The translations under genes and the position numbers were made by a program. The notes beneath the pieces are model-generated. The model made no database searches, had not been told where the DNA came from, and saw nothing but the letters and a program-made list of their open reading frames with translations. This document shows, piece after piece, positions 1 through 64,000 of a stretch of 64,000 bases of DNA (positions are counted from its first letter, which is position 1; the number at the start of each line of letters is the position of its first letter). Source of the DNA: Corynebacterium mendelii (GTDB taxonomy: Bacteria; Actinomycetota; Actinomycetes; Mycobacteriales; Mycobacteriaceae); contig NZ_JAFLEQ010000008.1 of the NCBI RefSeq assembly GCF_017307055.1, positions 712,342-776,341 of the forward strand, given 5' to 3'.

Positions 1-124
1 CTCATCCGGTGGTATTGCGCAGGTAAAACAACAAAACCGCAACAGTTGTCCGCTGCCTTTTTCCCGCATCGTGCTGTCGTTTTTTTCGTGCGGATACGGC
101 ACCCCCGGTGTGATGCGGGCGGTG

Positions 125-1531
125 CTAGCCGGTGGTGGTGCGCGGCTTGCCGCTGTTGAATGCGGCCCTGACCTGGCGGAGGGGATCGGTGACCGGGCCG
201 ATCGCCGAGACCGGTCCGGTCAACGGGATCGACAGTGCCCGGCGGTCGTCGCGGGTGTATTCCGGCCAGTCGGGCTGCTGGCCGCGGGCGAAATCGATGA
301 GTTTGCCGTGCCACCAGCGGGCCACCCCGGCGAGGCGTTCGGGCTGGTTGCCCACCAGTTCGCTGATGCGCCGGGAATGGGCGAAGTCGGGAAAAACCAG
401 GCCCAGATCACAACAGTGGTAGGCCGCCAGCGGCGCGCCGTCGGCGGTGGTGCCGGGAACAACCTGGGACAGCCAGGTGGGGCCCGGGGCGTTGGTGGCG
501 ACGTCGTCGACCCACTGGCTGATGACCGCATCGCCTGCCGCCCTGCCGGAGATATGTGCCGGATCGATGCCCCGGCAGTAGTCGAGGTAGTCGTCGATGG
601 AGCCGGTGATGCCGAGAATGTTTTTGCACAGGTCCACCGACAGCGCCCCCAGTTTGAGCCTGTCGAGTCTCACCGCCGCCGGATCGTTGACGAACTCGTC
701 GTGTACCTGCGACACCCAGATCGGCACATCGGCCAGGTCGGTGGCGGAAAACACGGCCGGGCCGACGGTGGCGTCGGTGAAGTAGCGCCGGTGCACCCGG
801 GAAAACAGGGTGTCGAGTTTTTTCTTGGGCATGGACTGGAAATCGGCCCGGGTGAGACCGGTGCGCCCCAGCCGGGCGATGGTTGCCGAACGCTGCTGAA
901 ACGACTGGCGGGGAAATCCCGGCGACAGTGCCAGTACCCGGCGGAACAACCCGGTGTAGTGGTCTTTCCGGGCCAGCCACAGCACGATTCCGCCGCCGGC
1001 TGATTGGCCGACCAAGGTGACGTTGGTGGGATCCCCGCCGAAGGATTCGATATTGGTGGCCACCCATTCAAGGGCCAGGGCCACATCGTCGATGCCCCGG
1101 TAGTGGTCGGGTTCATCATCGTCAAAGGTGGCGAATCCGGCGAATTTTTTCCGGTAGCCCACCCCGACGAATACCGCGTCATCGCGGTTGAAGCTGGTGC
1201 GCTGTCCGGGGTGGCGGTCCGGGTGGCCGACCGAATAGTTGCCGCCGTGCACCCACACGATCACGGGAAGATCCCGCGGCGGATGCTGCGGGTCACGCTC
1301 CCGGTCGAGGGATCCTTCGGGGGTGCTCACCGTCAGGGCGACTTCCCGGGCCATCGGGGTGGTGCAGTCGACGGGCTCTGCCGTCGGCTGCGGCCGTGTC
1401 GACGGCAGGAACGGATCTGTCACCGTGGCGTAGGGGATGCAGTAGAAGACGTAGCGGGCGTCGTCGATTGTTCCGGTGAAGGTTCCGTCCGGGCAGGTGA
1501 CAGTGACCGTGCGGTCGCGTGAAAGGGCCAT
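125..1531 (-). CDS. Type B carboxylesterase family protein
   Basis: This is probably a serine hydrolase that cleaves carboxylic esters; the natural substrate is unknown. Counting from the ATG at 1531, the 468-residue protein has the oxyanion-hole HGG near residues 95-97 and the nucleophile elbow GQSAGG with the serine near 177, both typical of the carboxylesterase type B fold. No signal peptide is visible, so it is probably cytoplasmic. An in-frame TTG at 1549 would add six residues, but neither start has a clear ribosome binding site and ATG is the more likely. The gene is transcribed away from the small membrane-protein gene at 1597, and the two starts lie 65 bases apart. The family is well supported, the substrate is not. 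Confidence 0.85.
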   Translation of the reverse strand: MALSRDRTVTVTCPDGTFTGTIDDARYVFYCIPYATVTDPFLPSTRPQPTAEPVDCTTPMAREVALTVSTPEGSLDRERDPQHPPRDLPVIVWVHGGNYSVGHPDRHPGQRTSFNRDDAVFVGVGYRKKFAGFATFDDDEPDHYRGIDDVALALEWVATNIESFGGDPTNVTLVGQSAGGGIVLWLARKDHYTGLFRRVLALSPGFPRQSFQQRSATIARLGRTGLTRADFQSMPKKKLDTLFSRVHRRYFTDATVGPAVFSATDLADVPIWVSQVHDEFVNDPAAVRLDRLKLGALSVDLCKNILGITGSIDDYLDYCRGIDPAHISGRAAGDAVISQWVDDVATNAPGPTWLSQVVPGTTADGAPLAAYHCCDLGLVFPDFAHSRRISELVGNQPERLAGVARWWHGKLIDFARGQQPDWPEYTRDDRRALSIPLTGPVSAIGPVTDPLRQVRAAFNSGKPRTTTG

Positions 1532-1596
1532 ACCAGACAAATGTATCAACCGGATGGTTGCCCCGGCCAGCCTGCGGTGCAGTTACCATCTAGGGC

Positions 1597-1914
1597 ATGG
1601 ATGATCTGGCGGCCCCCGGTGCGGGTGGGAACGCCCTTGACGGGGTGTTGCAGTGGCTGGTGTCGGCGCCGCTGTGGCTGCAGGCGCCGCTGGTGTTCGC
1701 GGTGATGCTGCCGTTGTGCGGGGCCGGTGCCGTACTGTATCTGACTGTCATCGATGTGTGTGCCGCCCGCCTGACCCGGTGGCGGCGCCGCCGCGGCCGT
1801 GCTACCCCCGCCACCCGCACACCCTCAGGGTTGCCGCCCCGCACACCCCGTTCTTCCACCGGTTTCCGCATCGTCATCGACACTGAACCCACCGATGCGG
1901 CCGGAAAGACCTGA
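1597..1914 (+). CDS. Small hypothetical membrane protein
   Basis: This 105-residue protein has one or two hydrophobic segments between about residues 18 and 53, followed by a very basic stretch (RWRRRRGR, about 61-68) and a polar, proline-rich tail. The positive charge after the membrane segment suggests that the tail is cytoplasmic. The ATG lies 7 bases after TACCAT, a possible -10 box, so the mRNA may be leaderless. I do not recognise a family. It is kept as real because it reads in the expected GC-rich codon pattern and has a sensible membrane topology. Confidence 0.55.
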   Translation: MDDLAAPGAGGNALDGVLQWLVSAPLWLQAPLVFAVMLPLCGAGAVLYLTVIDVCAARLTRWRRRRGRATPATRTPSGLPPRTPRSSTGFRIVIDTEPTDAAGKT

Positions 1915-2106
1915 GCCTGCCGGTCACCTCGGTTGCCTCGGCCGCGGTTGCGGGCACCCGGGAGTGGATCTTTTCCGCCCGCGACCTAGACTGTTGCCCA
2001 GCACGCCTTGCCCCGCACCGCCCACCGGCCCGCGGGAGTACAGGGTGACCGACCTGTCACCACCACCGGTGGCGGGTGAAAAAGACTAGTGAAAAGGGCC
2101 GCGAGA

Positions 2107-2235
2107 ATGTCCGGGAACAAACCCACCGACAACCAGCAGCGCTACAAGCCGAAAAAAATCACCGGCGTGAAAATCGCGCTGGCGGTGCTCATCGCCCTGG
2201 TCGTCATCGGCTGGGCGGTCAGCCAACTGGGCTGA
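2107..2235 (+). CDS. 42-residue single-span membrane protein
   Basis: This short frame encodes a hydrophilic, lysine-rich N-terminus (about 22 residues) followed by one hydrophobic helix (about 23-40) ending in SQLG. The layout is that of a small tail-inserted membrane protein, and such micro-proteins are common in Corynebacteriales. The upstream GGGCCGCGAG is only a weak ribosome binding site. A strong intrinsic terminator with its T-rich tail on the same strand begins about 220 bases downstream, which fits a short independent transcript. The function is unknown. Confidence 0.5.
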   Translation: MSGNKPTDNQQRYKPKKITGVKIALAVLIALVVIGWAVSQLG

Positions 2236-2457
2236 TACGTCACCGGGAACACACCCGGCGCAACGGGCGCGGCGCTGCCCCCGTGCCGGGGGCGGGATGC
2301 CACAGGTGCCGGTGCCGTGGTCCGGTAGCTGTGTGCTGTTGCCCCCGCACCCGCACTGCCCCCGCCGGGACGCGTGTTGTGGCGCAGCGGTTGCGCCTGG
2401 CCGTGTGATGCGGCAAAAACCCGCGGGTTTGTCGAAGAAAACAGTCACCACGCAGTC

Positions 2458-2500
2458 AACCCGGCGCATCCACCTGCGGATGCGCCGGGTTGTTGTTGTC
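2458..2500 (+). terminator. Intrinsic terminator, possibly bidirectional
   Basis: A perfect 14-bp inverted repeat (2458-2471 with 2478-2491, 6-base loop) is followed by TTGTTGTTGT on the plus strand. It can end transcription from the small gene at 2107. It also lies just beyond the stop of malQ on the other strand, so it may serve both. Confidence 0.8.
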
Positions 2501-2557
2501 AGGCGGCTCAAGCTGAGGGAGGTGTCTTTTCCCCGCGTTGTCCCTTGGCGGTGGTGT

Positions 2558-4753
2558 CTAGCTGTTCGGCCGGGTGTGCGCCCGGGCGATGCGGGCAAAC
2601 AGCGGATGGTGGGGCAGATCCTCGATCAGTACCGGATGGCCGTCGCCGTCGCACAGGGGGATGCACCAGTTCGGGTAATCCTCCCGGGTGGTGCCCGGCT
2701 GGTTTTGGGTGCGGGTGTCGCCGACCATGTCCACCAGCCCGGTGCATACCAGGGCCGAAGGTGTTCCGGCCGCAAAACGGTGCACCCCCACCAACAGATC
2801 GGCGATATCCCCGCGGTCATCCCGCCCGGCGCCGTCGAAGCAGTGCCCCTCCAGGGGGGTTCCGGAAAAACAGCCGGCCTCGGCGACGCGGCTGAGGATC
2901 GAATTCTGCCAGGCGGTGTCCTCGCGGTCTTCCTCTTCGACCGGGCGGTTCAAAAGCCCCAGTCGTTCGCGCAGCTGAACATGCTCGCCCTGCAGCAGAC
3001 CGGCTGTGGGTGGCAGGTCATGGGTGGTCACCGATGTCAGTGCCATCGTCCGGTAGTTGCTCTGGTGCTTGGCCCCCGACCCGTCGGCCTCTGATTCGAA
3101 CCATAAAACGGAGGTGCCCATAATGCCGCGGTCTGACAGATAATCCTGCACCCACGGCTCGAAGGTGCCCAGATCCTCACCGATGACAACCGCCCCGGCG
3201 CGCTGGGCTTCCAGCGCCAAAATCCCCACCATCGCCTCATGGTCGTAGTGGACGTAGGTGCCGGTCAGCGGTGACTGCATGCGGGGAATCCACCACAGGC
3301 GGAAAAGCCCCAGAATATGGTCGACCCTGATTCCGCCGGCGCTGCGGAACACGGTGCGCAGCATATCCCGCCACGGGTGGTATCCGGCTTCGGCCAGCTT
3401 CACCGGATGCCACGGCGGCTGCGACCAGTCCTGGCCTTTGGAGTTGTAGCCGTCCGGCGGCGCACCCACCGACGCGTCGGCGGCCAGCACATCGCCCAGA
3501 GTCGATGCCGAGGCCCCGCCGGGGTGGACACCGACGGCCAGATCGGCCATCAAACCGATCGACATGCCGGCTTTTTCGGCCCGCTGGTGGGCGGCCGACA
3601 ACTGTTCGTCACAGATGAACTGCAGCCACTTGTAGAAAGTTTTGGTGGCCACCATCGCCGGGGCCGAATCGTCGATGTCGGTTTCGGCGGGGGCTTTCCC
3701 GTCGACACCGGCCACCGCATGGCCGGTCCGCCGGTATTTCAGCTCCTCCATCGCACACCAGTGGGCGAAAGCATCCAGCTCCCCGCCCTCCCGGTCGCAG
3801 TAGGCGTCGAAAGCGGCCAGCCGGTCCCGGCTGTTGTCCACCGCGAACAGCAGCCGCAGTGCCTCCAGTTTGGCTGCGTAGACCGGGTTGCGTTCAATGA
3901 TCGCCGCGGTGGAATCACCGGTTTGGCAGGCGGCGGCCAACTCGTCGACCCGCTGTCGGGTGGCGGCATCGGCCAGGGCGTATTCCGCGGTGTCCTGGGG
4001 GCGGATGTAGATCGGGTTGACGAAACGGCGGGATGTCGGCAGATACGGCGAATCCTCCACCGGTGGGAAGGGTTCAGCCGCATGCAGCGGATTGACCAGC
4101 ACGAACTCGGCGCCCGCATGGGCTGCGGCCACCTCGCTCAAAAGACCCAGATCATTGAAGTCACCCATGGCCCACGACTGGGATGAGCGCACCGAATACA
4201 ACTGCGCCATAATCCCGCTGACCGGATCGGCGGCGTAGCGGTCACCGGTGGTCAGCCGCTGCGGGGTGATGATCAGTGAACAGGTGTCGCTGATCCCATC
4301 GGATTCCAGCCGCAGGGTGTGCCAGCCCAACGGCAGGTCGGCGGGCAGCGCAAAAGACGCCTCGCCCCAGGCCTGTCCGTCGACCGTGCGGGGCGGGACA
4401 AAATTGTCGACCTGGGTGACTTGTGCGGTACCGCCGTCTTCCAGGCTGATGGTCACCTCGGCGGGGCTTCCGTCATGGACGTGCACTTCAAACACGGCCC
4501 GGGTGTTGTGGCGGGCCACGACACACGGCGGCAGCGGCCGGGTGAACTGGCGGTCGTGGTGGCGCTCAATGGCGGCCACTACGTCGGCTTCCGTGGGTTG
4601 TCGCGAAGGCTCACACAGATGCACACCCATGGCGGCAAGAATTTTGACCAGGGTGTCCTCGGAGGCGTCGCTCCATTGTCCGTCGGCCGCCCAGTAGCCC
4701 GTGGCGACACGGTTGAGCTCGGCGAGTTCATGCAGTGCGTCGTTGAAAGTCAC
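2558..4753 (-). CDS. malQ: 4-alpha-glucanotransferase (amylomaltase)
   Basis: MalQ transfers alpha-1,4-glucan chains between maltodextrins and releases glucose, in cytoplasmic maltose/glycogen metabolism. The 731-residue protein is of the long actinobacterial type, with an N-terminal extension of about 150 residues before the GH77 barrel. Visible GH77 landmarks are IRVDHILGLFRLWW (nucleophile Asp), VVIGEDLG (acid/base Glu) and TTHDLPPT (third carboxylate). The start is GTG. The gene is divergent from the acyl-CoA ligase at 5222, with about 470 bases between them. Confidence 0.95.
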   Translation of the reverse strand: MTFNDALHELAELNRVATGYWAADGQWSDASEDTLVKILAAMGVHLCEPSRQPTEADVVAAIERHHDRQFTRPLPPCVVARHNTRAVFEVHVHDGSPAEVTISLEDGGTAQVTQVDNFVPPRTVDGQAWGEASFALPADLPLGWHTLRLESDGISDTCSLIITPQRLTTGDRYAADPVSGIMAQLYSVRSSQSWAMGDFNDLGLLSEVAAAHAGAEFVLVNPLHAAEPFPPVEDSPYLPTSRRFVNPIYIRPQDTAEYALADAATRQRVDELAAACQTGDSTAAIIERNPVYAAKLEALRLLFAVDNSRDRLAAFDAYCDREGGELDAFAHWCAMEELKYRRTGHAVAGVDGKAPAETDIDDSAPAMVATKTFYKWLQFICDEQLSAAHQRAEKAGMSIGLMADLAVGVHPGGASASTLGDVLAADASVGAPPDGYNSKGQDWSQPPWHPVKLAEAGYHPWRDMLRTVFRSAGGIRVDHILGLFRLWWIPRMQSPLTGTYVHYDHEAMVGILALEAQRAGAVVIGEDLGTFEPWVQDYLSDRGIMGTSVLWFESEADGSGAKHQSNYRTMALTSVTTHDLPPTAGLLQGEHVQLRERLGLLNRPVEEEDREDTAWQNSILSRVAEAGCFSGTPLEGHCFDGAGRDDRGDIADLLVGVHRFAAGTPSALVCTGLVDMVGDTRTQNQPGTTREDYPNWCIPLCDGDGHPVLIEDLPHHPLFARIARAHTRPNS

Positions 4754-5221
4754 GCCAGTTATCCTGCCACCTGTGCCCCCGGTAGTGTGATTCAGATTTC
4801 ATCCGGGGGAGGCAACTCCCCCCAAACGATGGTGGGCCGAAGCATTCGGGGTGGTGCGGGCGGTGCCCCGTGCCCGCCGGGAGAACGATGTGCCCGCCGT
4901 TTATTCGGTCCGCTCCTCACGGTCGGTTGCCCAACGATCCGTCGACACTGCTGCCGGCAGTGCGCCGACAGTGGTGTGCCCCGCACCGGCGCGCTGATTT
5001 TTTCCGGGTCGGGATGTGCCGGTCCGGGACACCGGGCGGTAGGCTCGCATGAGCGCCCCGGTCCCCGGCTTTGCGGTGGCCGCGTGATGGCCGGCCCAGC
5101 CGCTGATACCGGGCGAGGAAAAAGGCATCAACAATCGTCAACGACCGTATCCGGCCACCGGTCGGATGGTCGGCGGGCACCGGCTGCCCGGTACGAGCAG
5201 AAAGAAAGCAGACAAACCCAA
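4754..5221. other. Divergent intergenic region malQ/fadD
   Basis: This 468-base region holds the promoters of two divergent genes. I see no convincing coding frame: the long upstream extension of the fadD frame runs antisense through the malQ start and has no recognisable domain. A purine-rich AGAAAGAAAGCAG stretch just before the GTG at 5222 is the likely ribosome binding site of fadD. I found no confident operator. Confidence 0.5.
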
Positions 5222-7063
5222 GTGACCGTGGACCAGTACACGACAGAGGCCACCTACGATGTGGGACCCGACGAAACCTGTCTCACCTCTTTGATAGCGC
5301 TGTCGCAGGCACGTCCCTACGGGGTGATGTTCACCAAGCCCGCCAACTACGAGTGGGTCAATGTGACCGCCAAAGAGTTCGTCGACGAGGTGTTCGAGGT
5401 GGCCAAAGGCCTGGTGGCCAACGGCGTGGAACTCGGCGACCGGGTGGCGCTGCTGTCGGAGACCCGCTACGAATGGTCGCTGCTCGATTTCGCCATCTGG
5501 GCCGCCGGGGCGGTCAGCGTCCCGGTCTACGGGTCCAGTTCTTTCAGCCAAATCCAGTGGATCATCGAGGACTCCGGGGCGGTGTTCGCGGTGACTGAAA
5601 CCATCAACCACACCGATTTGATGAAGCACCTTGAACTCGGCCCCGGCGGGGCGCCCGGAATCAAGGACTCGCCGTCGAAGCTGCGCCGCATCCTGGAGAT
5701 CAACTCCTCGGCGATCGCCACCTTGAAATTCGAGGGCCGCGGGGTCAGTGACGAGGTCATCTGGGAAAGAATCAGATCCACCCACGCCGATGATCTGGCC
5801 AGCCTGGTCTACACCTCCGGCACCACCGGACGGCCCAAAGGCTGTCGGCTGACCCACCGTAACTGGCTGTCGGAGGTCCGCGGGCTGTTGACCCACCCGA
5901 TCGGCCAGATCGCCCGGCCCGGTTCGCGGGTACTGACGTTCCTGCCGCTGGCGCACGTGTTTTCCCGGGCTGTCAGCCTGGCGGTGGCTATCTCCGGGGC
6001 CACCCAGTCACACTGGTCCGATTTCTCCTCGCTGTCGGTGGAATTCCAGCGTGCCCGGCCGAATCTGATTCTGGGGGTGCCGCGCGTGTTCGAGAAAGTC
6101 CGCAACGGCGCCTACTCCAATGCCCAGGACAAAGGGCCGCTGCAGGCGGCGACATTCCTGGCCGCCGAACGCTGCGCCCAGGAGTACTCCAAAGCCCTGG
6201 ACACCCCGGAAGGGCCGTCCCGCACCCTGAAAATCAAACATGCCGGTTTCGACAAGCTGATCTACTCGAAAATCCGCGCGGCCATGGGCAACAGCGTCGA
6301 CTACGCGATCTCCGGCGGCTCGGCGATGAGCACGGAACTGCTGCACTTTTTCCGCGGCATCGGGGTGACCGTCTACGAGGGCTACGGACTGACGGAAACA
6401 ACCGCCGCGGTGGCCGTCAACTTCAACGACAACATCATCGGCACCGTCGGTAAACCGGTGGGCGGGATGAGCGCGAAAATCAACGGCGACGGCGAAATCT
6501 GCGTCAAGGGTGAGATGCTGTTCGACGGCTACTGGAACAACGAGGAAGCCACCGCCGGCGCCATCGATGAGGACGGCTGGTTCAACACCGGTGACCTGGG
6601 TGAAATACAAAAGACCGGGCATGTGGTGATCACCGGGCGCAAAAAAGATCTCATCGTCACCGCCGGCGGGAAAAATGTCTCCCCCGGTCCGCTGGAAGAC
6701 CATCTGCGCAGCCACCCGCTGATCAGCCAGGCCCTGGTGGTCGGTGACGGCAAACCCTTCATCGGTGTGCTGGTGGCACTCGACGACGAAGCCTTCACCC
6801 GGTGGAAGGCGGGCCGCAACATCCCGGCCGGGAAAACCGTCTCCGACCTGGTCACCGATCCGGTGCTCAGGGCCGAAATCCAGGATGCGGTCAACCACGC
6901 GAACTCCACTGTCTCCCATGCCGAGGCGATCAAGAAGTTCTACATCCTCGACCGGGATCTTTCCGAGGAGGAAAACGAACTGACCCCGACGATGAAAATC
7001 AAACGCAACGTTGTCACCCGGCGGTTCAAAAAAGAGATCGATCACCTCTACAAGCGGCGGTAA
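5222..7063 (+). CDS. fadD15: Long-chain fatty-acid-CoA ligase (FadD15-like)
   Basis: This enzyme activates long-chain fatty acids to acyl-CoA through an acyl-adenylate at the inner face of the membrane. The 613-residue protein has the AMP-binding signature YTSGTTGRPKG and the motif YGLTETTAAVA. The hinge region follows (GDLGEIQKTGHVVITGRKKD), and the conserved C-terminal lysine region lies near the end (TPTMKIKR). An open frame continues about 300 codons upstream, but family homology begins after GTG 5222, which has a purine-rich site upstream. It is a single gene, followed by two hairpins. The symbol follows the mycobacterial homologue. Confidence 0.93.
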   Translation: MTVDQYTTEATYDVGPDETCLTSLIALSQARPYGVMFTKPANYEWVNVTAKEFVDEVFEVAKGLVANGVELGDRVALLSETRYEWSLLDFAIWAAGAVSVPVYGSSSFSQIQWIIEDSGAVFAVTETINHTDLMKHLELGPGGAPGIKDSPSKLRRILEINSSAIATLKFEGRGVSDEVIWERIRSTHADDLASLVYTSGTTGRPKGCRLTHRNWLSEVRGLLTHPIGQIARPGSRVLTFLPLAHVFSRAVSLAVAISGATQSHWSDFSSLSVEFQRARPNLILGVPRVFEKVRNGAYSNAQDKGPLQAATFLAAERCAQEYSKALDTPEGPSRTLKIKHAGFDKLIYSKIRAAMGNSVDYAISGGSAMSTELLHFFRGIGVTVYEGYGLTETTAAVAVNFNDNIIGTVGKPVGGMSAKINGDGEICVKGEMLFDGYWNNEEATAGAIDEDGWFNTGDLGEIQKTGHVVITGRKKDLIVTAGGKNVSPGPLEDHLRSHPLISQALVVGDGKPFIGVLVALDDEAFTRWKAGRNIPAGKTVSDLVTDPVLRAEIQDAVNHANSTVSHAEAIKKFYILDRDLSEEENELTPTMKIKRNVVTRRFKKEIDHLYKRR

Positions 7064-7070
7064 CACCCGG

Positions 7071-7098
7071 CCTGCCCACCCCCGGTCGGGTGGGCGGG
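7071..7098 (+). terminator. Hairpin after fadD
   Basis: An 11-bp stem with one G-U pair (7071-7081 with 7088-7098) and a 6-base loop begins 8 bases after the stop of the acyl-CoA ligase. It has no strong T-run, so it is a stabilising or weak termination hairpin. Confidence 0.6.
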
Positions 7099-7130
7099 CA
7101 AGGGTGTGCGACAGATCATAAAAGCCAGTC

Positions 7131-7159
7131 ACCGGCCCCGACATCCCGTCGGGGCCGGT
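7131..7159 (+). terminator. Second hairpin after fadD
   Basis: A perfect 12-bp stem (7131-7142 with 7148-7159) with a 5-base loop. It is GC-rich with no T-run. It probably backs up the preceding hairpin. Confidence 0.5.
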
Positions 7160-7855
7160 CGACGTTGGGGTGGCGGGCGGGGGGATGGCCTCACGTCGTC
7201 GCTGCCCGCCCGGTGATTCCAACCATCCAGCAAGAGCACACAAAAGGCGCTGACGGCACACCGGGACCCGGGGCGTGCGGTCCCCGTGTACGGAATACAC
7301 CAAACTCCCGCCCACACGCGGTCGTCAATACCCTATAGGGGCAGCTTGGGGCGGTTTTTCCGGTGCCGCGCATTCGTTTGCCGCGGGAGCCGGGCGATAT
7401 CATCAGTCCTGACAGGGTGTTTGTCGGCAATTTCGTCGTGGCCGGGCAAACGCTCCCAACCCTGTTTGGGCCGGATATACCTGACAGTTATCCTTCCCGC
7501 ACCCACCCGCACTGCGGCGCACCGGCAACTCCTTCCCGCCCACGCGCCCGTGCAGGTGGGTGTTTTTTGTTCTCCCCGGTGGCCTGTTGGCGTGGAGGAA
7601 AACGGTGCCGTGACAGCAGTGGCCTGGGCGGGGGAGAACCAATATGCGGGAAAACATGGCGACGGCACGCCGAAAAAACGGGGTAGCGGGCAATCCCTCA
7701 AGCCGTAATTTAGAGTTTTCATGTGCGACGGTCACATCCGGCTGCCGGGTTTTTCTTATCTGGCGTTGTGGTGGCGCTAACCGTCGGTGGTAAACCGTGT
7801 GCCCTTGGTGGGACGCGATATTTTCGACGACTTTTTTCTCAAAGGAGCTGGGCCC
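7160..7855. other. Non-coding gap of about 700 bases
   Basis: No reading frame here has both a plausible start and family-like composition. The minus-strand frame at about 7333-7722 is rich in Arg, Pro and Ser, which is typical of antisense frames in GC-rich DNA. A short T-rich run near 7560-7570 (GTGTTTTTTGTTC) could end a transcript, but its stem is weak. AAAGGAG at 7841-7847 is the ribosome binding site of the next gene. Confidence 0.5.
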
Positions 7856-8554
7856 GTGCAGATGCTCACCGCCACGCTGCGGCACCGCGAGCTCACACAG
7901 GAAGTGTGCGATATCGGTGATGAGGTCTCCGAATACATCGGTAACCTCGCCGAAGCCGTCGCCGACTTCGATGTGGAACTCGTCGAGGACTGCATGGCGG
8001 AATTCACAGCCATTCTCGCCGAGGCCCGCAGCGATTCACGCCGGGTGGTCAGTGAGCTGACCGGGCTGCGCCGCGCCCTGGTCAGCGGGGTGCGGGCCGG
8101 GCAGCTGTCGGCGCCGGTGGCGGCCCCGGGAACCGGGGAAGTCCCGGCGGTGGATGCGGTTACTGAACAGGAGCTTGACGACACTTTCCCCCTGTCCAGC
8201 CAGCCGGTGTCCGCCGGGGTGTTTGCCGCCAACCTGGATGGCCGCACCGAGACTGTCGTCAACCGGCTGGAAGCCATCGGCGACTGGGTGGCTGACCGCT
8301 GTGTTTTGGCGTCCATTGATCCCGAGCAGGCATCGCTGCCCCTGGTTTTTTCCCGTACCGGACAGGCGGTGACCACCACAGTGGAGACCTGGCTGAGCGG
8401 TGTCGGCTACAGCAACCCGGTCTACTGCCAGACCATGCGGGGCAGTAATCCGCCGGAGTTTCTGGCCGAACGTGCCCGCATCGACGCCGTTGTCGCCCGG
8501 GTCAGGGCGCGCATGAACAACCGGTCGGCGGCCTCCGGCGGGCTGGTGTCCTAG
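7856..8554 (+). CDS. Hypothetical protein upstream of hemW
   Basis: This 232-residue soluble protein is rich in acidic residues and predicted helix, and I do not recognise its family. It has no signal peptide and no membrane segment. GTG 7856 is preferred because AAAGGAG ends 8 bases upstream; the ATG at 7862 and an extended frame from 7787 fit less well. It lies directly upstream of hemW on the same strand with a gap of about 60 bases, so the two could be co-transcribed. I infer no function from this position. Confidence 0.7.
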   Translation: MQMLTATLRHRELTQEVCDIGDEVSEYIGNLAEAVADFDVELVEDCMAEFTAILAEARSDSRRVVSELTGLRRALVSGVRAGQLSAPVAAPGTGEVPAVDAVTEQELDDTFPLSSQPVSAGVFAANLDGRTETVVNRLEAIGDWVADRCVLASIDPEQASLPLVFSRTGQAVTTTVETWLSGVGYSNPVYCQTMRGSNPPEFLAERARIDAVVARVRARMNNRSAASGGLVS

Positions 8555-8612
8555 CACCCCACGGGCTCCCGGTTTCTCCCGCCTGGTTTGCCATGGCCTA
8601 GATTGAGTGACC

Positions 8613-9788
8613 ATGCCGCAAGTGTTTTCCTCCCCGCCGTTGGGCGTGTATGTGCATGTGCCTTTTTGTGCCTCCCGCTGCGGATACTGTGATTTCAACA
8701 CCTACACACCACGGGAATTGGACGGCAAAACCGGCCCCGAGGCCTATCTGGAGGCTCTTGAGAAAGAACTCGCCATGGCGGCCGCACAGCTGGCCGACAG
8801 CTCCACCCCGGGGCCTGCCGGGACAGTGTTCGTCGGCGGCGGAACCCCCTCGCTTCTGGGGGGCCGGGGCCTGGCACGCATCTACCGGGCGATTGACCGC
8901 ACCATCGGTATCGCCCCCGGCGCTGAGGTGACCACCGAATCCAACCCCGAATCCACCGATCCCGGATTTTTCGCCGCGATCCGCGAGGCCGGATACAACC
9001 GGGTGTCACTGGGCATGCAGTCAGCCAGTGCCGGGGTGCTGGAAGTACTGGGCCGCAGGCACACCCCCGGGCGGGCGGTGGCCGCGGCCGGGGAAGCCGC
9101 CCGGGCGGGTTTTTCCCACATTAATCTGGACATGATCTACGGCACCCCGACCGAAACCGATGCGGATGTCGAAGCGACTCTCGACGCGGTGCTGTCGGCG
9201 GGTGTCGACCACGTCAGCGCCTATTCGCTGATCGTCGAGGACGGCACCGCTTTCGCCCGGAAAGTGGCCAAAGGGATTCTTCCCGCCCCCGACGATGATG
9301 TGCTCGCGCACCGCTACCAGCTCATCGACACCGCTTTATCCGGTGCCGGCATGCAGTGGTACGAAGTCTCCAACTGGGCGGCCCCCGGCGGGATGTGCCG
9401 GCACAATATGGGCTACTGGTGCGGGGCGAACTGGTGGGGCGCCGGGCCCGGCGCCCACAGCCATATTGACGGCAGGCGTTTTTTCAACGTCAAACATCCT
9501 TTCCGCTACCACGCCATGCTCACGGGGGGACAGTCGGCGGTCGACGGCGGTGAAACACTGTCCACCGCCGACCGCCACACCGAAGAGATCATGCTCGGGC
9601 TGCGGTTGAGACAGGGTATCGACATCTCCCGCCTGTCTGCGGCGGCGCAGGCGGAAGCGGCCGCATATTCCCGCCGCGGCCTGCTGCACACCTTCCGCGC
9701 GGCGGGAACCACCCGGCTGGCGGTCACCGGCGCCGGGCGGCTGTTGGCCGACGGAATCATCGCCGCGCTGCTGGCCGCCGAGGACTAA
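8613..9788 (+). CDS. hemW: HemW-family radical SAM protein
   Basis: HemW is a radical SAM protein now regarded as a heme chaperone; it was long annotated as coproporphyrinogen III oxidase-like. The cluster-binding [13 protein letters not shown] (CxxxCxxC) lies near the N-terminus after [16 protein letters not shown] and the [10 protein letters not shown] region are also typical, and the C-terminal part matches the HemW length (391 residues). ATG 8613 is 8 bases after TAGATT, suggesting a leaderless mRNA; a GTG two codons earlier is the alternative. It is followed by hrcA, as in other Corynebacterium genomes. Confidence 0.93.
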
Positions 9789-9900
9789 ACGCCCGTCGGC
9801 TGCCCGCCGGATGCCGGTTGCTTACCACCGGTGCTCCACTACCCTTGGGGGACAGAGTTTCCCGTACTTCCCACCGACCACGTTAGGCAGGCTGTCACCG

Positions 9901-10920
9901 ATGACCGGACAGACCCAGAAACGCCGCCGCGAAGTGCTGCGCGCCATCGTTGCCGACTACATCGCCTCCCAGGAGCCGGTGGGCAGCAAAACCCTGGTGG
10001 AACGCCACCGGCTGGGGGTCAGCTCGGCGACGATCAGAAACGACATGGCGGTGCTGGAATCGGAGGGCTACATCGTCCAGCAGCATGCTTCCTCGGGCCG
10101 TATCCCCACCGAGAAGGGCTACCGGCTGTTTGTCGACACGCTGCAGGAAATCAAACCGCTGTCAGCACCCGAACGCCGGGCGATTTTGAGTTTCCTGGAA
10201 GACGGCGTTGACACCGAAGACGTGCTGCGCCGCAGTGTGCAGCTTCTCAGCCAACTGACCCGGCAGGCCGCTGTGGTGCAGCTGCCCGCCCTGTCGGCCT
10301 CCCGGGTGCTGCACCTGGAGATCGTCCCGCTGGCCGTGGGCCGGGTGCTGCTGGTCCTGATCACCGACTCCGGCCGGGTGGAGAAACGAAACGTCGACGT
10401 CGACCAGGTGCTGGACATGGTGGCCCTGGCCAGGATCAAAGAACTGTTCAACACCGCCCTGGGCGGCAAAACACTGTCCGAAGCGTCCGTGGCGCTGGCC
10501 GATGTGGCCGACACCGCCCCGGCCGATATCCGCACCCCGGTTGTCGCCTGTGCCACCGTGCTGATCGAAACACTGGTGGAAGCCCCCAGCGACCGGATGA
10601 TTCTGGCCGGCGCGTCGAATCTGACCCGTGAATTCCCGGTGGGTCTTCCGGCGGTGCTTGACGCCCTGGAAGAACAGGTGGTCGTGCTCAGGCTTCTGGC
10701 GTCGGCGGCTGACACCGGACAGGTGTCGGTGTCGATCGGCAACGAAAACGAAGCCGAAACCCTGCATGCGGCCAGTGTGGTCACCACCGGCTACGGGACG
10801 GCGGAAGTGCCGCTGGGCGGGATGGGCGTGGTGGGGCCGACCTGGATGGACTACCCGCAGACCATCGCCAAAGTTGCTGCCGTCGCCCGCTACGTCAGCC
10901 GGGTGCTCGGCGGGAAATAG
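9901..10920 (+). CDS. hrcA: Heat-inducible transcription repressor HrcA
   Basis: HrcA represses class I heat-shock genes (groESL and others) by binding CIRCE elements, with GroEL promoting its activity. The 339-residue length matches the family. The N-terminal winged-helix domain (about residues 5-75) includes [13 protein letters not shown] and [15 protein letters not shown], which are near-universal in HrcA. The C-terminal GAF-like domain carries [13 protein letters not shown]. The upstream frame from 9811 lacks homology, and the ATG at 9901 gives the standard start. I saw no CIRCE palindrome in front of the gene. dnaJ2 follows. Confidence 0.95.
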
Positions 10921-11489
10921 CCGCCGTGTTTTCCTCAAGCCCCTGCTGCCGGGGCGGCAGGGGCGGCGACAACGGGAGTGCACTTGCGGCCGTGATGTGC
11001 CGTTGGCTTTGGTCCTGCGGCAGCACGGGGATGAGTCAGAAAAAAAGGATGATCCCCACCGTCGGCCGCCACCTGTTTCCTGGTGCCGTGTCTGTGGTGC
11101 CGCGCCGTGCCGGGGAAAGGGAAACCGGCCCCGCCGCAGCCTGCGATACCGCGGTGTCCGGGAGCTGATTGTCGTTTTGTGCGGCCCACCCGGGGGAGGG
11201 GACCACACCCGCCCGGGGGCATCTGCGGTGGAAGGGGGCGGCACTACCCGGCCGCTTTGTGCCGGGGAGAGGGAATAAAACCCGGTGCGGCGGGCGTTGG
11301 TTGGTTTGTCCCGCGGGGTGCTTGAAAAGCCCCGGTGACTGGCTGGCCGGGGCACCCGATACGATGGGCCTCGGAGTTGTGCGCACCGCACACAAGCCGC
11401 ACCGTGTGGTTTCTCCCGCGGGTGCACCGACATGACATGGTGAATAACCGAAGCTTGACCGACGAGTACAAAAAGGAACGTTGACTTTC
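10921..11489. other. hrcA-dnaJ2 intergenic region
   Basis: This 569-base gap contains a GC-rich hairpin just after hrcA (GCCCCTGC at 10939-10946 pairing with 10957-10964, with a nested CTGCC/GGCAG stem). No T-run follows it. I see no coding frame with support and no CIRCE or HAIR heat-shock operator. AAAAGGAAC at 11471-11479 is the dnaJ2 ribosome binding site. Confidence 0.5.
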
Positions 11490-12629
11490 GTGGCGCGTGA
11501 CTACTACGGCATTCTGGGCGTTGACAAAAACGCCACCGACGCCGAGATCAAAAAGGCCTACCGCAAACTGGCGAGAACCTACCACCCTGACGTCAACCCG
11601 AGTGAGGAAGCGGCGGAGAAATTCCGCGAAATCTCGGTGGCGCAGGAGATTCTCCTCGACCCGACCAAAAGACGCATCGTCGATGCCGGCGGGGATCCGA
11701 TGGAGCAGCGCGGCGGCGGTGGTGCCCCCGGCGGCTTCGGCGGTTTCGGCGGCTTCGGTGATATTTTCGATGCCTTCTTCGGCGGCGGGGGCGCCCAGGG
11801 GCCGATCCCGCGGCGCCGTCCCGGCGAGGATGCGCTGGTCCACACCAGTATCACGCTCCAGCAGGCCTACACCGGTGTCACCCAGGAGATGACCGTCGAT
11901 ACCGCCGTGCTGTGCCCGGACTGCACCGGCTCGGGATCGAAGAGCGGGAAAAAACCCACCACCTGCACCGTCTGCCAGGGGCAGGGGCATGTGCAGAAAA
12001 TGCAGCGCAGCTTTATCGGCAATGTGGTCAGCGTCGGGGTGTGCGACAACTGTGAGGGCACCGGCGAGATCATCCCCGATCCCTGTACCGCCTGCTCCGG
12101 TGACGGCCGGGTGCGCAGCCGCAAGGATTTGACGGTGCGCATTCCCCGCGGAATCCACAGCGGCATGCGCATCCAGTTGGAAAGCCAGGGCGAGGTCGGC
12201 CCCGGCGGCGGACCGGCCGGTGACCTGTATGTGCAGGTCGAAGTCCAGCAGGATCCGGTGCTGGTGCGTGACGGCGATGATCTGCACTGCCGGCTGAAGG
12301 TACCGATGGTTGATGCCGCCCTGGGCTGTGAAACAACGGTCGACGGCCCCGACGGGCAGCCGGTGACCATCACCATCACCCCCGGCCAGCAGCCCGGCGC
12401 CAGCATCCGGGTGGAAGGGGCGGGCATGCCCAAACCCCGGGAAGGCTTCGGTGATCTGGTGGCCAACCTGGATGTGGTGGTGCCCACCGATTTGGATGAT
12501 AAATCCCGCAAGCTGCTCGGCCAGCTGAAACACCACCGCAGCCACCACGACAAAGTCAGTGTGCTCAGCGCCAACGACGAATCCGAGGGACTGTTTTCCC
12601 GGATGCGCCGCCGTTTCTTCCGCCAGTAG
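11490..12629 (+). CDS. dnaJ2: Chaperone DnaJ (second actinobacterial type)
   Basis: This J-domain co-chaperone stimulates DnaK ATPase and delivers unfolded clients. The J-domain is residues 1-65, with HPD in [14 protein letters not shown] Gly/Phe-rich linker (about 72-100) follows. Four zinc-binding repeats, [24 protein letters not shown] and CTACSGDG, are all intact. A C-terminal client-binding domain follows. GTG 11490 gives the family N-terminus [11 protein letters not shown]; the TTG at 11481 lies closer to the Shine-Dalgarno sequence and is the alternative. The hrcA-dnaJ2 pairing is typical of Corynebacterium and Mycobacterium. Confidence 0.95.
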
Positions 12630-12759
12630 CATCCTCAGTTTTGCCTCCCGCCGTGCCCCGGCGGCCGCCAGTTCCCCCGGGCAGGCCGCCCGGGGCGGGG
12701 GCGTGTTTTTCATCAACCGAACCGTCAACCGAACCACCACCACAGAAAGCGATCCAGCC

Positions 12760-13605
12760 GTGACAGATCCGGTGTTTTTGTGTGACGGCTGCCCGCAGGA
12801 TCCGCAGGCGGTCGCCGCCGCCGCGGCGGTGCTGGAACACGGCCCCGGACAGTCGGTGACCATCACCGGCGACGAGGGTTTCCATGCGGTGACCGTCAAA
12901 AGGATCAGCTGCGGTGACACGATCACCGTCACCAACGGCCACGGCGTTGCCGCCACAGTCCGGGTGACCGACACCACCGGCAAAGACCGGCTGACGGGAA
13001 CCATTGTCGGGGGTGCAGAAAGAGCACGCCCCGCCGTCGGTATCGCGGTGGTGCAGGCACTGCCGAAATCGGACCGGGCGGAATCCCCGGTCCAGTTGGC
13101 CACCCAGGCCGGTGCCGCGGTGGTCGTGCCCTGGCAGGCGGAGCGCTGCATCGCCAAATGGAAGGGCGCGAAAAAAGACCGGGCGCAGGCCAAGTGGCGG
13201 TCCGCCGCGATTGAGGCCGCCAAACAGTCGCGCCGCACCACCGTGCCCCGGGTCACCGATATGGTCACCACAGCGCAGCTGGCCGGGCATATTGCCCGCG
13301 TCCGCGACAACGGAAGTGTGGTCATTGTCCTGGACGAGAACGCCCGGCAGCCGTTGACCGGCCTAGCCGTCTGGGACAGGATCGCCGCTGGCCCGGTGGG
13401 CGGGGACACAGATCCGGACGCACTGTTCAGCGGCTGTGACGTGGTGGTCATTGTCGGCCCGGAGGGCGGGATCGGGGACGGGGAGAAACAGCGCCTGATT
13501 GACGCCGGGGCCATCCCGGCACTGTTGGGGCCGGAGGTCTTTCGCACGGTCACAGCCGCCATGGCGGCCTGTGTGGCCGTCAGCGTGCTGACCGGGCGCT
13601 GGTAG
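12760..13605 (+). CDS. rsmE: 16S rRNA m3U1498 methyltransferase RsmE
   Basis: RsmE methylates N3 of U1498 in 16S rRNA in the 30S subunit, using SAM. The 281-residue protein has an N-terminal PUA-like part and a C-terminal SPOUT methyltransferase domain. Its trefoil-knot signatures are SRRTTVP, VVIVGPEGGIGD and LLGPEVFRTVTAAMAA. In the last motif the usual RxET reads RTVT, a conservative departure. GTG 12760 is chosen over starts inside dnaJ2 because homology begins there. It lies 130 bases after dnaJ2 on the same strand. Confidence 0.9.
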   Translation: MTDPVFLCDGCPQDPQAVAAAAAVLEHGPGQSVTITGDEGFHAVTVKRISCGDTITVTNGHGVAATVRVTDTTGKDRLTGTIVGGAERARPAVGIAVVQALPKSDRAESPVQLATQAGAAVVVPWQAERCIAKWKGAKKDRAQAKWRSAAIEAAKQSRRTTVPRVTDMVTTAQLAGHIARVRDNGSVVIVLDENARQPLTGLAVWDRIAAGPVGGDTDPDALFSGCDVVVIVGPEGGIGDGEKQRLIDAGAIPALLGPEVFRTVTAAMAACVAVSVLTGRW

Positions 13606-13715
13606 AAAGTGGCAGCAGGACAGCCCGCTGACTTACTCTGGTGCCCACCCGAAGTTTAAAAAACCCTGGCCAATCGGGGCCGGATTTTTCCGCGGCGGTG
13701 TCACCGACAGTGGCG

Positions 13716-13738
13716 CTCCCCGCCGCGGGGGAGTTTTT
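13716..13738 (+). terminator. Intrinsic terminator upstream of phoH
   Basis: CTCCCC (13716-13721) pairs with GGGGAG (13728-13733), followed by TTTTT. It lies between rsmE and phoH and probably ends the hrcA-side transcript. Confidence 0.75.
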
Positions 13739-13769
13739 CTTTCAACCGTGAAGTGAGGCAAAAAGCCAC

Positions 13770-14765
13770 GTGCCAGCAAACGAGTCGCTGATCAGCTGCC
13801 CCTACGATTTGGATGAGAGCACCGCAGCTGCGGTGCTGGGAACAGCCGACGACAATCTCAAAGCAGTCGAGGAACTCTCCGGCTGCAGCGTGTTTGTGCG
13901 CGGAACCCGCGCCACCGTCACCGGACCCGGGCCACGGGTTGCCCGGTGCGTGCGGATTCTCGACGAACTGGCCGCGATGGCCCGGCGCAAACACGAAATC
14001 ACCCCGGCGACGGTCAAACATGTCGCCGGCCTGGTCACCGATGACCGGCCGGCCAGTGTCCGCGGGGTGGTCAGCGGCGACATCATCGCCCGCCGCGGCA
14101 AAGTCATCCGGCCGAAAACCCGCGGCCAGAAAGACTACGTTCAGGCCATCGACGACAACACGATCGTTTTCGGACTGGGACCCGCCGGATCGGGCAAAAC
14201 CTATCTGGCCATGGCCAAAGCCGTGCAGGCACTGCACGCCAAACAGGTCTCCCGGATCATTCTCACCCGCCCGGCGGTGGAAGCCGGGGAGAAACTGGGT
14301 TTTCTGCCCGGTACCCTCGACGAGAAAATCGACCCCTATCTGCGTCCGCTGCACGATGCGCTGCGCGACATGGTCGATCCGGAGATCATCCCCAAACTGA
14401 TGGAAGCCGGGGTGATCGAAGTCGCCCCGCTGGCCTACATGCGCGGACGGACCTTAAACGATGCCTTCGTCATTTTGGATGAGGCGCAAAACACCACCGC
14501 GGCGCAAATGAAAATGTTTCTCACCCGGTTGGGCTTCGGCTCGAAAATGGTGGTCACCGGTGACATCACCCAGGTCGATCTTCCCGGCGGGCAGCATTCC
14601 GGGCTGAAAGTGGTGCGGCGTATCCTCAGCGGCGTGGATAGCATCCGTTTCTGCGAATTAACCAGTGACGATGTCGTCCGCCACCACATTGTGGCCGCTA
14701 TTGTCGACGCCTACGCCGACTGGGAAGACAACGCCGCACGCGGCAGGGAAGAGAACAACCGATGA
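13770..14765 (+). CDS. phoH: PhoH-like ATPase
   Basis: This cytoplasmic P-loop ATPase belongs to the PhoH/PhoL branch next to ybeY, where a role in RNA or ribosome metabolism is suspected. It has 331 residues. A KH-like N-terminal part precedes the Walker A motif [15 protein letters not shown]. Walker B is [10 protein letters not shown], and [11 protein letters not shown] follows. GTG 13770 lies shortly after the T-run of a terminator. The stop overlaps the ATG of ybeY by 4 bases, so the two are translationally coupled. Confidence 0.95.
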
Positions 14766-15391
14766 GTATCGAGGTCGTCAACGAATCCGGGGCCGAGGGC
14801 ATCAACGAGATGATGCTCATCGATGTCGCCGGTTTCGCGCTGGGCCGGATGGATGTCCATCCGGCCGCCGAACTGACCATCTCCCTGGTGGAGGAAAAAA
14901 CCATCGCCGACCTGCATGTGCGGTGGATGGATCTGGAAGGCCCCACCGATGTGATGAGTTTTCCCATGGATGAACTCTCCCCGGGGGCCGGGCGGCCGGA
15001 TGCAGCTGATCCCGGTCCGGCGATGCTCGGCGATATTGTGCTCTGCCCCGACTTCGCCGGGCGTCAGGCGCAGCTGGCCGGGCATGGCCTGGACCACGAA
15101 CTGGCGCTGTTGACCGTCCACGGCTGCCTGCATCTTCTGGGCTACGACCATGCCGATGCCGAGGGGGAGAAAGAAATGTTCGCCCTGCAGAACACCATTT
15201 TGAAGGCCTGGTACGACGACGTGGAGTGCCGGGGGGTGGTCTACCAGCCCAAGCCGACGGGTCTGGGGGCTTTCCCCTCGGCGGCCGACCGGCAGGATCT
15301 GGACAAACAGATGAAACAACTCGGCTCGATTCCACCGGTCGCTGAACCCGCCGTGCGCGAGACACCGCAGCCACCGGATACAATGGCGTGA
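14762..15391 (+). CDS. ybeY: Endoribonuclease YbeY
   Basis: YbeY is a zinc-dependent endoribonuclease for 16S rRNA 3'-end maturation and ribosome quality control. The metal-binding motif [11 protein letters not shown] (HxxxHxxxxxH) is intact, as is the conserved DVMSFPMDE region. The 209 residues exceed the usual 150-180 by a C-terminal tail after the catalytic domain, with no recognised motif. Start and stop overlap with phoH (ATGA), and the CBS-domain gene follows closely, giving a phoH-ybeY-corC-like-era cluster. Confidence 0.94.
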
Positions 15392-15461
15392 CTTTTGTTT
15401 TTACGGACGGCAGTTCCTGCCGGTGCTGTTCATATCCCCAACCCAGGCGGCAGTAAACCCT

Positions 15462-16790
15462 GTGACCACACATGATGTTCTTCTCGCCCTCGGCGCCATT
15501 GTCACGATGGTGGCCTCCGGTGCCATAGGTTCAGTTGAATCCGCCGTCTCGGCGATCTCCCGGGCGCGGGTGGAAGAGTTCGTCCGCGATGAGCAGCCCG
15601 GTGCGGTGGCGCTGATCAAAGTGCTGCGGCGGCGGCCCGACCACATTAACCTGCTGGTGCTGTTGCGGACCTTCTTGGAAGCCTCGGCGGCGGTGTGTGC
15701 CGCGGCTTTGGCGCTGCATGTCATCGACGATGATGTGTGGGCCGTGGTGGCGGCCATCGCCGCGGTCACCTTTGTCTCCTATGCGATTGTGGGTGTGCTC
15801 TCGCGGACGGTGGGACGGAAAAACCCGTACACGGTGTCGCTGAAGTCGGCGCAGGTGCTGTCGGTGCTGGCGGTTATTTTGGGTCCGGTGAGCAAAATCC
15901 TGGTGTGGCTGGGAAATAAACTCGCCCCCGGGGAAGGGTTCAAAGCCGGACCGTTTGCCACCGAGGTGGAACTGCGGGAAATGGTCGACATCGCCCAGGA
16001 ACACGGCATTGTCGAGGTCGGGGAACGCCGCATGATCCAGTCGGTGTTCGACCTGGCCTCGACCACCGCCCGCTCGGTGATGGTGCCCCGGCCGGAAATG
16101 ATCTGGATCGAACACGACGCCACCGCCGGGGACGCGACCGCTTTGTGCGTGCGCTCCGGGCTGTCGCGGCTTCCGGTTATCGGTGACACCGTCGACGACA
16201 TTGTCGGCGTGGTGTACCTGAAAGACCTGGTTGCCAAAACCTACACCTCCACCGACTCCGGTAAATCGGTCACCGTGGCGGAGGTGATGCGTAAACCCAG
16301 CTTCACCCCGGAGAGCAGGAACCTCGACGACCTGCTGCGGGAAATGCAGCTCAACCGCAACCACATCGCCCTGGTCGTCGACGAATACGGCGCAATCGCC
16401 GGGCTGCTGTCGATCGAGGACATTCTGGAAGAGATCGTCGGTGAAATCGCCGACGAATACGATGCGGGCGAAAAAGCCCCGGTGGAACGGCTCGGTGACC
16501 GCCGCTACCGGGTGCTGGCCAGACTGACCCTGGAGGATTTGGCCGACGTCATCGAAGAGGATCTGGGCCACAGCATCGATTTCGACGACGACATTGTCGA
16601 CGAAGTGGAGACCGTGGCCGGACTGATCTCCTACCAGTTGGGCAAAGTCCCGCTTCCCGACACTGTCGTCGACATCGCCGGACTGACCCTGTCCGCCGAA
16701 GGCGGACGGGACCGCCGCGGTCGGCTGAAAGTCACCACCATTGTGGTCGACGTCCACGAACCGGTGGCCGACGAAGCCGACGACACCTAG
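15462..16790 (+). CDS. CNNM/CorC-type membrane protein with CBS domains
   Basis: This is a hemolysin-family (CNNM/HlyC-CorC) membrane protein, a group linked to Mg2+/Co2+ transport. An N-terminal membrane domain (DUF21-like, about residues 5-140) contains SVESAVSAISRARVEEF and several hydrophobic helices. Two CBS repeats follow (about 190-320), with MVPRPEM and VVDEYGAIAGLLSIED. A CorC-HlyC transporter-associated domain ends the protein. GTG 15462, with AGGCGG upstream, fits the family N-terminus; GTG 15423 would add 13 residues. It sits between ybeY and era, the usual place in actinobacteria. Confidence 0.88.
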   Translation: MTTHDVLLALGAIVTMVASGAIGSVESAVSAISRARVEEFVRDEQPGAVALIKVLRRRPDHINLLVLLRTFLEASAAVCAAALALHVIDDDVWAVVAAIAAVTFVSYAIVGVLSRTVGRKNPYTVSLKSAQVLSVLAVILGPVSKILVWLGNKLAPGEGFKAGPFATEVELREMVDIAQEHGIVEVGERRMIQSVFDLASTTARSVMVPRPEMIWIEHDATAGDATALCVRSGLSRLPVIGDTVDDIVGVVYLKDLVAKTYTSTDSGKSVTVAEVMRKPSFTPESRNLDDLLREMQLNRNHIALVVDEYGAIAGLLSIEDILEEIVGEIADEYDAGEKAPVERLGDRRYRVLARLTLEDLADVIEEDLGHSIDFDDDIVDEVETVAGLISYQLGKVPLPDTVVDIAGLTLSAEGGRDRRGRLKVTTIVVDVHEPVADEADDT

Positions 16791-16982
16791 CCCGGCGGTG
16801 GGCACCACCAGCGGCCGACTAGCCTCCACCACCCACCCGGCCGGTAGGCTGGAAACCCGGTGCCCCCACCCGCGCCGGCGGCATAGCCGTGCCGCCGACG
16901 GGGAAAGAAAGATCACAGAAAGTTCTTTCCCGACAACCGAACGGCACCATCTTTTATCCGAAACCACACAGACAGCCGGAAC

Positions 16983-17903
16983 ATGACCAATTTCACTGAC
17001 ACACCCGAGGGATTCCGTTCAGGTTTCGTCTCCTTCGTGGGGCGGCCCAACACCGGCAAATCCACTCTCACCAACGCATTGGTGGGGGAGAAAATCGCCA
17101 TTACCGCCGACCAGCCGGAAACCACCCGGCATCCCATCCGCGGTATTGTCCACCGGCCCGACGCCCAAATCGTGGTGGTCGACACCCCCGGGCTGCACCG
17201 GCCCCGGACCCTGCTGGGCGAGCGGCTGAACGAGATCGTCAAAGACACCTACGCCGACGTCGACCTGATTGCGGTGACAGTACCGGCGGATGAGAAAATC
17301 GGCCCCGGTGACAAATGGATTCTGGACGCGGTCAGGCAATCGGCCCCCACCACCACCCTGATGGGTGTTGTCACCAAAATCGACAAAGTCGGCCGGGACG
17401 CCGTGATGGTGCAACTGCAGGCCCTGCACGAGCTGCTCGGCGGGGACAAGGAAGTGGTGCCGGTATCGGCCGAATCCGGCGAACAGGTCGACGTGCTCGC
17501 CGATGTCATCGCCTCCCTGCTGCCGGAAGGCCCCAAGTTCTACCCCGACGACCACATCACCGACGATGACACCCGCACCCGCATGGCTGAACTGATCAGG
17601 GAAGCGGCACTGACCGGTTTGCGCGATGAACTGCCGCACTCCGTGGCGGTGGAAATCGATGAGGTTCTGCCCGACCAGCAGCGGGAGGGAGTCACCGACA
17701 TCCATGCGGTGATCTACCTGGAGCGGCCCGGGCAGAAAAAAATCCTGGAAGGAAAAGACGGCCGCCGCATGGGCCGGATCATCACCCAGTCGCGCGCCGG
17801 GCTGATGGAGCTTGTGGGCACGAACGTCTATCTGGACCTGAGGATCAAAATCCTGAAAAACTGGCAGTCCGACCCGAAGGCGCTGGGGCGCCTCGGATTC
17901 TAG
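16983..17903 (+). CDS. era: GTPase Era
   Basis: Era binds the 3' end of 16S rRNA and checks 30S maturation before 30S release. The 306-residue protein shows G1 GRPNTGKSTL, G2 within PETTRHPIRG, G3 DTPGLHRPRT, G4 TKIDKV and G5 VSAESG. A C-terminal KH domain (about 215-300) contains the QSRAGLME-type region. Era proteins often have QKTTR in G2 where this has PETTR. The ATG has no obvious ribosome binding site. recO follows 28 bases downstream, probably in the same transcript. Confidence 0.96.
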   Translation: MTNFTDTPEGFRSGFVSFVGRPNTGKSTLTNALVGEKIAITADQPETTRHPIRGIVHRPDAQIVVVDTPGLHRPRTLLGERLNEIVKDTYADVDLIAVTVPADEKIGPGDKWILDAVRQSAPTTTLMGVVTKIDKVGRDAVMVQLQALHELLGGDKEVVPVSAESGEQVDVLADVIASLLPEGPKFYPDDHITDDDTRTRMAELIREAALTGLRDELPHSVAVEIDEVLPDQQREGVTDIHAVIYLERPGQKKILEGKDGRRMGRIITQSRAGLMELVGTNVYLDLRIKILKNWQSDPKALGRLGF

Positions 17904-17931
17904 ATTTTTCGACCGAGAAGGTGGAAAACCC

Positions 17932-18699
17932 ATGGCCCGGGCCAACTACCGGGACCGGGCGCTGGTGGTGCGCACCCACGACTTCGGTGAAGCCGACCGC
18001 GTTATCGTGCTGTTGACCGAACACCACGGCATTGTCCGTGCCGTGGCCAAAGGTGTCAGGCGCGCCACCTCCCGTTTCGGATCCCGCCTGCAGGTGCTGG
18101 TGCTGCTCGATGTGCTTGTCTATCCCGGCAAGAACCTGGCCAGCATCGCCCAAGCCGACACCGTCGCCTTCTACGGCGCCGGGGTCATCGACGACTATTC
18201 CCGCTACACCTGTGCTGTGGCGGCCCTTGACTGCGGGCAGGCGATCATCGGCGCCGGGGAATCGGATCCGGTGATTTTCGGCCTGCTGGTTGATTTTCTG
18301 CAGGGACTCAAAGACAGTCCCGATCCGGTGGTGGATGTGGACGGTTTCCTGCTGCAGGCCATGGGCCGGGCCGGCTGGCTGCCCAGCTTGTTCGACTGCG
18401 CCCAGTGCGGTGCGCCCGGGCCGCACGGTTTTTTCTCCCCTCAGGCCGGCGGGGCAGTGTGCCGGCTGTGCCGGCCGGTGGGGGCACTCACCCCGGCGCC
18501 CGGTGCGCTGCGGCTGATGTGGTGGCTGGCGCACGGCAGAAAAGGAAAAATCGACGCCCTGGCCACCGGCCTGACGGGCAAAGACAGCCACTACTTCACC
18601 GCGGCCGCGGCCTCAGTGCACGCCATGACCTGCGCCCACCTGCGGTTTCATCTTGAGCGGGGTTTCTCCAGCCTGGAACAGATCACCGCCACACCCTAG
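17932..18699 (+). CDS. recO: DNA repair protein RecO
   Basis: RecO loads RecA on SSB-coated single-stranded DNA with RecR, in RecF-pathway repair. The 255-residue protein has an N-terminal OB fold (NYRDRALVVRTHDFGEADRV) and a C-terminal part with a zinc-finger-like CAQCG...CRLC pattern near residues 158-183. AAGGTGGAAAACCC precedes the ATG. It is in the era-recO-uppS order typical of Corynebacterium. Confidence 0.93.
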   Translation: MARANYRDRALVVRTHDFGEADRVIVLLTEHHGIVRAVAKGVRRATSRFGSRLQVLVLLDVLVYPGKNLASIAQADTVAFYGAGVIDDYSRYTCAVAALDCGQAIIGAGESDPVIFGLLVDFLQGLKDSPDPVVDVDGFLLQAMGRAGWLPSLFDCAQCGAPGPHGFFSPQAGGAVCRLCRPVGALTPAPGALRLMWWLAHGRKGKIDALATGLTGKDSHYFTAAAASVHAMTCAHLRFHLERGFSSLEQITATP

Positions 18700-18851
18700 C
18701 GGGGAGGAAACCCTGGCCGCGGCGCGCAGACGGTGCGCAATGATGGTGGTGGCACGCAGTTGAAAATTCGGTCCGGCCAACAAAGTCAGCGGCTTCCACC
18801 AGCCGGTTACCGGTGTGGGCGGTAAGGCAAACCATTTGGCACAATGGGCGG

Positions 18852-19607
18852 GTGAGCGATTTTCCCCAACCCCCGGATATTCCGGCCGAATTCATTCCCC
18901 GACACATTGCGCTGGTCATGGACGGCAACGGACGGTGGGCGCAGCAGCGGGGATTGCCGCGTACCGAAGGTCATCGGCGCGGCGAAGCTGTGCTGCTGGA
19001 CATCGTCGACGCCTGTATCGCATTGGGGGTGCCGTACCTGTCGGCCTACGCGTTTTCCACCGAAAACTGGAAACGCTCCGCCGATGAGGTGCGCTTTTTG
19101 ATGGGATTCAACCGCGATGTTCTGCGCCGCCAGCGGGACGGCCTGCACGCCAAAGGGGTGCGGGTCCGCTGGGCCGGGCGCAGGCCCCGCCTGTGGCGGT
19201 CAGTGATCAAGGAACTCGAACAGGCCGAACAACTCACCGAAAACAACACCACCATGACGCTGGCGATGTGCGTCAACTACGGCGGGCGGGCTGAACTCGT
19301 TGATGCTGCACGAGCCATCGCCGAGCAGGCCCGGGCAGGGCAACTCCGGCCCGAGCAGATCAGCGAGAAAACATTTTCCCGTTTCCTCGATGAACCCGAC
19401 ATGCCGGATGTGGATTTATTCCTGCGGCCCTCCGGGGAAAAACGCACCTCCAATTTCCTGCTGTGGCAGTCCGCCTACGCAGAACTGGTTTTCCAGGACA
19501 AGCTGTTTCCCGATTTCACCGCCCAGGACCTGTACGACGCCGTTATCGAATACGCTCACCGGGACCGCCGCTTCGGCGGCGTGGGAAATACCGGCCCTAG
19601 CGCGTAA
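18852..19607 (+). CDS. uppS: Isoprenyl transferase (undecaprenyl/decaprenyl diphosphate synthase)
   Basis: This cis-prenyltransferase extends allylic diphosphates with isopentenyl units to make the polyprenyl carrier for peptidoglycan and arabinogalactan. The 251-residue protein has the catalytic [13 protein letters not shown] motif near residue 22 and [11 protein letters not shown]. It also has [18 protein letters not shown], which carries the substrate-binding RxR/SNF residues. GTG 18852 gives the standard length. CACAAT lies 8 bases upstream, so a leaderless start is possible. Chain length (C50 or C55) cannot be read from the sequence. Confidence 0.94.
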
Positions 19608-19620
19608 GGACTGTTTTTCC

Positions 19621-20784
19621 ATGGCTAAACGCAAAAAAGATACCGCCACCGGGGGTGACACCACTTTGTTGGACACCGGCAGCGAAACCCCGCCGAGCAA
19701 ACAGCAGATCAAACGGTGGCGCCGGTATTTGGCCGAAGAACGCGCCGAAGCTGCCGTCTACCGGGAGCTCGCCCGGAAGAAAAAAGGCGTTGAACGGGAA
19801 ATCCTGCTCAATATCGCCGCAGCCGAAGCCCGCCACGAAACGTACTGGCAGCACCGGCTCGGCGAGGAGATCGGTGCACCGCAGTCACCGGGTCTGAAAA
19901 CCCGCATGATGGTATTTCTGGCCCGGCACTTCGGTTCCGTGTTCACGCTGGCGCTTTTGCAGTCCGCTGAAACCCGCACCCCCTACGAACACGACACCGA
20001 CGCCACCGGCCAGATGGCCGCCGACGAGCGTATCCACGCCGAAATCGTCAGGGGACTGGCCGCCAAGGGCCGGGAGAAAATGTCCGGTAATTTCCGGGCC
20101 GCGGTCTTCGGCCTCAATGACGGGCTGGTATCCAATCTGGCGCTGGTGCTCGGGGTGGTCGGTGCCACCAGCAACAACGGCATTATTGTGCTGACCGGCC
20201 TGTCGGGACTGCTGTCGGGCGCGTTGTCGATGGGGGCCGGTGAATATATTTCCGTCTCCAGCCAGCGGGAACTGCTGGAAGCCTCCACCCCGGATCCATT
20301 GGCCGCCGAGAAGCTGCCCGAACTCGATGTCGACGCCAATGAGCTGGCGCTGGTCTACCGGGCGCGCGGCATGGATGAGGGCGAAGCCCGGGACAAAGCG
20401 GCCAGGGTACTGGCCGGAATCAACGCCAGGCAGGAGCGGGCCAGTGACCCGCAGCGGATAGGGGATGTGATCGGGGCAGTGGAACCGACCGATGACCCGG
20501 AAGTTGTCGGCTCCGGATGGTCGGCTGCGGTATCCAGCTTCATGTTTTTTGCCACCGGCGCCCTGATCCCCTGTCTGCCGTTCATCGTCGGTATGGCCTC
20601 CACGGCGGCGGCGGTGGCCGCCTGTGTGCTGGTCGGTGTCGCCCTGCTGTGCACCGGCGCTGTTGTCGGCATGCTGTCCGGGGTCTCCCCGGTGAAAAAG
20701 GCACTCATCCAGGTCTCGATTGGTTTGGGGGCCGCGGTGGTCACCTTCGGACTGGGCCGTGCCCTGGGGGTTTCCCTGGGCTAG
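19621..20784 (+). CDS. Ferritin-like/VIT1-CCC1 fusion, iron or manganese transporter
   Basis: This 387-residue protein joins an N-terminal rubrerythrin/ferritin-like helical domain to a C-terminal VIT1/CCC1 membrane transporter. The helical domain (about residues 25-140) carries LAEERAEAAVYRELA and AAEARHETYW, with Glu and His residues that could bind metal. The transporter begins at FRAAVFGLNDGLVSNLALV and has GALSMGAGEYISV and three further C-terminal helices. Such fusions are proposed to sense or funnel Fe2+/Mn2+ for export. It starts 14 bases after uppS and may share its transcript. The exact metal is inferred. Confidence 0.85.
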   Translation: MAKRKKDTATGGDTTLLDTGSETPPSKQQIKRWRRYLAEERAEAAVYRELARKKKGVEREILLNIAAAEARHETYWQHRLGEEIGAPQSPGLKTRMMVFLARHFGSVFTLALLQSAETRTPYEHDTDATGQMAADERIHAEIVRGLAAKGREKMSGNFRAAVFGLNDGLVSNLALVLGVVGATSNNGIIVLTGLSGLLSGALSMGAGEYISVSSQRELLEASTPDPLAAEKLPELDVDANELALVYRARGMDEGEARDKAARVLAGINARQERASDPQRIGDVIGAVEPTDDPEVVGSGWSAAVSSFMFFATGALIPCLPFIVGMASTAAAVAACVLVGVALLCTGAVVGMLSGVSPVKKALIQVSIGLGAAVVTFGLGRALGVSLG

Positions 20785-20995
20785 CGGGCCTGTTCACACC
20801 TGGCGGGCATCCTGCCGGGTGCAGGCGGTGTGCCGGTCCATTTGCTTGTCCTGGACCGGCGGGATGGTTGGCTGGTTGGTGTAACCTGGGTCTTCGCCAA
20901 CACCGGAACAACAAGCCACCACCGTGGGGCGCGGTGGCCCCGGGGATCGTTGGCCGACGGTTTTTCCGCATCCATATCAAGGGAGGACAAGGCCC

Positions 20996-21808
20996 ATGGA
21001 TACCTTCACCGATCCCACCACCCAGGCACTGGCCTGGCGGCAGGTGAGCAAAAAATTCGGCGATCAGATCGCCGTCAACGAGTTGAGTCTGGATATCCCG
21101 CACGGATCCTTCTACGGCATTGTCGGACCCAACGGGGCCGGTAAAACCACCGCGATCACCATCGCCACCGGCCTGCTGCGGCCCGATTCGGGAACCGTGT
21201 TCATCAACGGCCACGATGTCTGGGGCGGCAATGCCACAAAAGCCAAGGCGTCGTTTGGATTATTGGCCGATGGGCTGCCGGTGTTCGACCGGTTGTCGGG
21301 CAAGGAATACCTTGACTATCTGGGCAGGCTGCGCGGCATGGACACCGCTGTGATTGCCGACCGGGCGGACAGTCTGCTGGATGCCCTGGGGCTGATGGAC
21401 GCGGGCGATAAAATGATCGTCGACTACTCCGCCGGTATGACGAAGAAAATCCTGTTGGCGGGTGCCCTGCTGCACAAGCCGTCGCTGCTGGTGCTCGACG
21501 AGCCGCTGGAAGCCGTCGACCCGGTTTCCGCCCGGGTGATCAAAGATATTTTGGCGAAATTCGTCCACGGCGGCGGAACGGTGATGATGAGTTCCCATGT
21601 GATGGAAGTGGTGGAAACAACCTGTGACCATGTGGCTTTAATCACCGATGGGCGGGTGTGTGCCGCGGGAACCCTGGATGAGGTCCGCCAAGGCAACAGT
21701 TTGGCTGAAACGTTCGTGTCCCTGGTCGGTGGCAGTGACATCTCCGGCGACACCCTCGATTGGCTGGATATCACCGACACCGTTACCCCGGCAGGTGAAC
21801 AGCCGTGA
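20996..21808 (+). CDS. ABC transporter ATP-binding protein
   Basis: This is the nucleotide-binding subunit of an ABC exporter. The 270-residue protein has Walker A GPNGAGKTTAIT, Walker B LLVLDEPLEAVD and an H-loop in MSSHVMEVV. The signature is degenerate (YSAGMTKKI in place of LSGGQ). GGGAGGA upstream is a good ribosome binding site for ATG 20996. The stop overlaps the start of the membrane partner by 4 bases. The substrate is unknown; the type resembles ABC-2 antibiotic or lipid exporters. Confidence 0.9.
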   Translation: MDTFTDPTTQALAWRQVSKKFGDQIAVNELSLDIPHGSFYGIVGPNGAGKTTAITIATGLLRPDSGTVFINGHDVWGGNATKAKASFGLLADGLPVFDRLSGKEYLDYLGRLRGMDTAVIADRADSLLDALGLMDAGDKMIVDYSAGMTKKILLAGALLHKPSLLVLDEPLEAVDPVSARVIKDILAKFVHGGGTVMMSSHVMEVVETTCDHVALITDGRVCAAGTLDEVRQGNSLAETFVSLVGGSDISGDTLDWLDITDTVTPAGEQP

Positions 21809-23391
21809 CGAAGACACTGTTTTCCCTCCACCGCACCCTGCTGAGAAGGGTGCTGAAAAAAGAAGCCGCCGCCTGGATCAATATTGTTGTCGTTTGGCTC
21901 TACGGATGGTTGTCCGCGCTGGGGCTGGGTTTTGCTGTCTACTACGCCTATCTTGTTGACGCCAACCACTACGCTCTGGCCCGGCCCCTGGCGATTGGTG
22001 TGCTGGCCTACTGGATGCTGTCGTTGCTGTATCCCAGCAGTGAAAACCAGCTCACCCCCGCCTGGTTCGCGGCCCTTCCGGTCACCGCGAAAGACCTCAT
22101 GCCGGGGCTGATGATTGCCGCCATCTGGCAGTCCCGGGGGCTGCTGGTGATCGTCAACTCGCTGATGACCTTCGGTTTCGGGGCCGCGGCCCTCCACGAG
22201 GCGGGGGAGTCGGTGGCTATCGCTGTGTGGGCGTGCGGGGTGGTGCTGGCCGGATGTCTGTCGATCATCGGCGGTGAGGCACTGTCCACCGTGGCTCTCG
22301 GCCTGCCGAAAGGCCGGGGAGTCAAGGAAAAACTCGGCATGGTCGCAGGCTTCGGCGTGATGGTGGCGATCATGGCGTTCAACCTGGTTGTCAACAACAT
22401 CAACCCCGAAGCCGACATGAGCCGGTTCGACCGGATCATGGCGTGGACCCCCTTCGGTGCCGGTGGCGGCATGGCCGCAACGGCCGCCGATGGCCGGTGG
22501 GGTATGACTGCCGTCCAACTGGTCCTGGCGGTGGTGCTGCTGCCGGCCGGGATCGCCCTGTGGCGCAGAAATATCGCCCAGGGGCTGGTCACCGTCACCG
22601 AGACCGGGTCAGCCGAACGGCTGTCGACCAAAGGAACCGTCATGGTGCCGGGGATGCCCGACAGCCTCACCGGTTCCCTTGCCTCCCGGCAGCTGATCTA
22701 TTTCCGCCGGGACAGGCGCCTGCTGGTGTCTTTGGTGACCATGCCCCTGTTCGCCGCCATGTTCATGGTGATAGGGCTGGCAAACGAATCCAATCCGCTG
22801 GAGTGGTACGGCGGTTTCATGGTGGCCCTGTTCGGGGTGCAGATTCTGTCCAACACCCTCGGCTACGACGGCCCGGGAAACTGGCTGCACCTGGTGGCCG
22901 GAGTGGACGCGAGAAAAATGCTGCTCTCCCGGGTGGCGGCCATGGCCGTCATTGCGGTGCCGATGTTCGTCTTGATTCAGATGGCGCTGGGGTTTTTCAA
23001 GGACTTCAACCAGACGTGGATTTCTGTCAGCGTCATTTGTTTCGCGGGAATGATCTCGGGGGCAGGATTCGGTTGCCTGCTGTCGGTGTTCAATCCTTTT
23101 CCCACGGCCCGCCCCGGAACCAACCCGTACAAGGATAAATCCGGCTACAGTTCGGCGGCTTTCATCACCGCCTTCGGCTCCCTTTTGGGTGTCTGGCTGC
23201 CCCTGGCCCCGGGCATCATCATGATCATGGTGGCGGAAAAACTCACCCATTCCATGGTCTGGTACTGGTCGGGGATCGTGCTATGTCTGCTCCTGGGCGT
23301 GATGGTCGCCGTCATCGGGTTCCGCATTTCGGCGGGCAGGCTGGAAAAAACCTGGCCGGAAATCTTCGGCAGAGTCAACCGCTACGTCTAG
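21805..23391 (+). CDS. ABC transporter permease
   Basis: This 528-residue integral membrane protein has about 10-12 hydrophobic helices and is the likely membrane partner of the preceding ATPase, with which it overlaps by 4 bases. The long, Gly/Ala-rich helices are typical of large actinobacterial ABC-2-type permeases. No substrate motif was recognised. The gene ends about 90 bases before the convergent Fur-family regulator. Confidence 0.85.
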   Translation: MTKTLFSLHRTLLRRVLKKEAAAWINIVVVWLYGWLSALGLGFAVYYAYLVDANHYALARPLAIGVLAYWMLSLLYPSSENQLTPAWFAALPVTAKDLMPGLMIAAIWQSRGLLVIVNSLMTFGFGAAALHEAGESVAIAVWACGVVLAGCLSIIGGEALSTVALGLPKGRGVKEKLGMVAGFGVMVAIMAFNLVVNNINPEADMSRFDRIMAWTPFGAGGGMAATAADGRWGMTAVQLVLAVVLLPAGIALWRRNIAQGLVTVTETGSAERLSTKGTVMVPGMPDSLTGSLASRQLIYFRRDRRLLVSLVTMPLFAAMFMVIGLANESNPLEWYGGFMVALFGVQILSNTLGYDGPGNWLHLVAGVDARKMLLSRVAAMAVIAVPMFVLIQMALGFFKDFNQTWISVSVICFAGMISGAGFGCLLSVFNPFPTARPGTNPYKDKSGYSSAAFITAFGSLLGVWLPLAPGIIMIMVAEKLTHSMVWYWSGIVLCLLLGVMVAVIGFRISAGRLEKTWPEIFGRVNRYV

Positions 23392-23482
23392 CCCCGAGCC
23401 GGGATAAGCCGCGGCAACACCCGGTGGGTGCCCCTGATGGTTGGTCAACCGGCAGCAGAAGCCGTCGTGGCCGGGTGTGTCC

Positions 23483-23950
23483 TTACCCGTGGTGTGCCCC
23501 GCCGGCCGCCGCGGCGGGGGCGGTTGCCCCTTTGTCGTGACATTGGGCGCACAAACCGAAAACTTCGGCAGTGTGCCCGGTCATGACGAAACCGGATTTA
23601 CCGGATTCCTCGCGTGCCCATTTTTCCACCGGGCCGCCGGAGATCTCGACGGTCAGACCACATTCAGTGCACACCAGGTGGTGGTGGTGACGCTCATTGT
23701 CGCAGGACCGGTACAGCGATTCCCCGGAGGCCATGTGCAGCACATCGACCGCATTGATTTCGGCCAGCGACTGCAGGGTCCGGTAGACGGTGGTCAGCCC
23801 CACCGAATGGTTGCGGGATGACAGTTCCTCGTAGATGGTTTTCGCGGAAGCGAAATTGTCGAGATCCCGCAGCACCTCCACGACAGCGGCCCGCTGCCGG
23901 GTGCTGCGAACGCCCAATTTCGGGATGTTCTTGTTCTCGGTCGCGGTCAT
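23483..23950 (-). CDS. zur: Fur-family metal regulator, probably Zur
   Basis: This 155-residue Fur-family repressor has an N-terminal winged helix (about residues 10-85, with VGLTTVYRTLQSLAEI). Its C-terminal metal-binding domain carries HHHHLVCTECG and a second CxxC pair near the end (CAQC). Position next to glyS in Corynebacterium points to Zur, the zinc-uptake repressor, rather than Fur. The His-rich C-terminal end (GGAHHG) may also bind metal. In Corynebacterium glutamicum, as I recall, an ArsR gene lies between zur and glyS; here there is none. A possible Zur box lies near 40606. Confidence 0.87.
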   Translation of the reverse strand: MTATENKNIPKLGVRSTRQRAAVVEVLRDLDNFASAKTIYEELSSRNHSVGLTTVYRTLQSLAEINAVDVLHMASGESLYRSCDNERHHHHLVCTECGLTVEISGGPVEKWAREESGKSGFVMTGHTAEVFGLCAQCHDKGATAPAAAAGGAHHG

Positions 23951-24422
23951 AGGTGATCTACCTCACTAATCTGGGGGAGGGCGTGCTGTCGGCTCAGCCG
24001 GTTGCGGATGTTCGGCCGGGTCGATTTTCAACTAGCCTACGCGCTGCTGTCGCCGACCGGGGTTAGCCGCCTGGCGGGCGATGCCCTCAAAGTGTTATCT
24101 ACCAGCATAATAGATGCATTGTCAGTTTCGTTGCAGGGGTGAGGCATGTCTGATCTTCGGGAATTCCTTTTCCAATAAGGGTTGTTCTTCCCATAAGGCC
24201 GGCACACCATGCCGATGTGGTGGGCGGCTATGATGGTGCACCGGTGCCACATGCACGGCGGGGACGTTGTGTCAAGCGCATTTCAGATATGTTCCGGCTT
24301 GCCGGAGGTGACGCAGTGGCACCGGCCAAACGGTTGTCTTTTCCGGCGGCCGGCAGTGTCCCCGGCAGCGCTCCGGGACCGTTTTTCCATGTACCCCATC
24401 TCGTAGAAGGACCATCACTCTC
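23951..24422. other. zur-glyS divergent intergenic region
   Basis: This 472-base divergent region is AT-richer than its surroundings around 24060-24200. TAATAG/TAGATG elements near 24107-24118 are candidate -10 boxes. I found no T-box leader (no GGGTGG-type antiterminator sequence) for glyS and no clear Zur box. AGAAGGA lies about 13 bases before the glyS start. Confidence 0.45.
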
Positions 24423-25808
24423 GTGGCCAAGCAATCGAAGATCGACACCGTCGCCAACCTGTGCAAGAGGCGTGGATTCGTCTACCCCTGCGGGGAGATC
24501 TACGGCGGCACCAGGTCCGCGTGGGACTACGGTCCCCTCGGCGTGGAATTGAAGGAAAACATCAAAAAGCAGTGGTGGCGCTCCATGGTGACTGCCCGCG
24601 GTGATGTTGTCGGTCTCGACTCGTCGGTGATTTTGCCCCGCCAGGTGTGGGTGTCGTCCGGGCACCTGGAAGTATTTACCGATCCGCTGGTCGAATCCCT
24701 GCACACCCACAAGCGTTACCGTGCCGACCATCTGCTGGAAGCCTACGAGGAAAAGCACGGCCACCCGCCGGCAAACGGCCTGGCCGACATCAACGATCCG
24801 GAAACCGGCCAACCCGGCAACTGGACCGAGCCGAAAGAATTTTCCGGCATGCTCAAAACCTTCCTCGGCCCGGTCGATGACGAAGAAGGCCTGCACTACC
24901 TCCGGCCGGAGACCGCACAGGGCATTTTCGTCAACTTCAAAAATGTGATGACCACCTCCCGGATGAAGCCCCCGTTCGGTATCGCCCAGATGGGCAAGAG
25001 CTTCCGTAACGAGATCACACCCGGCAACTTCATCTTCCGTACCCGCGAGTTCGAGCAGATGGAGATGGAGTTTTTCGTCAAACCCGGCGAAGACGAGACC
25101 TGGCACCAGTACTGGATCGACCACCGTTTCAACTGGTATGTCGATCTGGGCATCGATCCGGAGAACCTGCGGCTGTACGAGCACCCGAAAGAAAAGCTCT
25201 CGCACTACTCCAAGCGCACCGTGGATGTGGAATACGCCTTCGACTTCCAGGGGTCGAAGTGGGGTGAGCTGGAAGGCGTGGCCAACCGCACCGACTTTGA
25301 CCTGTCGACCCACGCGAAGGGGTCCGGCGAGGATTTGAGCTACTTCGACCAGGCGTCCGGGGAGCGCTGGACCCCGTACGTCATCGAACCCGCGGCCGGT
25401 TTGGGCCGGTCCATGATGGCGTTTTTGGTTGACGCCTACCACGAGGATGAAGCCCCCAACGCCAAGGGCGGGGTTGACAAGCGCACTGTTTTGCGGCTGG
25501 ACCGCAGGCTCGCGCCGGTCAAGGTGGCGGTGCTGCCGCTGTCGAAGAAAGACACCCTGACCCCGCTGGCCGAGGAAGTCGCCGAGATGCTCCGCGGCCT
25601 GTGGAACATCGACTACGACACCTCCGGTGCAATCGGGCGGCGCTACCGCCGTCAGGATGAGATCGGTACACCGTTTTGCGTCACCGTCGACTTTGATTCC
25701 CTGGAAGACAATGCCGTGACCGTCCGGGAACGCGACACCATGGCCCAGGAACGCATCAGTATCGACGAACTGGTCACCTACCTGGCCGGACAGCTGGCCG
25801 GCTGCTAG
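24423..25808 (+). CDS. glyS: Glycyl-tRNA synthetase (homodimeric type)
   Basis: This cytoplasmic class II synthetase charges tRNA-Gly. The 461 residues fit the alpha2 type. Motif 2 is [20 protein letters not shown], the region [16 protein letters not shown] is diagnostic, and motif 3 lies in [16 protein letters not shown]. The C-terminal anticodon-binding domain includes [16 protein letters not shown]. The GTG start aligns with the family N-terminus ([17 protein letters not shown]). A large hairpin follows the stop. Confidence 0.96.
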
Positions 25809-25820
25809 TGAACCCGCCCC

Positions 25821-25884
25821 CACCGCTGCCGGCGGCGGCCCCGCTTCACGCTCACCGGGGGCCGTGCCGCCGCCGGCGGCGGTG
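25821..25884 (+). terminator. Large hairpin after glyS
   Basis: A 19-bp stem with one G-U pair (25821-25839 with 25866-25884) encloses a loop with a further CCCC/GGGG pairing. There is no T-run, so it is called a terminator by position and stability. Confidence 0.55.
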
Positions 25885-25944
25885 TGGACCGTGCCACCAC
25901 CCGGTGTGCGCGGTTGAAGTAAACAAACCCTAAGATGAGAAGAC

Positions 25945-26487
25945 ATGACGGATAACCTGCGTTGGGGAAAGCTCGAATCAACGTCCGGTGGACACACCCA
26001 GCCGCTGGTCACCGCAGACGGTGACCCTGTGGCCGTGTACGCCGTGACCGACGGCACCGTCTCGATCACCCCCACCGGCACCGGGCCGTGGAAGATCACC
26101 GGCAGCCCCGAGTCGGGACTGTCCGCCAGCCTTCCCGACGGCAGGGTGTTCACCGCCACCGGCCGGGACAAAAAAATCGGCCGGGCCGAAAGAATCGACG
26201 CCAACCTTTCGGGCAGCACGTTCACTTTCGTCAATGAGGTTAAATCCGACTGGATCATCGACGACGCCGAAGAAAACAAAGTCGCCCAGTTCACCGGCGC
26301 CAACCACGGGGTGCGCCATCCGGTGGTCGAGTTCGAAGATGGCGTGTCCATCGGCTGCGACGAGGCGGTGTTTTTGAGCTGGATCGCCCGGGAGGCCCTG
26401 GAACGCAAAATGCTGTCCAGTACCGCGATTTTGACGATCTGCCTGATCGTTCTCACCCCGATCATCATCGCGTTTTTCCTTCTGTAG
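25945..26487 (+). CDS. Hypothetical protein with C-terminal membrane anchor
   Basis: The 180-residue protein has a soluble, beta-rich-looking domain (1-150) and one C-terminal hydrophobic helix (about 157-179), giving a tail-anchored layout. TAAGAT lies 8 bases before the ATG, a probable -10 box for a leaderless mRNA. The end of the soluble domain (VFLSWIAREALERK) resembles that of the next gene's product (VFLTWAC), and the two share a pattern of short strands. I suspect distant paralogy, perhaps of the tubby/LURP-one-like barrel class, but this is a guess. Confidence 0.7.
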   Translation: MTDNLRWGKLESTSGGHTQPLVTADGDPVAVYAVTDGTVSITPTGTGPWKITGSPESGLSASLPDGRVFTATGRDKKIGRAERIDANLSGSTFTFVNEVKSDWIIDDAEENKVAQFTGANHGVRHPVVEFEDGVSIGCDEAVFLSWIAREALERKMLSSTAILTICLIVLTPIIIAFFLL

Positions 26488-26736
26488 CCGCGGCACCCCA
26501 GTTCGCCGGTTCCTGTCCCACCCGGTGGTATCTCGGACTGCGTGCCACCGTGTGGCCAACCCCCGACCGGGGGTGCGGCCACTGCCGGATCCGCCCGCAT
26601 CCCGTGGCATGGGGTTTGTGGAATCCGGCATGGTGATCCGATACTGTTCACTGAAGGACAACAAGGCGCCTGGTGCTGTCTGGTTGTGCTCCCGCCCAAT
26701 CAGTTTTGATTTCCGGACACGAGGACGATTGTCACC

Positions 26737-27219
26737 ATGACCCACCACCGCCCGCAGACACACGCGTCAGCTACCGGGCAGTTCGGCACATGGGTGTGGA
26801 ACAACGCGGAGCTGTTCGACTCCAACGGCTCATTGATTGCCATGGTCTGTGCCGATGTGATCTGCATCGGTCCTGAACGGCTGCTGTGTGAAAGCGTGTC
26901 CGGCCGTTTCCGTTTCCGCTGCCGCGCCACCAGCGGCGGGGGAGAAGTATTCACCATCTCCAGCCATGGACTAACCTCGGCGAGCCTTGTCGCCGACTGC
27001 TGCGGAAACAAATACCGGCTGCGCCGGATTCCCGGTATCAAAACCACCCGCATGATCAGTGATACCGACGGTGATATAGCCACTGTCAGGCCCGGGGCCG
27101 ACGGCACCATGGAGGTGCATGTCAAACCCCGGGTGGAAACCACGCCGAAAACTGACTTCGTCTTTTTGACCTGGGCGTGCGTGCTCGTCGACGGGCCGGA
27201 CCAACGGCAGCTGTTCTAG
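26737..27219 (+). CDS. Hypothetical protein, possible paralogue of preceding gene
   Basis: The 160-residue protein has no signal peptide or clear membrane helix and is predicted to be beta-rich. GAGGACGA is the likely ribosome binding site before ATG 26737. The overall layout (strand pairs, GDIATVRPG, then FVFLTWACVLVDG near the C-terminus) parallels the product of the gene at 25945. I recognise no catalytic motif. A LURP-one/tubby-like fold is possible but unproven. Confidence 0.65.
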   Translation: MTHHRPQTHASATGQFGTWVWNNAELFDSNGSLIAMVCADVICIGPERLLCESVSGRFRFRCRATSGGGEVFTISSHGLTSASLVADCCGNKYRLRRIPGIKTTRMISDTDGDIATVRPGADGTMEVHVKPRVETTPKTDFVFLTWACVLVDGPDQRQLF

Positions 27220-27372
27220 TCGGCCGCTTTTTCTTTTTTCTCTGCAGCCACCGGTCCCGCCCCGTCCGGCCGGGCGGAATCGTCCACGGCAGTCGTTGGC
27301 GAACCGGCGCAACAGCCTGTGGGACAGCAACACAGCCCCGGTGGACAGGGTGAGCGCAAAGCCCGGCGGAAA

Positions 27373-29571
27373 TCAGAAGGATCCGCCGGAAAAACCGCCC
27401 CCGCCGCCGCCGAAGGAGCCGCCGGAAAAACCGCCGCCGCCGAAGGATCCGCCGGAAAAGCCGCCGCCGCCACCGAAGCCGCCGGACCCGCGGAACATGT
27501 CGCTCATCATGTCACCGACCAGCGCACCGGCGATAAAGGTCCCGAAGCCACCGCCGGAACCGCCGCGGTAGTTGCTGCGCATCCGGGAGTTGTAGTCGTC
27601 GAGGTCCCGCCGGGCGGCGGCGTAAGCGCTGCGGGCGGCATCGTTGGCCTGCCTCAGATGGGTGATCGCCCCATCAAGATTGGATGACTGCTCGTTCAAC
27701 GCCATCGCCCGGTACTGCTGCGCCCGGGCTAATGCGGTGCGGGTATCCGCCCCGATGACCGTGGGCCGTGAACCGACCAGGTCGTTGACTCCGTCGATCA
27801 TGCTGGTGGTGGGGGGAAGCATCTGGTCGAACAATTCCTGCTTGCGCGAATGGGTTGATGCTTTCTGTTTGACGGTGGCGATCACCTCATCGAGCCGGGC
27901 ATCCAAATCGGTCAACTGCGCATAGGTTCCCAGCGGATCGGTGTCTTTGTCCGCCGCGCAGTCGGCCAGCACCTTGTCGACCTGGGCGAAATCGGCCAGG
28001 GCATCTTCTTTGTTGGCCACCAGCCCGCTGTTGCGGGGATTGTCCAGCAGTTGTTTGAGTTCCGCGGTCTCCTGCCGGATTTCGCTGATGAGGTCGTCAA
28101 TCTTGGTGGTGGCCGCCGCCAGCTTCGGACCGGCCTCGTCAACTGTGTCCAGCAGGTGATCTGCCTGCTGCAGGCCGTCTTCCGCGCCGCGGATGTAATC
28201 AATCAGCCCGCCCTGGCTGCCGGCCGGTTTTTTGATCAGTTCCCGGGCGGAATCGATCAGTCCGTCGGCGTGCTTGAGATGGGCCTGGGCGAGTTCAATG
28301 TTGTCGGCCACCGGCGCCAGTACCTGCTCGGAGTAGCTGGCCTTCAGTTTGTTCAGTGTCTGGTCCGCCTGCGGGATGCGGGTGGTGACAGCCACTGTCT
28401 TCCGGGTCAGCTCCTCGACCCGTTCCGGGGCGCGGACAAGCAGATCGCGCATTTTCTGGAAGTCCTCGGACTGGGCGGCCAACGCCTGGTCGGCCTGCCC
28501 GCACTGACTGACCACCCGGGCGAAAGCCTCCGCCTGGGCTTCCCGCGGAACACCTGCGGTATTGGCGTTGTTGTAGGTGCTGAAAGCCTGCTGCAGGGTG
28601 GTGGTTGAGGTGTTCATGGCGGCGGTAAAACGGCGGGTGCGCTCCATCCCGAACTCGTCACGGGCAATGTCCAGTTCCTGTTTTGCCCGCCGGTTCAAAC
28701 TGTCAGTCGAATTGAGTTCCTCTTCCGCGCGGGTTTTCAGGATGCCGAAGGGCAGCGCCCGAAGCGCCGTGATATCGGAAGGATCGATCTGCCGGGCCTG
28801 CTCCAGGGTCACAGGCTTGCCGCCACCACCGGAGGCAATCGCCTGCGGTGAAGTGTGGGAGGTGGATTTGCCCTTCTTGAGCATTTTGCGCACTCCGAAG
28901 AAGCCACCGGCCAGCAGGGCCAGGACCAGTACCAGGGAAAAACCGCCGGCCACCCCGCTGCCGCTGTCGGTTGCAGGAACCTGCTCGACAACGGTTCCTG
29001 TTCCGGTGCCCGCTCCGGTATTGGTGCGGGGTTCCTCTGCTGCTGCGGTCTGGGTTTCGGCCTGCACCCGGTCGGCGAAGATCTGTGCCGCACCGGCAAT
29101 GTCACCGCTTTCCAGGCGGGCGCGCACTGCATCGGAGACCGTTGATTCCGCCGCCGGGGGCCAGCCCTGTTTGTTGGTGGCAATCGACCAGTGCCGGTCA
29201 CCCACACCGATACCCAGGGCAATGAAATTCGGGGAGGAGGAGTTGTCCTGGTACTGGTTGGCCGCCCAGGTAGCCGGGTCCCCCAGGTTGTCGACCAGAT
29301 ACACGTGGGCGTCCCCACCCTCGGCAGCGATCTCACCGAGCACAGCATCCAGCTGGTTCAGTTGGGATTGGCTCAAGGTGCCGGTGTCATCGGTCACGTA
29401 TGAACCGCTGCCTGCCGCCAGCTGCAGCACCTGGGCTGACGGGGCCGGTGCTTCGGCGGCCATGGCCGCCGGTGCCAGCACCAGGGCACAGGCCGCGGCG
29501 CACGCCGCGAGCGCGTGCACGGGGCGGGGGTTACGGGGGAAAGGGCTCAAAGTGCGGGACATGGGGTTCAT
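27373..29571 (-). CDS. Secreted TPM-domain membrane protein
   Basis: This 732-residue exported protein has a signal peptide (hydrophobic stretch ending near PAAMAAEAPA). A TPM domain follows (about residues 50-170, with YVTDDTGTLSQ), then a transmembrane helix (about 215-235, FSLVLVLALLAGGFFGV). Next comes a long coiled-coil-rich region (about 270-650). The tail is Gly/Phe/Ser-rich with FSGGSF repeats, as in YgcG-type proteins. TPM domains occur in envelope proteins, and one is linked to photosystem repair. ATG 29571 is chosen so that the signal peptide is near the N-terminus; ATG 29604 would overlap the divergent gene at 29603. Confidence 0.85.
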   Translation of the reverse strand: MNPMSRTLSPFPRNPRPVHALAACAAACALVLAPAAMAAEAPAPSAQVLQLAAGSGSYVTDDTGTLSQSQLNQLDAVLGEIAAEGGDAHVYLVDNLGDPATWAANQYQDNSSSPNFIALGIGVGDRHWSIATNKQGWPPAAESTVSDAVRARLESGDIAGAAQIFADRVQAETQTAAAEEPRTNTGAGTGTGTVVEQVPATDSGSGVAGGFSLVLVLALLAGGFFGVRKMLKKGKSTSHTSPQAIASGGGGKPVTLEQARQIDPSDITALRALPFGILKTRAEEELNSTDSLNRRAKQELDIARDEFGMERTRRFTAAMNTSTTTLQQAFSTYNNANTAGVPREAQAEAFARVVSQCGQADQALAAQSEDFQKMRDLLVRAPERVEELTRKTVAVTTRIPQADQTLNKLKASYSEQVLAPVADNIELAQAHLKHADGLIDSARELIKKPAGSQGGLIDYIRGAEDGLQQADHLLDTVDEAGPKLAAATTKIDDLISEIRQETAELKQLLDNPRNSGLVANKEDALADFAQVDKVLADCAADKDTDPLGTYAQLTDLDARLDEVIATVKQKASTHSRKQELFDQMLPPTTSMIDGVNDLVGSRPTVIGADTRTALARAQQYRAMALNEQSSNLDGAITHLRQANDAARSAYAAARRDLDDYNSRMRSNYRGGSGGGFGTFIAGALVGDMMSDMFRGSGGFGGGGGFSGGSFGGGGFSGGSFGGGGGGFSGGSF
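27377..27480 (-). repeat. Gly-rich tail repeats
   Basis: Three imperfect copies of a unit beginning AAGGATCCGCCGGAAAA (plus strand, at 27377, 27413 and 27443; spacing 36 and 30) encode the GGGFSGGSF tail of the TPM protein. Unequal copies suggest slippage variation. Confidence 0.75.
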
Positions 29572-29602
29572 GGTAGCCGCCCCGGCGTGGAGAATGTGAC
29601 CC

Positions 29603-30412
29603 ATGGATATTGTTCACCGCGCTTCCCGCCCGGTCGTGGCCTTCATCGGGATCGGTCTTTTGTGGCTGGCGGCGGATGCCGTCCGGGTGCTGTCGGCGGC
29701 GGTATCGCGCACCCCATCCGGACCCGACAGCGCCGCATGCATCCGCAGACTCTGCGGCAAGCAGGCGGACACAGGGAAAGCCACTGCCGCTGCCACGGTG
29801 GTGGCGGTACCGGGAACCGCCTGTTACGGGATGGTCCCGTCGGCACAGTTCGCCGCCCGCCTGGCGCAGGCCGCTGCCGTGCAACAGGCACTGGGATACG
29901 CAAACACCCCCGGCACACCAGGCGACAACAGTCATCTGCCGGTGATTGCGGTGCTTGGTGGTGGTTTGGACGGTGACATATCGACCGAAGCCGAGGTTGG
30001 CTGCACCTGGCTGGCCGGCCACGGAGTCGCCCCACAGACCACACTGCCCGTACCTGTCGGGCACTCCACGGCTGAGTCTTTTCAGGCGCTGCTTGACCGT
30101 AGCGGCAACCGGAACCTGATTGTCGTCACCGATCCCAACCATGTTCTCAGGGCCGGAATCCTGGCCCGGATGACCGGTTTTTCAGCGGTTGCCACCATTG
30201 GTGCCGCTGGTTGCCCCACCAGTTTTCCGGCTGTCGCCTGGTGGTGGACCCTGGCACATGAAACAGCTGGACTCGTGGTCACCGACATCACCCGCCTGGT
30301 ACCGGGAAAACCAGGGCGGCGGCTGGCTGCTTGCGTCCAGTGGACACTCAGAACCGTCTCCTGCCTGCTGCGGCCGTCTCGGCGAGCCCGCATATCGGCT
30401 CTGCGTGGCTGA
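29603..30412 (+). CDS. YdcF/SanA-like (DUF218) membrane protein
   Basis: The 269-residue protein has an N-terminal membrane anchor (about 10-32). A DUF218/YdcF-like core follows, with PVIAVLGGGLDG, the HSTAES segment and LIVVTDPNHVLRA. The family includes ElyC/SanA proteins involved in envelope precursor metabolism; the biochemical role is poorly known. The start lies 31 bases from the divergent TPM gene start, so the promoters must overlap. The core is shorter and less canonical than in E. coli YdcF, so assignment is moderate. Confidence 0.7.
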   Translation: MDIVHRASRPVVAFIGIGLLWLAADAVRVLSAAVSRTPSGPDSAACIRRLCGKQADTGKATAAATVVAVPGTACYGMVPSAQFAARLAQAAAVQQALGYANTPGTPGDNSHLPVIAVLGGGLDGDISTEAEVGCTWLAGHGVAPQTTLPVPVGHSTAESFQALLDRSGNRNLIVVTDPNHVLRAGILARMTGFSAVATIGAAGCPTSFPAVAWWWTLAHETAGLVVTDITRLVPGKPGRRLAACVQWTLRTVSCLLRPSRRARISALRG

Positions 30413-30556
30413 CCGCACAGGGGCGCACAAGTCGGCTAACGTGAACAAACAACACCGCCCACACCCGGTCTGCGGCTTGCCACGGCGGGCCGATTCAGCC
30501 GGGAACCAGCAACAACGACCGGACAAAAGCAAAGAAAAGGGGGCTTGCCGTCACCG

Positions 30557-31837
30557 ATGGCCAACCGCTACAACTACGCCGCCGCTGATGTCGAGCGCCT
30601 GTTCGGCGAATCTGCAAAAGGCGCCGCGATGGTCGATGGCGCCGATCACCGGGGTGCTTTTGCCCGTGACAGGGCACGGGTGCTGCATTCGGCAGCTTTC
30701 CGGCGGCTGGCGGATAAAACCCAGGTTGTCGGTCCGCGGGACGGGGATACCCCCAGAACACGGTTGACCCATTCCCTGGAGGTCGCCCAGATTGCCCGGG
30801 CCATCGGCGAAGGGGTGGGGGCTGACGGGGATCTGTGCGAATTGGCCGGGCTGGTCCACGACATCGGGCATCCGCCCTACGGCCACAACGGGGAAAATGA
30901 GCTCAACATTCTGGCCCAGGACTGCGGCGGTTTTGAAGGAAACGCCCAGACACTGCGGATTCTCACCTTCCTGGAGCCGAAGATATTAACCCCTGACGGT
31001 GAATCCGAAGGACTCAATCTCACCCGGGCATCGCTGGATGCATCCTGCAAATACCCGTGGGGCCGTCTCGACCAGACCGGATCCCCGCGGCGAAAATACG
31101 GTGCCTACGACACGGATCTGCCCATCCTGCACTGGGTGCGGCAGGGCCATGAGAACACCACCCCGTGCCTGGAAGCCCAGTGCATGGACTGGGCCGACGA
31201 TGTCGCCTATTGCGTCCACGACGTTGAAGACGGTATTCTCGCCGGCCGGATCACCCTGAAAGTTCTGTGGGATTTCGTGGAACTGGCGGCACTGGCCGAC
31301 CGCGGGGCCGCCGCCTTCGGCGGCGATCCGGCCGACTTGCTGGAAGCAGCCGACCGGCTGCGGCAACTCGACACCGTCGCCCGGGCCGCCGATTTCGACG
31401 GCTCCCTGGCAGGGTTGGCGACCTTAAAAAAACTCACCAGTGAACTGGTGGGCCGCTATGTGGGGGCGGCTGTCGCGGCCACGGTGGAGCGGGCCGGGCA
31501 CACCCCTTTGGGCAGAATGCACGGCCGCCTGGTGCGCCCGCCGCAGGCGCAGGCCGAGGTGGTGCTTTTGAAAACCATTGCGGTGCTGTATGTGATGAGT
31601 TCTCCCAGCCACACCCATCGGCAGGACCGGCAGCGCGAACGACTGGCCCGGGTCTACGACTATCTGGCGTTGGGGACTCCCGGAACCCTTGATCCGGTAT
31701 TTGCCGCCTGGTGGACACAGGCCGACACCGATGCCGACCGGTGCCGGGTGATCATCGACCAGATTGCCTCCCTGACTGAAACCCGGTTGGAACGGCTGGC
31801 CCGGCAAGCCACCGATATTGCTTCTTTCTACGGCTGA
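30557..31837 (+). CDS. dgt: dGTPase (deoxyguanosinetriphosphate triphosphohydrolase-like)
   Basis: This HD-domain triphosphohydrolase cleaves dNTPs to nucleoside and tripolyphosphate and controls dNTP pools. The 426-residue protein has metal-binding residues in TRLTHSLEVAQIAR, LVHDIGHPPYGHNGE and WADDVAYCVHDVED. The ATG at 30557 gives MANRYNYAAADVERLFG; a TTG four codons upstream follows AAAGGGGG closely and is an alternative. It lies upstream of dnaG at some distance, as in Corynebacterium. Confidence 0.92.
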   Translation: MANRYNYAAADVERLFGESAKGAAMVDGADHRGAFARDRARVLHSAAFRRLADKTQVVGPRDGDTPRTRLTHSLEVAQIARAIGEGVGADGDLCELAGLVHDIGHPPYGHNGENELNILAQDCGGFEGNAQTLRILTFLEPKILTPDGESEGLNLTRASLDASCKYPWGRLDQTGSPRRKYGAYDTDLPILHWVRQGHENTTPCLEAQCMDWADDVAYCVHDVEDGILAGRITLKVLWDFVELAALADRGAAAFGGDPADLLEAADRLRQLDTVARAADFDGSLAGLATLKKLTSELVGRYVGAAVAATVERAGHTPLGRMHGRLVRPPQAQAEVVLLKTIAVLYVMSSPSHTHRQDRQRERLARVYDYLALGTPGTLDPVFAAWWTQADTDADRCRVIIDQIASLTETRLERLARQATDIASFYG

Positions 31838-31925
31838 CCACCCCCGCGCCAGCACCCCTGTCGGCCACGGTGGGGGCAGGACAGCTTGGCCATGGTCACC
31901 GGCGGGGGTTACACTACGGGACAAC

Positions 31926-31945
31926 ATGTGCACAGGTGTGCACAT
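31926..31945 (+). promoter_or_regulatory. Palindromic operator upstream of MFS-arsR
   Basis: ATGTGCACAGGTGTGCACAT is a perfect 9-bp inverted repeat with a 2-base centre. TACACT at 31911-31916 is a possible -10 box, placing the palindrome at about +3 to +22. Size and symmetry fit an ArsR/SmtB-type operator, and an ArsR gene lies two genes downstream. Confidence 0.7.
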
Positions 31946-32063
31946 AAGATCGCTTTGAAGAGCGGGTAGCTGCGCGTTGACCATCGCCGCACGCCAACAA
32001 CCCGGCCGGCACCCGCTTTTCCGGTTATCCGCCACCGATTGTCCACCTGAAAGAAGCCCGCTT

Positions 32064-33332
32064 ATGTCCGGTTTGTTGTCCAACCGCACCTACCTCCACC
32101 TGTTCGCCGCCCAGGTGGTGGCGTTGACCGGCACCGGTATTTTGACCGTCGCCCTGGGGCTGCTGGCATTCGACATCGCCGGAAGCCGGGCCGGAGTGGT
32201 GCTCGGGTGGGCGCTGACGGTGCGCATTCTCGTCTACGCTTTCGGATCCCCGGTGATCACCGCCCTGGTGCGGCGTCTTCCGGTGACCGCGGTGCTGGTC
32301 AGCGCCGACCTGGTACGGGTGGCTGTCGCCCTGTCGCTGCCGCTGATCACCACGGAGGCGCAGCTGTACCTGGCGGTGTTTGTCATCCAGGCGGCCTCGG
32401 CCTGTTTCACCCCAACATTCCAGGCGCTCATTCCCCGGGTGGTCACCGATGAACGCGACTACACCAAAGCACTGTCACTGAGCCGGTTGGCCTACGACCT
32501 CGAGCAGGTGATCTCCCCGTCGGTGGCGGCAGTGCTGTTGACCTTCATGAGCTACCACAACCTGTTTGCGGCAACCGCGGTCGGTTTCGCTTTGTCGGCG
32601 CTGTTCGTGCTGACCGCTGCCGTGGGCACGGCCGCCCCGGAAAAACCCACCGACGAATCCTTCCTCACCCGGTTGAGCAGCGGGTTTTCAACCATGCTGC
32701 GCACCCCGGCGCTGCGGGCGGTCGTGGGGTTCAATATGGCGGTGGCCGCCCCCATGGCCTTTGTCCTGGTGGACTCGATTGTTCTGGTCAAAGCAGGTAT
32801 CGGCTTCGACGACCACTTTTTGGCGATAGCGCTCGGCGCGTTCGGCGCCGGGTCGATTGTCCTGGCGCTGGCTTTGCCGCGCCTGGTGGACAAAGTCGGG
32901 GAAAAAGCGGTGATGGCCGCCGGGGCTGTGGGATCGAGTCTGGTCCTGGCCAGCTGCGCCCTGGCACTGCCGTGGCTGGTCGACCCGACCCATCCCGCGG
33001 TGGCCTACAGTGTGCTGTGCCTGATGTGGTTTTGGGCCGGGGCCGGTATCTGTGCCGTGCACACCCCGCTGGGCAAACTGTTGCGCGCCAACGCCGATGA
33101 CGAGCATCTTCCGGGACTGTTCGCCGCCCAATTCTCTTTGTCCCACGCCTGCTATCTGGTGACCTATCCGGTAGCAGGCTGGGTGGGCAACCGACTGGGG
33201 CTGTCCGCTGCAGCCTGGATCCTGTGCCTGGTGACTTTTGCCGCCACCGGCTGGGCGCTGACCCAGCTGATTGCCTCGTCGCGTGAGGGGGCAGACCGCG
33301 CCCGGTCGGAACCGGCGGCTGCACATTTGTAA
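32064..33332 (+). CDS. MFS exporter, EntS/MFS_3-like
   Basis: This 422-residue major facilitator has about 12 predicted membrane helices. It begins LSNRTYLHLFAAQVVALTGTG, typical of the MFS_3/EntS exporter branch. AAAGAAG upstream supports the ATG at 32064 over the longer frame from 31977. An ArsR regulator is encoded 115 bases downstream, and a palindromic operator lies at the promoter. This suggests metal- or metalloid-controlled efflux, but the substrate cannot be read from sequence. Confidence 0.87.
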   Translation: MSGLLSNRTYLHLFAAQVVALTGTGILTVALGLLAFDIAGSRAGVVLGWALTVRILVYAFGSPVITALVRRLPVTAVLVSADLVRVAVALSLPLITTEAQLYLAVFVIQAASACFTPTFQALIPRVVTDERDYTKALSLSRLAYDLEQVISPSVAAVLLTFMSYHNLFAATAVGFALSALFVLTAAVGTAAPEKPTDESFLTRLSSGFSTMLRTPALRAVVGFNMAVAAPMAFVLVDSIVLVKAGIGFDDHFLAIALGAFGAGSIVLALALPRLVDKVGEKAVMAAGAVGSSLVLASCALALPWLVDPTHPAVAYSVLCLMWFWAGAGICAVHTPLGKLLRANADDEHLPGLFAAQFSLSHACYLVTYPVAGWVGNRLGLSAAAWILCLVTFAATGWALTQLIASSREGADRARSEPAAAHL

Positions 33333-33447
33333 CGGTTGCACCGGCCGGTGGCCGGTGGATAGAGTTTGTCCCACCCCTGCCACCCCGACCCCGTTGCGGG
33401 TGCACCCCTTATATTCCACGAGCATTGAAACGATCACCAGACGCACC

Positions 33448-33795
33448 ATGACCACCCGCAACCTGTCGCTTCGCCACAATCCGGCCCCTTCCGACGAGTT
33501 GTTCGGGCAGGCGGCCGACATTTTGAAACTCCTCGGTGAACCCACCCGGTTGCGCCTGCTGTGGCTGCTGTCGGACAAAGAGCACACAGTCGGTGAGCTG
33601 GTTGAGGCCACCGGCGCGCCGCGCACCGTGGTCAGCCAGCATCTGGCGAAACTGCGGCTGGGCAATCTGGTGTCCTCCCGGCGCAACGGCCGCAACATCA
33701 TCTACCACATCTCTGACGGGCATTTGAAAAGGATGGTTGCCGAAGCAGTCAACCGCGCCGACCACATGGTCAGCGGCGAGCCTTTGCATGACTGA
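33448..33795 (+). CDS. ArsR-family transcriptional regulator
   Basis: This 115-residue winged-helix repressor carries DILKLLGEPTRLRLLWLL (alpha helices 2-3) and TVVSQHLAKLRLGNLV (recognition helix), both typical of ArsR/SmtB. No CxC metal site is present in helix 3. The C-terminal helix has His and Asp residues (DGHLKRM, NRADHM) that could form an alpha5-type metal site, but this is uncertain. It probably represses the upstream MFS gene through the palindrome at 31926. Confidence 0.9.
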   Translation: MTTRNLSLRHNPAPSDELFGQAADILKLLGEPTRLRLLWLLSDKEHTVGELVEATGAPRTVVSQHLAKLRLGNLVSSRRNGRNIIYHISDGHLKRMVAEAVNRADHMVSGEPLHD

Positions 33796-33809
33796 CTGAT
33801 CAGCTTCTT

Positions 33810-33826
33810 CCCGCCTGCCCGGCGGG
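33810..33826. terminator. Hairpin between convergent arsR and barstar genes
   Basis: CCCGCC (33810-33815) pairs with GGCGGG (33821-33826) around a 5-base loop, 15 bases after arsR and just beyond the barstar-like stop. It is short and has no T-run. Confidence 0.4.
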
Positions 33827-33829
33827 CTG

Positions 33830-34129
33830 TCACCCCCCGGGGAGGGCACGCGCATCGACGGTGACCCCGTTGGCCGCGCACACAGCCAGCACCATGATGG
33901 CACGGTTGCGGGGCAGCCGGGACAGTCCCGGCGCTGTGACGCGGACCGTTACTGAGGCGGACATGGCTGCCAGAAGCTCATCGAGGCCGTCAAGATTGCG
34001 TGGCACGGGGCTGCCGTTAGCGCACCCGGCCGCGGCGGCGGCCGCATGCAGATGCCGGTAGAAATCCGTCTCCGTTGCCGACTGGGCGGTCGTCAGACGC
34101 ACCGGCACAACCAACTGGGATCCAGCCAT
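33830..34129 (-). CDS. Barstar-like RNase inhibitor
   Basis: The 99-residue protein carries NLDGLDELLAAM, the helix that in barstar-family inhibitors caps the RNase active site. It lies 17 bases downstream of a barnase-family RNase gene on the same strand, which strongly supports the role of cytoplasmic inhibitor. ATG 34129 is used; GAGGAG lies about 14 bases upstream. Overall sequence identity to classical barstar is low, so the call depends partly on context. Confidence 0.75.
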   Translation of the reverse strand: MAGSQLVVPVRLTTAQSATETDFYRHLHAAAAAAGCANGSPVPRNLDGLDELLAAMSASVTVRVTAPGLSRLPRNRAIMVLAVCAANGVTVDARALPGG

Positions 34130-34146
34130 GGTGTTGCAAACACTCC

Positions 34147-34704
34147 TCAACGTTGACGTCCCCGCCCGGTGATCAGGCAGAACGAGTCATAGTGGTCAAA
34201 AGTGTAGTAGTAGACCTCAGGGCGGGTTTGTCGGTCCCCGCCGGTGACAATCCGGCGTGCCCCGCGGGAACGCTCACCCGGCGTATCGACGGTGTACTCC
34301 CGGTAGTAGTCGCGTGGCCGACGCGGCAAATGATTTTCATAGTTGCCAAAGCGGCTGCCGTCTTTATCCGGATGATTGAACGGCCCGCCTGCGTCAATGG
34401 CGCGCAGGACCTGATCAACCTGCGGCGGAAGACTGCCGTCCCGGCAGGGGGCAATACCCTGCGGCGGTGCGGCGGTGGGGGAGGACACAGCCGCCGTGGA
34501 TTCCTGCGTGACCGGCCCGGCAGATGACGGCCGTTTTTCCCGGCTGGTGTCCCAATCCGCGGAATCCGACGAAGAGATGGTGGTCACCGACACGCCGCCA
34601 GCCGGTGCGGCGGTATCGCCGCCGCCGTCGGACAGCCACCACACCGCCACAAACAGCACCGACACCACAGCGCCAGCAACACCACGTTTCGTCTTCGCGC
34701 CCAT
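34147..34704 (-). CDS. Guanyl-specific ribonuclease (RNase Sa/barnase family)
   Basis: This 185-residue exported RNase has a membrane helix near residues 9-25 and a long Ser/Thr/Pro-rich linker. The catalytic domain (about 85-180) is of the Streptomyces RNase Sa type. DYYREYTVDTPGERSRGARR carries the likely catalytic Glu136 and Arg151, and TFDHYDSFCLI carries His171. Cys87 and Cys176 correspond to the conserved disulfide. The helix has no clear cleavage site, so the enzyme may stay membrane-tethered outside the cell. The inhibitor gene follows. Confidence 0.9.
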   Translation of the reverse strand: MGAKTKRGVAGAVVSVLFVAVWWLSDGGGDTAAPAGGVSVTTISSSDSADWDTSREKRPSSAGPVTQESTAAVSSPTAAPPQGIAPCRDGSLPPQVDQVLRAIDAGGPFNHPDKDGSRFGNYENHLPRRPRDYYREYTVDTPGERSRGARRIVTGGDRQTRPEVYYYTFDHYDSFCLITGRGRQR

Positions 34705-34835
34705 GGCCCCATCGTCTCACACAGCCGCCTCCCATCTCCGTGCCCGGCCGGCCCTGTGGATTGTCCCCGCCGGTCCACAGCCATCGACGGGGCTTGGGCA
34801 AGCGACCGCCGGCAGGCAACAGTATATTGACGTCT

Positions 34836-36731
34836 ATGGGCAAAGGACGCATTCCCGAACAAGACATCGCGGCTATCCGTGAACAAACCCCCATTGAGGA
34901 CGTCGTCGGTGAATACGTGCAGCTCAAACCAGCCGGTGCCGACTCGTTGAAGGGATTATCGCCGTTCAAAAGCGAAAAAACCCCGTCGTTTCACGTGCGT
35001 CCGCAGCGCGGTTACTACCACTGTTTTTCCACCGGGCAGGGCGGGGACGTGTTCAAATTCCTCATGGAGGTTGAACATCTCACCTTCCCCGAGGCAGTGG
35101 AATACTGCGCCGACAAAATCGGCTACCGCATCAACTACGAGGGCGGCGGAACCGGCAGAAGGGAAGAACCCGGCACCCGTAAACGGTTGATGGAGGCCGG
35201 TAAAGCAGCCCACGCCTTCTACCGCAAACAGCTGGAAACCCCGGAGGCCGGGCCTGCCCGGCATTTTCTCACCGACCGGGGATTTTCCCAGGACGATGCC
35301 TACACCTTCGAATGCGGCTACGCGCCCGGCGGCTGGGACACCCTGACCAAACATCTTCTGCGGAAGGGATTTTCGGTGCAGGAACTCGAGGCCGCGGGGC
35401 TGGTGTCCATGGGCAGGAAAGGCCCCATCGACCGTTTCCACCGGCGGCTGTTGTGGCCGATCAAATCTGTCACCGGTGATGTCATCGGTTTCGGGGCCCG
35501 GAAACTGTTCGACGATGACCGGCTGGGCAAATACATGAACACCCCCGAGACCATGCTGTACAAAAAATCGAAGGTGCTGTTTGGTCTTGATGTGGCCAAA
35601 AAGCATATCGCCGCCTCCCACCGGGCGGTCATTGTCGAGGGCTACACCGATGTCATGGCCATGCATGCCGCCGGTGTGCCGGAGGCGGTGGCCGCCTGCG
35701 GTACGGCCTTCGGTGACGAGCACCTGCAGATGCTGCGCCGGCTGATGCTGGATGACAGTTTCTTCCGCGGGGAGATCATCTACACCTTCGACGGGGATGA
35801 AGCCGGGCAGAAAGCGGCGATGCGGGCTTTTGAGGGCAACCAGAACTTCACCGGCCAGTCCTATGTGTCGGTGGCCCCCGACGGGCTGGATCCGTGTGAT
35901 CTGCGCCTGCAGCGCGGCAATGAAGCGGTCCGGGATTTGGTGGCACGGCGGGTACCGATCCTGGAGTTCGTGGTGCGCAGCCTGATCTCCTCGTTTGATC
36001 TCGGGCACCCGGACGGTCGGTTGACCGCCCTCAAGCGGGTGGTTCCGGTACTCGGACAGGTCAGGGATGAAACCCTGCGCAACCAGTACGCCCGGCTTTT
36101 GTGCGGCTGGATCGGCTGGCCGGATGAATCCGAGGTCCTCCGGCTGGTGTCCCGGGCGGCCCAGACGCCGCAGAAAACACGCCGTCAACCCGTCAAGCGT
36201 TCACCGATAGGGGAAACAACACCGGGACAGCCGCACAACGCCCTGCCGATGCCGGACCGGAAAAACCCGCGTCTTCTTCCCGAACGCGAGGCAATCAAAC
36301 TGGCACTGCAGTACCCGTCACTGGTGGGGGTGTCTTTCGACGAGTTGGCCGACGACCACTTCACCGATCCCGCCTACCGGGCGCTGCACAAGGCCATCGC
36401 AGCCGCCGGCGGGGCAGCACAAGCCACACCGGGGGCCGGATACATCGATGATGTGGCCGCCGGAATCGGTGACCTGATCGGTAAAACACTGGTCAGTGAG
36501 TTGACTGTCGAGCAAATCCACTGTCCCGAACACACCCTGCAGGCCTATGCCTCATCGATTATCGCCCGCCTGGAAGAAGCCCACGTCGGCAATCTGATTG
36601 CGCTGAAAAAAGGCCAGCTGCAGCGTATGCGCCCCGACGATGATCCGGCGGCCTACGAGGCACTGTTTGCCACCATCATCAGCCTGGAACAAAAACGCCG
36701 CGAACTAACCGATACCCTGATGCGCTACTGA
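34836..36731 (+). CDS. dnaG: DNA primase DnaG
   Basis: DnaG synthesises RNA primers at the replication fork. The 631-residue protein has the N-terminal zinc-ribbon fold (about 40-70), a TOPRIM domain and a C-terminal DnaB-binding region. TOPRIM motifs are VIVEGYTDVMA and YTFDGDEAGQ. The zinc ribbon lacks most metal ligands: the usual Cys and His are Ser42 and Lys45, Cys63 remains, and the fourth Cys is Thr66. ATG 34836 gives the family start KGRIPEQDIAAIRE. The gene end overlaps the convergent methyltransferase by 7 bases. Confidence 0.95.
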   Translation: MGKGRIPEQDIAAIREQTPIEDVVGEYVQLKPAGADSLKGLSPFKSEKTPSFHVRPQRGYYHCFSTGQGGDVFKFLMEVEHLTFPEAVEYCADKIGYRINYEGGGTGRREEPGTRKRLMEAGKAAHAFYRKQLETPEAGPARHFLTDRGFSQDDAYTFECGYAPGGWDTLTKHLLRKGFSVQELEAAGLVSMGRKGPIDRFHRRLLWPIKSVTGDVIGFGARKLFDDDRLGKYMNTPETMLYKKSKVLFGLDVAKKHIAASHRAVIVEGYTDVMAMHAAGVPEAVAACGTAFGDEHLQMLRRLMLDDSFFRGEIIYTFDGDEAGQKAAMRAFEGNQNFTGQSYVSVAPDGLDPCDLRLQRGNEAVRDLVARRVPILEFVVRSLISSFDLGHPDGRLTALKRVVPVLGQVRDETLRNQYARLLCGWIGWPDESEVLRLVSRAAQTPQKTRRQPVKRSPIGETTPGQPHNALPMPDRKNPRLLPEREAIKLALQYPSLVGVSFDELADDHFTDPAYRALHKAIAAAGGAAQATPGAGYIDDVAAGIGDLIGKTLVSELTVEQIHCPEHTLQAYASSIIARLEEAHVGNLIALKKGQLQRMRPDDDPAAYEALFATIISLEQKRRELTDTLMRY

Positions 36732-37597
36732 GCGGCTGGCCGGTGATCCGGGCCGTCCCAGGCAATGACTTTGCAGGAATAGGTGTACTCGCCGGTGGCC
36801 AGGGTAAACAACCCTCCTGCCCGCCCCGCCCAGGTGTGGGCGCCGGTCAACGGCATCTCGGCGACCGGCCGCCACCCGGGGCACAGGCCAGCCAGACCGG
36901 CGGCGGAATCCACGGCGAAACTCACCGGTCGGCCGGTTGTGTCGGCGACGATTTTTTTCAGCGGCAGTGCCGCCGGGCTGGTGTGGTGGGTGTCGGCGAC
37001 AAGCCACACCGGGGCCTGCATGTGGCCGGTCACAGCCTTCATGAACGACTGCACCTCACCGGTGGTGAAATAGCGCAGCAGACCCTCGGCGATCAGACAG
37101 GTTGGCACATCGGGGTCAAGCATGTCGCACCACCCCGGTTCGGTGACCGACTGGGCGACGCACACAACCGGATCATCGTCGAAAAGCTTCTCGCGCAGGG
37201 TCACTGACCCGTCGAAGTCCACGCCGATCCAGGTGGCTGCCTCATCGGCCAGCCGCTGCGGCCGGGTGTCCAAACCGATACCGACGATCACGATCTGGTG
37301 GCTGGTGGGGTACAGGCGGCGGAATTCGGCGAGAAACCCGTCGGTGACACGCGACCGGGTGATAATTCCCACCCCGAGGCTTTTGGATCCGCTGACAAGC
37401 CGCCGCGGATCATGCCCGCACCGGCGGCCGATATCGGCCAGCTTCTCCCAGGCCTCGACGGCTGCCGGATCCGACCAGCCGTCAATGCCGTAGCGGTCGG
37501 CGGCGAAAGCACGGTTCCATAAACCTTCGGCCGCGGTGGAACCAATCCCGGTCCCATAGACCCTCATCAATGTTGCCTGGTCAATATCGGCTGTCAT
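36725..37597 (-). CDS. SAM-dependent methyltransferase (LCM/PPM1-like)
   Basis: The 290-residue protein resembles the leucine carboxyl methyltransferase/PPM1-like class, with IVIVGIGLDTRPQRL forming the SAM-binding loop and TCLIAEGLLRYFTTGEV. The substrate is unknown; actinobacteria carry many such paralogues. ATG 37597 is chosen because homology starts there; AGGGGA lies about 12 bases upstream. It converges with dnaG with a short overlap. Confidence 0.83.
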   Translation of the reverse strand: MTADIDQATLMRVYGTGIGSTAAEGLWNRAFAADRYGIDGWSDPAAVEAWEKLADIGRRCGHDPRRLVSGSKSLGVGIITRSRVTDGFLAEFRRLYPTSHQIVIVGIGLDTRPQRLADEAATWIGVDFDGSVTLREKLFDDDPVVCVAQSVTEPGWCDMLDPDVPTCLIAEGLLRYFTTGEVQSFMKAVTGHMQAPVWLVADTHHTSPAALPLKKIVADTTGRPVSFAVDSAAGLAGLCPGWRPVAEMPLTGAHTWAGRAGGLFTLATGEYTYSCKVIAWDGPDHRPAAQ

Positions 37598-37752
37598 CAG
37601 TGGGCGATGTCCCCTCGAAAAAAATACGTGGCGGAAAAAATTTGTTCCGGTGCACCAACCGGCCGCACCAACAAGCAAGGCTACCGTGTCCGCCCCGGTT
37701 GGCGGGAACGGGCCAACCCACCGGTTGGCCACGCTATTTCTACCGGTGGCCG

Positions 37753-37791
37753 GAACAAAAATAAAGGGCGCCGTCTGCAGTCGGGCGCCCT
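37753..37791 (-). terminator. Terminator of the YtxH-like gene
   Basis: AGGGCGCC (37765-37772) pairs with GGCGCCCT (37784-37791). On the minus strand the stem is followed by TTATTTTTG. It is a good intrinsic terminator for the gene at 37842. Confidence 0.85.
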
Positions 37792-37841
37792 GGGGGATTG
37801 TGGGTCGGTGGGGAAAACTCACCGGGGGAGAGGGAGAAAAA

Positions 37842-38084
37842 TCAGTCGTCGTCCGGTTCCAGAATCCGGTTGCTGCTGCGGCCGCGCAGATTTTTGACCT
37901 CTTTCATGCGCGGCTCCGGATCGAGTTTGCGGGCAACCGCTTTCCGGGTGGCTTTCACAACAGCTTTCGTCGCGGGGGAGCTGACTGCGGCCTGGGCGCC
38001 ACGCTTGATCTGGTCGTAGCGTTTGCGGCCCGCTTTGGTGCCCATGAGGTACCCGGCGGCTGCCCCGACAACGAACTGGATCAT
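37842..38084 (-). CDS. Small YtxH-like protein
   Basis: The 80-residue protein starts MIQFVVGAAAGYLMGTKAGR, a short hydrophobic glycine-zipper-like segment as in YtxH-domain proteins. A basic middle and an acidic tail follow. AAAGGAAAACGG lies before ATG 38084. It is probably membrane-associated, and its role is unknown. It is flanked by its own terminator on one side and the tRNA-Asn terminator on the other. Confidence 0.75.
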   Translation of the reverse strand: MIQFVVGAAAGYLMGTKAGRKRYDQIKRGAQAAVSSPATKAVVKATRKAVARKLDPEPRMKEVKNLRGRSSNRILEPDDD

Positions 38085-38212
38085 AAAAAACCGTTTTCCT
38101 TTCCGCGCACTGCCGACGGGGATATCCACCGGCACCAACGAAGTTGTGTGGTCCGGATTCCCATTGTACCGGTGTACCGGCCCCGGGATGGCGACGCCCA
38201 CTGCAGCGAAAA

Positions 38213-38249
38213 AACCGGCGTTTCCTTTCCGAGAAAGGAAACGCCGGTT
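38213..38249 (-). terminator. Terminator of tRNA-Asn
   Basis: A perfect 17-bp stem (38213-38229 with 38233-38249) with a very short loop is followed on the minus strand by TTTT. It lies 6 bases from the tRNA-Asn 3' end. Confidence 0.9.
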
Positions 38250-38255
38250 GCGGTG

Positions 38256-38327
38256 CTCCCCATACTGGACTCGAACCAGTAACCCTTCGATTAACAGTCG
38301 AATGCTCTGCCATTGAGCTAATGGGGA
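38256..38327 (-). tRNA. tRNA-Asn (GTT)
   Basis: A 72-base cloverleaf on the minus strand: acceptor TCCCCAT pairs with ATGGGGA, the anticodon loop CTGTTAA carries GTT, and the T-arm has GGTTCGAGTCC. CCA is not encoded. Confidence 0.95.
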
Positions 38328-38519
38328 TCATGTTTGCCGCGGTAACCGCTGCAACGAGAAGAAACTATATCCGGCACAGTCCGGGTGTGGCAAATCGGCC
38401 TGTAAAAGGGGTGAAAGACACAGCTGAGCCACCCAATTCGCGGAATACCGGCATGGGGTGGATATACTTAGCTGGCTGCCAGTGACGACCCGGTGACGGG
38501 ATCTTCAGGTGGCAGTGGC

Positions 38520-38593
38520 GGGGCTATAGCTCAGTCGGTTAGAGCCGCGGACTCATAATCCGTTGGTCGTGGGTTCGAGCCCCACTGGCCCCA
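38520..38593 (+). tRNA. tRNA with CAT anticodon (Met or Ile2)
   Basis: A 74-base cloverleaf: acceptor GGGGCTA pairs with TGGCCCC, discriminator A, anticodon loop CTCATAA and T-arm GGGTTCGAGCCC. The GTTGGTCG segment between anticodon and T arms resembles Ile2 tRNAs (read through lysidine) more than elongator Met, but I cannot settle the isotype from sequence alone. CCA is not encoded. Confidence 0.93.
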
Positions 38594-38601
38594 CTGTGTG
38601 G

Positions 38602-38640
38602 AAATCCCCGGTTGTCACCAACCGGGGATTTTCTTGTTTT
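38602..38640 (+). terminator. Terminator after tRNA (CAT)
   Basis: A perfect 13-bp stem (38602-38614 with 38619-38631) with a 4-base loop is followed by TTCTTGTTTTT. It is a strong intrinsic terminator 8 bases after the tRNA. Confidence 0.95.
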
Positions 38641-39630
38641 TCGCTGGTTGGACCCTATGCGGGGTATCAGTCACAATGTGTTGGTTCAACTCTGGTGGCG
38701 TCACAAGGTGACGGGCAACGACTTATATCGGGCACGTTCTGGGCACGGGCAACGGCTCGAAACAACCAGTGTGGCAACGAGCACGGCCGTCATTGTCTTC
38801 GGGCATGTTCCAGGGGGCCACGGCGCCGCGTTGAGGTGCACCGCACTGCACGGTGTGCAATGTCCAGCTTATGCAGTGGCTTTCCTGGTGCGGGCGTGCG
38901 GCACAGCCGGTCGTGCACCCCGGGCCACGGGGGAGGGGGTGGGCTCGATTTCCCACCAGATCAACCGAACGACGCTGCGGATGGCAACGACAATGTCGCG
39001 GGACACGCCGCCGGGGTGTGCTTGACAATGACCCGGTTTTTTACTGTTGGTTGGCGCTGGGACAGGGGTGTTGTCCCGGTGGGTTTCCCGGCCACAGTCC
39101 TTGTGGTGTCTGCCCGGACAGGAACCTGCAGACAGTGCGTGACTGCCTGCCCCTCCGGGGAGCAGGATCGGTGTCTTTGACGGCGACGATTGCCTGATTG
39201 CCCTGCTTGATACCCGCCGGGGTCGGGCAAAAAGTTGTGGCGCGCTGGTCTGTGGGGTTGCCGGTCATGAATGCCTGCGCTCCTCATGCCCGGCTCACCT
39301 GGAAGGTCGTCATAGTGTCAGCGTCGGCACGCGGGCGGGTTTTTGGGGCGGCAGGTGGGGCGCAGTCGGGGGAGATGAACACGACCGGGACTACGGGGTG
39401 CACGTGCACGGGATTGAATGGTGGTGGCGCCTGGCCGCATGGCCCTGTGCCAGGGGGTTTGTCACCTGCCACAGCAGTATCCGGGTACCGGAACCAGGAT
39501 ACGGCACAGACGTGTTGCACCGCGGTGTCAGTGGACATCCGGCTGCCCTGCCAGCCCTCTATCGCATGGGCGTGGGGCGGACGGCTCCGGTTGCGTATAT
39601 GAGCTGGTGCGGATGTCCACCAACAACACA
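38641..39630. other. About 1 kb with no supported gene
   Basis: No frame here has a start, ribosome binding site and family-like composition. Several open frames exist on both strands, but they are rich in Cys, Arg and Trp as expected for chance frames. I found no tRNA or known ncRNA signature. Together with the region upstream of the symporter it forms a sparse stretch beginning right after a tRNA, a common insertion point. Confidence 0.5.
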
Positions 39631-39663
39631 ACACCACCGCACCGGGAGCGGTTGCGGTGGTGT
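39631..39663 (-). terminator. Terminator of the His-rich protein gene
   Basis: An 11-bp stem (39631-39641 with 39653-39663) with an inner CCG/CGG extension lies 30 bases beyond the minus-strand stop at 39694. A partly T-rich TTGTGTTGTT follows on the minus strand. Confidence 0.65.
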
Positions 39664-39693
39664 GATGTGATGTCAGACGCGGTGGAAGTGTTC

Positions 39694-40479
39694 TTACATC
39701 TTCACAGCCGGCAGCGGCAGGGAGATGCCGGGAATCATGCCGCCCACGGCTGCTGCCGCCAGTCCACCCAGGACCGCCAGAACAGCCAGCACGCCGATGA
39801 CCGGTCCGCCAGTTTCCCCACTGGAACCCTTGGCCGTTTCAGTGTTGCCCTCACCATGATCGTTGTCATGACCGTCTCCATGGTCATGGCTGTGGTCGTG
39901 GCAGTGATCGGCAGGTGTCACAGAAATATTTATCTGTGAAATACGGAAGCCGTCACCATCTTGTGCCGGAGTCGTATTTTTGAGGATGAACTCGGATGTC
40001 TCTCCCTTTTTGAAAACCGGGGCTTTACCCTCAACGTTCATCTCGGCAAGAGTGTTGGACTCTGCGAAACCGGCAAGTTCTTTGTCTTTCGCCTTTTTCT
40101 TCGCGGTTACCGTAGCTTTACTACCCTCGATCAGGACAGTGAGATTGGCCCATTCATTGTTTTCTTCCTTGTAGACCGGAAGAGTCTCGTTGATGTGGAG
40201 TTTCGCCTCGTTTTCGGCGTCAATGTGGCTGTGCCAAAAAACGCTTCCGTTCATCGTCTGCTCTTTGTCGCCGAGGACATACGTGATATCGGCTGTTCCT
40301 TCTTTGCCTTGTTCACTGGCGACGAGATGGCAGTGGGACATACCGTGGCCGCCGTCATGATCGTCATCGGCCCAGGCCGCAACGGGGCTTAAAGCCTGTG
40401 CGGCCATGGTGGCCGCACACGCCACAGCGGCTGCTGTCTTCTTGTACCGGCCGGAAAATGTTGTGTGGTGGGTGGTCAA
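39694..40479 (-). CDS. His-rich membrane-anchored surface protein, likely metal-binding
   Basis: The 261-residue exported protein has a signal peptide (about 1-40, ending SPVAAWADD). A motif with His and Asp follows (DDDHDGGHGMSHCH), then a beta-rich middle. A His/Asp-rich stretch is next (DHCHDHSHDHGDGHDNDHG, about 197-215), and a C-terminal hydrophobic helix anchors it. TTG 40479 is the start, since AGGAGG ends 5 bases upstream and the signal peptide then begins correctly; the frame extends much further upstream without homology. Composition is less GC-rich than the neighbours. A Zur-like box lies about 130 bases upstream, so a zinc-binding surface role is plausible but not shown. Confidence 0.82.
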   Translation of the reverse strand: MTTHHTTFSGRYKKTAAAVACAATMAAQALSPVAAWADDDHDGGHGMSHCHLVASEQGKEGTADITYVLGDKEQTMNGSVFWHSHIDAENEAKLHINETLPVYKEENNEWANLTVLIEGSKATVTAKKKAKDKELAGFAESNTLAEMNVEGKAPVFKKGETSEFILKNTTPAQDGDGFRISQINISVTPADHCHDHSHDHGDGHDNDHGEGNTETAKGSSGETGGPVIGVLAVLAVLGGLAAAAVGGMIPGISLPLPAVKM

Positions 40480-40605
40480 GAGTGCCTCCTGTAGGAAAAC
40501 GGGATCTGATGGGGTTGGTGACGACGATGGCCCGCCCCGGCGACAGTTCACGTTGTCCGCGGGGTGGGCGAATCTCGCACCCTGCGGACAACCATACATG
40601 ATTTC

Positions 40606-40622
40606 ATGACAACTGTTTTCAT
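40606..40622 (-). promoter_or_regulatory. Zur-box-like palindrome
   Basis: ATGACAACTGTTTTCAT is a 17-bp palindrome with one mismatch (arms ATGACAAC and GTTTTCAT) and resembles actinobacterial Zur boxes with TGAAAA/TTTTCA arms. It lies upstream of the His-rich surface protein. Zur itself is probably encoded at 23483. Confidence 0.5.
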
Positions 40623-41466
40623 TAGCGCATTGGCTTCCCCGGCCGTGGCGCAGGTTCTGGCTGTTGCCACGAAACAACAGATCCGGGATGTTGTGCGGTC
40701 CCCGCCGGGGTTTCCGGCGGAAAAACAGCAGTGCCCTACCGCGGGAGTGGGGTTTGTCTGGCGAGTTGGCCCTGACGGAGGGCGGCTGCACCGGCGGCTG
40801 CCGGATCATGAAGTGGTGGGTTTCCGGCACCACTGCACCGGTGGGGCCCGCGTTGGATCAACTTTGTGGGGGTGCAGCCGCCGCATGAGCGCCATGCCGG
40901 ATGCACCGGCCGGAACACCACGCTTTCCCGCACTTGCCGGGGTAACTGGTCCCCATTTTTTCCTGACGGGTCGATCCCGGGGCAAAGCCGGGCAGGCGAT
41001 GTGCGGGGGCATGCCGGGACTGCGCGCGGTTTCCGGTTGGTGTGTGGGGTGAAACGGGTCCCGACGCTGGTGGGCGGGTACCTTTATTGGGTTCCCGGTC
41101 TATTTGGAACAGACAGACCGGTATATTTCGTGAATGGTAGTTGTAGCTGCGGTAATGGCGGATTTGTGTGTTGTCTTCCGCGGCTTTATGGCCTTTTTTC
41201 GCGGGGCTGGATTGACTTTGCTGGACACTGCGGTCTATGTTGCTTGATGTGAACGAACGCAGGAACTTCCCCCATGGCACACAGATGGTGTGCAGATGTT
41301 CCCGGTGCTGTCCGTGCGGCATGTGTCCGGGGATCGCCGGTGGCGCGCTGGTCTAGCGCACCTTTGACGTATCCTTTCTCGTTTTCATTCCCCACATCCT
41401 GCCGGTGGAACAATCCGGCCAAGCCCCCGGGGCGCCGATCTTTTCCGTGCCCGTGCGTGATGGCTT
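40623..41466. other. Gap of about 840 bases before the symporter
   Basis: No coding frame with support was seen. TTGACG at 41364-41369 is a possible -35 element, but no good -10 follows at standard spacing. The segment 41080-41250 is AT-richer than average for this window. No riboswitch was recognised. Confidence 0.45.
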
Positions 41467-41503
41467 GGACCCGCAGCCCTCCACCACAGGCGGGTCCCCT
41501 TTA
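41467..41503 (+). promoter_or_regulatory. Leader hairpin before the symporter gene
   Basis: GGACCCGC (41467-41474) pairs with GCGGGTCC (41490-41497), followed by CCTTTATTT, 30 bases before the symporter start. It looks like a terminator or attenuator in the 5' leader; no upstream gene on this strand needs terminating nearby. Confidence 0.5.
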
Positions 41504-41526
41504 TTTACCGAAAAAGAAAGTCAGTT

Positions 41527-43017
41527 ATGTCCGCAACAACTGTGTCCACCGGCAGTGCGCCGGTGGGGCAAAAGGAAAAAAAGAAGTCGTTTTTCACCGG
41601 CTTCGGCGCCCAGGTCATCATCGGTCTTGTTGTCGGTGTTGTTTTGGGTCTTGTCGGCGCCCGCGGCGGTGATTCGACCGCCTGGATTGTCACCGCTTTG
41701 GGCGGGATCGGCTCGGCCTATGTGACGCTGCTGAAGCTTCTCATTCCGCCGCTGGTGGTTACCGCTGTGGTGACCTCGATCGCGAATCTTCGGCAGGTCC
41801 AGGGGGCGGCGCGGCTGGCCGGCCAGACCCTGGTGTGGTTTGCTGTTACCGCTTTTGTATCGGTGATCGCCGGTATCGCGGTCGGGTTGATCCTCAACCC
41901 CGGCAAGGGCGCCGGGGTGGATGCCTCCACCGCGCAGGATGTCGGATTTGTCGGCAGCTGGTGGGCGTTCATCGAGTCGATCATCCCGTCGAATATCCTC
42001 GGCCTGGAGATCAGCGCCCGCTCGTCGGGGGACTCGATTACCGCCCGGCCCGGTTTCAATGTTCTGCAGCTGTTGGTGCTGTCGATCGCCTTCGGCATCG
42101 CCGCGGTCCAGTCGGGTAAAAAAGCCCAGCCGGTCATCGACTTCGCGGAGTCGCTGCTGGCGATCGTGCAGAAAGTGCTGTGGTGGATTATCCGCCTGGC
42201 ACCGATCGGCACCGCCGGTCTGATCGGCCGGGCCGTGGCCACCTACGGCTGGGATGCGATTGGTTCGCTGGGCAAGTTCGTGCTGGCCATCTACATCGGT
42301 CTGGCGATTGTACTGGCCGTGATCTACCCGGCGGTACTGAAACTCAACGGCCTGCCGGTGAGGCATTTCTACCGCAAAATTTGGCCCGTGACCTCTTTGG
42401 GGTTTGTCACCCGTTCCTCGATGGGCACGATGCCGGTGACCGAACGCACCACCGAAAAAGCCCTCGGTGTGCCGCGCTCCTACGCCTCTTTCGCCGTGCC
42501 GCTGGGCGCGACCACCAAGATGGACGGCTGCGCTGCCATCTACCCGGCTATTGCGGCGATTTTCGTCAGCGGTTTCTACGGTGTTCCGCTGTCCCCGGTC
42601 GATTACCTGCTGATCATTTTCGTCAGCGTCATCGGTTCGGCGGCAACGGCCGGCACCACCGGTGCGACCGTCATGCTGACGTTGACCCTGTCGACTCTGG
42701 GGCTGCCGCTGGAAGGCGTGGGCCTGCTGCTGGCTGTCGAACCGATTGTCGATATGGGCCGTACCGCCGTCAACGTCACCGGGCAGGCCCTGGTGCCGCT
42801 GATTGTCGCCAAGCGTGAAGGCATCCTGGATGAATCGGTGTTTGTCTCCGAAGCCGGTGCCGATACAGCCGACTGGGATGATGAGGCAGGCGATGGCAAT
42901 AACGCGGCAGCTGCAGGCGCCGACAATGATGAGCTGATTTTTGCCGGCGGCGCTGCCGGACACACAGACCGTGGCAGCTCATCCGGGAGTGGCTATGCGG
43001 AAGTGGCAAGCCGCTGA
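41527..43017 (+). CDS. Dicarboxylate/amino acid:cation symporter (DAACS)
   Basis: This 496-residue secondary transporter of the GltP/DctA family takes up dicarboxylates or acidic amino acids with Na+ or H+. Family motifs are the hairpin serine region SSMGTMPVTER, VPLGATTKMDG (TM7 NMDG-type motif, here KMDG) and AVEPIVDMGRTAVNVTGQ (TM8). About eight membrane helices and two re-entrant loops fit the length. The acidic, Ala/Gly-rich C-terminal extension (about 440-496) is unusual. GAAAG is a modest ribosome binding site. A leader hairpin lies just upstream. Confidence 0.92.
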   Translation: MSATTVSTGSAPVGQKEKKKSFFTGFGAQVIIGLVVGVVLGLVGARGGDSTAWIVTALGGIGSAYVTLLKLLIPPLVVTAVVTSIANLRQVQGAARLAGQTLVWFAVTAFVSVIAGIAVGLILNPGKGAGVDASTAQDVGFVGSWWAFIESIIPSNILGLEISARSSGDSITARPGFNVLQLLVLSIAFGIAAVQSGKKAQPVIDFAESLLAIVQKVLWWIIRLAPIGTAGLIGRAVATYGWDAIGSLGKFVLAIYIGLAIVLAVIYPAVLKLNGLPVRHFYRKIWPVTSLGFVTRSSMGTMPVTERTTEKALGVPRSYASFAVPLGATTKMDGCAAIYPAIAAIFVSGFYGVPLSPVDYLLIIFVSVIGSAATAGTTGATVMLTLTLSTLGLPLEGVGLLLAVEPIVDMGRTAVNVTGQALVPLIVAKREGILDESVFVSEAGADTADWDDEAGDGNNAAAAGADNDELIFAGGAAGHTDRGSSSGSGYAEVASR

Positions 43018-43136
43018 CCGGATATCGGGCCGGGGTGAGTCCCGCCCGGCAACAATGGTGCACAAACCCGGCACCATTGCGGTACCGGGCGGCAGCCCCG
43101 GCCTGATGCGCCGGGAAGACTAGAAAAACACGGCAT

Positions 43137-43202
43137 AAGCCCCGCGGGAGGAACACCGGCCGGCCACCAGGTGGTGGCGGAGTCCGTTCACCCGCGGGGC
43201 TT
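43137..43202. repeat. Long inverted repeat between convergent genes
   Basis: A perfect 12-bp inverted repeat (AAGCCCCGCGGG at 43137-43148, complement at 43191-43202) surrounds a 42-base interior that can form its own hairpin (CCACCAGGTGGTGG). It lies between convergent genes, so it may be a bidirectional terminator with an internal branch. Confidence 0.6.
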
Positions 43203-43262
43203 GGCGCATGCGCCCGGCAGCAGGCCTGTTTACTGCCCTGGTGCCGGGGCATCTGCCGGTTG

Positions 43263-43682
43263 TCACTTTCTCGGTCGTGTGAGACCTGAAATAAACGCGG
43301 CGATCAGGCCGACAAGCGCCAGGCCGACGAAGCTGCCGACGGTAATCATCATGACGCCCACCCCGTATAAGCCGGTGGGGTCATCGCGTGAGAAGTCGAT
43401 GAAAACAATCGCCCCCAGTCCGACAGCGGCACCGGCGGCGGCGCCGAAGGCCCCGTCGCGCCGCAGAAACCAGCCGCAGACAACTGCCACGGCGATCATG
43501 ATCAGCGCGCCTGCAATCACCTGCCACGGCTGGTAGGGGCCGTGCACGCTGCCGTCCGCCTCGGTGTAGTAGCTGTTGTCGAAGAAAAACAGCGCCAGCC
43601 ACATCACCACACCGGTGACAGCGCCCAGTCCCGCGGCGCGCACAAACCGCGCCCGGGGATTCAATTGCTGATGAAGCAACAT
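43263..43682 (-). CDS. Small four-helix membrane protein
   Basis: The 139-residue protein has about four hydrophobic helices and no recognised family. ATG 43682 is supported by GGAGG 8 bases upstream; the open frame extends far upstream but without homology. It is divergent from the TRIC-type channel gene. The function is unknown. Confidence 0.75.
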   Translation of the reverse strand: MLLHQQLNPRARFVRAAGLGAVTGVVMWLALFFFDNSYYTEADGSVHGPYQPWQVIAGALIMIAVAVVCGWFLRRDGAFGAAAGAAVGLGAIVFIDFSRDDPTGLYGVGVMMITVGSFVGLALVGLIAAFISGLTRPRK

Positions 43683-43793
43683 GCGTGTGTCCTCCATGGT
43701 GCCCCAGGCTAGTCCTGCCCTGATGCAACAATCACCTAGCGCCTGTGCGGCGGGGGTTTTCCCGCGGGCAACACCTGTGTGACAATTGCACCC

Positions 43794-44789
43794 ATGCAAG
43801 GTGTGGACCCGACGATTCTCGCACTGTACAAAATCCTCGATTTGATCGGTGTGGTGCTCAACGGGGCGATCGGCGGAACCATCGCCCGGCAGCGCAACTT
43901 CGACATCATCGGTTTTGTGTTTCTGGCGATTTTCTCCGCCCTGGCCGGCGGCATGATCCGCGATACCCTCATGCAGCGGGGAACACCTGCGGCCATCGCC
44001 CAACCGTCGTATATGGGGTTTGCCATTCTGGGTGCCCTGCTGGCCCTGGCGGTCAATCTGAAAGGCCGCAAATGGGAGCTGTTCAAAGTCCATGGTGACG
44101 CCGTTATTTTGGGGGTGTGGACCGTCACCGGTTCGATCAAGGCGCTCACCTACGGCATGCCGGCGGCTTCTGCGGTGTTCATGGGGGTGTTGACCGCCGT
44201 CGGCGGCGGCATGATCCGCGATATCGCCATCGGCACGATTCCGTCGGTGTTCGGCGGCAACACCCTCTATGCCACTCCGGCGATCACCGGGGCCGCCACC
44301 ATGGTTGTGTTCCACATGATGGGCCTGGATGCCGTCGGCATGATCATGGGCACTGTGGTGGGCGCGGGTTTTGCCATCACCGCCTACTGGCGTGGTTGGG
44401 TTTTGCCGATGAACAGCGAATTCGCCCCGGTGAACATGACTGCCGCCCAGCTGCGGCGGATGCTCAAACAGGCCGAGAACAAAGGCCGCCGGGCCGGGCT
44501 TGAGGCCGGTGCCACCCAGGGCATTGCAGCCGGTATCGCCCGCGGGGCAAAAATAGGGTCTCTGCGGCAGCGCCGGCGGTGGCGCAAAGAGCTGAAAAAA
44601 GGTGAACTCACCCGGTCCGAACTCGACCGGATCATCGCCCAGCGGCTGGATCAGGCACACAATCCGACCACCTCACCGTTATCCCCGGCGCAGGGGGATC
44701 CGCGCACCTGTGACGCCACCGGAAACATCCCGGACCCAGACCCGGGCAGCGGCCCGGACAACCGCGGCAACGACACTGGGCGGCGCTGA
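43794..44789 (+). CDS. TRIC-family (UPF0126) cation channel
   Basis: The 331-residue protein has the duplicated UPF0126/TRIC core, each half carrying a GGxIRD motif (GGMIRDTLMQRGTP and GGGMIRDIAIGTIP) with about seven helices in total. Prokaryotic TRIC homologues form trimeric monovalent cation channels. A long charged tail (about 215-331) extends beyond the usual size. GACAAT lies 7 bases before ATG 43794, so the mRNA may be leaderless; GTG 43779 is the alternative. Confidence 0.87.
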   Translation: MQGVDPTILALYKILDLIGVVLNGAIGGTIARQRNFDIIGFVFLAIFSALAGGMIRDTLMQRGTPAAIAQPSYMGFAILGALLALAVNLKGRKWELFKVHGDAVILGVWTVTGSIKALTYGMPAASAVFMGVLTAVGGGMIRDIAIGTIPSVFGGNTLYATPAITGAATMVVFHMMGLDAVGMIMGTVVGAGFAITAYWRGWVLPMNSEFAPVNMTAAQLRRMLKQAENKGRRAGLEAGATQGIAAGIARGAKIGSLRQRRRWRKELKKGELTRSELDRIIAQRLDQAHNPTTSPLSPAQGDPRTCDATGNIPDPDPGSGPDNRGNDTGRR

Positions 44790-44858
44790 AAAACCGCCGC
44801 GGCCCGGGGGACCGGCCGGTGCGGAGGCAACGCTTGGGCGCGGCAGGTGGCCGGGGGG

Positions 44859-45725
44859 TTAACTGCGGGCAGTGGCCACACGATTGCCGGCGGCGGGATC
44901 AACCTCGGCGCGGGAAGCCAGCACCATGCACCCGGCGAGGGTGGCCGTAAACCCGCCCAGGGCCAGGGCAGTAAAACCATGGCGGATGTCATCGCCCAGC
45001 CACACCACACCGACAGCCGAGGGAAGCACCGTCTGGGTGGCGAAACTGACCGCGGTCACCGTTGTCACCGGCGCCATATCCAGGGCGGTGCCGTAGGCGA
45101 TGAGGCCTGTGACCCCGCCGACAACAATCGCCCAGGCCATGGGGTCGGCAGCCAGGCTGACAGGATGTCCCGGAATCACCAGCAGCCGGGACGAGATCCC
45201 GACGACGGCAAAACCCACCCCGGCGGCCGCCGCCAGAACGACCCCGGCTTTTCCCGGCGTGACCACGGCCCTGGTAACCGGCACCAGGAATCCGACTACG
45301 GCCACAGCTGCCAGACACAACCATCCGACCATCCGGCCCACCGCCACCGCCGGTCCCGGATCAGCACTGACCGACAAGGCCACCAGACCGGCCACCACCG
45401 CAGCAAGTGCCGCCATCTCTTGTCCGGAAAGCCGCTGTTTGAGAAAGACCACCGCCAGCACCGCGGTGACCGCCACCGAGGAGGCGATCGCCGACTCCAC
45501 CAGAAACAGCGGCAGTATCCGCAGCGCGGCGAAACTGGAGACGTAGGCGATGAAGTCGAAGCACAAACCGGCCGCGAAAGGCCAGCCGGCCAGGATCTTT
45601 TTTCTCCACCCGCCACCGGTGGCGGCCATACGGTAAACCCCCACCGCCTGGGCTATGGTGCCCACCCCGTAGCCGACGGCCGCCGTCAGTGCACCGGCCA
45701 GGGCCATCACTGCGCCTGTAGTCAT
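44859..45725 (-). CDS. EamA-like DMT permease
   Basis: The 288-residue drug/metabolite transporter-like protein has about 10 hydrophobic helices arranged as two EamA halves. The substrate is unknown. On the minus strand TATGAT lies 6 bases before the ATG, so the mRNA is probably leaderless. It is divergent from the serine hydrolase gene, with 84 bases between starts. Confidence 0.82.
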   Translation of the reverse strand: MTTGAVMALAGALTAAVGYGVGTIAQAVGVYRMAATGGGWRKKILAGWPFAAGLCFDFIAYVSSFAALRILPLFLVESAIASSVAVTAVLAVVFLKQRLSGQEMAALAAVVAGLVALSVSADPGPAVAVGRMVGWLCLAAVAVVGFLVPVTRAVVTPGKAGVVLAAAAGVGFAVVGISSRLLVIPGHPVSLAADPMAWAIVVGGVTGLIAYGTALDMAPVTTVTAVSFATQTVLPSAVGVVWLGDDIRHGFTALALGGFTATLAGCMVLASRAEVDPAAGNRVATARS

Positions 45726-45809
45726 GGGAAAATCATAAATCCCGGCCGGGCGGGCAATGGCCGTCGGTGACGCAAACCACCCGCGGCAGAGCCGATAGAC
45801 TCGACGGTT

Positions 45810-46643
45810 ATGGTATCCCCCAAAGCTTCTGCCCAACTGGCACACCTGATCGGGACCTGGCCGGTCGACACGTATGCCGCAGCCGTGATCGACAACGGCC
45901 GGCTTCTTGCCGCAGCCGGTGCCACAGACACCGTGTTCCCGCTGGCCAGTGTGACCAAACCCATTGTCGCCTATGCGGTGATGGTGGCCGTTGAAGAAGG
46001 TGTCTTCGACCTGGATGATCACCTGGGGCCTGAAGGATCAACAGTCCGGCACCTGCTCGCCCATGCCTCCGGGGTGGGATTCGACAGCCCCACGCCGCAG
46101 AAAAAACCCGGCGAACGCCGCATCTACTCCTCGGCCGGCTACGAGATTCTGGCCGACGCTGTGGGCGAAGCATCCGGTATCGATTTCCCCGACTACCTGC
46201 GCCAGGCGGTGTTCGAACCGCTGGGCATGACCCAGTCGCGGCTGGCCGGCTCTGCCGGGCACGGCATGGAATCGACCGTGGATGATCTTGTGGCTTTCGC
46301 CTGCGAGGTTCTCGAGCCGACACTTCTTGCCCCCGCCACCGTCGAAGAGATGACTGTCTGCCAGTTCGAGGGCCTGGACGGTGTGGTCCCCGGATACGGC
46401 ATGCACAAGCCCTGCCCGTGGGGGTTGGGCTTTGAGATCAAAGCGGCGAAAACCCCCCACTGGACCGGCGCCACCATGCCGGCGGACACCATCGGGCACT
46501 TCGGCCAATCCGGTACCTACCTGTGGATCCACCGGCCGACCGGCCGCGCCGGGATCGCGGTGACCAACCGGGATTTCGGCGACTGGGCACAGCCGTTGTG
46601 GGCCGAAACCAATGACGCCATTTGGCGGGCCCTGGACCACTAG
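45810..46643 (+). CDS. Beta-lactamase-family serine hydrolase
   Basis: This 277-residue serine hydrolase of the class C beta-lactamase/PBP-like clan has the SVTK motif (Ser47, Lys50). YSSAG near residue 106 replaces the YxN motif, with Ser in the Asn position. HFGQSG takes the place of the KTG box. No signal peptide is seen, so it is likely a cytoplasmic esterase or peptidase rather than a resistance enzyme. TAGACT lies 8 bases before the ATG, suggesting a leaderless mRNA. Confidence 0.85.
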   Translation: MVSPKASAQLAHLIGTWPVDTYAAAVIDNGRLLAAAGATDTVFPLASVTKPIVAYAVMVAVEEGVFDLDDHLGPEGSTVRHLLAHASGVGFDSPTPQKKPGERRIYSSAGYEILADAVGEASGIDFPDYLRQAVFEPLGMTQSRLAGSAGHGMESTVDDLVAFACEVLEPTLLAPATVEEMTVCQFEGLDGVVPGYGMHKPCPWGLGFEIKAAKTPHWTGATMPADTIGHFGQSGTYLWIHRPTGRAGIAVTNRDFGDWAQPLWAETNDAIWRALDH

Positions 46644-47160
46644 CGTGACACGGTCCCTCACGCTCAACTTCAGGTTGAGACATTGGGGGTAGCCTGCGCA
46701 AAGCAGGGTTGCCGGTGTGACTGGCGGGGCTTAAAAATAGGGGACATACACCATGTGGCAGATGTGGCGGCTGAAATGCAGGGGAAAGCTTCAGCCGCTG
46801 CCGCACCTGGTTCGTCCGGTCGCGCCCGGACACGGTCATGTCCATAATTTTTTTACCCAACCGCGGGAAAAAGTTCTCGGATGGCACGCACTGTGCCGGG
46901 AACTGTTGTCCCGCCCGGAGGTGGGACATGCCCCCACGTCACCGTGACTGTCCGGCGCGCCGCCCGATCATCAACGAGGCCGTAGGGGAAGACGTACCTC
47001 GTCTTGGGGCAACCCGATCAATCACGCGCGTATGGCTCCGCCTGCTTTTTGCCGGCGGCGGTGCCGCAGCAGTGTCTGCGGCCACCGTGGACCGGACCGC
47101 CGTGGCCAAGCCGGGTTGCCGCCAACCGCACCAAGGATACAAACCCCAAGGATGTCTTCC
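46644..47160. other. Gap of about 500 bases with a small palindrome
   Basis: No supported gene was found. CTCAACTTCAGGTTGAG at 46663-46679 is a 6-bp inverted repeat with a 5-base centre, reminiscent of MerR/SoxR-type operators, with TAGCCT at 46690-46695 as a possible -10 box. No MerR-type gene is in the window. AAGGA at 47147-47151 serves the next gene. Confidence 0.4.
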
Positions 47161-47550
47161 ATGCTTTCCACCGCCTACTGCCCGGCACACACCACGCCCG
47201 GCACACGCCACCACACCCCCGCCCCGGCCCGCCACACCGGTGGTGTGTGCCACCCGGTGGCCGAGGAGCAGGTGCGGGCTGTCATCGCCGTCGACAGAAT
47301 GCCGAAAACCCTGCGTTTGACCATCGAACAGGCCATGTCGGTGTGCCTGAAATCGCAGCCGGAACCCGCCCCCGCCGGTGCCGATCCCTTCGATCTGGGC
47401 TGGTGCACACGCTGGGTGAGCCAGCCCGGCGGGTTGACCGCCTGCCGGCAGACAGTCACCGCCACCGCCGGGGAAATCGACCACCTGCAGGCGATTGTCG
47501 AGGGCCTGGCCCGCAGCCGCAATTTTTCGGCCAGCGTACGGCTGGTGTAG
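47161..47550 (+). CDS. Hypothetical protein
   Basis: The 129-residue soluble protein has a His/Pro/Thr-rich N-terminus and a helical C-terminal half. No family was recognised. ATG 47161 has AAGGA about 8 bases upstream; an ATG three codons earlier overlaps this site and is less likely. It converges with the HAD phosphatase gene with only 10 bases between stops. Confidence 0.6.
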   Translation: MLSTAYCPAHTTPGTRHHTPAPARHTGGVCHPVAEEQVRAVIAVDRMPKTLRLTIEQAMSVCLKSQPEPAPAGADPFDLGWCTRWVSQPGGLTACRQTVTATAGEIDHLQAIVEGLARSRNFSASVRLV

Positions 47551-47560
47551 CGGCAACCGG

Positions 47561-48361
47561 CTAGACGTCGGCGTAGCAGCCGTCACCGAAGGGATCATCG
47601 ACCCGGTCGACCAATGCGGCCACCGAATCAATCATGGCGGTGGGCCGGTAGGGGAATTTCTCCACTTCCGTCTCATCCGAAATCCCCGATTTCACCAGCA
47701 CGGTGCGCATCCCGGCTTCCAGCCCGGCTTTGACGTCGGTGTCCATCCGGTCACCGATCATCACGGTGCGCTCAGAGTGCACCCCCAAGTGATTGAGCGC
47801 CGAACGCATCATGATCGGATTGGGTTTCCCGACGAAATAGGGGTCTTTGCCGGTGGCGGCGGTAATCAGGGCCGCCACCGCGCCGGTGGCCGGAAGCACA
47901 CCCTCCGGGGCGGGACCGGTGACATCGGGGTTGGTGCAGATAAACTTCGCGCCCCGGTTGATCAGCCGGATGGCGGTGGTGATTGCCTCGAAAGAATAGG
48001 TGCGGGTTTCACCCAGCACCACATATTCGGGATTGACTTCGGTGAGAATCCACCCGGCCTTGTGCAGGCCGGTCGTCAGCCCCGATTCGCCGACCACATA
48101 GGCGGTGCCCTGGTCGAGCTGGCTCTGCAGGAAAGCAGCGGTCGCGGTGGCCGACGTCCAGATTCGTTCCGGCTCGATGGTAAGGCCCGTGGCCTCCAGC
48201 CGGGCGGAGAGATCCCGCGGGGTGAAAATTGAGTTGTTCGTCAGCACCATGAACGGGATGTTTTTCTCCCGCAGGGCAGCCAGGAACCGGTCCGCCCCGT
48301 CGATCATCTGGCCCTCTTTGATCAGAACGCCGTCCATGTCGGTCAAGTATGAAATCGCCAT
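47561..48361 (-). CDS. HAD-IIA family hydrolase (NagD-like)
   Basis: The 266-residue phosphatase-like protein has motif I DMDGVL (nucleophile Asp8, acid/base Asp10), motif II LTNNS, the GKPNP lysine motif and GDRMDTD (motif IV). NagD-like enzymes dephosphorylate nucleotides or sugar phosphates; the actual substrate is unknown. CACAAT lies 7 bases before the ATG on the minus strand, fitting a leaderless start. The carrier-protein gene lies just upstream on the same strand. Confidence 0.9.
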   Translation of the reverse strand: MAISYLTDMDGVLIKEGQMIDGADRFLAALREKNIPFMVLTNNSIFTPRDLSARLEATGLTIEPERIWTSATATAAFLQSQLDQGTAYVVGESGLTTGLHKAGWILTEVNPEYVVLGETRTYSFEAITTAIRLINRGAKFICTNPDVTGPAPEGVLPATGAVAALITAATGKDPYFVGKPNPIMMRSALNHLGVHSERTVMIGDRMDTDVKAGLEAGMRTVLVKSGISDETEVEKFPYRPTAMIDSVAALVDRVDDPFGDGCYADV

Positions 48362-48398
48362 GGCCCCGATTGTGCCACTGCTGTGGCCACCCGTGGTT

Positions 48399-48707
48399 CT
48401 AGACGCCGCTACGGCGGGAATCAATCAGTGTTTCCAGCTGCCCGAGCGTGGTCGACGGGGTGATGTCCTCGTCGGTGATGCGAACCCCCAGTTCATCTTC
48501 GATACGGATGGCGATTTCCACCCGGGCTATGGAATCAATGCCCAGTTCAGCCAGACCGGCTTCCGGGCGGAGATCCTCCTCATCGACGCCGGCGGCGCGG
48601 ATCACAATGGTGGACAATGCTCCCGCGGTGGTGCTGGCGCCGGTGTCGTCACCGTCCTCGGGATCATCCAGAAAAGCCTGCAGGGCAGTGGGATCAATGG
48701 TGGCCAC
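48399..48707 (-). CDS. acpM: Acyl carrier protein
   Basis: The 102-residue protein carries the phosphopantetheine attachment motif GIDSIARVEIA (Ser59). It shuttles growing acyl chains for fatty acid or meromycolate synthesis in the cytoplasm. The N-terminal extension of about 25 residues before the four-helix core is typical of AcpM. GTG 48707 is chosen because GAGGAG lies 8 bases upstream; a GTG at 48716 is overlapped by that site. It is in the aceE neighbourhood as in Corynebacterium. Confidence 0.9.
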   Translation of the reverse strand: MATIDPTALQAFLDDPEDGDDTGASTTAGALSTIVIRAAGVDEEDLRPEAGLAELGIDSIARVEIAIRIEDELGVRITDEDITPSTTLGQLETLIDSRRSGV

Positions 48708-48908
48708 GGCGGACACTCCTCGGGTTTTCTGCGGTGTGAAATAAAAAAGCGAAGCAAAAAGTCAGTCTAGCCGGTGGCGCTCCGGGCCATCCGGCGGGGG
48801 AGAAGGGCCCGGGGCAACACCCCGGTACTTCTCGATTAGGGTGGAGGGAATGGGTTCGCCCGCACCGGCGGACCTGGTAGACCACGGCTTCAAGGAGGCG
48901 GCACCGTC

Positions 48909-50084
48909 ATGGGCATTGCTGTACCACGGCTTGTTGGGGCACTTCGTCGGCTGGCGCTGCGGGTCAGTGAACCCGGCAGACAGCATCTGGACAAAGTCCG
49001 GGACCGGATCCACGACGACAGCCGGCGCCCGGGGCTGGCGGATATCGATGAGGAAACCACCATCGACGGGCCCGTGTGCCGCCTGCACGTCTACTGGGCC
49101 GGGCCGAAAGATCCGGCGGTGACCGTGGTGTTCATCCACGGTTTCACCCTGGCGGCGGAAGCGTTTTTCAGCCAGGTCGACTACATCCGCGAACAGTTTC
49201 CCGATGCGGCATGCCTGCTTCTGGATGTGCGTGGCCACGGCGCCACCGGTGAAGTGCGGGAGGAGTATCTCACCGTCGACGGTACCGCCGATGATGTGGA
49301 GGCCGCCGTCACGGCATTCGCCCCGACCGGTCCGCTGATCCTGGTGGGCCATTCGCTGGGGGGAATGACCGCCCTTAATCTCATGCGGCGCAAAGACCGC
49401 CGGCTGACTTCCCGGGTGGCGGGCCTGGTGCTGATCAATACCGCCTCGGCGCCGATGGCCAGTTCCGGAACACCGATGATCCTGGACACGAAAGTCGGCA
49501 AACGATTCATCGACGCGGTCACCGACGACAAAGAGGAAACCGATGCGATGCGGGCGAATCTGAAAGAACTGCTCGCCCCGGCCCTGGCGGCCACGGTTTT
49601 CCACAACGACGGGGTCGATTTCGACATTGTCGAATTCCACGCCTCGATGATCAACAACACCCCCACCTCCACGTTCACCGGCTTTTACCCGGATCTGCGC
49701 GACCACGCCGAAACCGCGGCCGGACAAGCAATCAGGGATCTGCCCGGCTGTATCCTGGTGGGCGCCAAAGACCAGGTCACTCCACCGGATCAGGCACAGG
49801 CTTTGAGCCGGATGTGGCCGGCCGCGGATGTGGTGGAAGTGGACGGCTGCGGCCACATGCTGATTCTGGAGGCCCCGGGAAAGGTCAATGACGCCATCGG
49901 CGGGCTCGTCGAAAAGGTCACCGACCTGACAAGGAAACACCCCGACCGTTCCCGGGCGCGGGCCGACTGCCGGGAAGCGCAGGATGCCCGTGACGATTAC
50001 GGCGATCCGTTGACAAGCGGCAACCGGGATGATCCCGGCTACAGGCATTGCCCCGACGGGTGCGGTGACTGCGGCGGCAATTAG
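48909..50084 (+). CDS. Alpha/beta hydrolase
   Basis: The 391-residue alpha/beta hydrolase has the oxyanion-hole motif FIHGFT (about 75-80), nucleophile elbow GHSLGG (Ser149), a late acid region (VGAKDQVTPP) and the catalytic His in GCGHMLILEAP. The substrate is unknown; size and lid resemble lipases or esterases. AAGGAGG lies 9 bases before the ATG. The last 15 residues are Cys-rich (HCPDGCGDCGGN), which is unusual for the family and could bind a metal. Confidence 0.88.
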   Translation: MGIAVPRLVGALRRLALRVSEPGRQHLDKVRDRIHDDSRRPGLADIDEETTIDGPVCRLHVYWAGPKDPAVTVVFIHGFTLAAEAFFSQVDYIREQFPDAACLLLDVRGHGATGEVREEYLTVDGTADDVEAAVTAFAPTGPLILVGHSLGGMTALNLMRRKDRRLTSRVAGLVLINTASAPMASSGTPMILDTKVGKRFIDAVTDDKEETDAMRANLKELLAPALAATVFHNDGVDFDIVEFHASMINNTPTSTFTGFYPDLRDHAETAAGQAIRDLPGCILVGAKDQVTPPDQAQALSRMWPAADVVEVDGCGHMLILEAPGKVNDAIGGLVEKVTDLTRKHPDRSRARADCREAQDARDDYGDPLTSGNRDDPGYRHCPDGCGDCGGN

Positions 50085-50130
50085 GAAAGCAGCCCGGGGC
50101 GCCCGGCAATCCCGGAACCTGCGGAAGCTT

Positions 50131-50715
50131 TCAGTAGCGCGCCGGTTCGGTGGTCACGGTGGTGTCCCCCAGCAGCGAGCGGACGGTGATTTTTACCGTG
50201 GGGGAACCCGGCCGTGGGGTGAAGGTTTTCCCGGTGGTGTCCCCCAGCAGGCCGAAGCCACTTATCTCCACACCGATGGTTTCCGGGATGGTGACCCTCA
50301 CATCACCCATGACGGTCAAGACCGTGATCTCGGAAACATCGGCGGTGATGCGGGCACGGGTCAAATCTAAAATCACATCGCCCATGATCAGCGTCAGGGA
50401 GGTGTGCGGGGCCAGGGTGAATTCCCCGGAGCGGATGATATCGCCCATCAGGCTGAAAAAACTCGACTGCGCTACCGGCTGCCGGGCACCGGTATCCGCG
50501 GCCCCGGTGACCGGTCCGACGGGTGCGGTTACCCGCTGCAGATCACCTGCGGTGGCATCGACAGCCCAGATGACTTTCGTGATGTCGTCGAATTGGCCGA
50601 GCGTGATGCGGCCGTCCCCGACGGCATCAACCGCCAGCTGCTGTGCCCGGTGACGCACCGGCGAATCGGCGGGCAACGGTTCATTGGTGGGCTGTGGTGC
50701 GCCGGTAGATGCCAT
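50131..50715 (-). CDS. DUF1707-like protein with beta-rich C-terminal domain
   Basis: The 194-residue protein has an N-terminal DUF1707-like segment (VRHRAQQLAVDAVGDGRITL). A C-terminal beta-helix-like region of the DUF4097/LiaF type follows (repeated LxGD patterns: SLMGDIIRSGEF, LIMGDVIL, VMGDVRV, LLGDT). No membrane segment is present. Such proteins are common in actinobacteria and may act in envelope stress or regulation; the role is unknown. TATGGT lies 7 bases before the ATG on this strand. Confidence 0.75.
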   Translation of the reverse strand: MASTGAPQPTNEPLPADSPVRHRAQQLAVDAVGDGRITLGQFDDITKVIWAVDATAGDLQRVTAPVGPVTGAADTGARQPVAQSSFFSLMGDIIRSGEFTLAPHTSLTLIMGDVILDLTRARITADVSEITVLTVMGDVRVTIPETIGVEISGFGLLGDTTGKTFTPRPGSPTVKITVRSLLGDTTVTTEPARY

Positions 50716-50786
50716 AGGCACCACCATAGACAAACATCCACCCGGGACAGGGAGGAACCGGCGCCGCCGGCCTGCGGGAGAGACAA

Positions 50787-50840
50787 CAAGCTCCCGCCGG
50801 CAGGTGGACACCGGTGGTGCCGCCTGCCTGCGGGAGCTTG
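50787..50840 (-). terminator. Terminator of aceE
   Basis: An 11-bp perfect stem (50787-50797 with 50830-50840) with an internally structured loop lies 62 bases beyond the aceE stop. TTGTTGTCTC precedes it on the plus-strand complement, so on the minus strand a weak T-rich tail follows. Confidence 0.65.
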
Positions 50841-50901
50841 CGCGGAATTTTTTCTTTTCTGTTCAACGCGGTGACGGTGGTGTCCTCGCGCAACAGGTCA
50901 T

Positions 50902-53652
50902 CTAGACGGTGGTCGGATCATCCAGCTGGTAGCGGCGGGCGGCTTCAGCCGCCACCTGCATATCGATCTCACCGGCGCGGGCCAGACCCATCAGCACCGC
51001 AACAACAACAGATTCGGCATCGATGTTGAAAAAGCGGCGGGCGGCGGGCCGGGTGTCGGAGAAACCGAAGCCGTCGGCGCCGAGACAGGTGTAGTCGCCC
51101 GGCACCCACTTGCGGATCATCTCCGGCAGGGAAGTGGTGAAGTCGGAGACTGCCACAAACGGGCCCTCGTAGCCTTCCAGCTGCCTGGTGCAGAACGGTT
51201 TTTCAATCTCATCACCCGGGTAGCGCAGCTGGTGCTTTTCTTTTTCCGCACCGTCGCGGGCCAGCTCCACCCAGGAGGTGGCCGAGAAAATATTCGCCGA
51301 GACGTCGAATTCCTCCTTCAGGATTTTCTTCGCCTTCAGTGCGGCCTGCATGCCGATACCCGACGCCAGGATCGAGGCGGTGTGCGAGGCACCTTCCTCG
51401 GCTTTTTCGTAGCAGTAGATGCCCTTGTGCAGGCCCTCCACATCCAGATTGTCGGGTTCTTTCGGCTGGTGGGTCGGCTCGTTGTAGACCGTCAGGTAGT
51501 AGATGACGTTCTCGCCGCCGTCGGGGCCGTACATGCGGTCGATACCGCGGTGGACCAGGTGCGCGACCTCGAAGGAAAACGCCGGATCATAGGTGACAAC
51601 AGCAGGGTTGGTGGATGCGATCACCGGCGAGTGGCCGTCCATGTGCTGCAGGCCCTCACCGGTCAGGGTGGTGCGTCCCGCGGTGGCGCCCAGCAGGAAG
51701 CCACGGGCCATCTGGTCTGCGGCAGCCCAGATCGAGTCCGCGGTGCGCTGGAAACCAAACATCGAGTAGAAGATGTAGAGCGGAATCATCGGCTCGCCGT
51801 GGGTGGCGTAGGCCGAACCCGCGGCCATGAACTCGGCGACCGAACCAGCCTCGTTGATGCCCTCATGCATGATGTGGCCGTCGGTGGCCTCCCGGTAGGA
51901 CAGCATCAGATCGTGGTCGACCGGGGTGTAGACCTGCCCGTGCGGGTTGTAGATCTTCAACGTCGGGAACCACGAGTCCATGCCGAAGGTGCGGGCCTCA
52001 TCGGGAATGATCGGCACGAAACGCTTCTTCAGCTCCTTGTCCCGCATCAGTTCCTTGAAGGTGCGCACCAGCGCCATGGTGGTGGCGACTTCCTGCTTGC
52101 CGGAACCCTTGCGGATAATCCGCAGCGAATCGATCGGCGGCACCTCGATGGGGGTGTAGTTGGTGCGGCGTTCGGGCAGGAAACCGCCCAGTTGTTTGCG
52201 GCGCTCCAGCATGTACTTGATCTCCGGGCTGTCAGGGCCGGGATTGTAGTACGGCGGAAGGTAGGGATCCTTTTCCAGCACCTCATCGGAGATCGGGATG
52301 TCCTGCTTGTCGCGGAATAGCTTCAGATCATCCAGGGTCAGTTTCTTCATCTGGTGGGTCGCATTGCGGCCCTCGAAATTATGGCCCAGACCGTAGCCTT
52401 TGATGGTGTGGGCCAGGATCACCGTGGGACGATCCTTGGTCTCCATCGCCCGCTTGTAGGCCGCGTAAATCTTGCGGTAGTCATGCCCGCCGCGCTTGAG
52501 ACGCCAAATCTCGTCGTCGCTCATATCGGCGACCAATTTCTTGGTCTGCGGGGTGCGGTTGAAGAAATGCTCACGCACATAGGCGCCGTCGTTGGCCTTG
52601 AACGTCTGGAAATCGCCGTCCGGCGTGGAGTTCATCAAATCAACCAGTTCACCGGTCTTGTCGGCCTCGAACAGCTCATCCCATTCCCGGCCCCACACAA
52701 TCTTGATGACCGACCAGCCGGCTCCGCGGAAGAAGCTCTCCAGCTCCTGGATGATCTTGGTGTTGCCGCGCACCGGGCCGTCAAGACGCTGCAGGTTGCA
52801 GTTGATGACAAAAGTCAGGTTGTCGAGATTGTTCAGCGCCGCCATCTGGATCAGACCACGGGATTCCGGCTCATCCATCTCACCGTCGCCGAGAAACGCC
52901 CACACATGCTGGTCCGAGGTGTCCTTGATGCCGCGGTCAGCCAGATACCGGTTGAACCGGGCCTGGTAGATCGCATCCATGGGGCCAAGACCCATCGACA
53001 CGGTGGGGAATTCCCAGAAATCGGGCATACCGTGCGGGTGCGGGTAGGAAGGCATACCGCCCTGCGGGCGGGACACTTCCTGGCGGAAACCGTCGAGATC
53101 GTCTTCTGTCAGACGCCCTTCGAGGAAAGCACGCGCATACATGCCGGGTGAAGCATGCCCCTGGAAGAACACCTGGTCGCCGCCACCGGGATGGTCTTTG
53201 CCGCGGAAGAAGTAGTTGAAGCCGACCTCATACAGCGGTGCGCCGGAAGCATAGGAGGAGATGTGTCCGCCCACACCGATACCGGGACGCTGCGCGCGGT
53301 GCACCATAATCGCCGCATTCCACCGGATCCATTTGCGGTAGCGGCGCTCGATCTTCTCGTCACCGGGAAACTCCGGCTCCATCGAAGTCGGAATCGTATT
53401 GACGTAGTCGGTTGAGGTCAGCGGCGGGAGCGGCACACGTTTGGCGGTGGCACGCTCCAGAAGCCGCAGCATGATGAAGCGGGCACGGTCGGGATCGGCG
53501 TGCGCCAGCATGCCGTCGAAACTTTCCAGCCACTCGCGTGTTTCTTCCGGGTCGGAATCGTTCAAATAGCTGGCGACACCGTCACGGATCAGGGCGAAAT
53601 TGCTCTCATCACCTGACGCCGGTGTGTTCTTTGTCGTGGCTTCATCGGCCAT
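50902..53652 (-). CDS. aceE: Pyruvate dehydrogenase E1 component (homodimeric)
   Basis: AceE decarboxylates pyruvate and transfers the acetyl group to lipoyl-E2 in the pyruvate dehydrogenase complex, using thiamine diphosphate. The 916 residues fit the homodimeric type. The ThDP-binding region shows [13 protein letters not shown], followed by [26 protein letters not shown]-like sequences and HMDGHSP are also family-typical. The C-terminal half includes the DGFGFSDTR region. GAGGAG lies upstream of the ATG. In Corynebacteriales the E1 functions in a mixed complex with 2-oxoglutarate dehydrogenase components. Confidence 0.97.
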
Positions 53653-54077
53653 GCGGGCATCTCCTCAAAAGTTGGTCAGTCCTCGTGCACACGCCAACCC
53701 CACACCACCGCCTGCCGGCCACAAACCGACCGTGCTGTCGCGAGGGGCTGCTCCCCCCAAAGGGAAGGATGCGCACCATCACAGACAAGGATAGAGCGGA
53801 TTGCCCAACTAAGCTGCCCCAACCCTCGCCAAGAGAGGGCCGGACCCCCATACCTGCCCGTCACAGCGTCGGGTCACCGTCTTCCCGGACACCCACATCT
53901 TCCCGCCGGGGGTAAACAGTGGGTGACCGGAAAAGGCACTACCACGGCACCCGGTGCCTACCGCGGTAAGTCACACTGTAATCTCTTAGTGACCGTTAAA
54001 GGCACCGCCGGGAAGAACCAGGTCGTTTAAGATCACCGGCGGGAATGCCCTAACCACACAACAGGAGGACTTGTACC
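53653..54077. other. aceE-DUF3052 divergent intergenic region
   Basis: This 425-base region separates the divergent genes and holds their promoters. TAATCT near 53980 is a plausible -10 box for the plus-strand gene. GTCAC and GTGAC arms near 53970-53994 form a loose inverted repeat, but they do not match the GlxR consensus well. No coding frame was supported. Confidence 0.45.
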
Positions 54078-54506
54078 GTGACGGACACCTCGGGCTCCGG
54101 AAGCTCCGGCACCCAGGCATACGCAGAACTAATGGATGTCACCAAAGGTCAGATCGTCCAGGAAGTCGGCTGGGACGATGACTGTGACTCCGAGATCAGT
54201 GAATCCCTCGAGGATGCCATCGGCGACCTGCTGGTCGGTGAAGACACAGATGAAATCTGCGACGTTGTTCTCCTGTGGTGGCGCGCCGACGATGGTGACT
54301 TAGTCGATGGACTGGTCGATGCCATCAGGCCGCTGGCCGAAGACGGCTGTATCTGGCTTCTGACTCCGGCGCTGGGGGACAAGGGATCCGTTGAACCCGG
54401 CATCATCAGCGAGTCAGCCCAACTGGCCGGTCTGGTCCAGACCTCCGCTGAGCGTCTCGGCGACTGGCAGGGTTCCCGCCTGGTACCCCGCGGCACCAAA
54501 AAGTAA
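54078..54506 (+). CDS. DUF3052 family protein
   Basis: The 142-residue acidic protein is recognised as DUF3052, a conserved actinobacterial family next to aceE in mycobacteria and corynebacteria. Characteristic segments include VGWDDDCDSEI and CDVVLLWWRADDGDL. It is predicted to be soluble and cytoplasmic. ACAGGAGGACTTGTACC provides a strong ribosome binding site. The function is unknown. Confidence 0.88.
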   Translation: MTDTSGSGSSGTQAYAELMDVTKGQIVQEVGWDDDCDSEISESLEDAIGDLLVGEDTDEICDVVLLWWRADDGDLVDGLVDAIRPLAEDGCIWLLTPALGDKGSVEPGIISESAQLAGLVQTSAERLGDWQGSRLVPRGTKK

Positions 54507-54588
54507 GACACAATTTCCCTCCGGCGCCCGGCACCGGTAGTGTCTTTGTTCGGCAATAAAATCGCGGATGAAAAATCATCCGTACCTT

Positions 54589-54665
54589 GCGCCCTTAGCT
54601 CAGCTGGTTAGAGCACTTCGTTTACACCGAAGGGGTCGGCGGTTCGAATCCGTCAGGGCGCACCA
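54589..54665 (+). tRNA. tRNA-Val (TAC)
   Basis: A 74-base cloverleaf (acceptor GCGCCCT pairs with AGGGCGC) with anticodon loop TTTACAC carrying TAC, and the encoded CCA at 54663-54665. It marks the boundary between GC-rich core DNA and the lower-GC CRISPR-Cas region. The 3' end is not repeated elsewhere in the window. Confidence 0.95.
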
Positions 54666-54688
54666 CAAGCTTGCGCTCCCGCACCTAT

Positions 54689-54694
54689 TAGAAT
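54689..54694 (+). promoter_or_regulatory. Candidate -10 box for the repeat-like small RNA
   Basis: TAGAAT matches the corynebacterial TANNNT -10 well and would place the start point at about 54700-54702, where the first repeat-like hairpin begins. No convincing -35 is seen. Confidence 0.5.
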
Positions 54695-54697
54695 GGT

Positions 54698-54823
54698 TCT
54701 GTCTCCTCTCCCGAGGAGTTGGTCCATAGGTGGTTTTGGAACTGCACGTGAACCGTAGAGTTGTCTCCGCCCCGGCGGAGTCAAATCCCTCTTCCCTCTC
54801 AGGAAGAGGGCTTTCTGCTTTTC
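54698..54823 (+). ncRNA. Candidate CRISPR-derived regulatory RNA (two degenerate repeats)
   Basis: Two segments (54698-54725 and 54760-54787) resemble the array repeat. Both keep the 6-bp stem and 4-base loop. The first has CTCCTC/GAGGAG where the array has CCCCGC/GCGGGG, with two paired changes; it shares TGTC before the stem and GTTGxTCC after it. The second has CTCCGC/GCGGAG, with one paired change, after an identical GTTGTC. They lie 62 bases apart (array period 61) around a 34-base spacer-like segment starting ATAGGTGGTTTTGGAA. A terminator follows directly. The layout matches CreR/CreA-type CRISPR-like regulatory RNAs. A decayed array is the main alternative. Confidence 0.55.
54787..54823 (+). 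terminator. Terminator of the repeat-like small RNA
   Basis: CCCTCTTCC (54787-54795) pairs with GGAAGAGGG (54802-54810), followed by CTTTCTGCTTTT. It directly abuts the second repeat-like element and separates it from the array leader. It could also end a tRNA-Val read-through transcript. Confidence 0.85.
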
Positions 54824-54957
54824 CAGCCCTGAAAGGGGTACTGATCTCGGGGCGGAAATTATCTTGACAGTATGTTGAGCTTATCGAACTTGAAAAAAAC
54901 TAAGTCACAGTGAATCTAAAAGCTACTTCAGATTTATGTTCCCGCAAGTTGATAAGC
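54824..54957 (+). promoter_or_regulatory. CRISPR leader
   Basis: This AT-rich segment lies immediately upstream of the first repeat. TATGTT at 54935-54940 is a candidate -10 box, 17 bases before the repeat, and TTGACA at 54864-54869 is a -35-like element too far upstream to pair with it. Array polarity (degenerate repeat at the far right end) supports a leader on this side. Confidence 0.65.
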
Positions 54958-55107
54958 GTTGTCCCCGCGCGAGCGGGGTTGATCCGGACCGCACTACAGC
55001 GCGCAAACCATGTTGACGGTTGTCCCCGCGCGAGCGGGGTTGATACTGGGTACGGATCGAAAGTTTGTGGTGCGCCCTAGTTGTCCCCGCGTGAGCGGGG
55101 TGTACAG
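54958..55107 (+). CRISPR. Short type I-E CRISPR array, 3 repeats, 2 spacers
   Basis: Three repeats start at 54958, 55019 and 55080 with an exact 61-base period, fitting a 28-base repeat plus 33-base spacers. The first two are near-identical: GTTGTCCCCGCGCGAGCGGG plus GTTGAT. The repeat hairpin is CCCCGC/GCGGGG. The third has a C-to-T change in the loop and a diverged 3' end, as expected of a terminal repeat distal to the leader. Spacers are 54986-55018 and 55047-55079. No match to either spacer was seen in this window. A fragment starting GTTGTCTCCG at 55130 is a possible relic. Confidence 0.93.
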
Positions 55108-55251
55108 CAACATTAAATCATCGAAGTGTGTTGTCTCCGTGGGGAAGGGGATTTCCTGAGGACGTTCGGCACACATAGCTTTCCCTTTCTCTTTTGTTTG
55201 AAGGTGGCATTAGCTGATTTTCTCTTCACAGATCAGGTTGGCTTTCTAACT

Positions 55252-55913
55252 ATGGTCGCGGGTTTTGCCGGACCCGGTATCGAGGACATCAAGGCCACCC
55301 AGTGTTTCTGTCTGCGGGTCCTGCCGCTTGATTTCGGTGTCATCGACGCCCACCTGACCGCGACAGTGAACCGCTTTTCGTGGACGTGGCCGACGCCATC
55401 AAAGCGTCGATGCAGCAGACCTGGTGGGCCTGTGACGAATTCACTGTCCTCCCCAAGGAACAGTTCGCCGGTGATGCCATTAATGCTGATCTGCTCACCA
55501 AAATCGCCGCCGACCTGGAACTGACGTGCCACCTCGATCAGGAGTGGGACCGCTACGAGATCGGGGCCGGTGACACCCTGTCAGCCATCATCGAAGAAGA
55601 CCCTTCCGGCCAGCTACGCATCTGGTGGGAGATGACCATAGAGGACACCGAAGACTTCCACGACGAGGACTAATATTTCGGCGCGCTGCTGGCACTTGAC
55701 GGAGTGCAGGGACAGGACGCCACACTGCGGATGAGTCTGACGGAAGCCGTCGACTACACAGCCACCTTCCACATCGAAAGCGTGCTGGGTATCCCCGAAG
55801 GCGAACCCAACACCGACTAGATTGCCGCAGCGATAGCTGGTGTTTTCAACGCCGCGGCACAATTCGAATCTAGGCTGGGAGAGATGATCCTGGTCGGCAG
55901 CACAGAGAAGTAA
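55252..55913 (+). pseudogene. Broken hypothetical gene
   Basis: Coding-like sequence runs from ATG 55252 (MVAGFAGPGIEDIKATQ) to about 55375, shifts frame at a TTTT run at 55375-55378, and continues to 55913 in one frame interrupted by TAA 55671 and TAG 55818. The text on both sides of each stop reads as protein (e.g. WWEMTIEDTEDFHDED before and YFGALLALDGVQGQ after the first). One 97-residue piece could still be made from GTG 55380. No family was recognised. It may be a remnant of the event that brought in the CRISPR region. Confidence 0.6.
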
Positions 55914-55998
55914 TCGGGGAACCATCTCCGGAAGTCGCACTGGGGGAATCGGCTGGACGAAACATCCCTAATCTTCCATGCGCCCCCGAAGTGGCGGT

Positions 55999-57606
55999 TC
56001 AGCTTGCCTTCGCTGCGTTAGCGACAATCCAGCCGCAGGCCTTTGCATCCGAGGAAGCCTCGTGGTGTTTAAGCCGGTAGCCAGGTTTCACATGTTTAAC
56101 CACCGTGGGAAGCTTGTGGTTTTTCAGATTCGGCCACAGTTTTTGGGCCAGTTTCACGGTGCAGAAAAACCGTTCGGGACAGGTGTCAGTGCCGTAGTGC
56201 TCATCGAGTTTTTGCCATACAGTGTGGTCAAAGGCAGCGTTGTGTGCATAGACCGGCGCATCACCAACAAACTTTCCGATTTCTTCGGTCAGAGCATCCC
56301 AGGTAGGGGCTTGGCGGACCGTTCTGGGTTTAATGCCGTGAATGTAAGTGAAAGTGAATTCATTGCATTCGGTTGGCGGCTTAATATAGCTAACTAGCTG
56401 GGCATGCGGGGCGCCGCCAATGAATTTGACCAGAGCTATCTGGCAGGCCGAACGGCGGTCTTCGTTGGCGGTTTCGAAATCGACAGCGACAAACTCTAGT
56501 TCGTTAAGTTCTGCGTTAGTGGGAGTGTCTCGCCAAACAGACCTTTTTGAGCTACGAGTACCAGGTATCCCCTTCGTATAGGTTCTTATCTCCCACTGGA
56601 TCCCTACCTGTGAAGCGCCAGATGCTATAAAAACCGCCCCAAGGCGACGTTCGGATTTCATGCGTTCCTCCGCCTCGCGTTCCTTTGCCCTGTAAACCTT
56701 CCACTGCTCTTCGAAAGGCCCCGGATCGCCGCCTGTTTGACGTTGTTTCTTGGCCATTGCTTTGGCTCTGCGCTTGAGGAGGTTGTAGTGGTAGTCATCG
56801 CGTTGTACAGGCCACGAATGCCCCAACCACCGGTCCAAAGTCTCTACCAACTCGTCGTTTCGGCCAAGTTTTGTTTGCAGGATGGCCACCTGAATGACGT
56901 AGTGCTCCATCGCGCAATTCGGGGTTGTTTTGCAGGCTTCCTCCAGAACTTCCAGGGCGAGCAGTGCAGTATCAAGGGCTTTTTCATGTTCCCCCTTCTT
57001 TTTCAGCTCTGTCACTTCTTCGGAGATCTCCCACAGGCAGCGGCCATCAAGTGTCGGCATGTACCAACCGTCGGGGACTCGCGAAGGATCATCGGGGTCC
57101 ACACGGCCCATGCGTGATACCACTGTGGTTTCCAGATCAGTTCGCGGTACCAGCTCGGTCCCATTTGCGACCGGTGTACTGCCGAAGTGCTCTTCCCGCT
57201 GCAGAGGATGCACAGGATCCTGCTTCTCAGGTTTGGTGTGTAACGGGTACTGGGGTGGTTGTGTGGTTCCGGGCACTGGTGGCACAGCACCTTCTGCCAC
57301 CCCGCTATCGGCGTGAGGAGTTTTCCCATGTGTTTGCTGTTCAAGCGTGGAAAAATCGGGGTTGTGGGCAGGAGCACCCAGATTTCCAGCGAGAGGCTCC
57401 ACGGTGGGCTGAGCGGTAGTGCTTCGATTCTCCTTAGACCCCTTCGGCAGGGTAAACACGAGGCCGATGACCGGACCTGCCGTAACGAACAGCGAAAAAA
57501 CACCCGCTCCGACTTCTCCCATCGAAAAAAACGCAATAGTGACGATAGCCATGAACGCGGCTATCAGGCCCAAAAAGACAGACAGGATGATTCGGATGAT
57601 CTTCAT
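55999..57606 (-). CDS. Membrane-anchored DEDDh 3'-5' exonuclease-like protein
   Basis: The 535-residue protein has two N-terminal membrane helices (about 4-27 and 32-53), then a Pro/Thr/Gln-rich linker (about 58-180). A helical, TPR-like region follows (about 190-290), and the protein ends in a DnaQ-like exonuclease domain (about 370-530). All five DEDDh residues are present: Asp376 and Glu378 in AVDFETAN, Asp460 in HNAAFDHTVW, His515 and Asp520 in HHEASSDAKAC. It should cut DNA or RNA 3'-5' on the cytoplasmic face. It lies between the array and cas3, on the opposite strand. DnaQ-like exonucleases trim prespacers in some type I-E systems, but a role in CRISPR here is inference. Confidence 0.85.
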   Translation of the reverse strand: MKIIRIILSVFLGLIAAFMAIVTIAFFSMGEVGAGVFSLFVTAGPVIGLVFTLPKGSKENRSTTAQPTVEPLAGNLGAPAHNPDFSTLEQQTHGKTPHADSGVAEGAVPPVPGTTQPPQYPLHTKPEKQDPVHPLQREEHFGSTPVANGTELVPRTDLETTVVSRMGRVDPDDPSRVPDGWYMPTLDGRCLWEISEEVTELKKKGEHEKALDTALLALEVLEEACKTTPNCAMEHYVIQVAILQTKLGRNDELVETLDRWLGHSWPVQRDDYHYNLLKRRAKAMAKKQRQTGGDPGPFEEQWKVYRAKEREAEERMKSERRLGAVFIASGASQVGIQWEIRTYTKGIPGTRSSKRSVWRDTPTNAELNELEFVAVDFETANEDRRSACQIALVKFIGGAPHAQLVSYIKPPTECNEFTFTYIHGIKPRTVRQAPTWDALTEEIGKFVGDAPVYAHNAAFDHTVWQKLDEHYGTDTCPERFFCTVKLAQKLWPNLKNHKLPTVVKHVKPGYRLKHHEASSDAKACGWIVANAAKAS

Positions 57607-57751
57607 CTCTGCGGTACTTCCTCATAGATTCAGGGTTTTGATCAGCTACCCCCTCAAGATACGCGCTACCTCCGCCCCTGCCACCGTTTGAAGAAGTGAA
57701 TTCTGATGCATATGGGCCGTCGGTAACCCTGAAATAGGTAATGAAGCAGCG

Positions 57752-57787
57752 CATAATGCCGAAACGGCGATAGGCTGTTTTTCAAAC
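57752..57787 (+). promoter_or_regulatory. cas3 promoter with possible crRNA-like target site
   Basis: CATAAT at 57752-57757 is a good -10 candidate, with the start near 57764. ATAGGCTGTTTTTCAA at 57770-57785 matches the start of the small RNA's spacer-like segment (ATAGGTGGTTTTGGAA) at positions 1-5, 8-12 and 15-16. The flanking 5' triplet is GCG, which is not the E. coli I-E PAM. The overlap with the expected initial transcribed region would allow roadblock repression. Confidence 0.35.
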
Positions 57788-57906
57788 TTTCGTTCGGCTT
57801 GGATTTTCCCTGTTACCGTGATTGGAAGACTGCTCTTGCATCTCAAGGTGTACCTACTACAGATAAATCCTTCAGCAGATGCCAACGCTTTTTTGGGAAT
57901 TGCAGC

Positions 57907-60804
57907 ATGAGTGAGTCCACTGCGAAAGTGAAAAGTGTTCCAGAAGAGCTCCGCGATTTTTGGGCCAAAACCCCGGATCCCGACGGCAATACTCTTCTTC
58001 TGGTGACGCATCTGAAAGATGCAGCCGAAGTAATGGATCTGCTGTGGCACAGATGGTTGCCTCAGTCAGTAAAAAACTTTGTCTCTCACGAACTCTTTGG
58101 CGAACGTATCGCTCTGGCATTTTGCAAGTACGGCGCCGCGGTTCATGATGCTGGAAAAGCTGATCCGACCTATTTCAGTATTTTCAGTGCAATCCGCTCC
58201 CACATGGAACAGCTGGGATATCCGGTCCCGCTGTATCGGGGAGACGAGCGTCCGCGGCACGAAACAACCGGTGCAGTTGAGCTGAGGTCCTGGCTCAAAG
58301 AAAAGACAGATGCCTCAGGGGACATCATTAACCGACTGATCTTTCCGGTGCTGGCGCACCACGGTGTGGCACATTCTTCCACTCTTGAATACGCCGCTGA
58401 CCAACTTGGAGCCGGGGCCCCTGAGTCGGAGCGCTACCTGCGCTACAAAAATGCTCGACACGCCATCTTTGACTGGGCTACGGAACTGGTGGGACTTACA
58501 GCCGATGACTGGAAAAAGCTCACCAGCAGAAAGCTCCACCCTGCGGTAGCCGTTGTGGTGTCGGGATTGGTCATCGTCGCCGATTGGATAGCCTCCAATA
58601 GGAATCTGTTTCCCTTCACGTGCCAGCAGTCCACTGTCCGGGCTATCGAGGGCTACCAGCGGCTGGCATTGCCCGGTCCCTGGAAGGTTTCCAGTCGAAC
58701 CATTGCCGGGGATGGCTTTGCCACCGCCTTTGGCCTTCCGGAAGGAACTAAAGCCAGGCCGGTTCAACGGGACGCAATGACCGTCGCCGCGGCCTGTGCT
58801 GAAGCACCGCTGATGATCATTGAGGCTCCAACCGGTGAGGGTAAGACAGAAGCTGCGTTGGCAGCTGCGGAGATTCTCGCGGGGAAGTTCGGTTGCGGGG
58901 GAATCTATATGGCCCTTCCAACCTGCGCCAGCAGCGACGGACTGTTTCCCCGGGTGCTTGATTTCCTGTCGGGGTCAATTGATGACGGTACCGCTGCTTC
59001 CATCAGACTGATGCACGGCAGAGCCCAGTTCAACGACAGGTACACAGCCCTGATGGACTCCGACGTCACCCATGTCGATGACGATGACGAAACCTGCCAT
59101 TGCGGTGGATCAATCGCTCCGCATCAGTGGTTTTCGGGGCGCAAACAGGGACTGCTCTCTGAATTCGTCGTGGGAACCATCGATCAGGTATTGATGGCAG
59201 GACTGTCCACCCGGCATCTGATGCTGCGCCATTTGGGGCTGGCCGGCAAAGTGGTCATTCTCGATGAGGTGCATGCATCTGATGTGGTGATGAAGGAATA
59301 CCTCAAGCTTGTTTTGGGATGGCTGTCTGCCATGCATGTCCCGGTGATTGCTTTGTCAGCGACGCTGCAACCGGACTTCAAGAAGGAATTGTTGACTGCA
59401 TACTGGCGTGGCCGGAAAACAGCAACTTCTATGCGGGCGCTGTCCAGAAAAATCGACAGTGCAGTTACCGAAAAAATCACCGATGTCGCCGAATATGACG
59501 CTTATCCTCTGATTACGGTGCAGGTGGGAGAAGATTTTAAAGTTCACGCGCCGACACCGTCTGCACGGAGTAGATCCGTCAGGTTCACCTTTGAGGAAGG
59601 GGACTGCACTGATCTCAGTCAGATTGCTTCGAGAATAAGAGATATCGCCAGCGATGGTGGCTGTCTCTTGGTCGTGATGAACACTGTTGGCAGGGCGCAG
59701 AAGCTTTTTTTGACACTTCGTGAGGAAGCAGTGTTTGACCGGGATGAGCTGGTTTTGCTGCATTCCCGGTTTGTGGCCAACGAGCGGGTGCGTATCGAGA
59801 AAAAGGTGATGAATGCGCTCGGACCGGAAAAAGCAGGGACTCAACGTCCAAACCGCATGGTCGTGATTGCTACTCAAGTGGTTGAGCAGAGCCTTGATAT
59901 AGACGCGGACGCCATGATCACAGACATTGCTCCCGTTGACCTTTTGATCCAGCGTATCGGCAGATTGCACCGACATCCACGACCGATAGAAACGCGTCCC
60001 GAAAAACTGAGGGAACCAGTGGTCGTCATCAGTGGTATGGAACGCGGTGAAACAACGCCCAAGTTCGAACGTGGCTCAGAGCTGATATACAGCCGCGGCC
60101 AGCTGCTGCGTAGTGTTGCTGCGTTAGATCAGTTAGCTGCCGACAAGGGGGAGCCTGTCATTGTGTCTCCCGATGATGTCCATGGCTTGGTTGCTGCAGC
60201 CAGTGATATGGACCGTCCCGGACCGGCGGAGTGGGAACCTGAATGGTCATCGTCCGCGCTCGATTTGGAGAAAAAAGAGGCAAAGCTTCGGGAGAGGACG
60301 AAAGGCTTTCGGATTGCGGAGGTTGCCAGGGGAACCGAGCTTCTCGGATGGAATTCGAAGTGGGACAGCCGGTCTGAGGCTGGCACTATTTCAGGGGTCA
60401 GAAATGCCGAAAACTCAGTGACTGTCATTGTCGTGCAGTCAGTTGATGGGCAACTTCAGACCCTTCCCGGTACCGTTGAAGCAGAGTCCATATCGATCCC
60501 CACTGAACTTCCGCTAGACGACGAACTCGCCAAAAACATCGCCCGGTGTTGCGTCTCTTTTCCCGGCTGGTTTTCCTGTCTACGCGAGGAAACGAACATG
60601 GTAATCAAGCACCTGTCGGATCACAACCGTTTTCCGTCGTGGCAGAAATCTGGATGGCTTTCAGGTGAAGTACCTCTGGTTCTGGATGCTAGCTGTCGCG
60701 CAGTCATAGGGGAGTGGGTGTTTTCCTACGATCCGGCGATTGGCCTGGCAGTGGAAAAATTACGAAAATCCGATCGATCTACAGGAGTGACGGCCAATGG
60801 CTGA
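57907..60804 (+). CDS. cas3: CRISPR-associated helicase/nuclease Cas3
   Basis: Cas3 degrades target DNA after Cascade recognition. The 965-residue protein has an N-terminal HD nuclease domain (VHDAGKADP with His80-Asp81, then HHGVAH near 155). A superfamily 2 helicase follows, with Walker A EAPTGEGKTEAAL near residue 306, DEVH at about 453 (ILDEVHASD), SAT at about 484 and QRIGRLHRH late in domain 2. ATG 57907 is used; an open frame extends upstream without homology. The stop overlaps casA by 8 bases. Codon use is visibly less GC-biased than in the rest of the window. Confidence 0.96.
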   Translation: MSESTAKVKSVPEELRDFWAKTPDPDGNTLLLVTHLKDAAEVMDLLWHRWLPQSVKNFVSHELFGERIALAFCKYGAAVHDAGKADPTYFSIFSAIRSHMEQLGYPVPLYRGDERPRHETTGAVELRSWLKEKTDASGDIINRLIFPVLAHHGVAHSSTLEYAADQLGAGAPESERYLRYKNARHAIFDWATELVGLTADDWKKLTSRKLHPAVAVVVSGLVIVADWIASNRNLFPFTCQQSTVRAIEGYQRLALPGPWKVSSRTIAGDGFATAFGLPEGTKARPVQRDAMTVAAACAEAPLMIIEAPTGEGKTEAALAAAEILAGKFGCGGIYMALPTCASSDGLFPRVLDFLSGSIDDGTAASIRLMHGRAQFNDRYTALMDSDVTHVDDDDETCHCGGSIAPHQWFSGRKQGLLSEFVVGTIDQVLMAGLSTRHLMLRHLGLAGKVVILDEVHASDVVMKEYLKLVLGWLSAMHVPVIALSATLQPDFKKELLTAYWRGRKTATSMRALSRKIDSAVTEKITDVAEYDAYPLITVQVGEDFKVHAPTPSARSRSVRFTFEEGDCTDLSQIASRIRDIASDGGCLLVVMNTVGRAQKLFLTLREEAVFDRDELVLLHSRFVANERVRIEKKVMNALGPEKAGTQRPNRMVVIATQVVEQSLDIDADAMITDIAPVDLLIQRIGRLHRHPRPIETRPEKLREPVVVISGMERGETTPKFERGSELIYSRGQLLRSVAALDQLAADKGEPVIVSPDDVHGLVAAASDMDRPGPAEWEPEWSSSALDLEKKEAKLRERTKGFRIAEVARGTELLGWNSKWDSRSEAGTISGVRNAENSVTVIVVQSVDGQLQTLPGTVEAESISIPTELPLDDELAKNIARCCVSFPGWFSCLREETNMVIKHLSDHNRFPSWQKSGWLSGEVPLVLDASCRAVIGEWVFSYDPAIGLAVEKLRKSDRSTGVTANG

Positions 60805-62467
60805 TAATCCTCATCCTTCATTTAATCTTATTGATAAACCATGGATTCCAGTACTCGACGAATCGTCGCGTGTGCAGGAGATTAACCTTCGTCAGGCGGT
60901 ATGCAATGCACATCGGTACACCTGCCTGGCAGCAGAGACTCCCACCGTGGACTTTTGCATCCTGCGGCTTCTGATCGCGGTCCTTGGGCGTTCCCTGTCA
61001 GACTGGCTTACCGATGATCCCGCCAGCGACTGGAAAGAACTGTGGGACGCAGAAACCCTGCCGGCCGAAGAAATCAATGCATACCTCGATAAATGGCACG
61101 ACAGTTTTGACCTCCGGGATCCTGCAAACCCTTTCATGCAGACCGCGGGGCTTACCAACAATAACGACACTTGGTTCCACTTCAACCGATTTATGTACGG
61201 GTGTAAAAAAACCGGCAGCCTGTTTTCGGTACAGCCGCCAGAATATCCGCTCACCATGGCTGAAGCAGCCCGCTGGGGCTTGCATGTCCACGCTTTTGAC
61301 TACGCGGGAATCAAGACTGCCATGGTCGGTGACCCGCGGGAAAAGGGCGGGAAAATCTATGCCAAAGACGGCGGTGGAATCGGGTGGGGTGGTTGGCTTG
61401 GTGCTCTGACTGTCAAAGGAAGCAATCTCAAGGCGACAGTGCTGCATAACTTTCTGCCGGGAACGATTACTCCCGAAGACATCCCCTTTTGGGAACTGGG
61501 ACCTTTGCCTGTGGGACAAAGAAGCGGCCGAAACGGAGTTGTACCGGGACCGCTATCGCTCGGGGTGTGGCCATCCAGACGCTTTTTGTTCAGATTCTCC
61601 GATGACGACGTGGTTGATGCGGTACGGATCACTTACGGAGATCCGGTCGATCATCTGAACTGTAAAGGGCTGGAAAATCAGACACAATGGCGTTTCAGCA
61701 ATCCCAAATCCGAAGAGACCGGACATGCTGTGTATCTTCCACAGAAACTGGTCCTGGGCAGAAGCCTGTGGCGGGGAATTTCGTCTTTTCTCCCCGGTTC
61801 AAACGGGCCAATGATTGAGTTTCATGATCAGGAAGTTCCCCGGAGCATTTTGGCGGAGAACCTGGACTGGTTTCATCGAGTCAAACAAAACGGCTACATC
61901 GAAGATGACTACTTGGTGGATGTCGAAGTTGCTTCATACGAGTACGGAACACAAAACGGCTGCTTCGATACCTTGATCACCGACAAATTGACCTTCAAAT
62001 CGGTACTTGCGAATAAAGATCGCAAGCGTCTTCGCGGCAGTGTGACAACGGCCGTGAATCGAGCTGAGCAAGCAGCCACGGCCTACAAAAGATATGTCCG
62101 AAACCTCGGTGTTGCCACAGGTTGTGACTCCAAGCAGCTGCAAAGCCTGGAAAGCAGAGCCGAGCAGGAGATGTACTCCGAGTTAGACCAAATTTTTGCG
62201 GATTGGTTGCTGAGCATCAACGGTGATTCCGAGCCTGATGCCGTCCTCGAGGAATGGACTGAAACATTACGCGAGTTGGTGCTCCGCTTGGTCGATGATC
62301 GTTCCCGGAATGTAAGTGACCGGGCATGGGTGGGGAGAGAGTACTCCGACGGAAGTCAAAGCAAATTCATGAACTCCGGACTTGCAGAGAAATTCCTCTT
62401 GGCGTCTCTTAGGAAAATTCTGCCGAGAAAAACCGCTAATGAGACTGAGGAAAAAGCGGAAAACTAA
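60797..62467 (+). CDS. casA: Cascade large subunit Cse1/CasA
   Basis: CasA (Cse1, Cas8e) recognises the PAM and recruits Cas3 in the type I-E Cascade complex. The 556-residue protein begins with the diagnostic FNLIDKPWIPVLDES. It keeps the family's length and helical C-terminal domain. It overlaps cas3 by 8 bases, and casB follows 27 bases later. Confidence 0.96.
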   Translation: MADNPHPSFNLIDKPWIPVLDESSRVQEINLRQAVCNAHRYTCLAAETPTVDFCILRLLIAVLGRSLSDWLTDDPASDWKELWDAETLPAEEINAYLDKWHDSFDLRDPANPFMQTAGLTNNNDTWFHFNRFMYGCKKTGSLFSVQPPEYPLTMAEAARWGLHVHAFDYAGIKTAMVGDPREKGGKIYAKDGGGIGWGGWLGALTVKGSNLKATVLHNFLPGTITPEDIPFWELGPLPVGQRSGRNGVVPGPLSLGVWPSRRFLFRFSDDDVVDAVRITYGDPVDHLNCKGLENQTQWRFSNPKSEETGHAVYLPQKLVLGRSLWRGISSFLPGSNGPMIEFHDQEVPRSILAENLDWFHRVKQNGYIEDDYLVDVEVASYEYGTQNGCFDTLITDKLTFKSVLANKDRKRLRGSVTTAVNRAEQAATAYKRYVRNLGVATGCDSKQLQSLESRAEQEMYSELDQIFADWLLSINGDSEPDAVLEEWTETLRELVLRLVDDRSRNVSDRAWVGREYSDGSQSKFMNSGLAEKFLLASLRKILPRKTANETEEKAEN

Positions 62468-62494
62468 AGTCTAGAAGAAAGGATGACATCGACT

Positions 62495-63154
62495 ATGAGT
62501 GATGAAACGGAACCTCGTTCGGTTGCCGGCACCATTTACGGCTATGTCAATGGACGAGTGAAAGATCTCTATAAAGGCTATGTCTCAGGATCCGGAACCG
62601 CACGGGCGACCTTGGCGAATCTGAGGAGCGGCGCCGGAAAACCACCGGGAGACTCACTGGAAGTGTGGGCTGAAACGCTGGCGTATCTGCCGGACGATTT
62701 AAAAGGCCACGGGGACAGGCTCTCAAAAGCAGAGAAAGCCGTCTATCTGGCGCTGTGTCTGTTCGCGGTACATCAGCAGTCGAAATCCGCTTCCATGCAC
62801 ATTCCAAGGGAATCCGGGAAGTGGTCGATTTCGTTTGGTGCGGCTGTATCAAAACTTGAGTATCTCACAGAAGGGCAGCACACAAATTCTCCTGTGCGAC
62901 GCCGCTTCAACGCTGTTGCCACCAGCCGGGACTTTAATGAGATTTCCCATCATGCACGAGGATTGATCCGCCAACTGCGCGGGGAGAATATCCCTTTGGA
63001 TTATGCACAACTCGCTGTGGATCTGTTTTTTCTGCAATCTCCAGCCTCAGCCACCACGGTCAAACGCCGGTGGACCCGAGATTACTTCGAGCCCCACGGG
63101 AAAAACCATCCGGATTCTGGATCATCCCAGACAGACTCACACTCTGCCCAATAA
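62495..63154 (+). CDS. casB: Cascade small subunit Cse2/CasB
   Basis: CasB (Cse2) dimers stabilise the R-loop in Cascade. The 219-residue, helix-rich protein fits the family (RATLANLRSGAGKPPGD near the N-terminus, SPVRRRFNAVATSRDFNE). AAAGGA lies 11 bases before ATG 62495; an ATG four codons upstream overlaps this site and is less likely. It is longer than E. coli CasB (160), as usual for actinobacteria. Confidence 0.93.
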   Translation: MSDETEPRSVAGTIYGYVNGRVKDLYKGYVSGSGTARATLANLRSGAGKPPGDSLEVWAETLAYLPDDLKGHGDRLSKAEKAVYLALCLFAVHQQSKSASMHIPRESGKWSISFGAAVSKLEYLTEGQHTNSPVRRRFNAVATSRDFNEISHHARGLIRQLRGENIPLDYAQLAVDLFFLQSPASATTVKRRWTRDYFEPHGKNHPDSGSSQTDSHSAQ

Positions 63155-63172
63155 TTTCTGAAAGGAAAACTA

Positions 63173-64000
63173 ATGTCCATCTTTGTCGATCTCCACATTC
63201 TGCAGTCCCTGCCGCCCTCATGTGTCAACCGTGATGACACTGGAAGCCCAAAACGAGCAGTGTACGGCGGTGTTGACCGCGCTCGGGTTTCCAGTCAAGC
63301 GTGGAAACATGCGACGCGGGTTGCTTTTGCCGACTATCTCGATCCCGAGAAAATCGGTACCCGCACCCTCTATGCGATCGAATTGATAGTGGAAAAAGTC
63401 CAGGAATCCGGGTCTAGCTACGAACCGGCTGAAATCGCCAAGGCTGCGGCCACAGTTTTGTCGAAAGCCGGAATCAAGACCGAGAAAGCCAAGGAACGTA
63501 AAAACCCCGAAGGCGAGAAGGTCTCTGACAGTCCTTACCCAATCTCAAAATTCCTTCTGTTTATCTCTCCGCTGCAAGTAGAGGCGCTTGCGAAATTGAC
63601 AGTGTCTGTTCTTGAAGGCGAAAAGATCTCTCCGAAGGATGCGCGCGCGGCAGCCAGCGAAGACACAGCTGTGGATATGGGGTTATTCGGACGTATGGTG
63701 GCCGATGAACCCAGCCTCACTGTTGATGCTGCATGCCAGGTTGCACATGCTTTGAGTGTCAGCGGGGCAAATACAGAATTCGATTATTTCACGGCAGTCG
63801 ATGACAAGCCGCGCGCCGACCGTTTTGGTGCCGGCATGATCGGAACTGTTGAGTTCGTTTCCGCGACTTTCTACAGGTATGCGACAGTCAATATGACTGT
63901 GCTGGCGGAAAACCTGGGTTCAATGGAAGCAGCGGAGGAAGCCCTGTCGGCGTTTATTCGGGCTTTCACCACATCGATGCCAACAGGTAAGCAAAATACC
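63173..64000 (+). CDS. casC: Cascade backbone subunit Cas7e/CasC, cut by window end
   Basis: This gene has no stop within the window; 276 codons are visible. CasC forms the six-subunit backbone that holds the crRNA. The N-terminus (VDLHILQSLPPSCVNRDD) and RARVSSQAWKHATR are diagnostic of Cas7e. AAAGGAAAAC precedes the ATG. Expected downstream genes cas5e, cas6e, cas1 and cas2, and possibly a second array, would lie beyond position 64000. Confidence 0.96.
   Translation, partial: MSIFVDLHILQSLPPSCVNRDDTGSPKRAVYGGVDRARVSSQAWKHATRVAFADYLDPEKIGTRTLYAIELIVEKVQESGSSYEPAEIAKAAATVLSKAGIKTEKAKERKNPEGEKVSDSPYPISKFLLFISPLQVEALAKLTVSVLEGEKISPKDARAAASEDTAVDMGLFGRMVADEPSLTVDAACQVAHALSVSGANTEFDYFTAVDDKPRADRFGAGMIGTVEFVSATFYRYATVNMTVLAENLGSMEAAEEALSAFIRAFTTSMPTGKQNT

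Follow-up and report, generated by a model that had tools for sequence, protein, structure and literature searches.

Do the degenerate CRISPR-like hairpins beside a short type I-E array of Corynebacterium mendelii specify an RNA that acts on the bacterium's own genes? A sequence-only reading of the window analysed here (64,000 nt of C. mendelii, NZ_JAFLEQ010000008.1) had described one repeat-derived RNA of the CreR/CreA layout. That proposal is supported by a survey of the genus, by seed matches and by a guide position that was not selected for, and we noticed that the locus holds two such elements, not one. The sequence comparisons give us good confidence that the RNA encoded by element 1 would be a crRNA-like regulator resembling CreR and CreA. 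Both elements probably make guides that would lower the expression of the cell's own genes, not guides that cut invaders.

Anatomy of element 1 and its surroundings

The features of the window that bear on the question are as follows.

54589..54665, + strand: tRNA-Val (TAC), just 5' of element 1 (ARAGORN, Rfam)
54689..54694, + strand: -10-like TAGAAT (sequence only)
54698..54726, + strand: element 1 psiR1, first degenerate repeat (sequence, repeat detector, fold)
54727..54759, + strand: element 1 psiS1, spacer-like guide of 33 nt (sequence, detector, seed search)
54760..54788, + strand: element 1 psiR2, second degenerate repeat (sequence, repeat detector, fold)
54787..54820, + strand: intrinsic-terminator-like hairpin (54787-54810) and T-rich tail (terminator scan)
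54958..55158, + strand: short array (sequence)
55999..57606, - strand: DEDDh exonuclease gene, situated after the short array and before cas3 (PADLOC Cas-associated DEDDh model)
57729..57757, + strand: promoter-like CTGAAA-17-CATAAT, 5' of cas3 (promoter scan, 1 found against 0.4 in shuffles)
57771..57802, + strand: proposed psiS1 target TAGGCTGTTTT..., preceded by CGA, 136 bp 5' of the cas3 ATG
57907..60804, + strand: cas3, ATG start, open frame from 57799 (ORF and family match)
60797..62467, + strand: cse1 (cas8e) (family match)
62483..63154, + strand: cse2 (cas11) (family match)

The two hairpins were said to have stems and loops as long as those of the array repeat while departing from its sequence by paired substitutions, and this was borne out. 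The array repeat forms CCCCGC[GCGA]GCGGGG at 54958 and 55019, with one loop change at 55080, and element 1 forms CTCCTC[TCCC]GAGGAG at 54703-54718 and CTCCGC[CCCG]GCGGAG at 54765-54780, with stem starts 62 bases apart. Pair 2 is T-A for C-G in both hairpins, and pair 5 is T-A for G-C in the first only, as claimed. The claim of conserved flanks held for TGTC, which is present at both hairpins, but GTTGxTCC is found at the first only (GTTGGTCC), the second reading GTCAAATCC. The 3' handle is retained in psiR1 as TTGGTCC (TTGATCC in the array), the 8-nt handle of the element being TTGGTCCA, and psiR2 retains the 5' part of the array repeat, GTTGT; a handle supplied by psiR1 and a 3' hairpin supplied by psiR2 is the division of labour required by a minimal CRISPR. 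Of 28 positions, its two repeats share 18 and 19 with the array repeat, and element 1 is not an ordinary type I-E array with near-identical repeats. It consists, as does a CreR, of degenerate repeats around a spacer-like stretch near a cas locus. The 126-nt RNA is predicted to fold with both hairpins formed, and one of 200 shuffled sequences folded equally well (z -3.45). A hairpin-pair detector, with thresholds chosen after element 1 was seen, gave no match in reversed sequence (1,446,742 bases from 74 loci) or in five local shuffles.

The transcription signals attributed to the element were upheld in part. A TAGAAT is present at 54689-54694, but the promoter scan reported no site there, so that the promoter of element 1 is regarded as suggestive. 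The hairpin at 54787-54810 is followed by a T-rich tail, but the terminator scan counted 1 such site against 0.9 in shuffles, so that it is not significant by itself. As it is the sole terminator-like site in the scan of 54560-55250, read-through from tRNA-Val is possible, and this gene is a possible source of transcription into element 1. The insignificant terminator-like site, and the position of the element directly 3' of tRNA-Val, would also suit a common small RNA or a terminator next to a tRNA gene, whose likeness to the repeat is due to chance. We consider this very improbable, as the hairpin pair is absent from both strands of 29 loci of other genomes in which a tRNA match adjoins a DUF3052 gene, checked with a detector that finds both elements. 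The Rfam scan of 50-64 kb gave nothing but tRNA above the gathering score. Blast of 54500-55200 against plasmids matched the tRNA in all of the best 20 of 63 records, and outside the genome itself the matches listed for 54500-54950 against 201 genomes likewise fall on the tRNA.

The surroundings could also be read as those of a dying CRISPR locus, the elements being functionless, decayed remnants of an old array. Consistent with that explanation, the adjoining short array is itself decaying: its repeats at 54958 and 55019 are identical over 26 nt, while that at 55080 has an altered 3' end and that at 55130 is decayed. Moreover, cas1 was not detected in the genome (99.71% complete, 18 contigs) by a search that, as a control, was positive in 9 of 14 genomes. 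The compensated stem changes argue against decay, as does the retention of the psiR1 handle and the 5' part of psiR2, both of which are needed for a mature guide.

The contig carries a further array, of 54 repeats, some 510 kb away and thus far from the cas genes (G000 C17:253792-257043, L136; repeat GTTGTCCCCGCGTGAGCGGGGCTGATCC; periods all 61 except one of 60), and a search of plasmids with it gave five weak matches. Two overlapping ORFs (132 and 97 aa) at 55126-55673, between the short array and the exonuclease gene, have no Pfam or NCBIfam match and are possibly a decayed gene.

Element 2 and the guide-target matches

Element 2 has the same build as element 1 and lies 2 kb past the window end, 184 bases 3' of the cas6e stop. 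Its features are given in the coordinates of locus L063 (G000:C17:766001-780319), which reaches past the window end; the window position equals the L063 position plus 53659.

9514-10659: cas7, beyond the window
10663-11385: cas5, beyond the window
11386-12117: cas6e, beyond the window
12302-12330: element 2 psiR1
12331-12362: element 2 psiS2, 32 nt
12363-12391: element 2 psiR2, starting with GTTGT
12387-12416: element 2 terminator-like hairpin
12538-12569: proposed psiS2 target, AAC followed by TTGGCTGTTTTCCG..., over an extended -10-like TGATATACT
12668-13381: ORF237, 237 aa, ATG preceded by GGAGG, the candidate repressed gene

The repeats of element 2 are identical to the array repeat at 16 and 17 of 28 positions, its handle is CTGATCCG, and the pair-2 T-A change is common to both elements. 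The psiR1 stem has five of six pairs and the psiR2 stem has five pairs and a G-U, so that element 2, like CreA, consists of two divergent repeats in which the handle and the hairpins are retained. In the predicted fold of the whole RNA (z -2.89), the second repeat pairs with the guide and its own hairpin is not formed.

The seed of psiS2 matches at 10 of 10 bases (positions 1-5 and 7-11) a target 207 bases further on with the PAM AAC. This target overlies the putative promoter of the next gene, ORF237, a promoter proposed from the extended -10-like TGATATACT at a place where the promoter scan reported none. Element 2 therefore combines, as CreA does, a seed match at positions 1-5 and 7-11 with a PAM at a nearby putative promoter. 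AAN followed by the psiS2 seed occurs as a single exact site in the 3.09-Mb genome. Among 20,000 random guides (random 11-mers of the window), none equalled psiS2 in the 240-bp region with an AA PAM and seven did so with no PAM condition; with no PAM condition, 2 of 5,000 psiS2 shuffles reached 10/10. Based on these matches, repression of ORF237 by element 2 appears likely.

The psiS1 seed has nine exact matches of ten and one U.G wobble at -136 of cas3, just after the predicted promoter. Its target pattern occurs at four non-self sites genome-wide, of which the cas3 site is one. On the target strand of the 300-bp region 31 of 20,000 random guides did equally well (75 on either strand), and so did 62 of 5,000 psiS1 shuffles on either strand. 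A different contig has an exact psiS1 seed site with AAC, located at the 3' end of what we take to be nadE. Repression at this 3' end makes no obvious sense, and the site is taken as a chance match, about 0.4 being expected for 12 fixed bases. Genome-wide, the pattern totals were 8 for psiS2 (12 in the backward-pattern control), 5 for the psiS1 wobble pattern (13) and 4 for the psiS1 exact-seed PAM pattern (8); as these totals are not above their controls, the case rests on location and exactness and not on numbers.

The PAM differs between the two targets. AAN precedes the element 2 target, a phage match and the targets of many relatives, for which AA was a condition of the relaxed survey described below. 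The phage match is that of a spacer of the 54-repeat array to phage capsid genes (four records, 91-93% identity, weak E-values of 0.09); in the two stretches read, the three bases ahead of it, taken in the 8-nt-handle frame used for the elements, are AAC. A review also gives AAN as the PAM of the type I-E system of Streptomyces avermitilis (PMC12231136). The element 2 target agrees with this PAM and the element 1 target does not: a CreR target carries a PAM accepted by the system, and with the non-AAN trinucleotide CGA at the psiS1 target, element 1 is named CreR-like and not a CreR. The unusual PAM also speaks for the decayed-remnant explanation, whereas the presence of two such elements within one locus and the exact seed and expected PAM of element 2 speak against it.

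The seeds of psiS1 and psiS2 are alike (T.GG.GGTTTT), and at nine of ten seed bases the cas3 site is also matched by psiS2. Both observations speak for an alternative in which element 1, instead of regulating cas3, is an antitoxin-type, CreA-like guide whose target, shared with element 2, is the ORF237 promoter or else a toxin so far unrecognised. We regard this as rather doubtful, given that psiS1 fits the cas3 site (nine bases and a wobble) better than the ORF237 site (eight seed bases and a wobble, counted from both sequences), and that the cas3 site at -136 falls within the range of -18 to -155 found at other loci. That cas3 is the target of element 1 is the reading we favour, with some reserve, on these comparisons.

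Units upstream of cas3 across the genus

A Cas3 match was found in 93 of 201 genomes, and 74 loci, that of C. mendelii included, were taken for the survey; the remaining 19 matches were weak, partial or on short contigs and were left out. Even the top Cas3 matches within the genus reach an identity of only about 40%, and no close relatives of Cas3 and Cas7 were confirmed among the genome contigs. A Cse1 or Cas7 match also occurs in 71 of the 74 loci, and none of the three with neither (L089, L170 and L171) was a survey hit. The cas3 starts at the other loci were extrapolated from tblastn, and the handle lists and thresholds were fixed after the first elements were seen.

A detector tied to the consensus of each array missed the elements of relatives and was rejected; looser detectors picked them up. 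The strict pair detector misses element 2, which is found by the looser version used for the tRNA loci and the loci of ORF237 relatives. The strict version found units in 14 of the 74 loci, and none in reversed sequence or five local shuffles. Three of its hits (L153, L168 and L178) were excluded by eye as array ends, and the relaxed survey found other elements in L153 and L168. With these three and the C. mendelii locus set aside, the ten strict units are found between 90 and 215 bp upstream of cas3, nine being divergent, and an AA-PAM seed match upstream of cas3 was found at 10/10 in seven and at 9/10 in two. No seed match near cas3 was found for L071. This mini-CRISPR (L071 9301-9396) has two near-identical repeats, unlike those of the array of its locus, and lies 215 bp upstream of cas3.

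In the relaxed survey we sought a hairpin, a handle and at least nine exact seed bases, or eight plus wobbles, at an AA PAM, with targets no further than 700 bp upstream or 60 bp downstream of where cas3 starts. Hits were obtained in 26 of the 74 loci, 17 of them with a 10/10 seed, compared to means of 0.75 and 0.5 (10/10) loci and maxima of 3 and 2 in 20 block shuffles; all 26 loci have a Cse1 or Cas7 match. The other 48 loci gave no hit, the C. mendelii locus being among them because element 1 lies outside the searched stretch. A survey of the genus, such as the sequence-only reading had called for, was thus positive, at 26 of 74 cas3 loci against 0.75 in shuffles. In 23 of the 26 loci the target is on the cas3 strand, between -18 and -155, and in L070, L079 and L172 it is on the opposite strand at +9 to +14, near the start codon. 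Such recurrence of comparable units with matching targets is a further argument against decayed remnants, an explanation that we judge unlikely on all the evidence.

Further analyses addressed which guide positions match the target. These three opposite-strand loci, kept in the 26, and one extra, chance-like hit of L164 were omitted, leaving 23 rows, of which 17 are non-redundant, that is, differ in their first five bases. Because a seed match was a condition for entering these rows, their seed counts carry no weight; the positions beyond the seed were not selected. Guide position 13 matches in all 17 non-redundant rows, compared to 7.4 in re-paired rows, followed by positions 15 (13/17; re-paired 4.9) and 14 (11/17; re-paired 5.0). 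Positions 6 (7/17; re-paired 7.1) and 12 (5/17; re-paired 3.4) are near chance, and bases 6 and 12 are those stated as non-pairing for CreA in the available excerpt of PMC8501985. Unless guide and target pair within Cascade, such a pattern in the sequences is difficult to account for. As they vary in nature, the guides and targets resemble a mutational scan, in which position 13 is kept while 6 and 12 are free. In the psiR1 stem, 94.2% of the cells are paired across 28 elements (26 distinct rows) and the covariation is 0.464, compared to 0.160 in shuffled rows, a count biased towards pairing by the partial selection of elements for a hairpin.

It should be noted that in several relatives (L179, L067, L068, L100, L153, L164, L168, L140 and others) the guide between the degenerate repeats looks shorter than an array spacer, at about 19-24 nt. 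Short guides may favour binding without cleavage.

Relation to known systems and proposed mechanism

The description of CreR is reportedly due to Liu and colleagues in 2023. The available excerpts of two papers describe CreR as a crRNA-like regulator of cas genes whose complementarity to a cas promoter is limited, acting in types I-B, I-E and V-A (PMC13131331, PMC12737573). Element 1 resembles CreR in being a degenerate mini-CRISPR with a partial match upstream of cas3. It differs in its position, 3' of a tRNA gene and 3.2 kb away from cas3, where the elements of relatives adjoin cas3, and in its target, whose PAM is not AAN and whose seed match includes a wobble. For CreA of CreTA (Cheng et al., 2021), the excerpt of PMC8501985 gives a seed of exactly positions 1-5 and 7-11 with a PAM; element 2 is similar in its two divergent degenerate repeats around a spacer, its seed at 1-5/7-11 and its PAM, but the gene behind its target encodes a 237-aa protein without an annotated family and not a known CreT. 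The type I-E CreTA of Citrobacter rodentium, according to the part of PMC12055562 available, lies between cas3 and casA, has a 96-bp toxin ORF and uses the PAM ATG. The likeness is in the type I-E system and in a crRNA-like guide that partly matches sequence upstream of a cas-locus gene; the elements of C. mendelii, in contrast, flank the operon, and element 2 uses AAC. In CrePA (Shu et al., 2024, via the excerpted review PMC12737573), a guide represses a protein-coding gene through the CRISPR effector, as is proposed for ORF237, but CreP typically has a KilA-N domain, whereas ORF237 has no Pfam, NCBIfam or PADLOC match.

Our literature search on Corynebacterium and CreR-type RNAs, in a coverage that includes few of the subscription papers, found no paper that joins the two, and the available parts of two papers on CRISPR in Corynebacterium and actinomycetes (PMC9944170, PMC12231136) do not mention such elements. 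As CreR has already been reported for type I-E, what is new here is the unusual two-guide locus and a new candidate cargo.

We propose that element 1 is a miniature degenerate CRISPR unit producing a crRNA-like guide. Transcription would start from the TAGAAT box or reach the element as read-through from tRNA-Val, and would stop at the terminator. Cas6e would cleave both hairpins, so that the 5' handle would come from the first and the 3' hairpin from the second. Cascade would then take up the guide and carry it to a promoter, where pairing mostly in the seed (1-5 and 7-11) would let it bind without destruction and block transcription. Element 1 would most likely damp cas3 and the operon behind it, a CreR-like autorepression, and element 2 would most likely repress ORF237 in the manner of CreA. 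More tentatively, one Cascade may use two paralogous, seed-sharing guides, by which cas3 is throttled and ORF237, as a new CRISPR-guarded protein, is held down. If so, loss or inhibition of Cascade would free cas3 and ORF237 simultaneously, and defence and a possible abortive or addiction effector would rise together in a genome without detected cas1. The proposed mechanism would place CreR/CreA-type regulation in a new locus, and the 26 of 74 cas3 loci suggest that it is common in the genus. For editing or silencing with the native type I-E system in these bacteria, it follows that deletion of a Cascade gene may release other genes.

ORF237 is accordingly put forward as a new candidate CRISPR-guarded protein, and a toxin function for it is guessed by analogy with the CreTA/CrePA pattern. 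Its PHROG matches were insignificant, and PDB, Pfam and PHROG searches with ORF237 and its relatives gave nothing convincing. No annotated cas gene was found in five plasmid neighbourhoods of relatives (incomplete tables), and no mini-CRISPR in nine loci of relatives (130,477 bases) with the looser detector, which finds element 2, or in 13 overlapping loci with a stricter one that misses it. The phage set held no relatives. Within the genus, relatives occur in five other genomes among 242, two of them with an internal stop, and in an order-wide draw in seven other genomes among 397, most matching the C-terminal part only. Relatives were also found in 15 plasmid records, nine of which are from Clavibacter, and as judged from these matches the family otherwise appears to reside mostly on actinobacterial plasmids. 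In C. mendelii, two short overlapping ORFs (9 and 14 codons, found by eye) extend into the start of ORF237.
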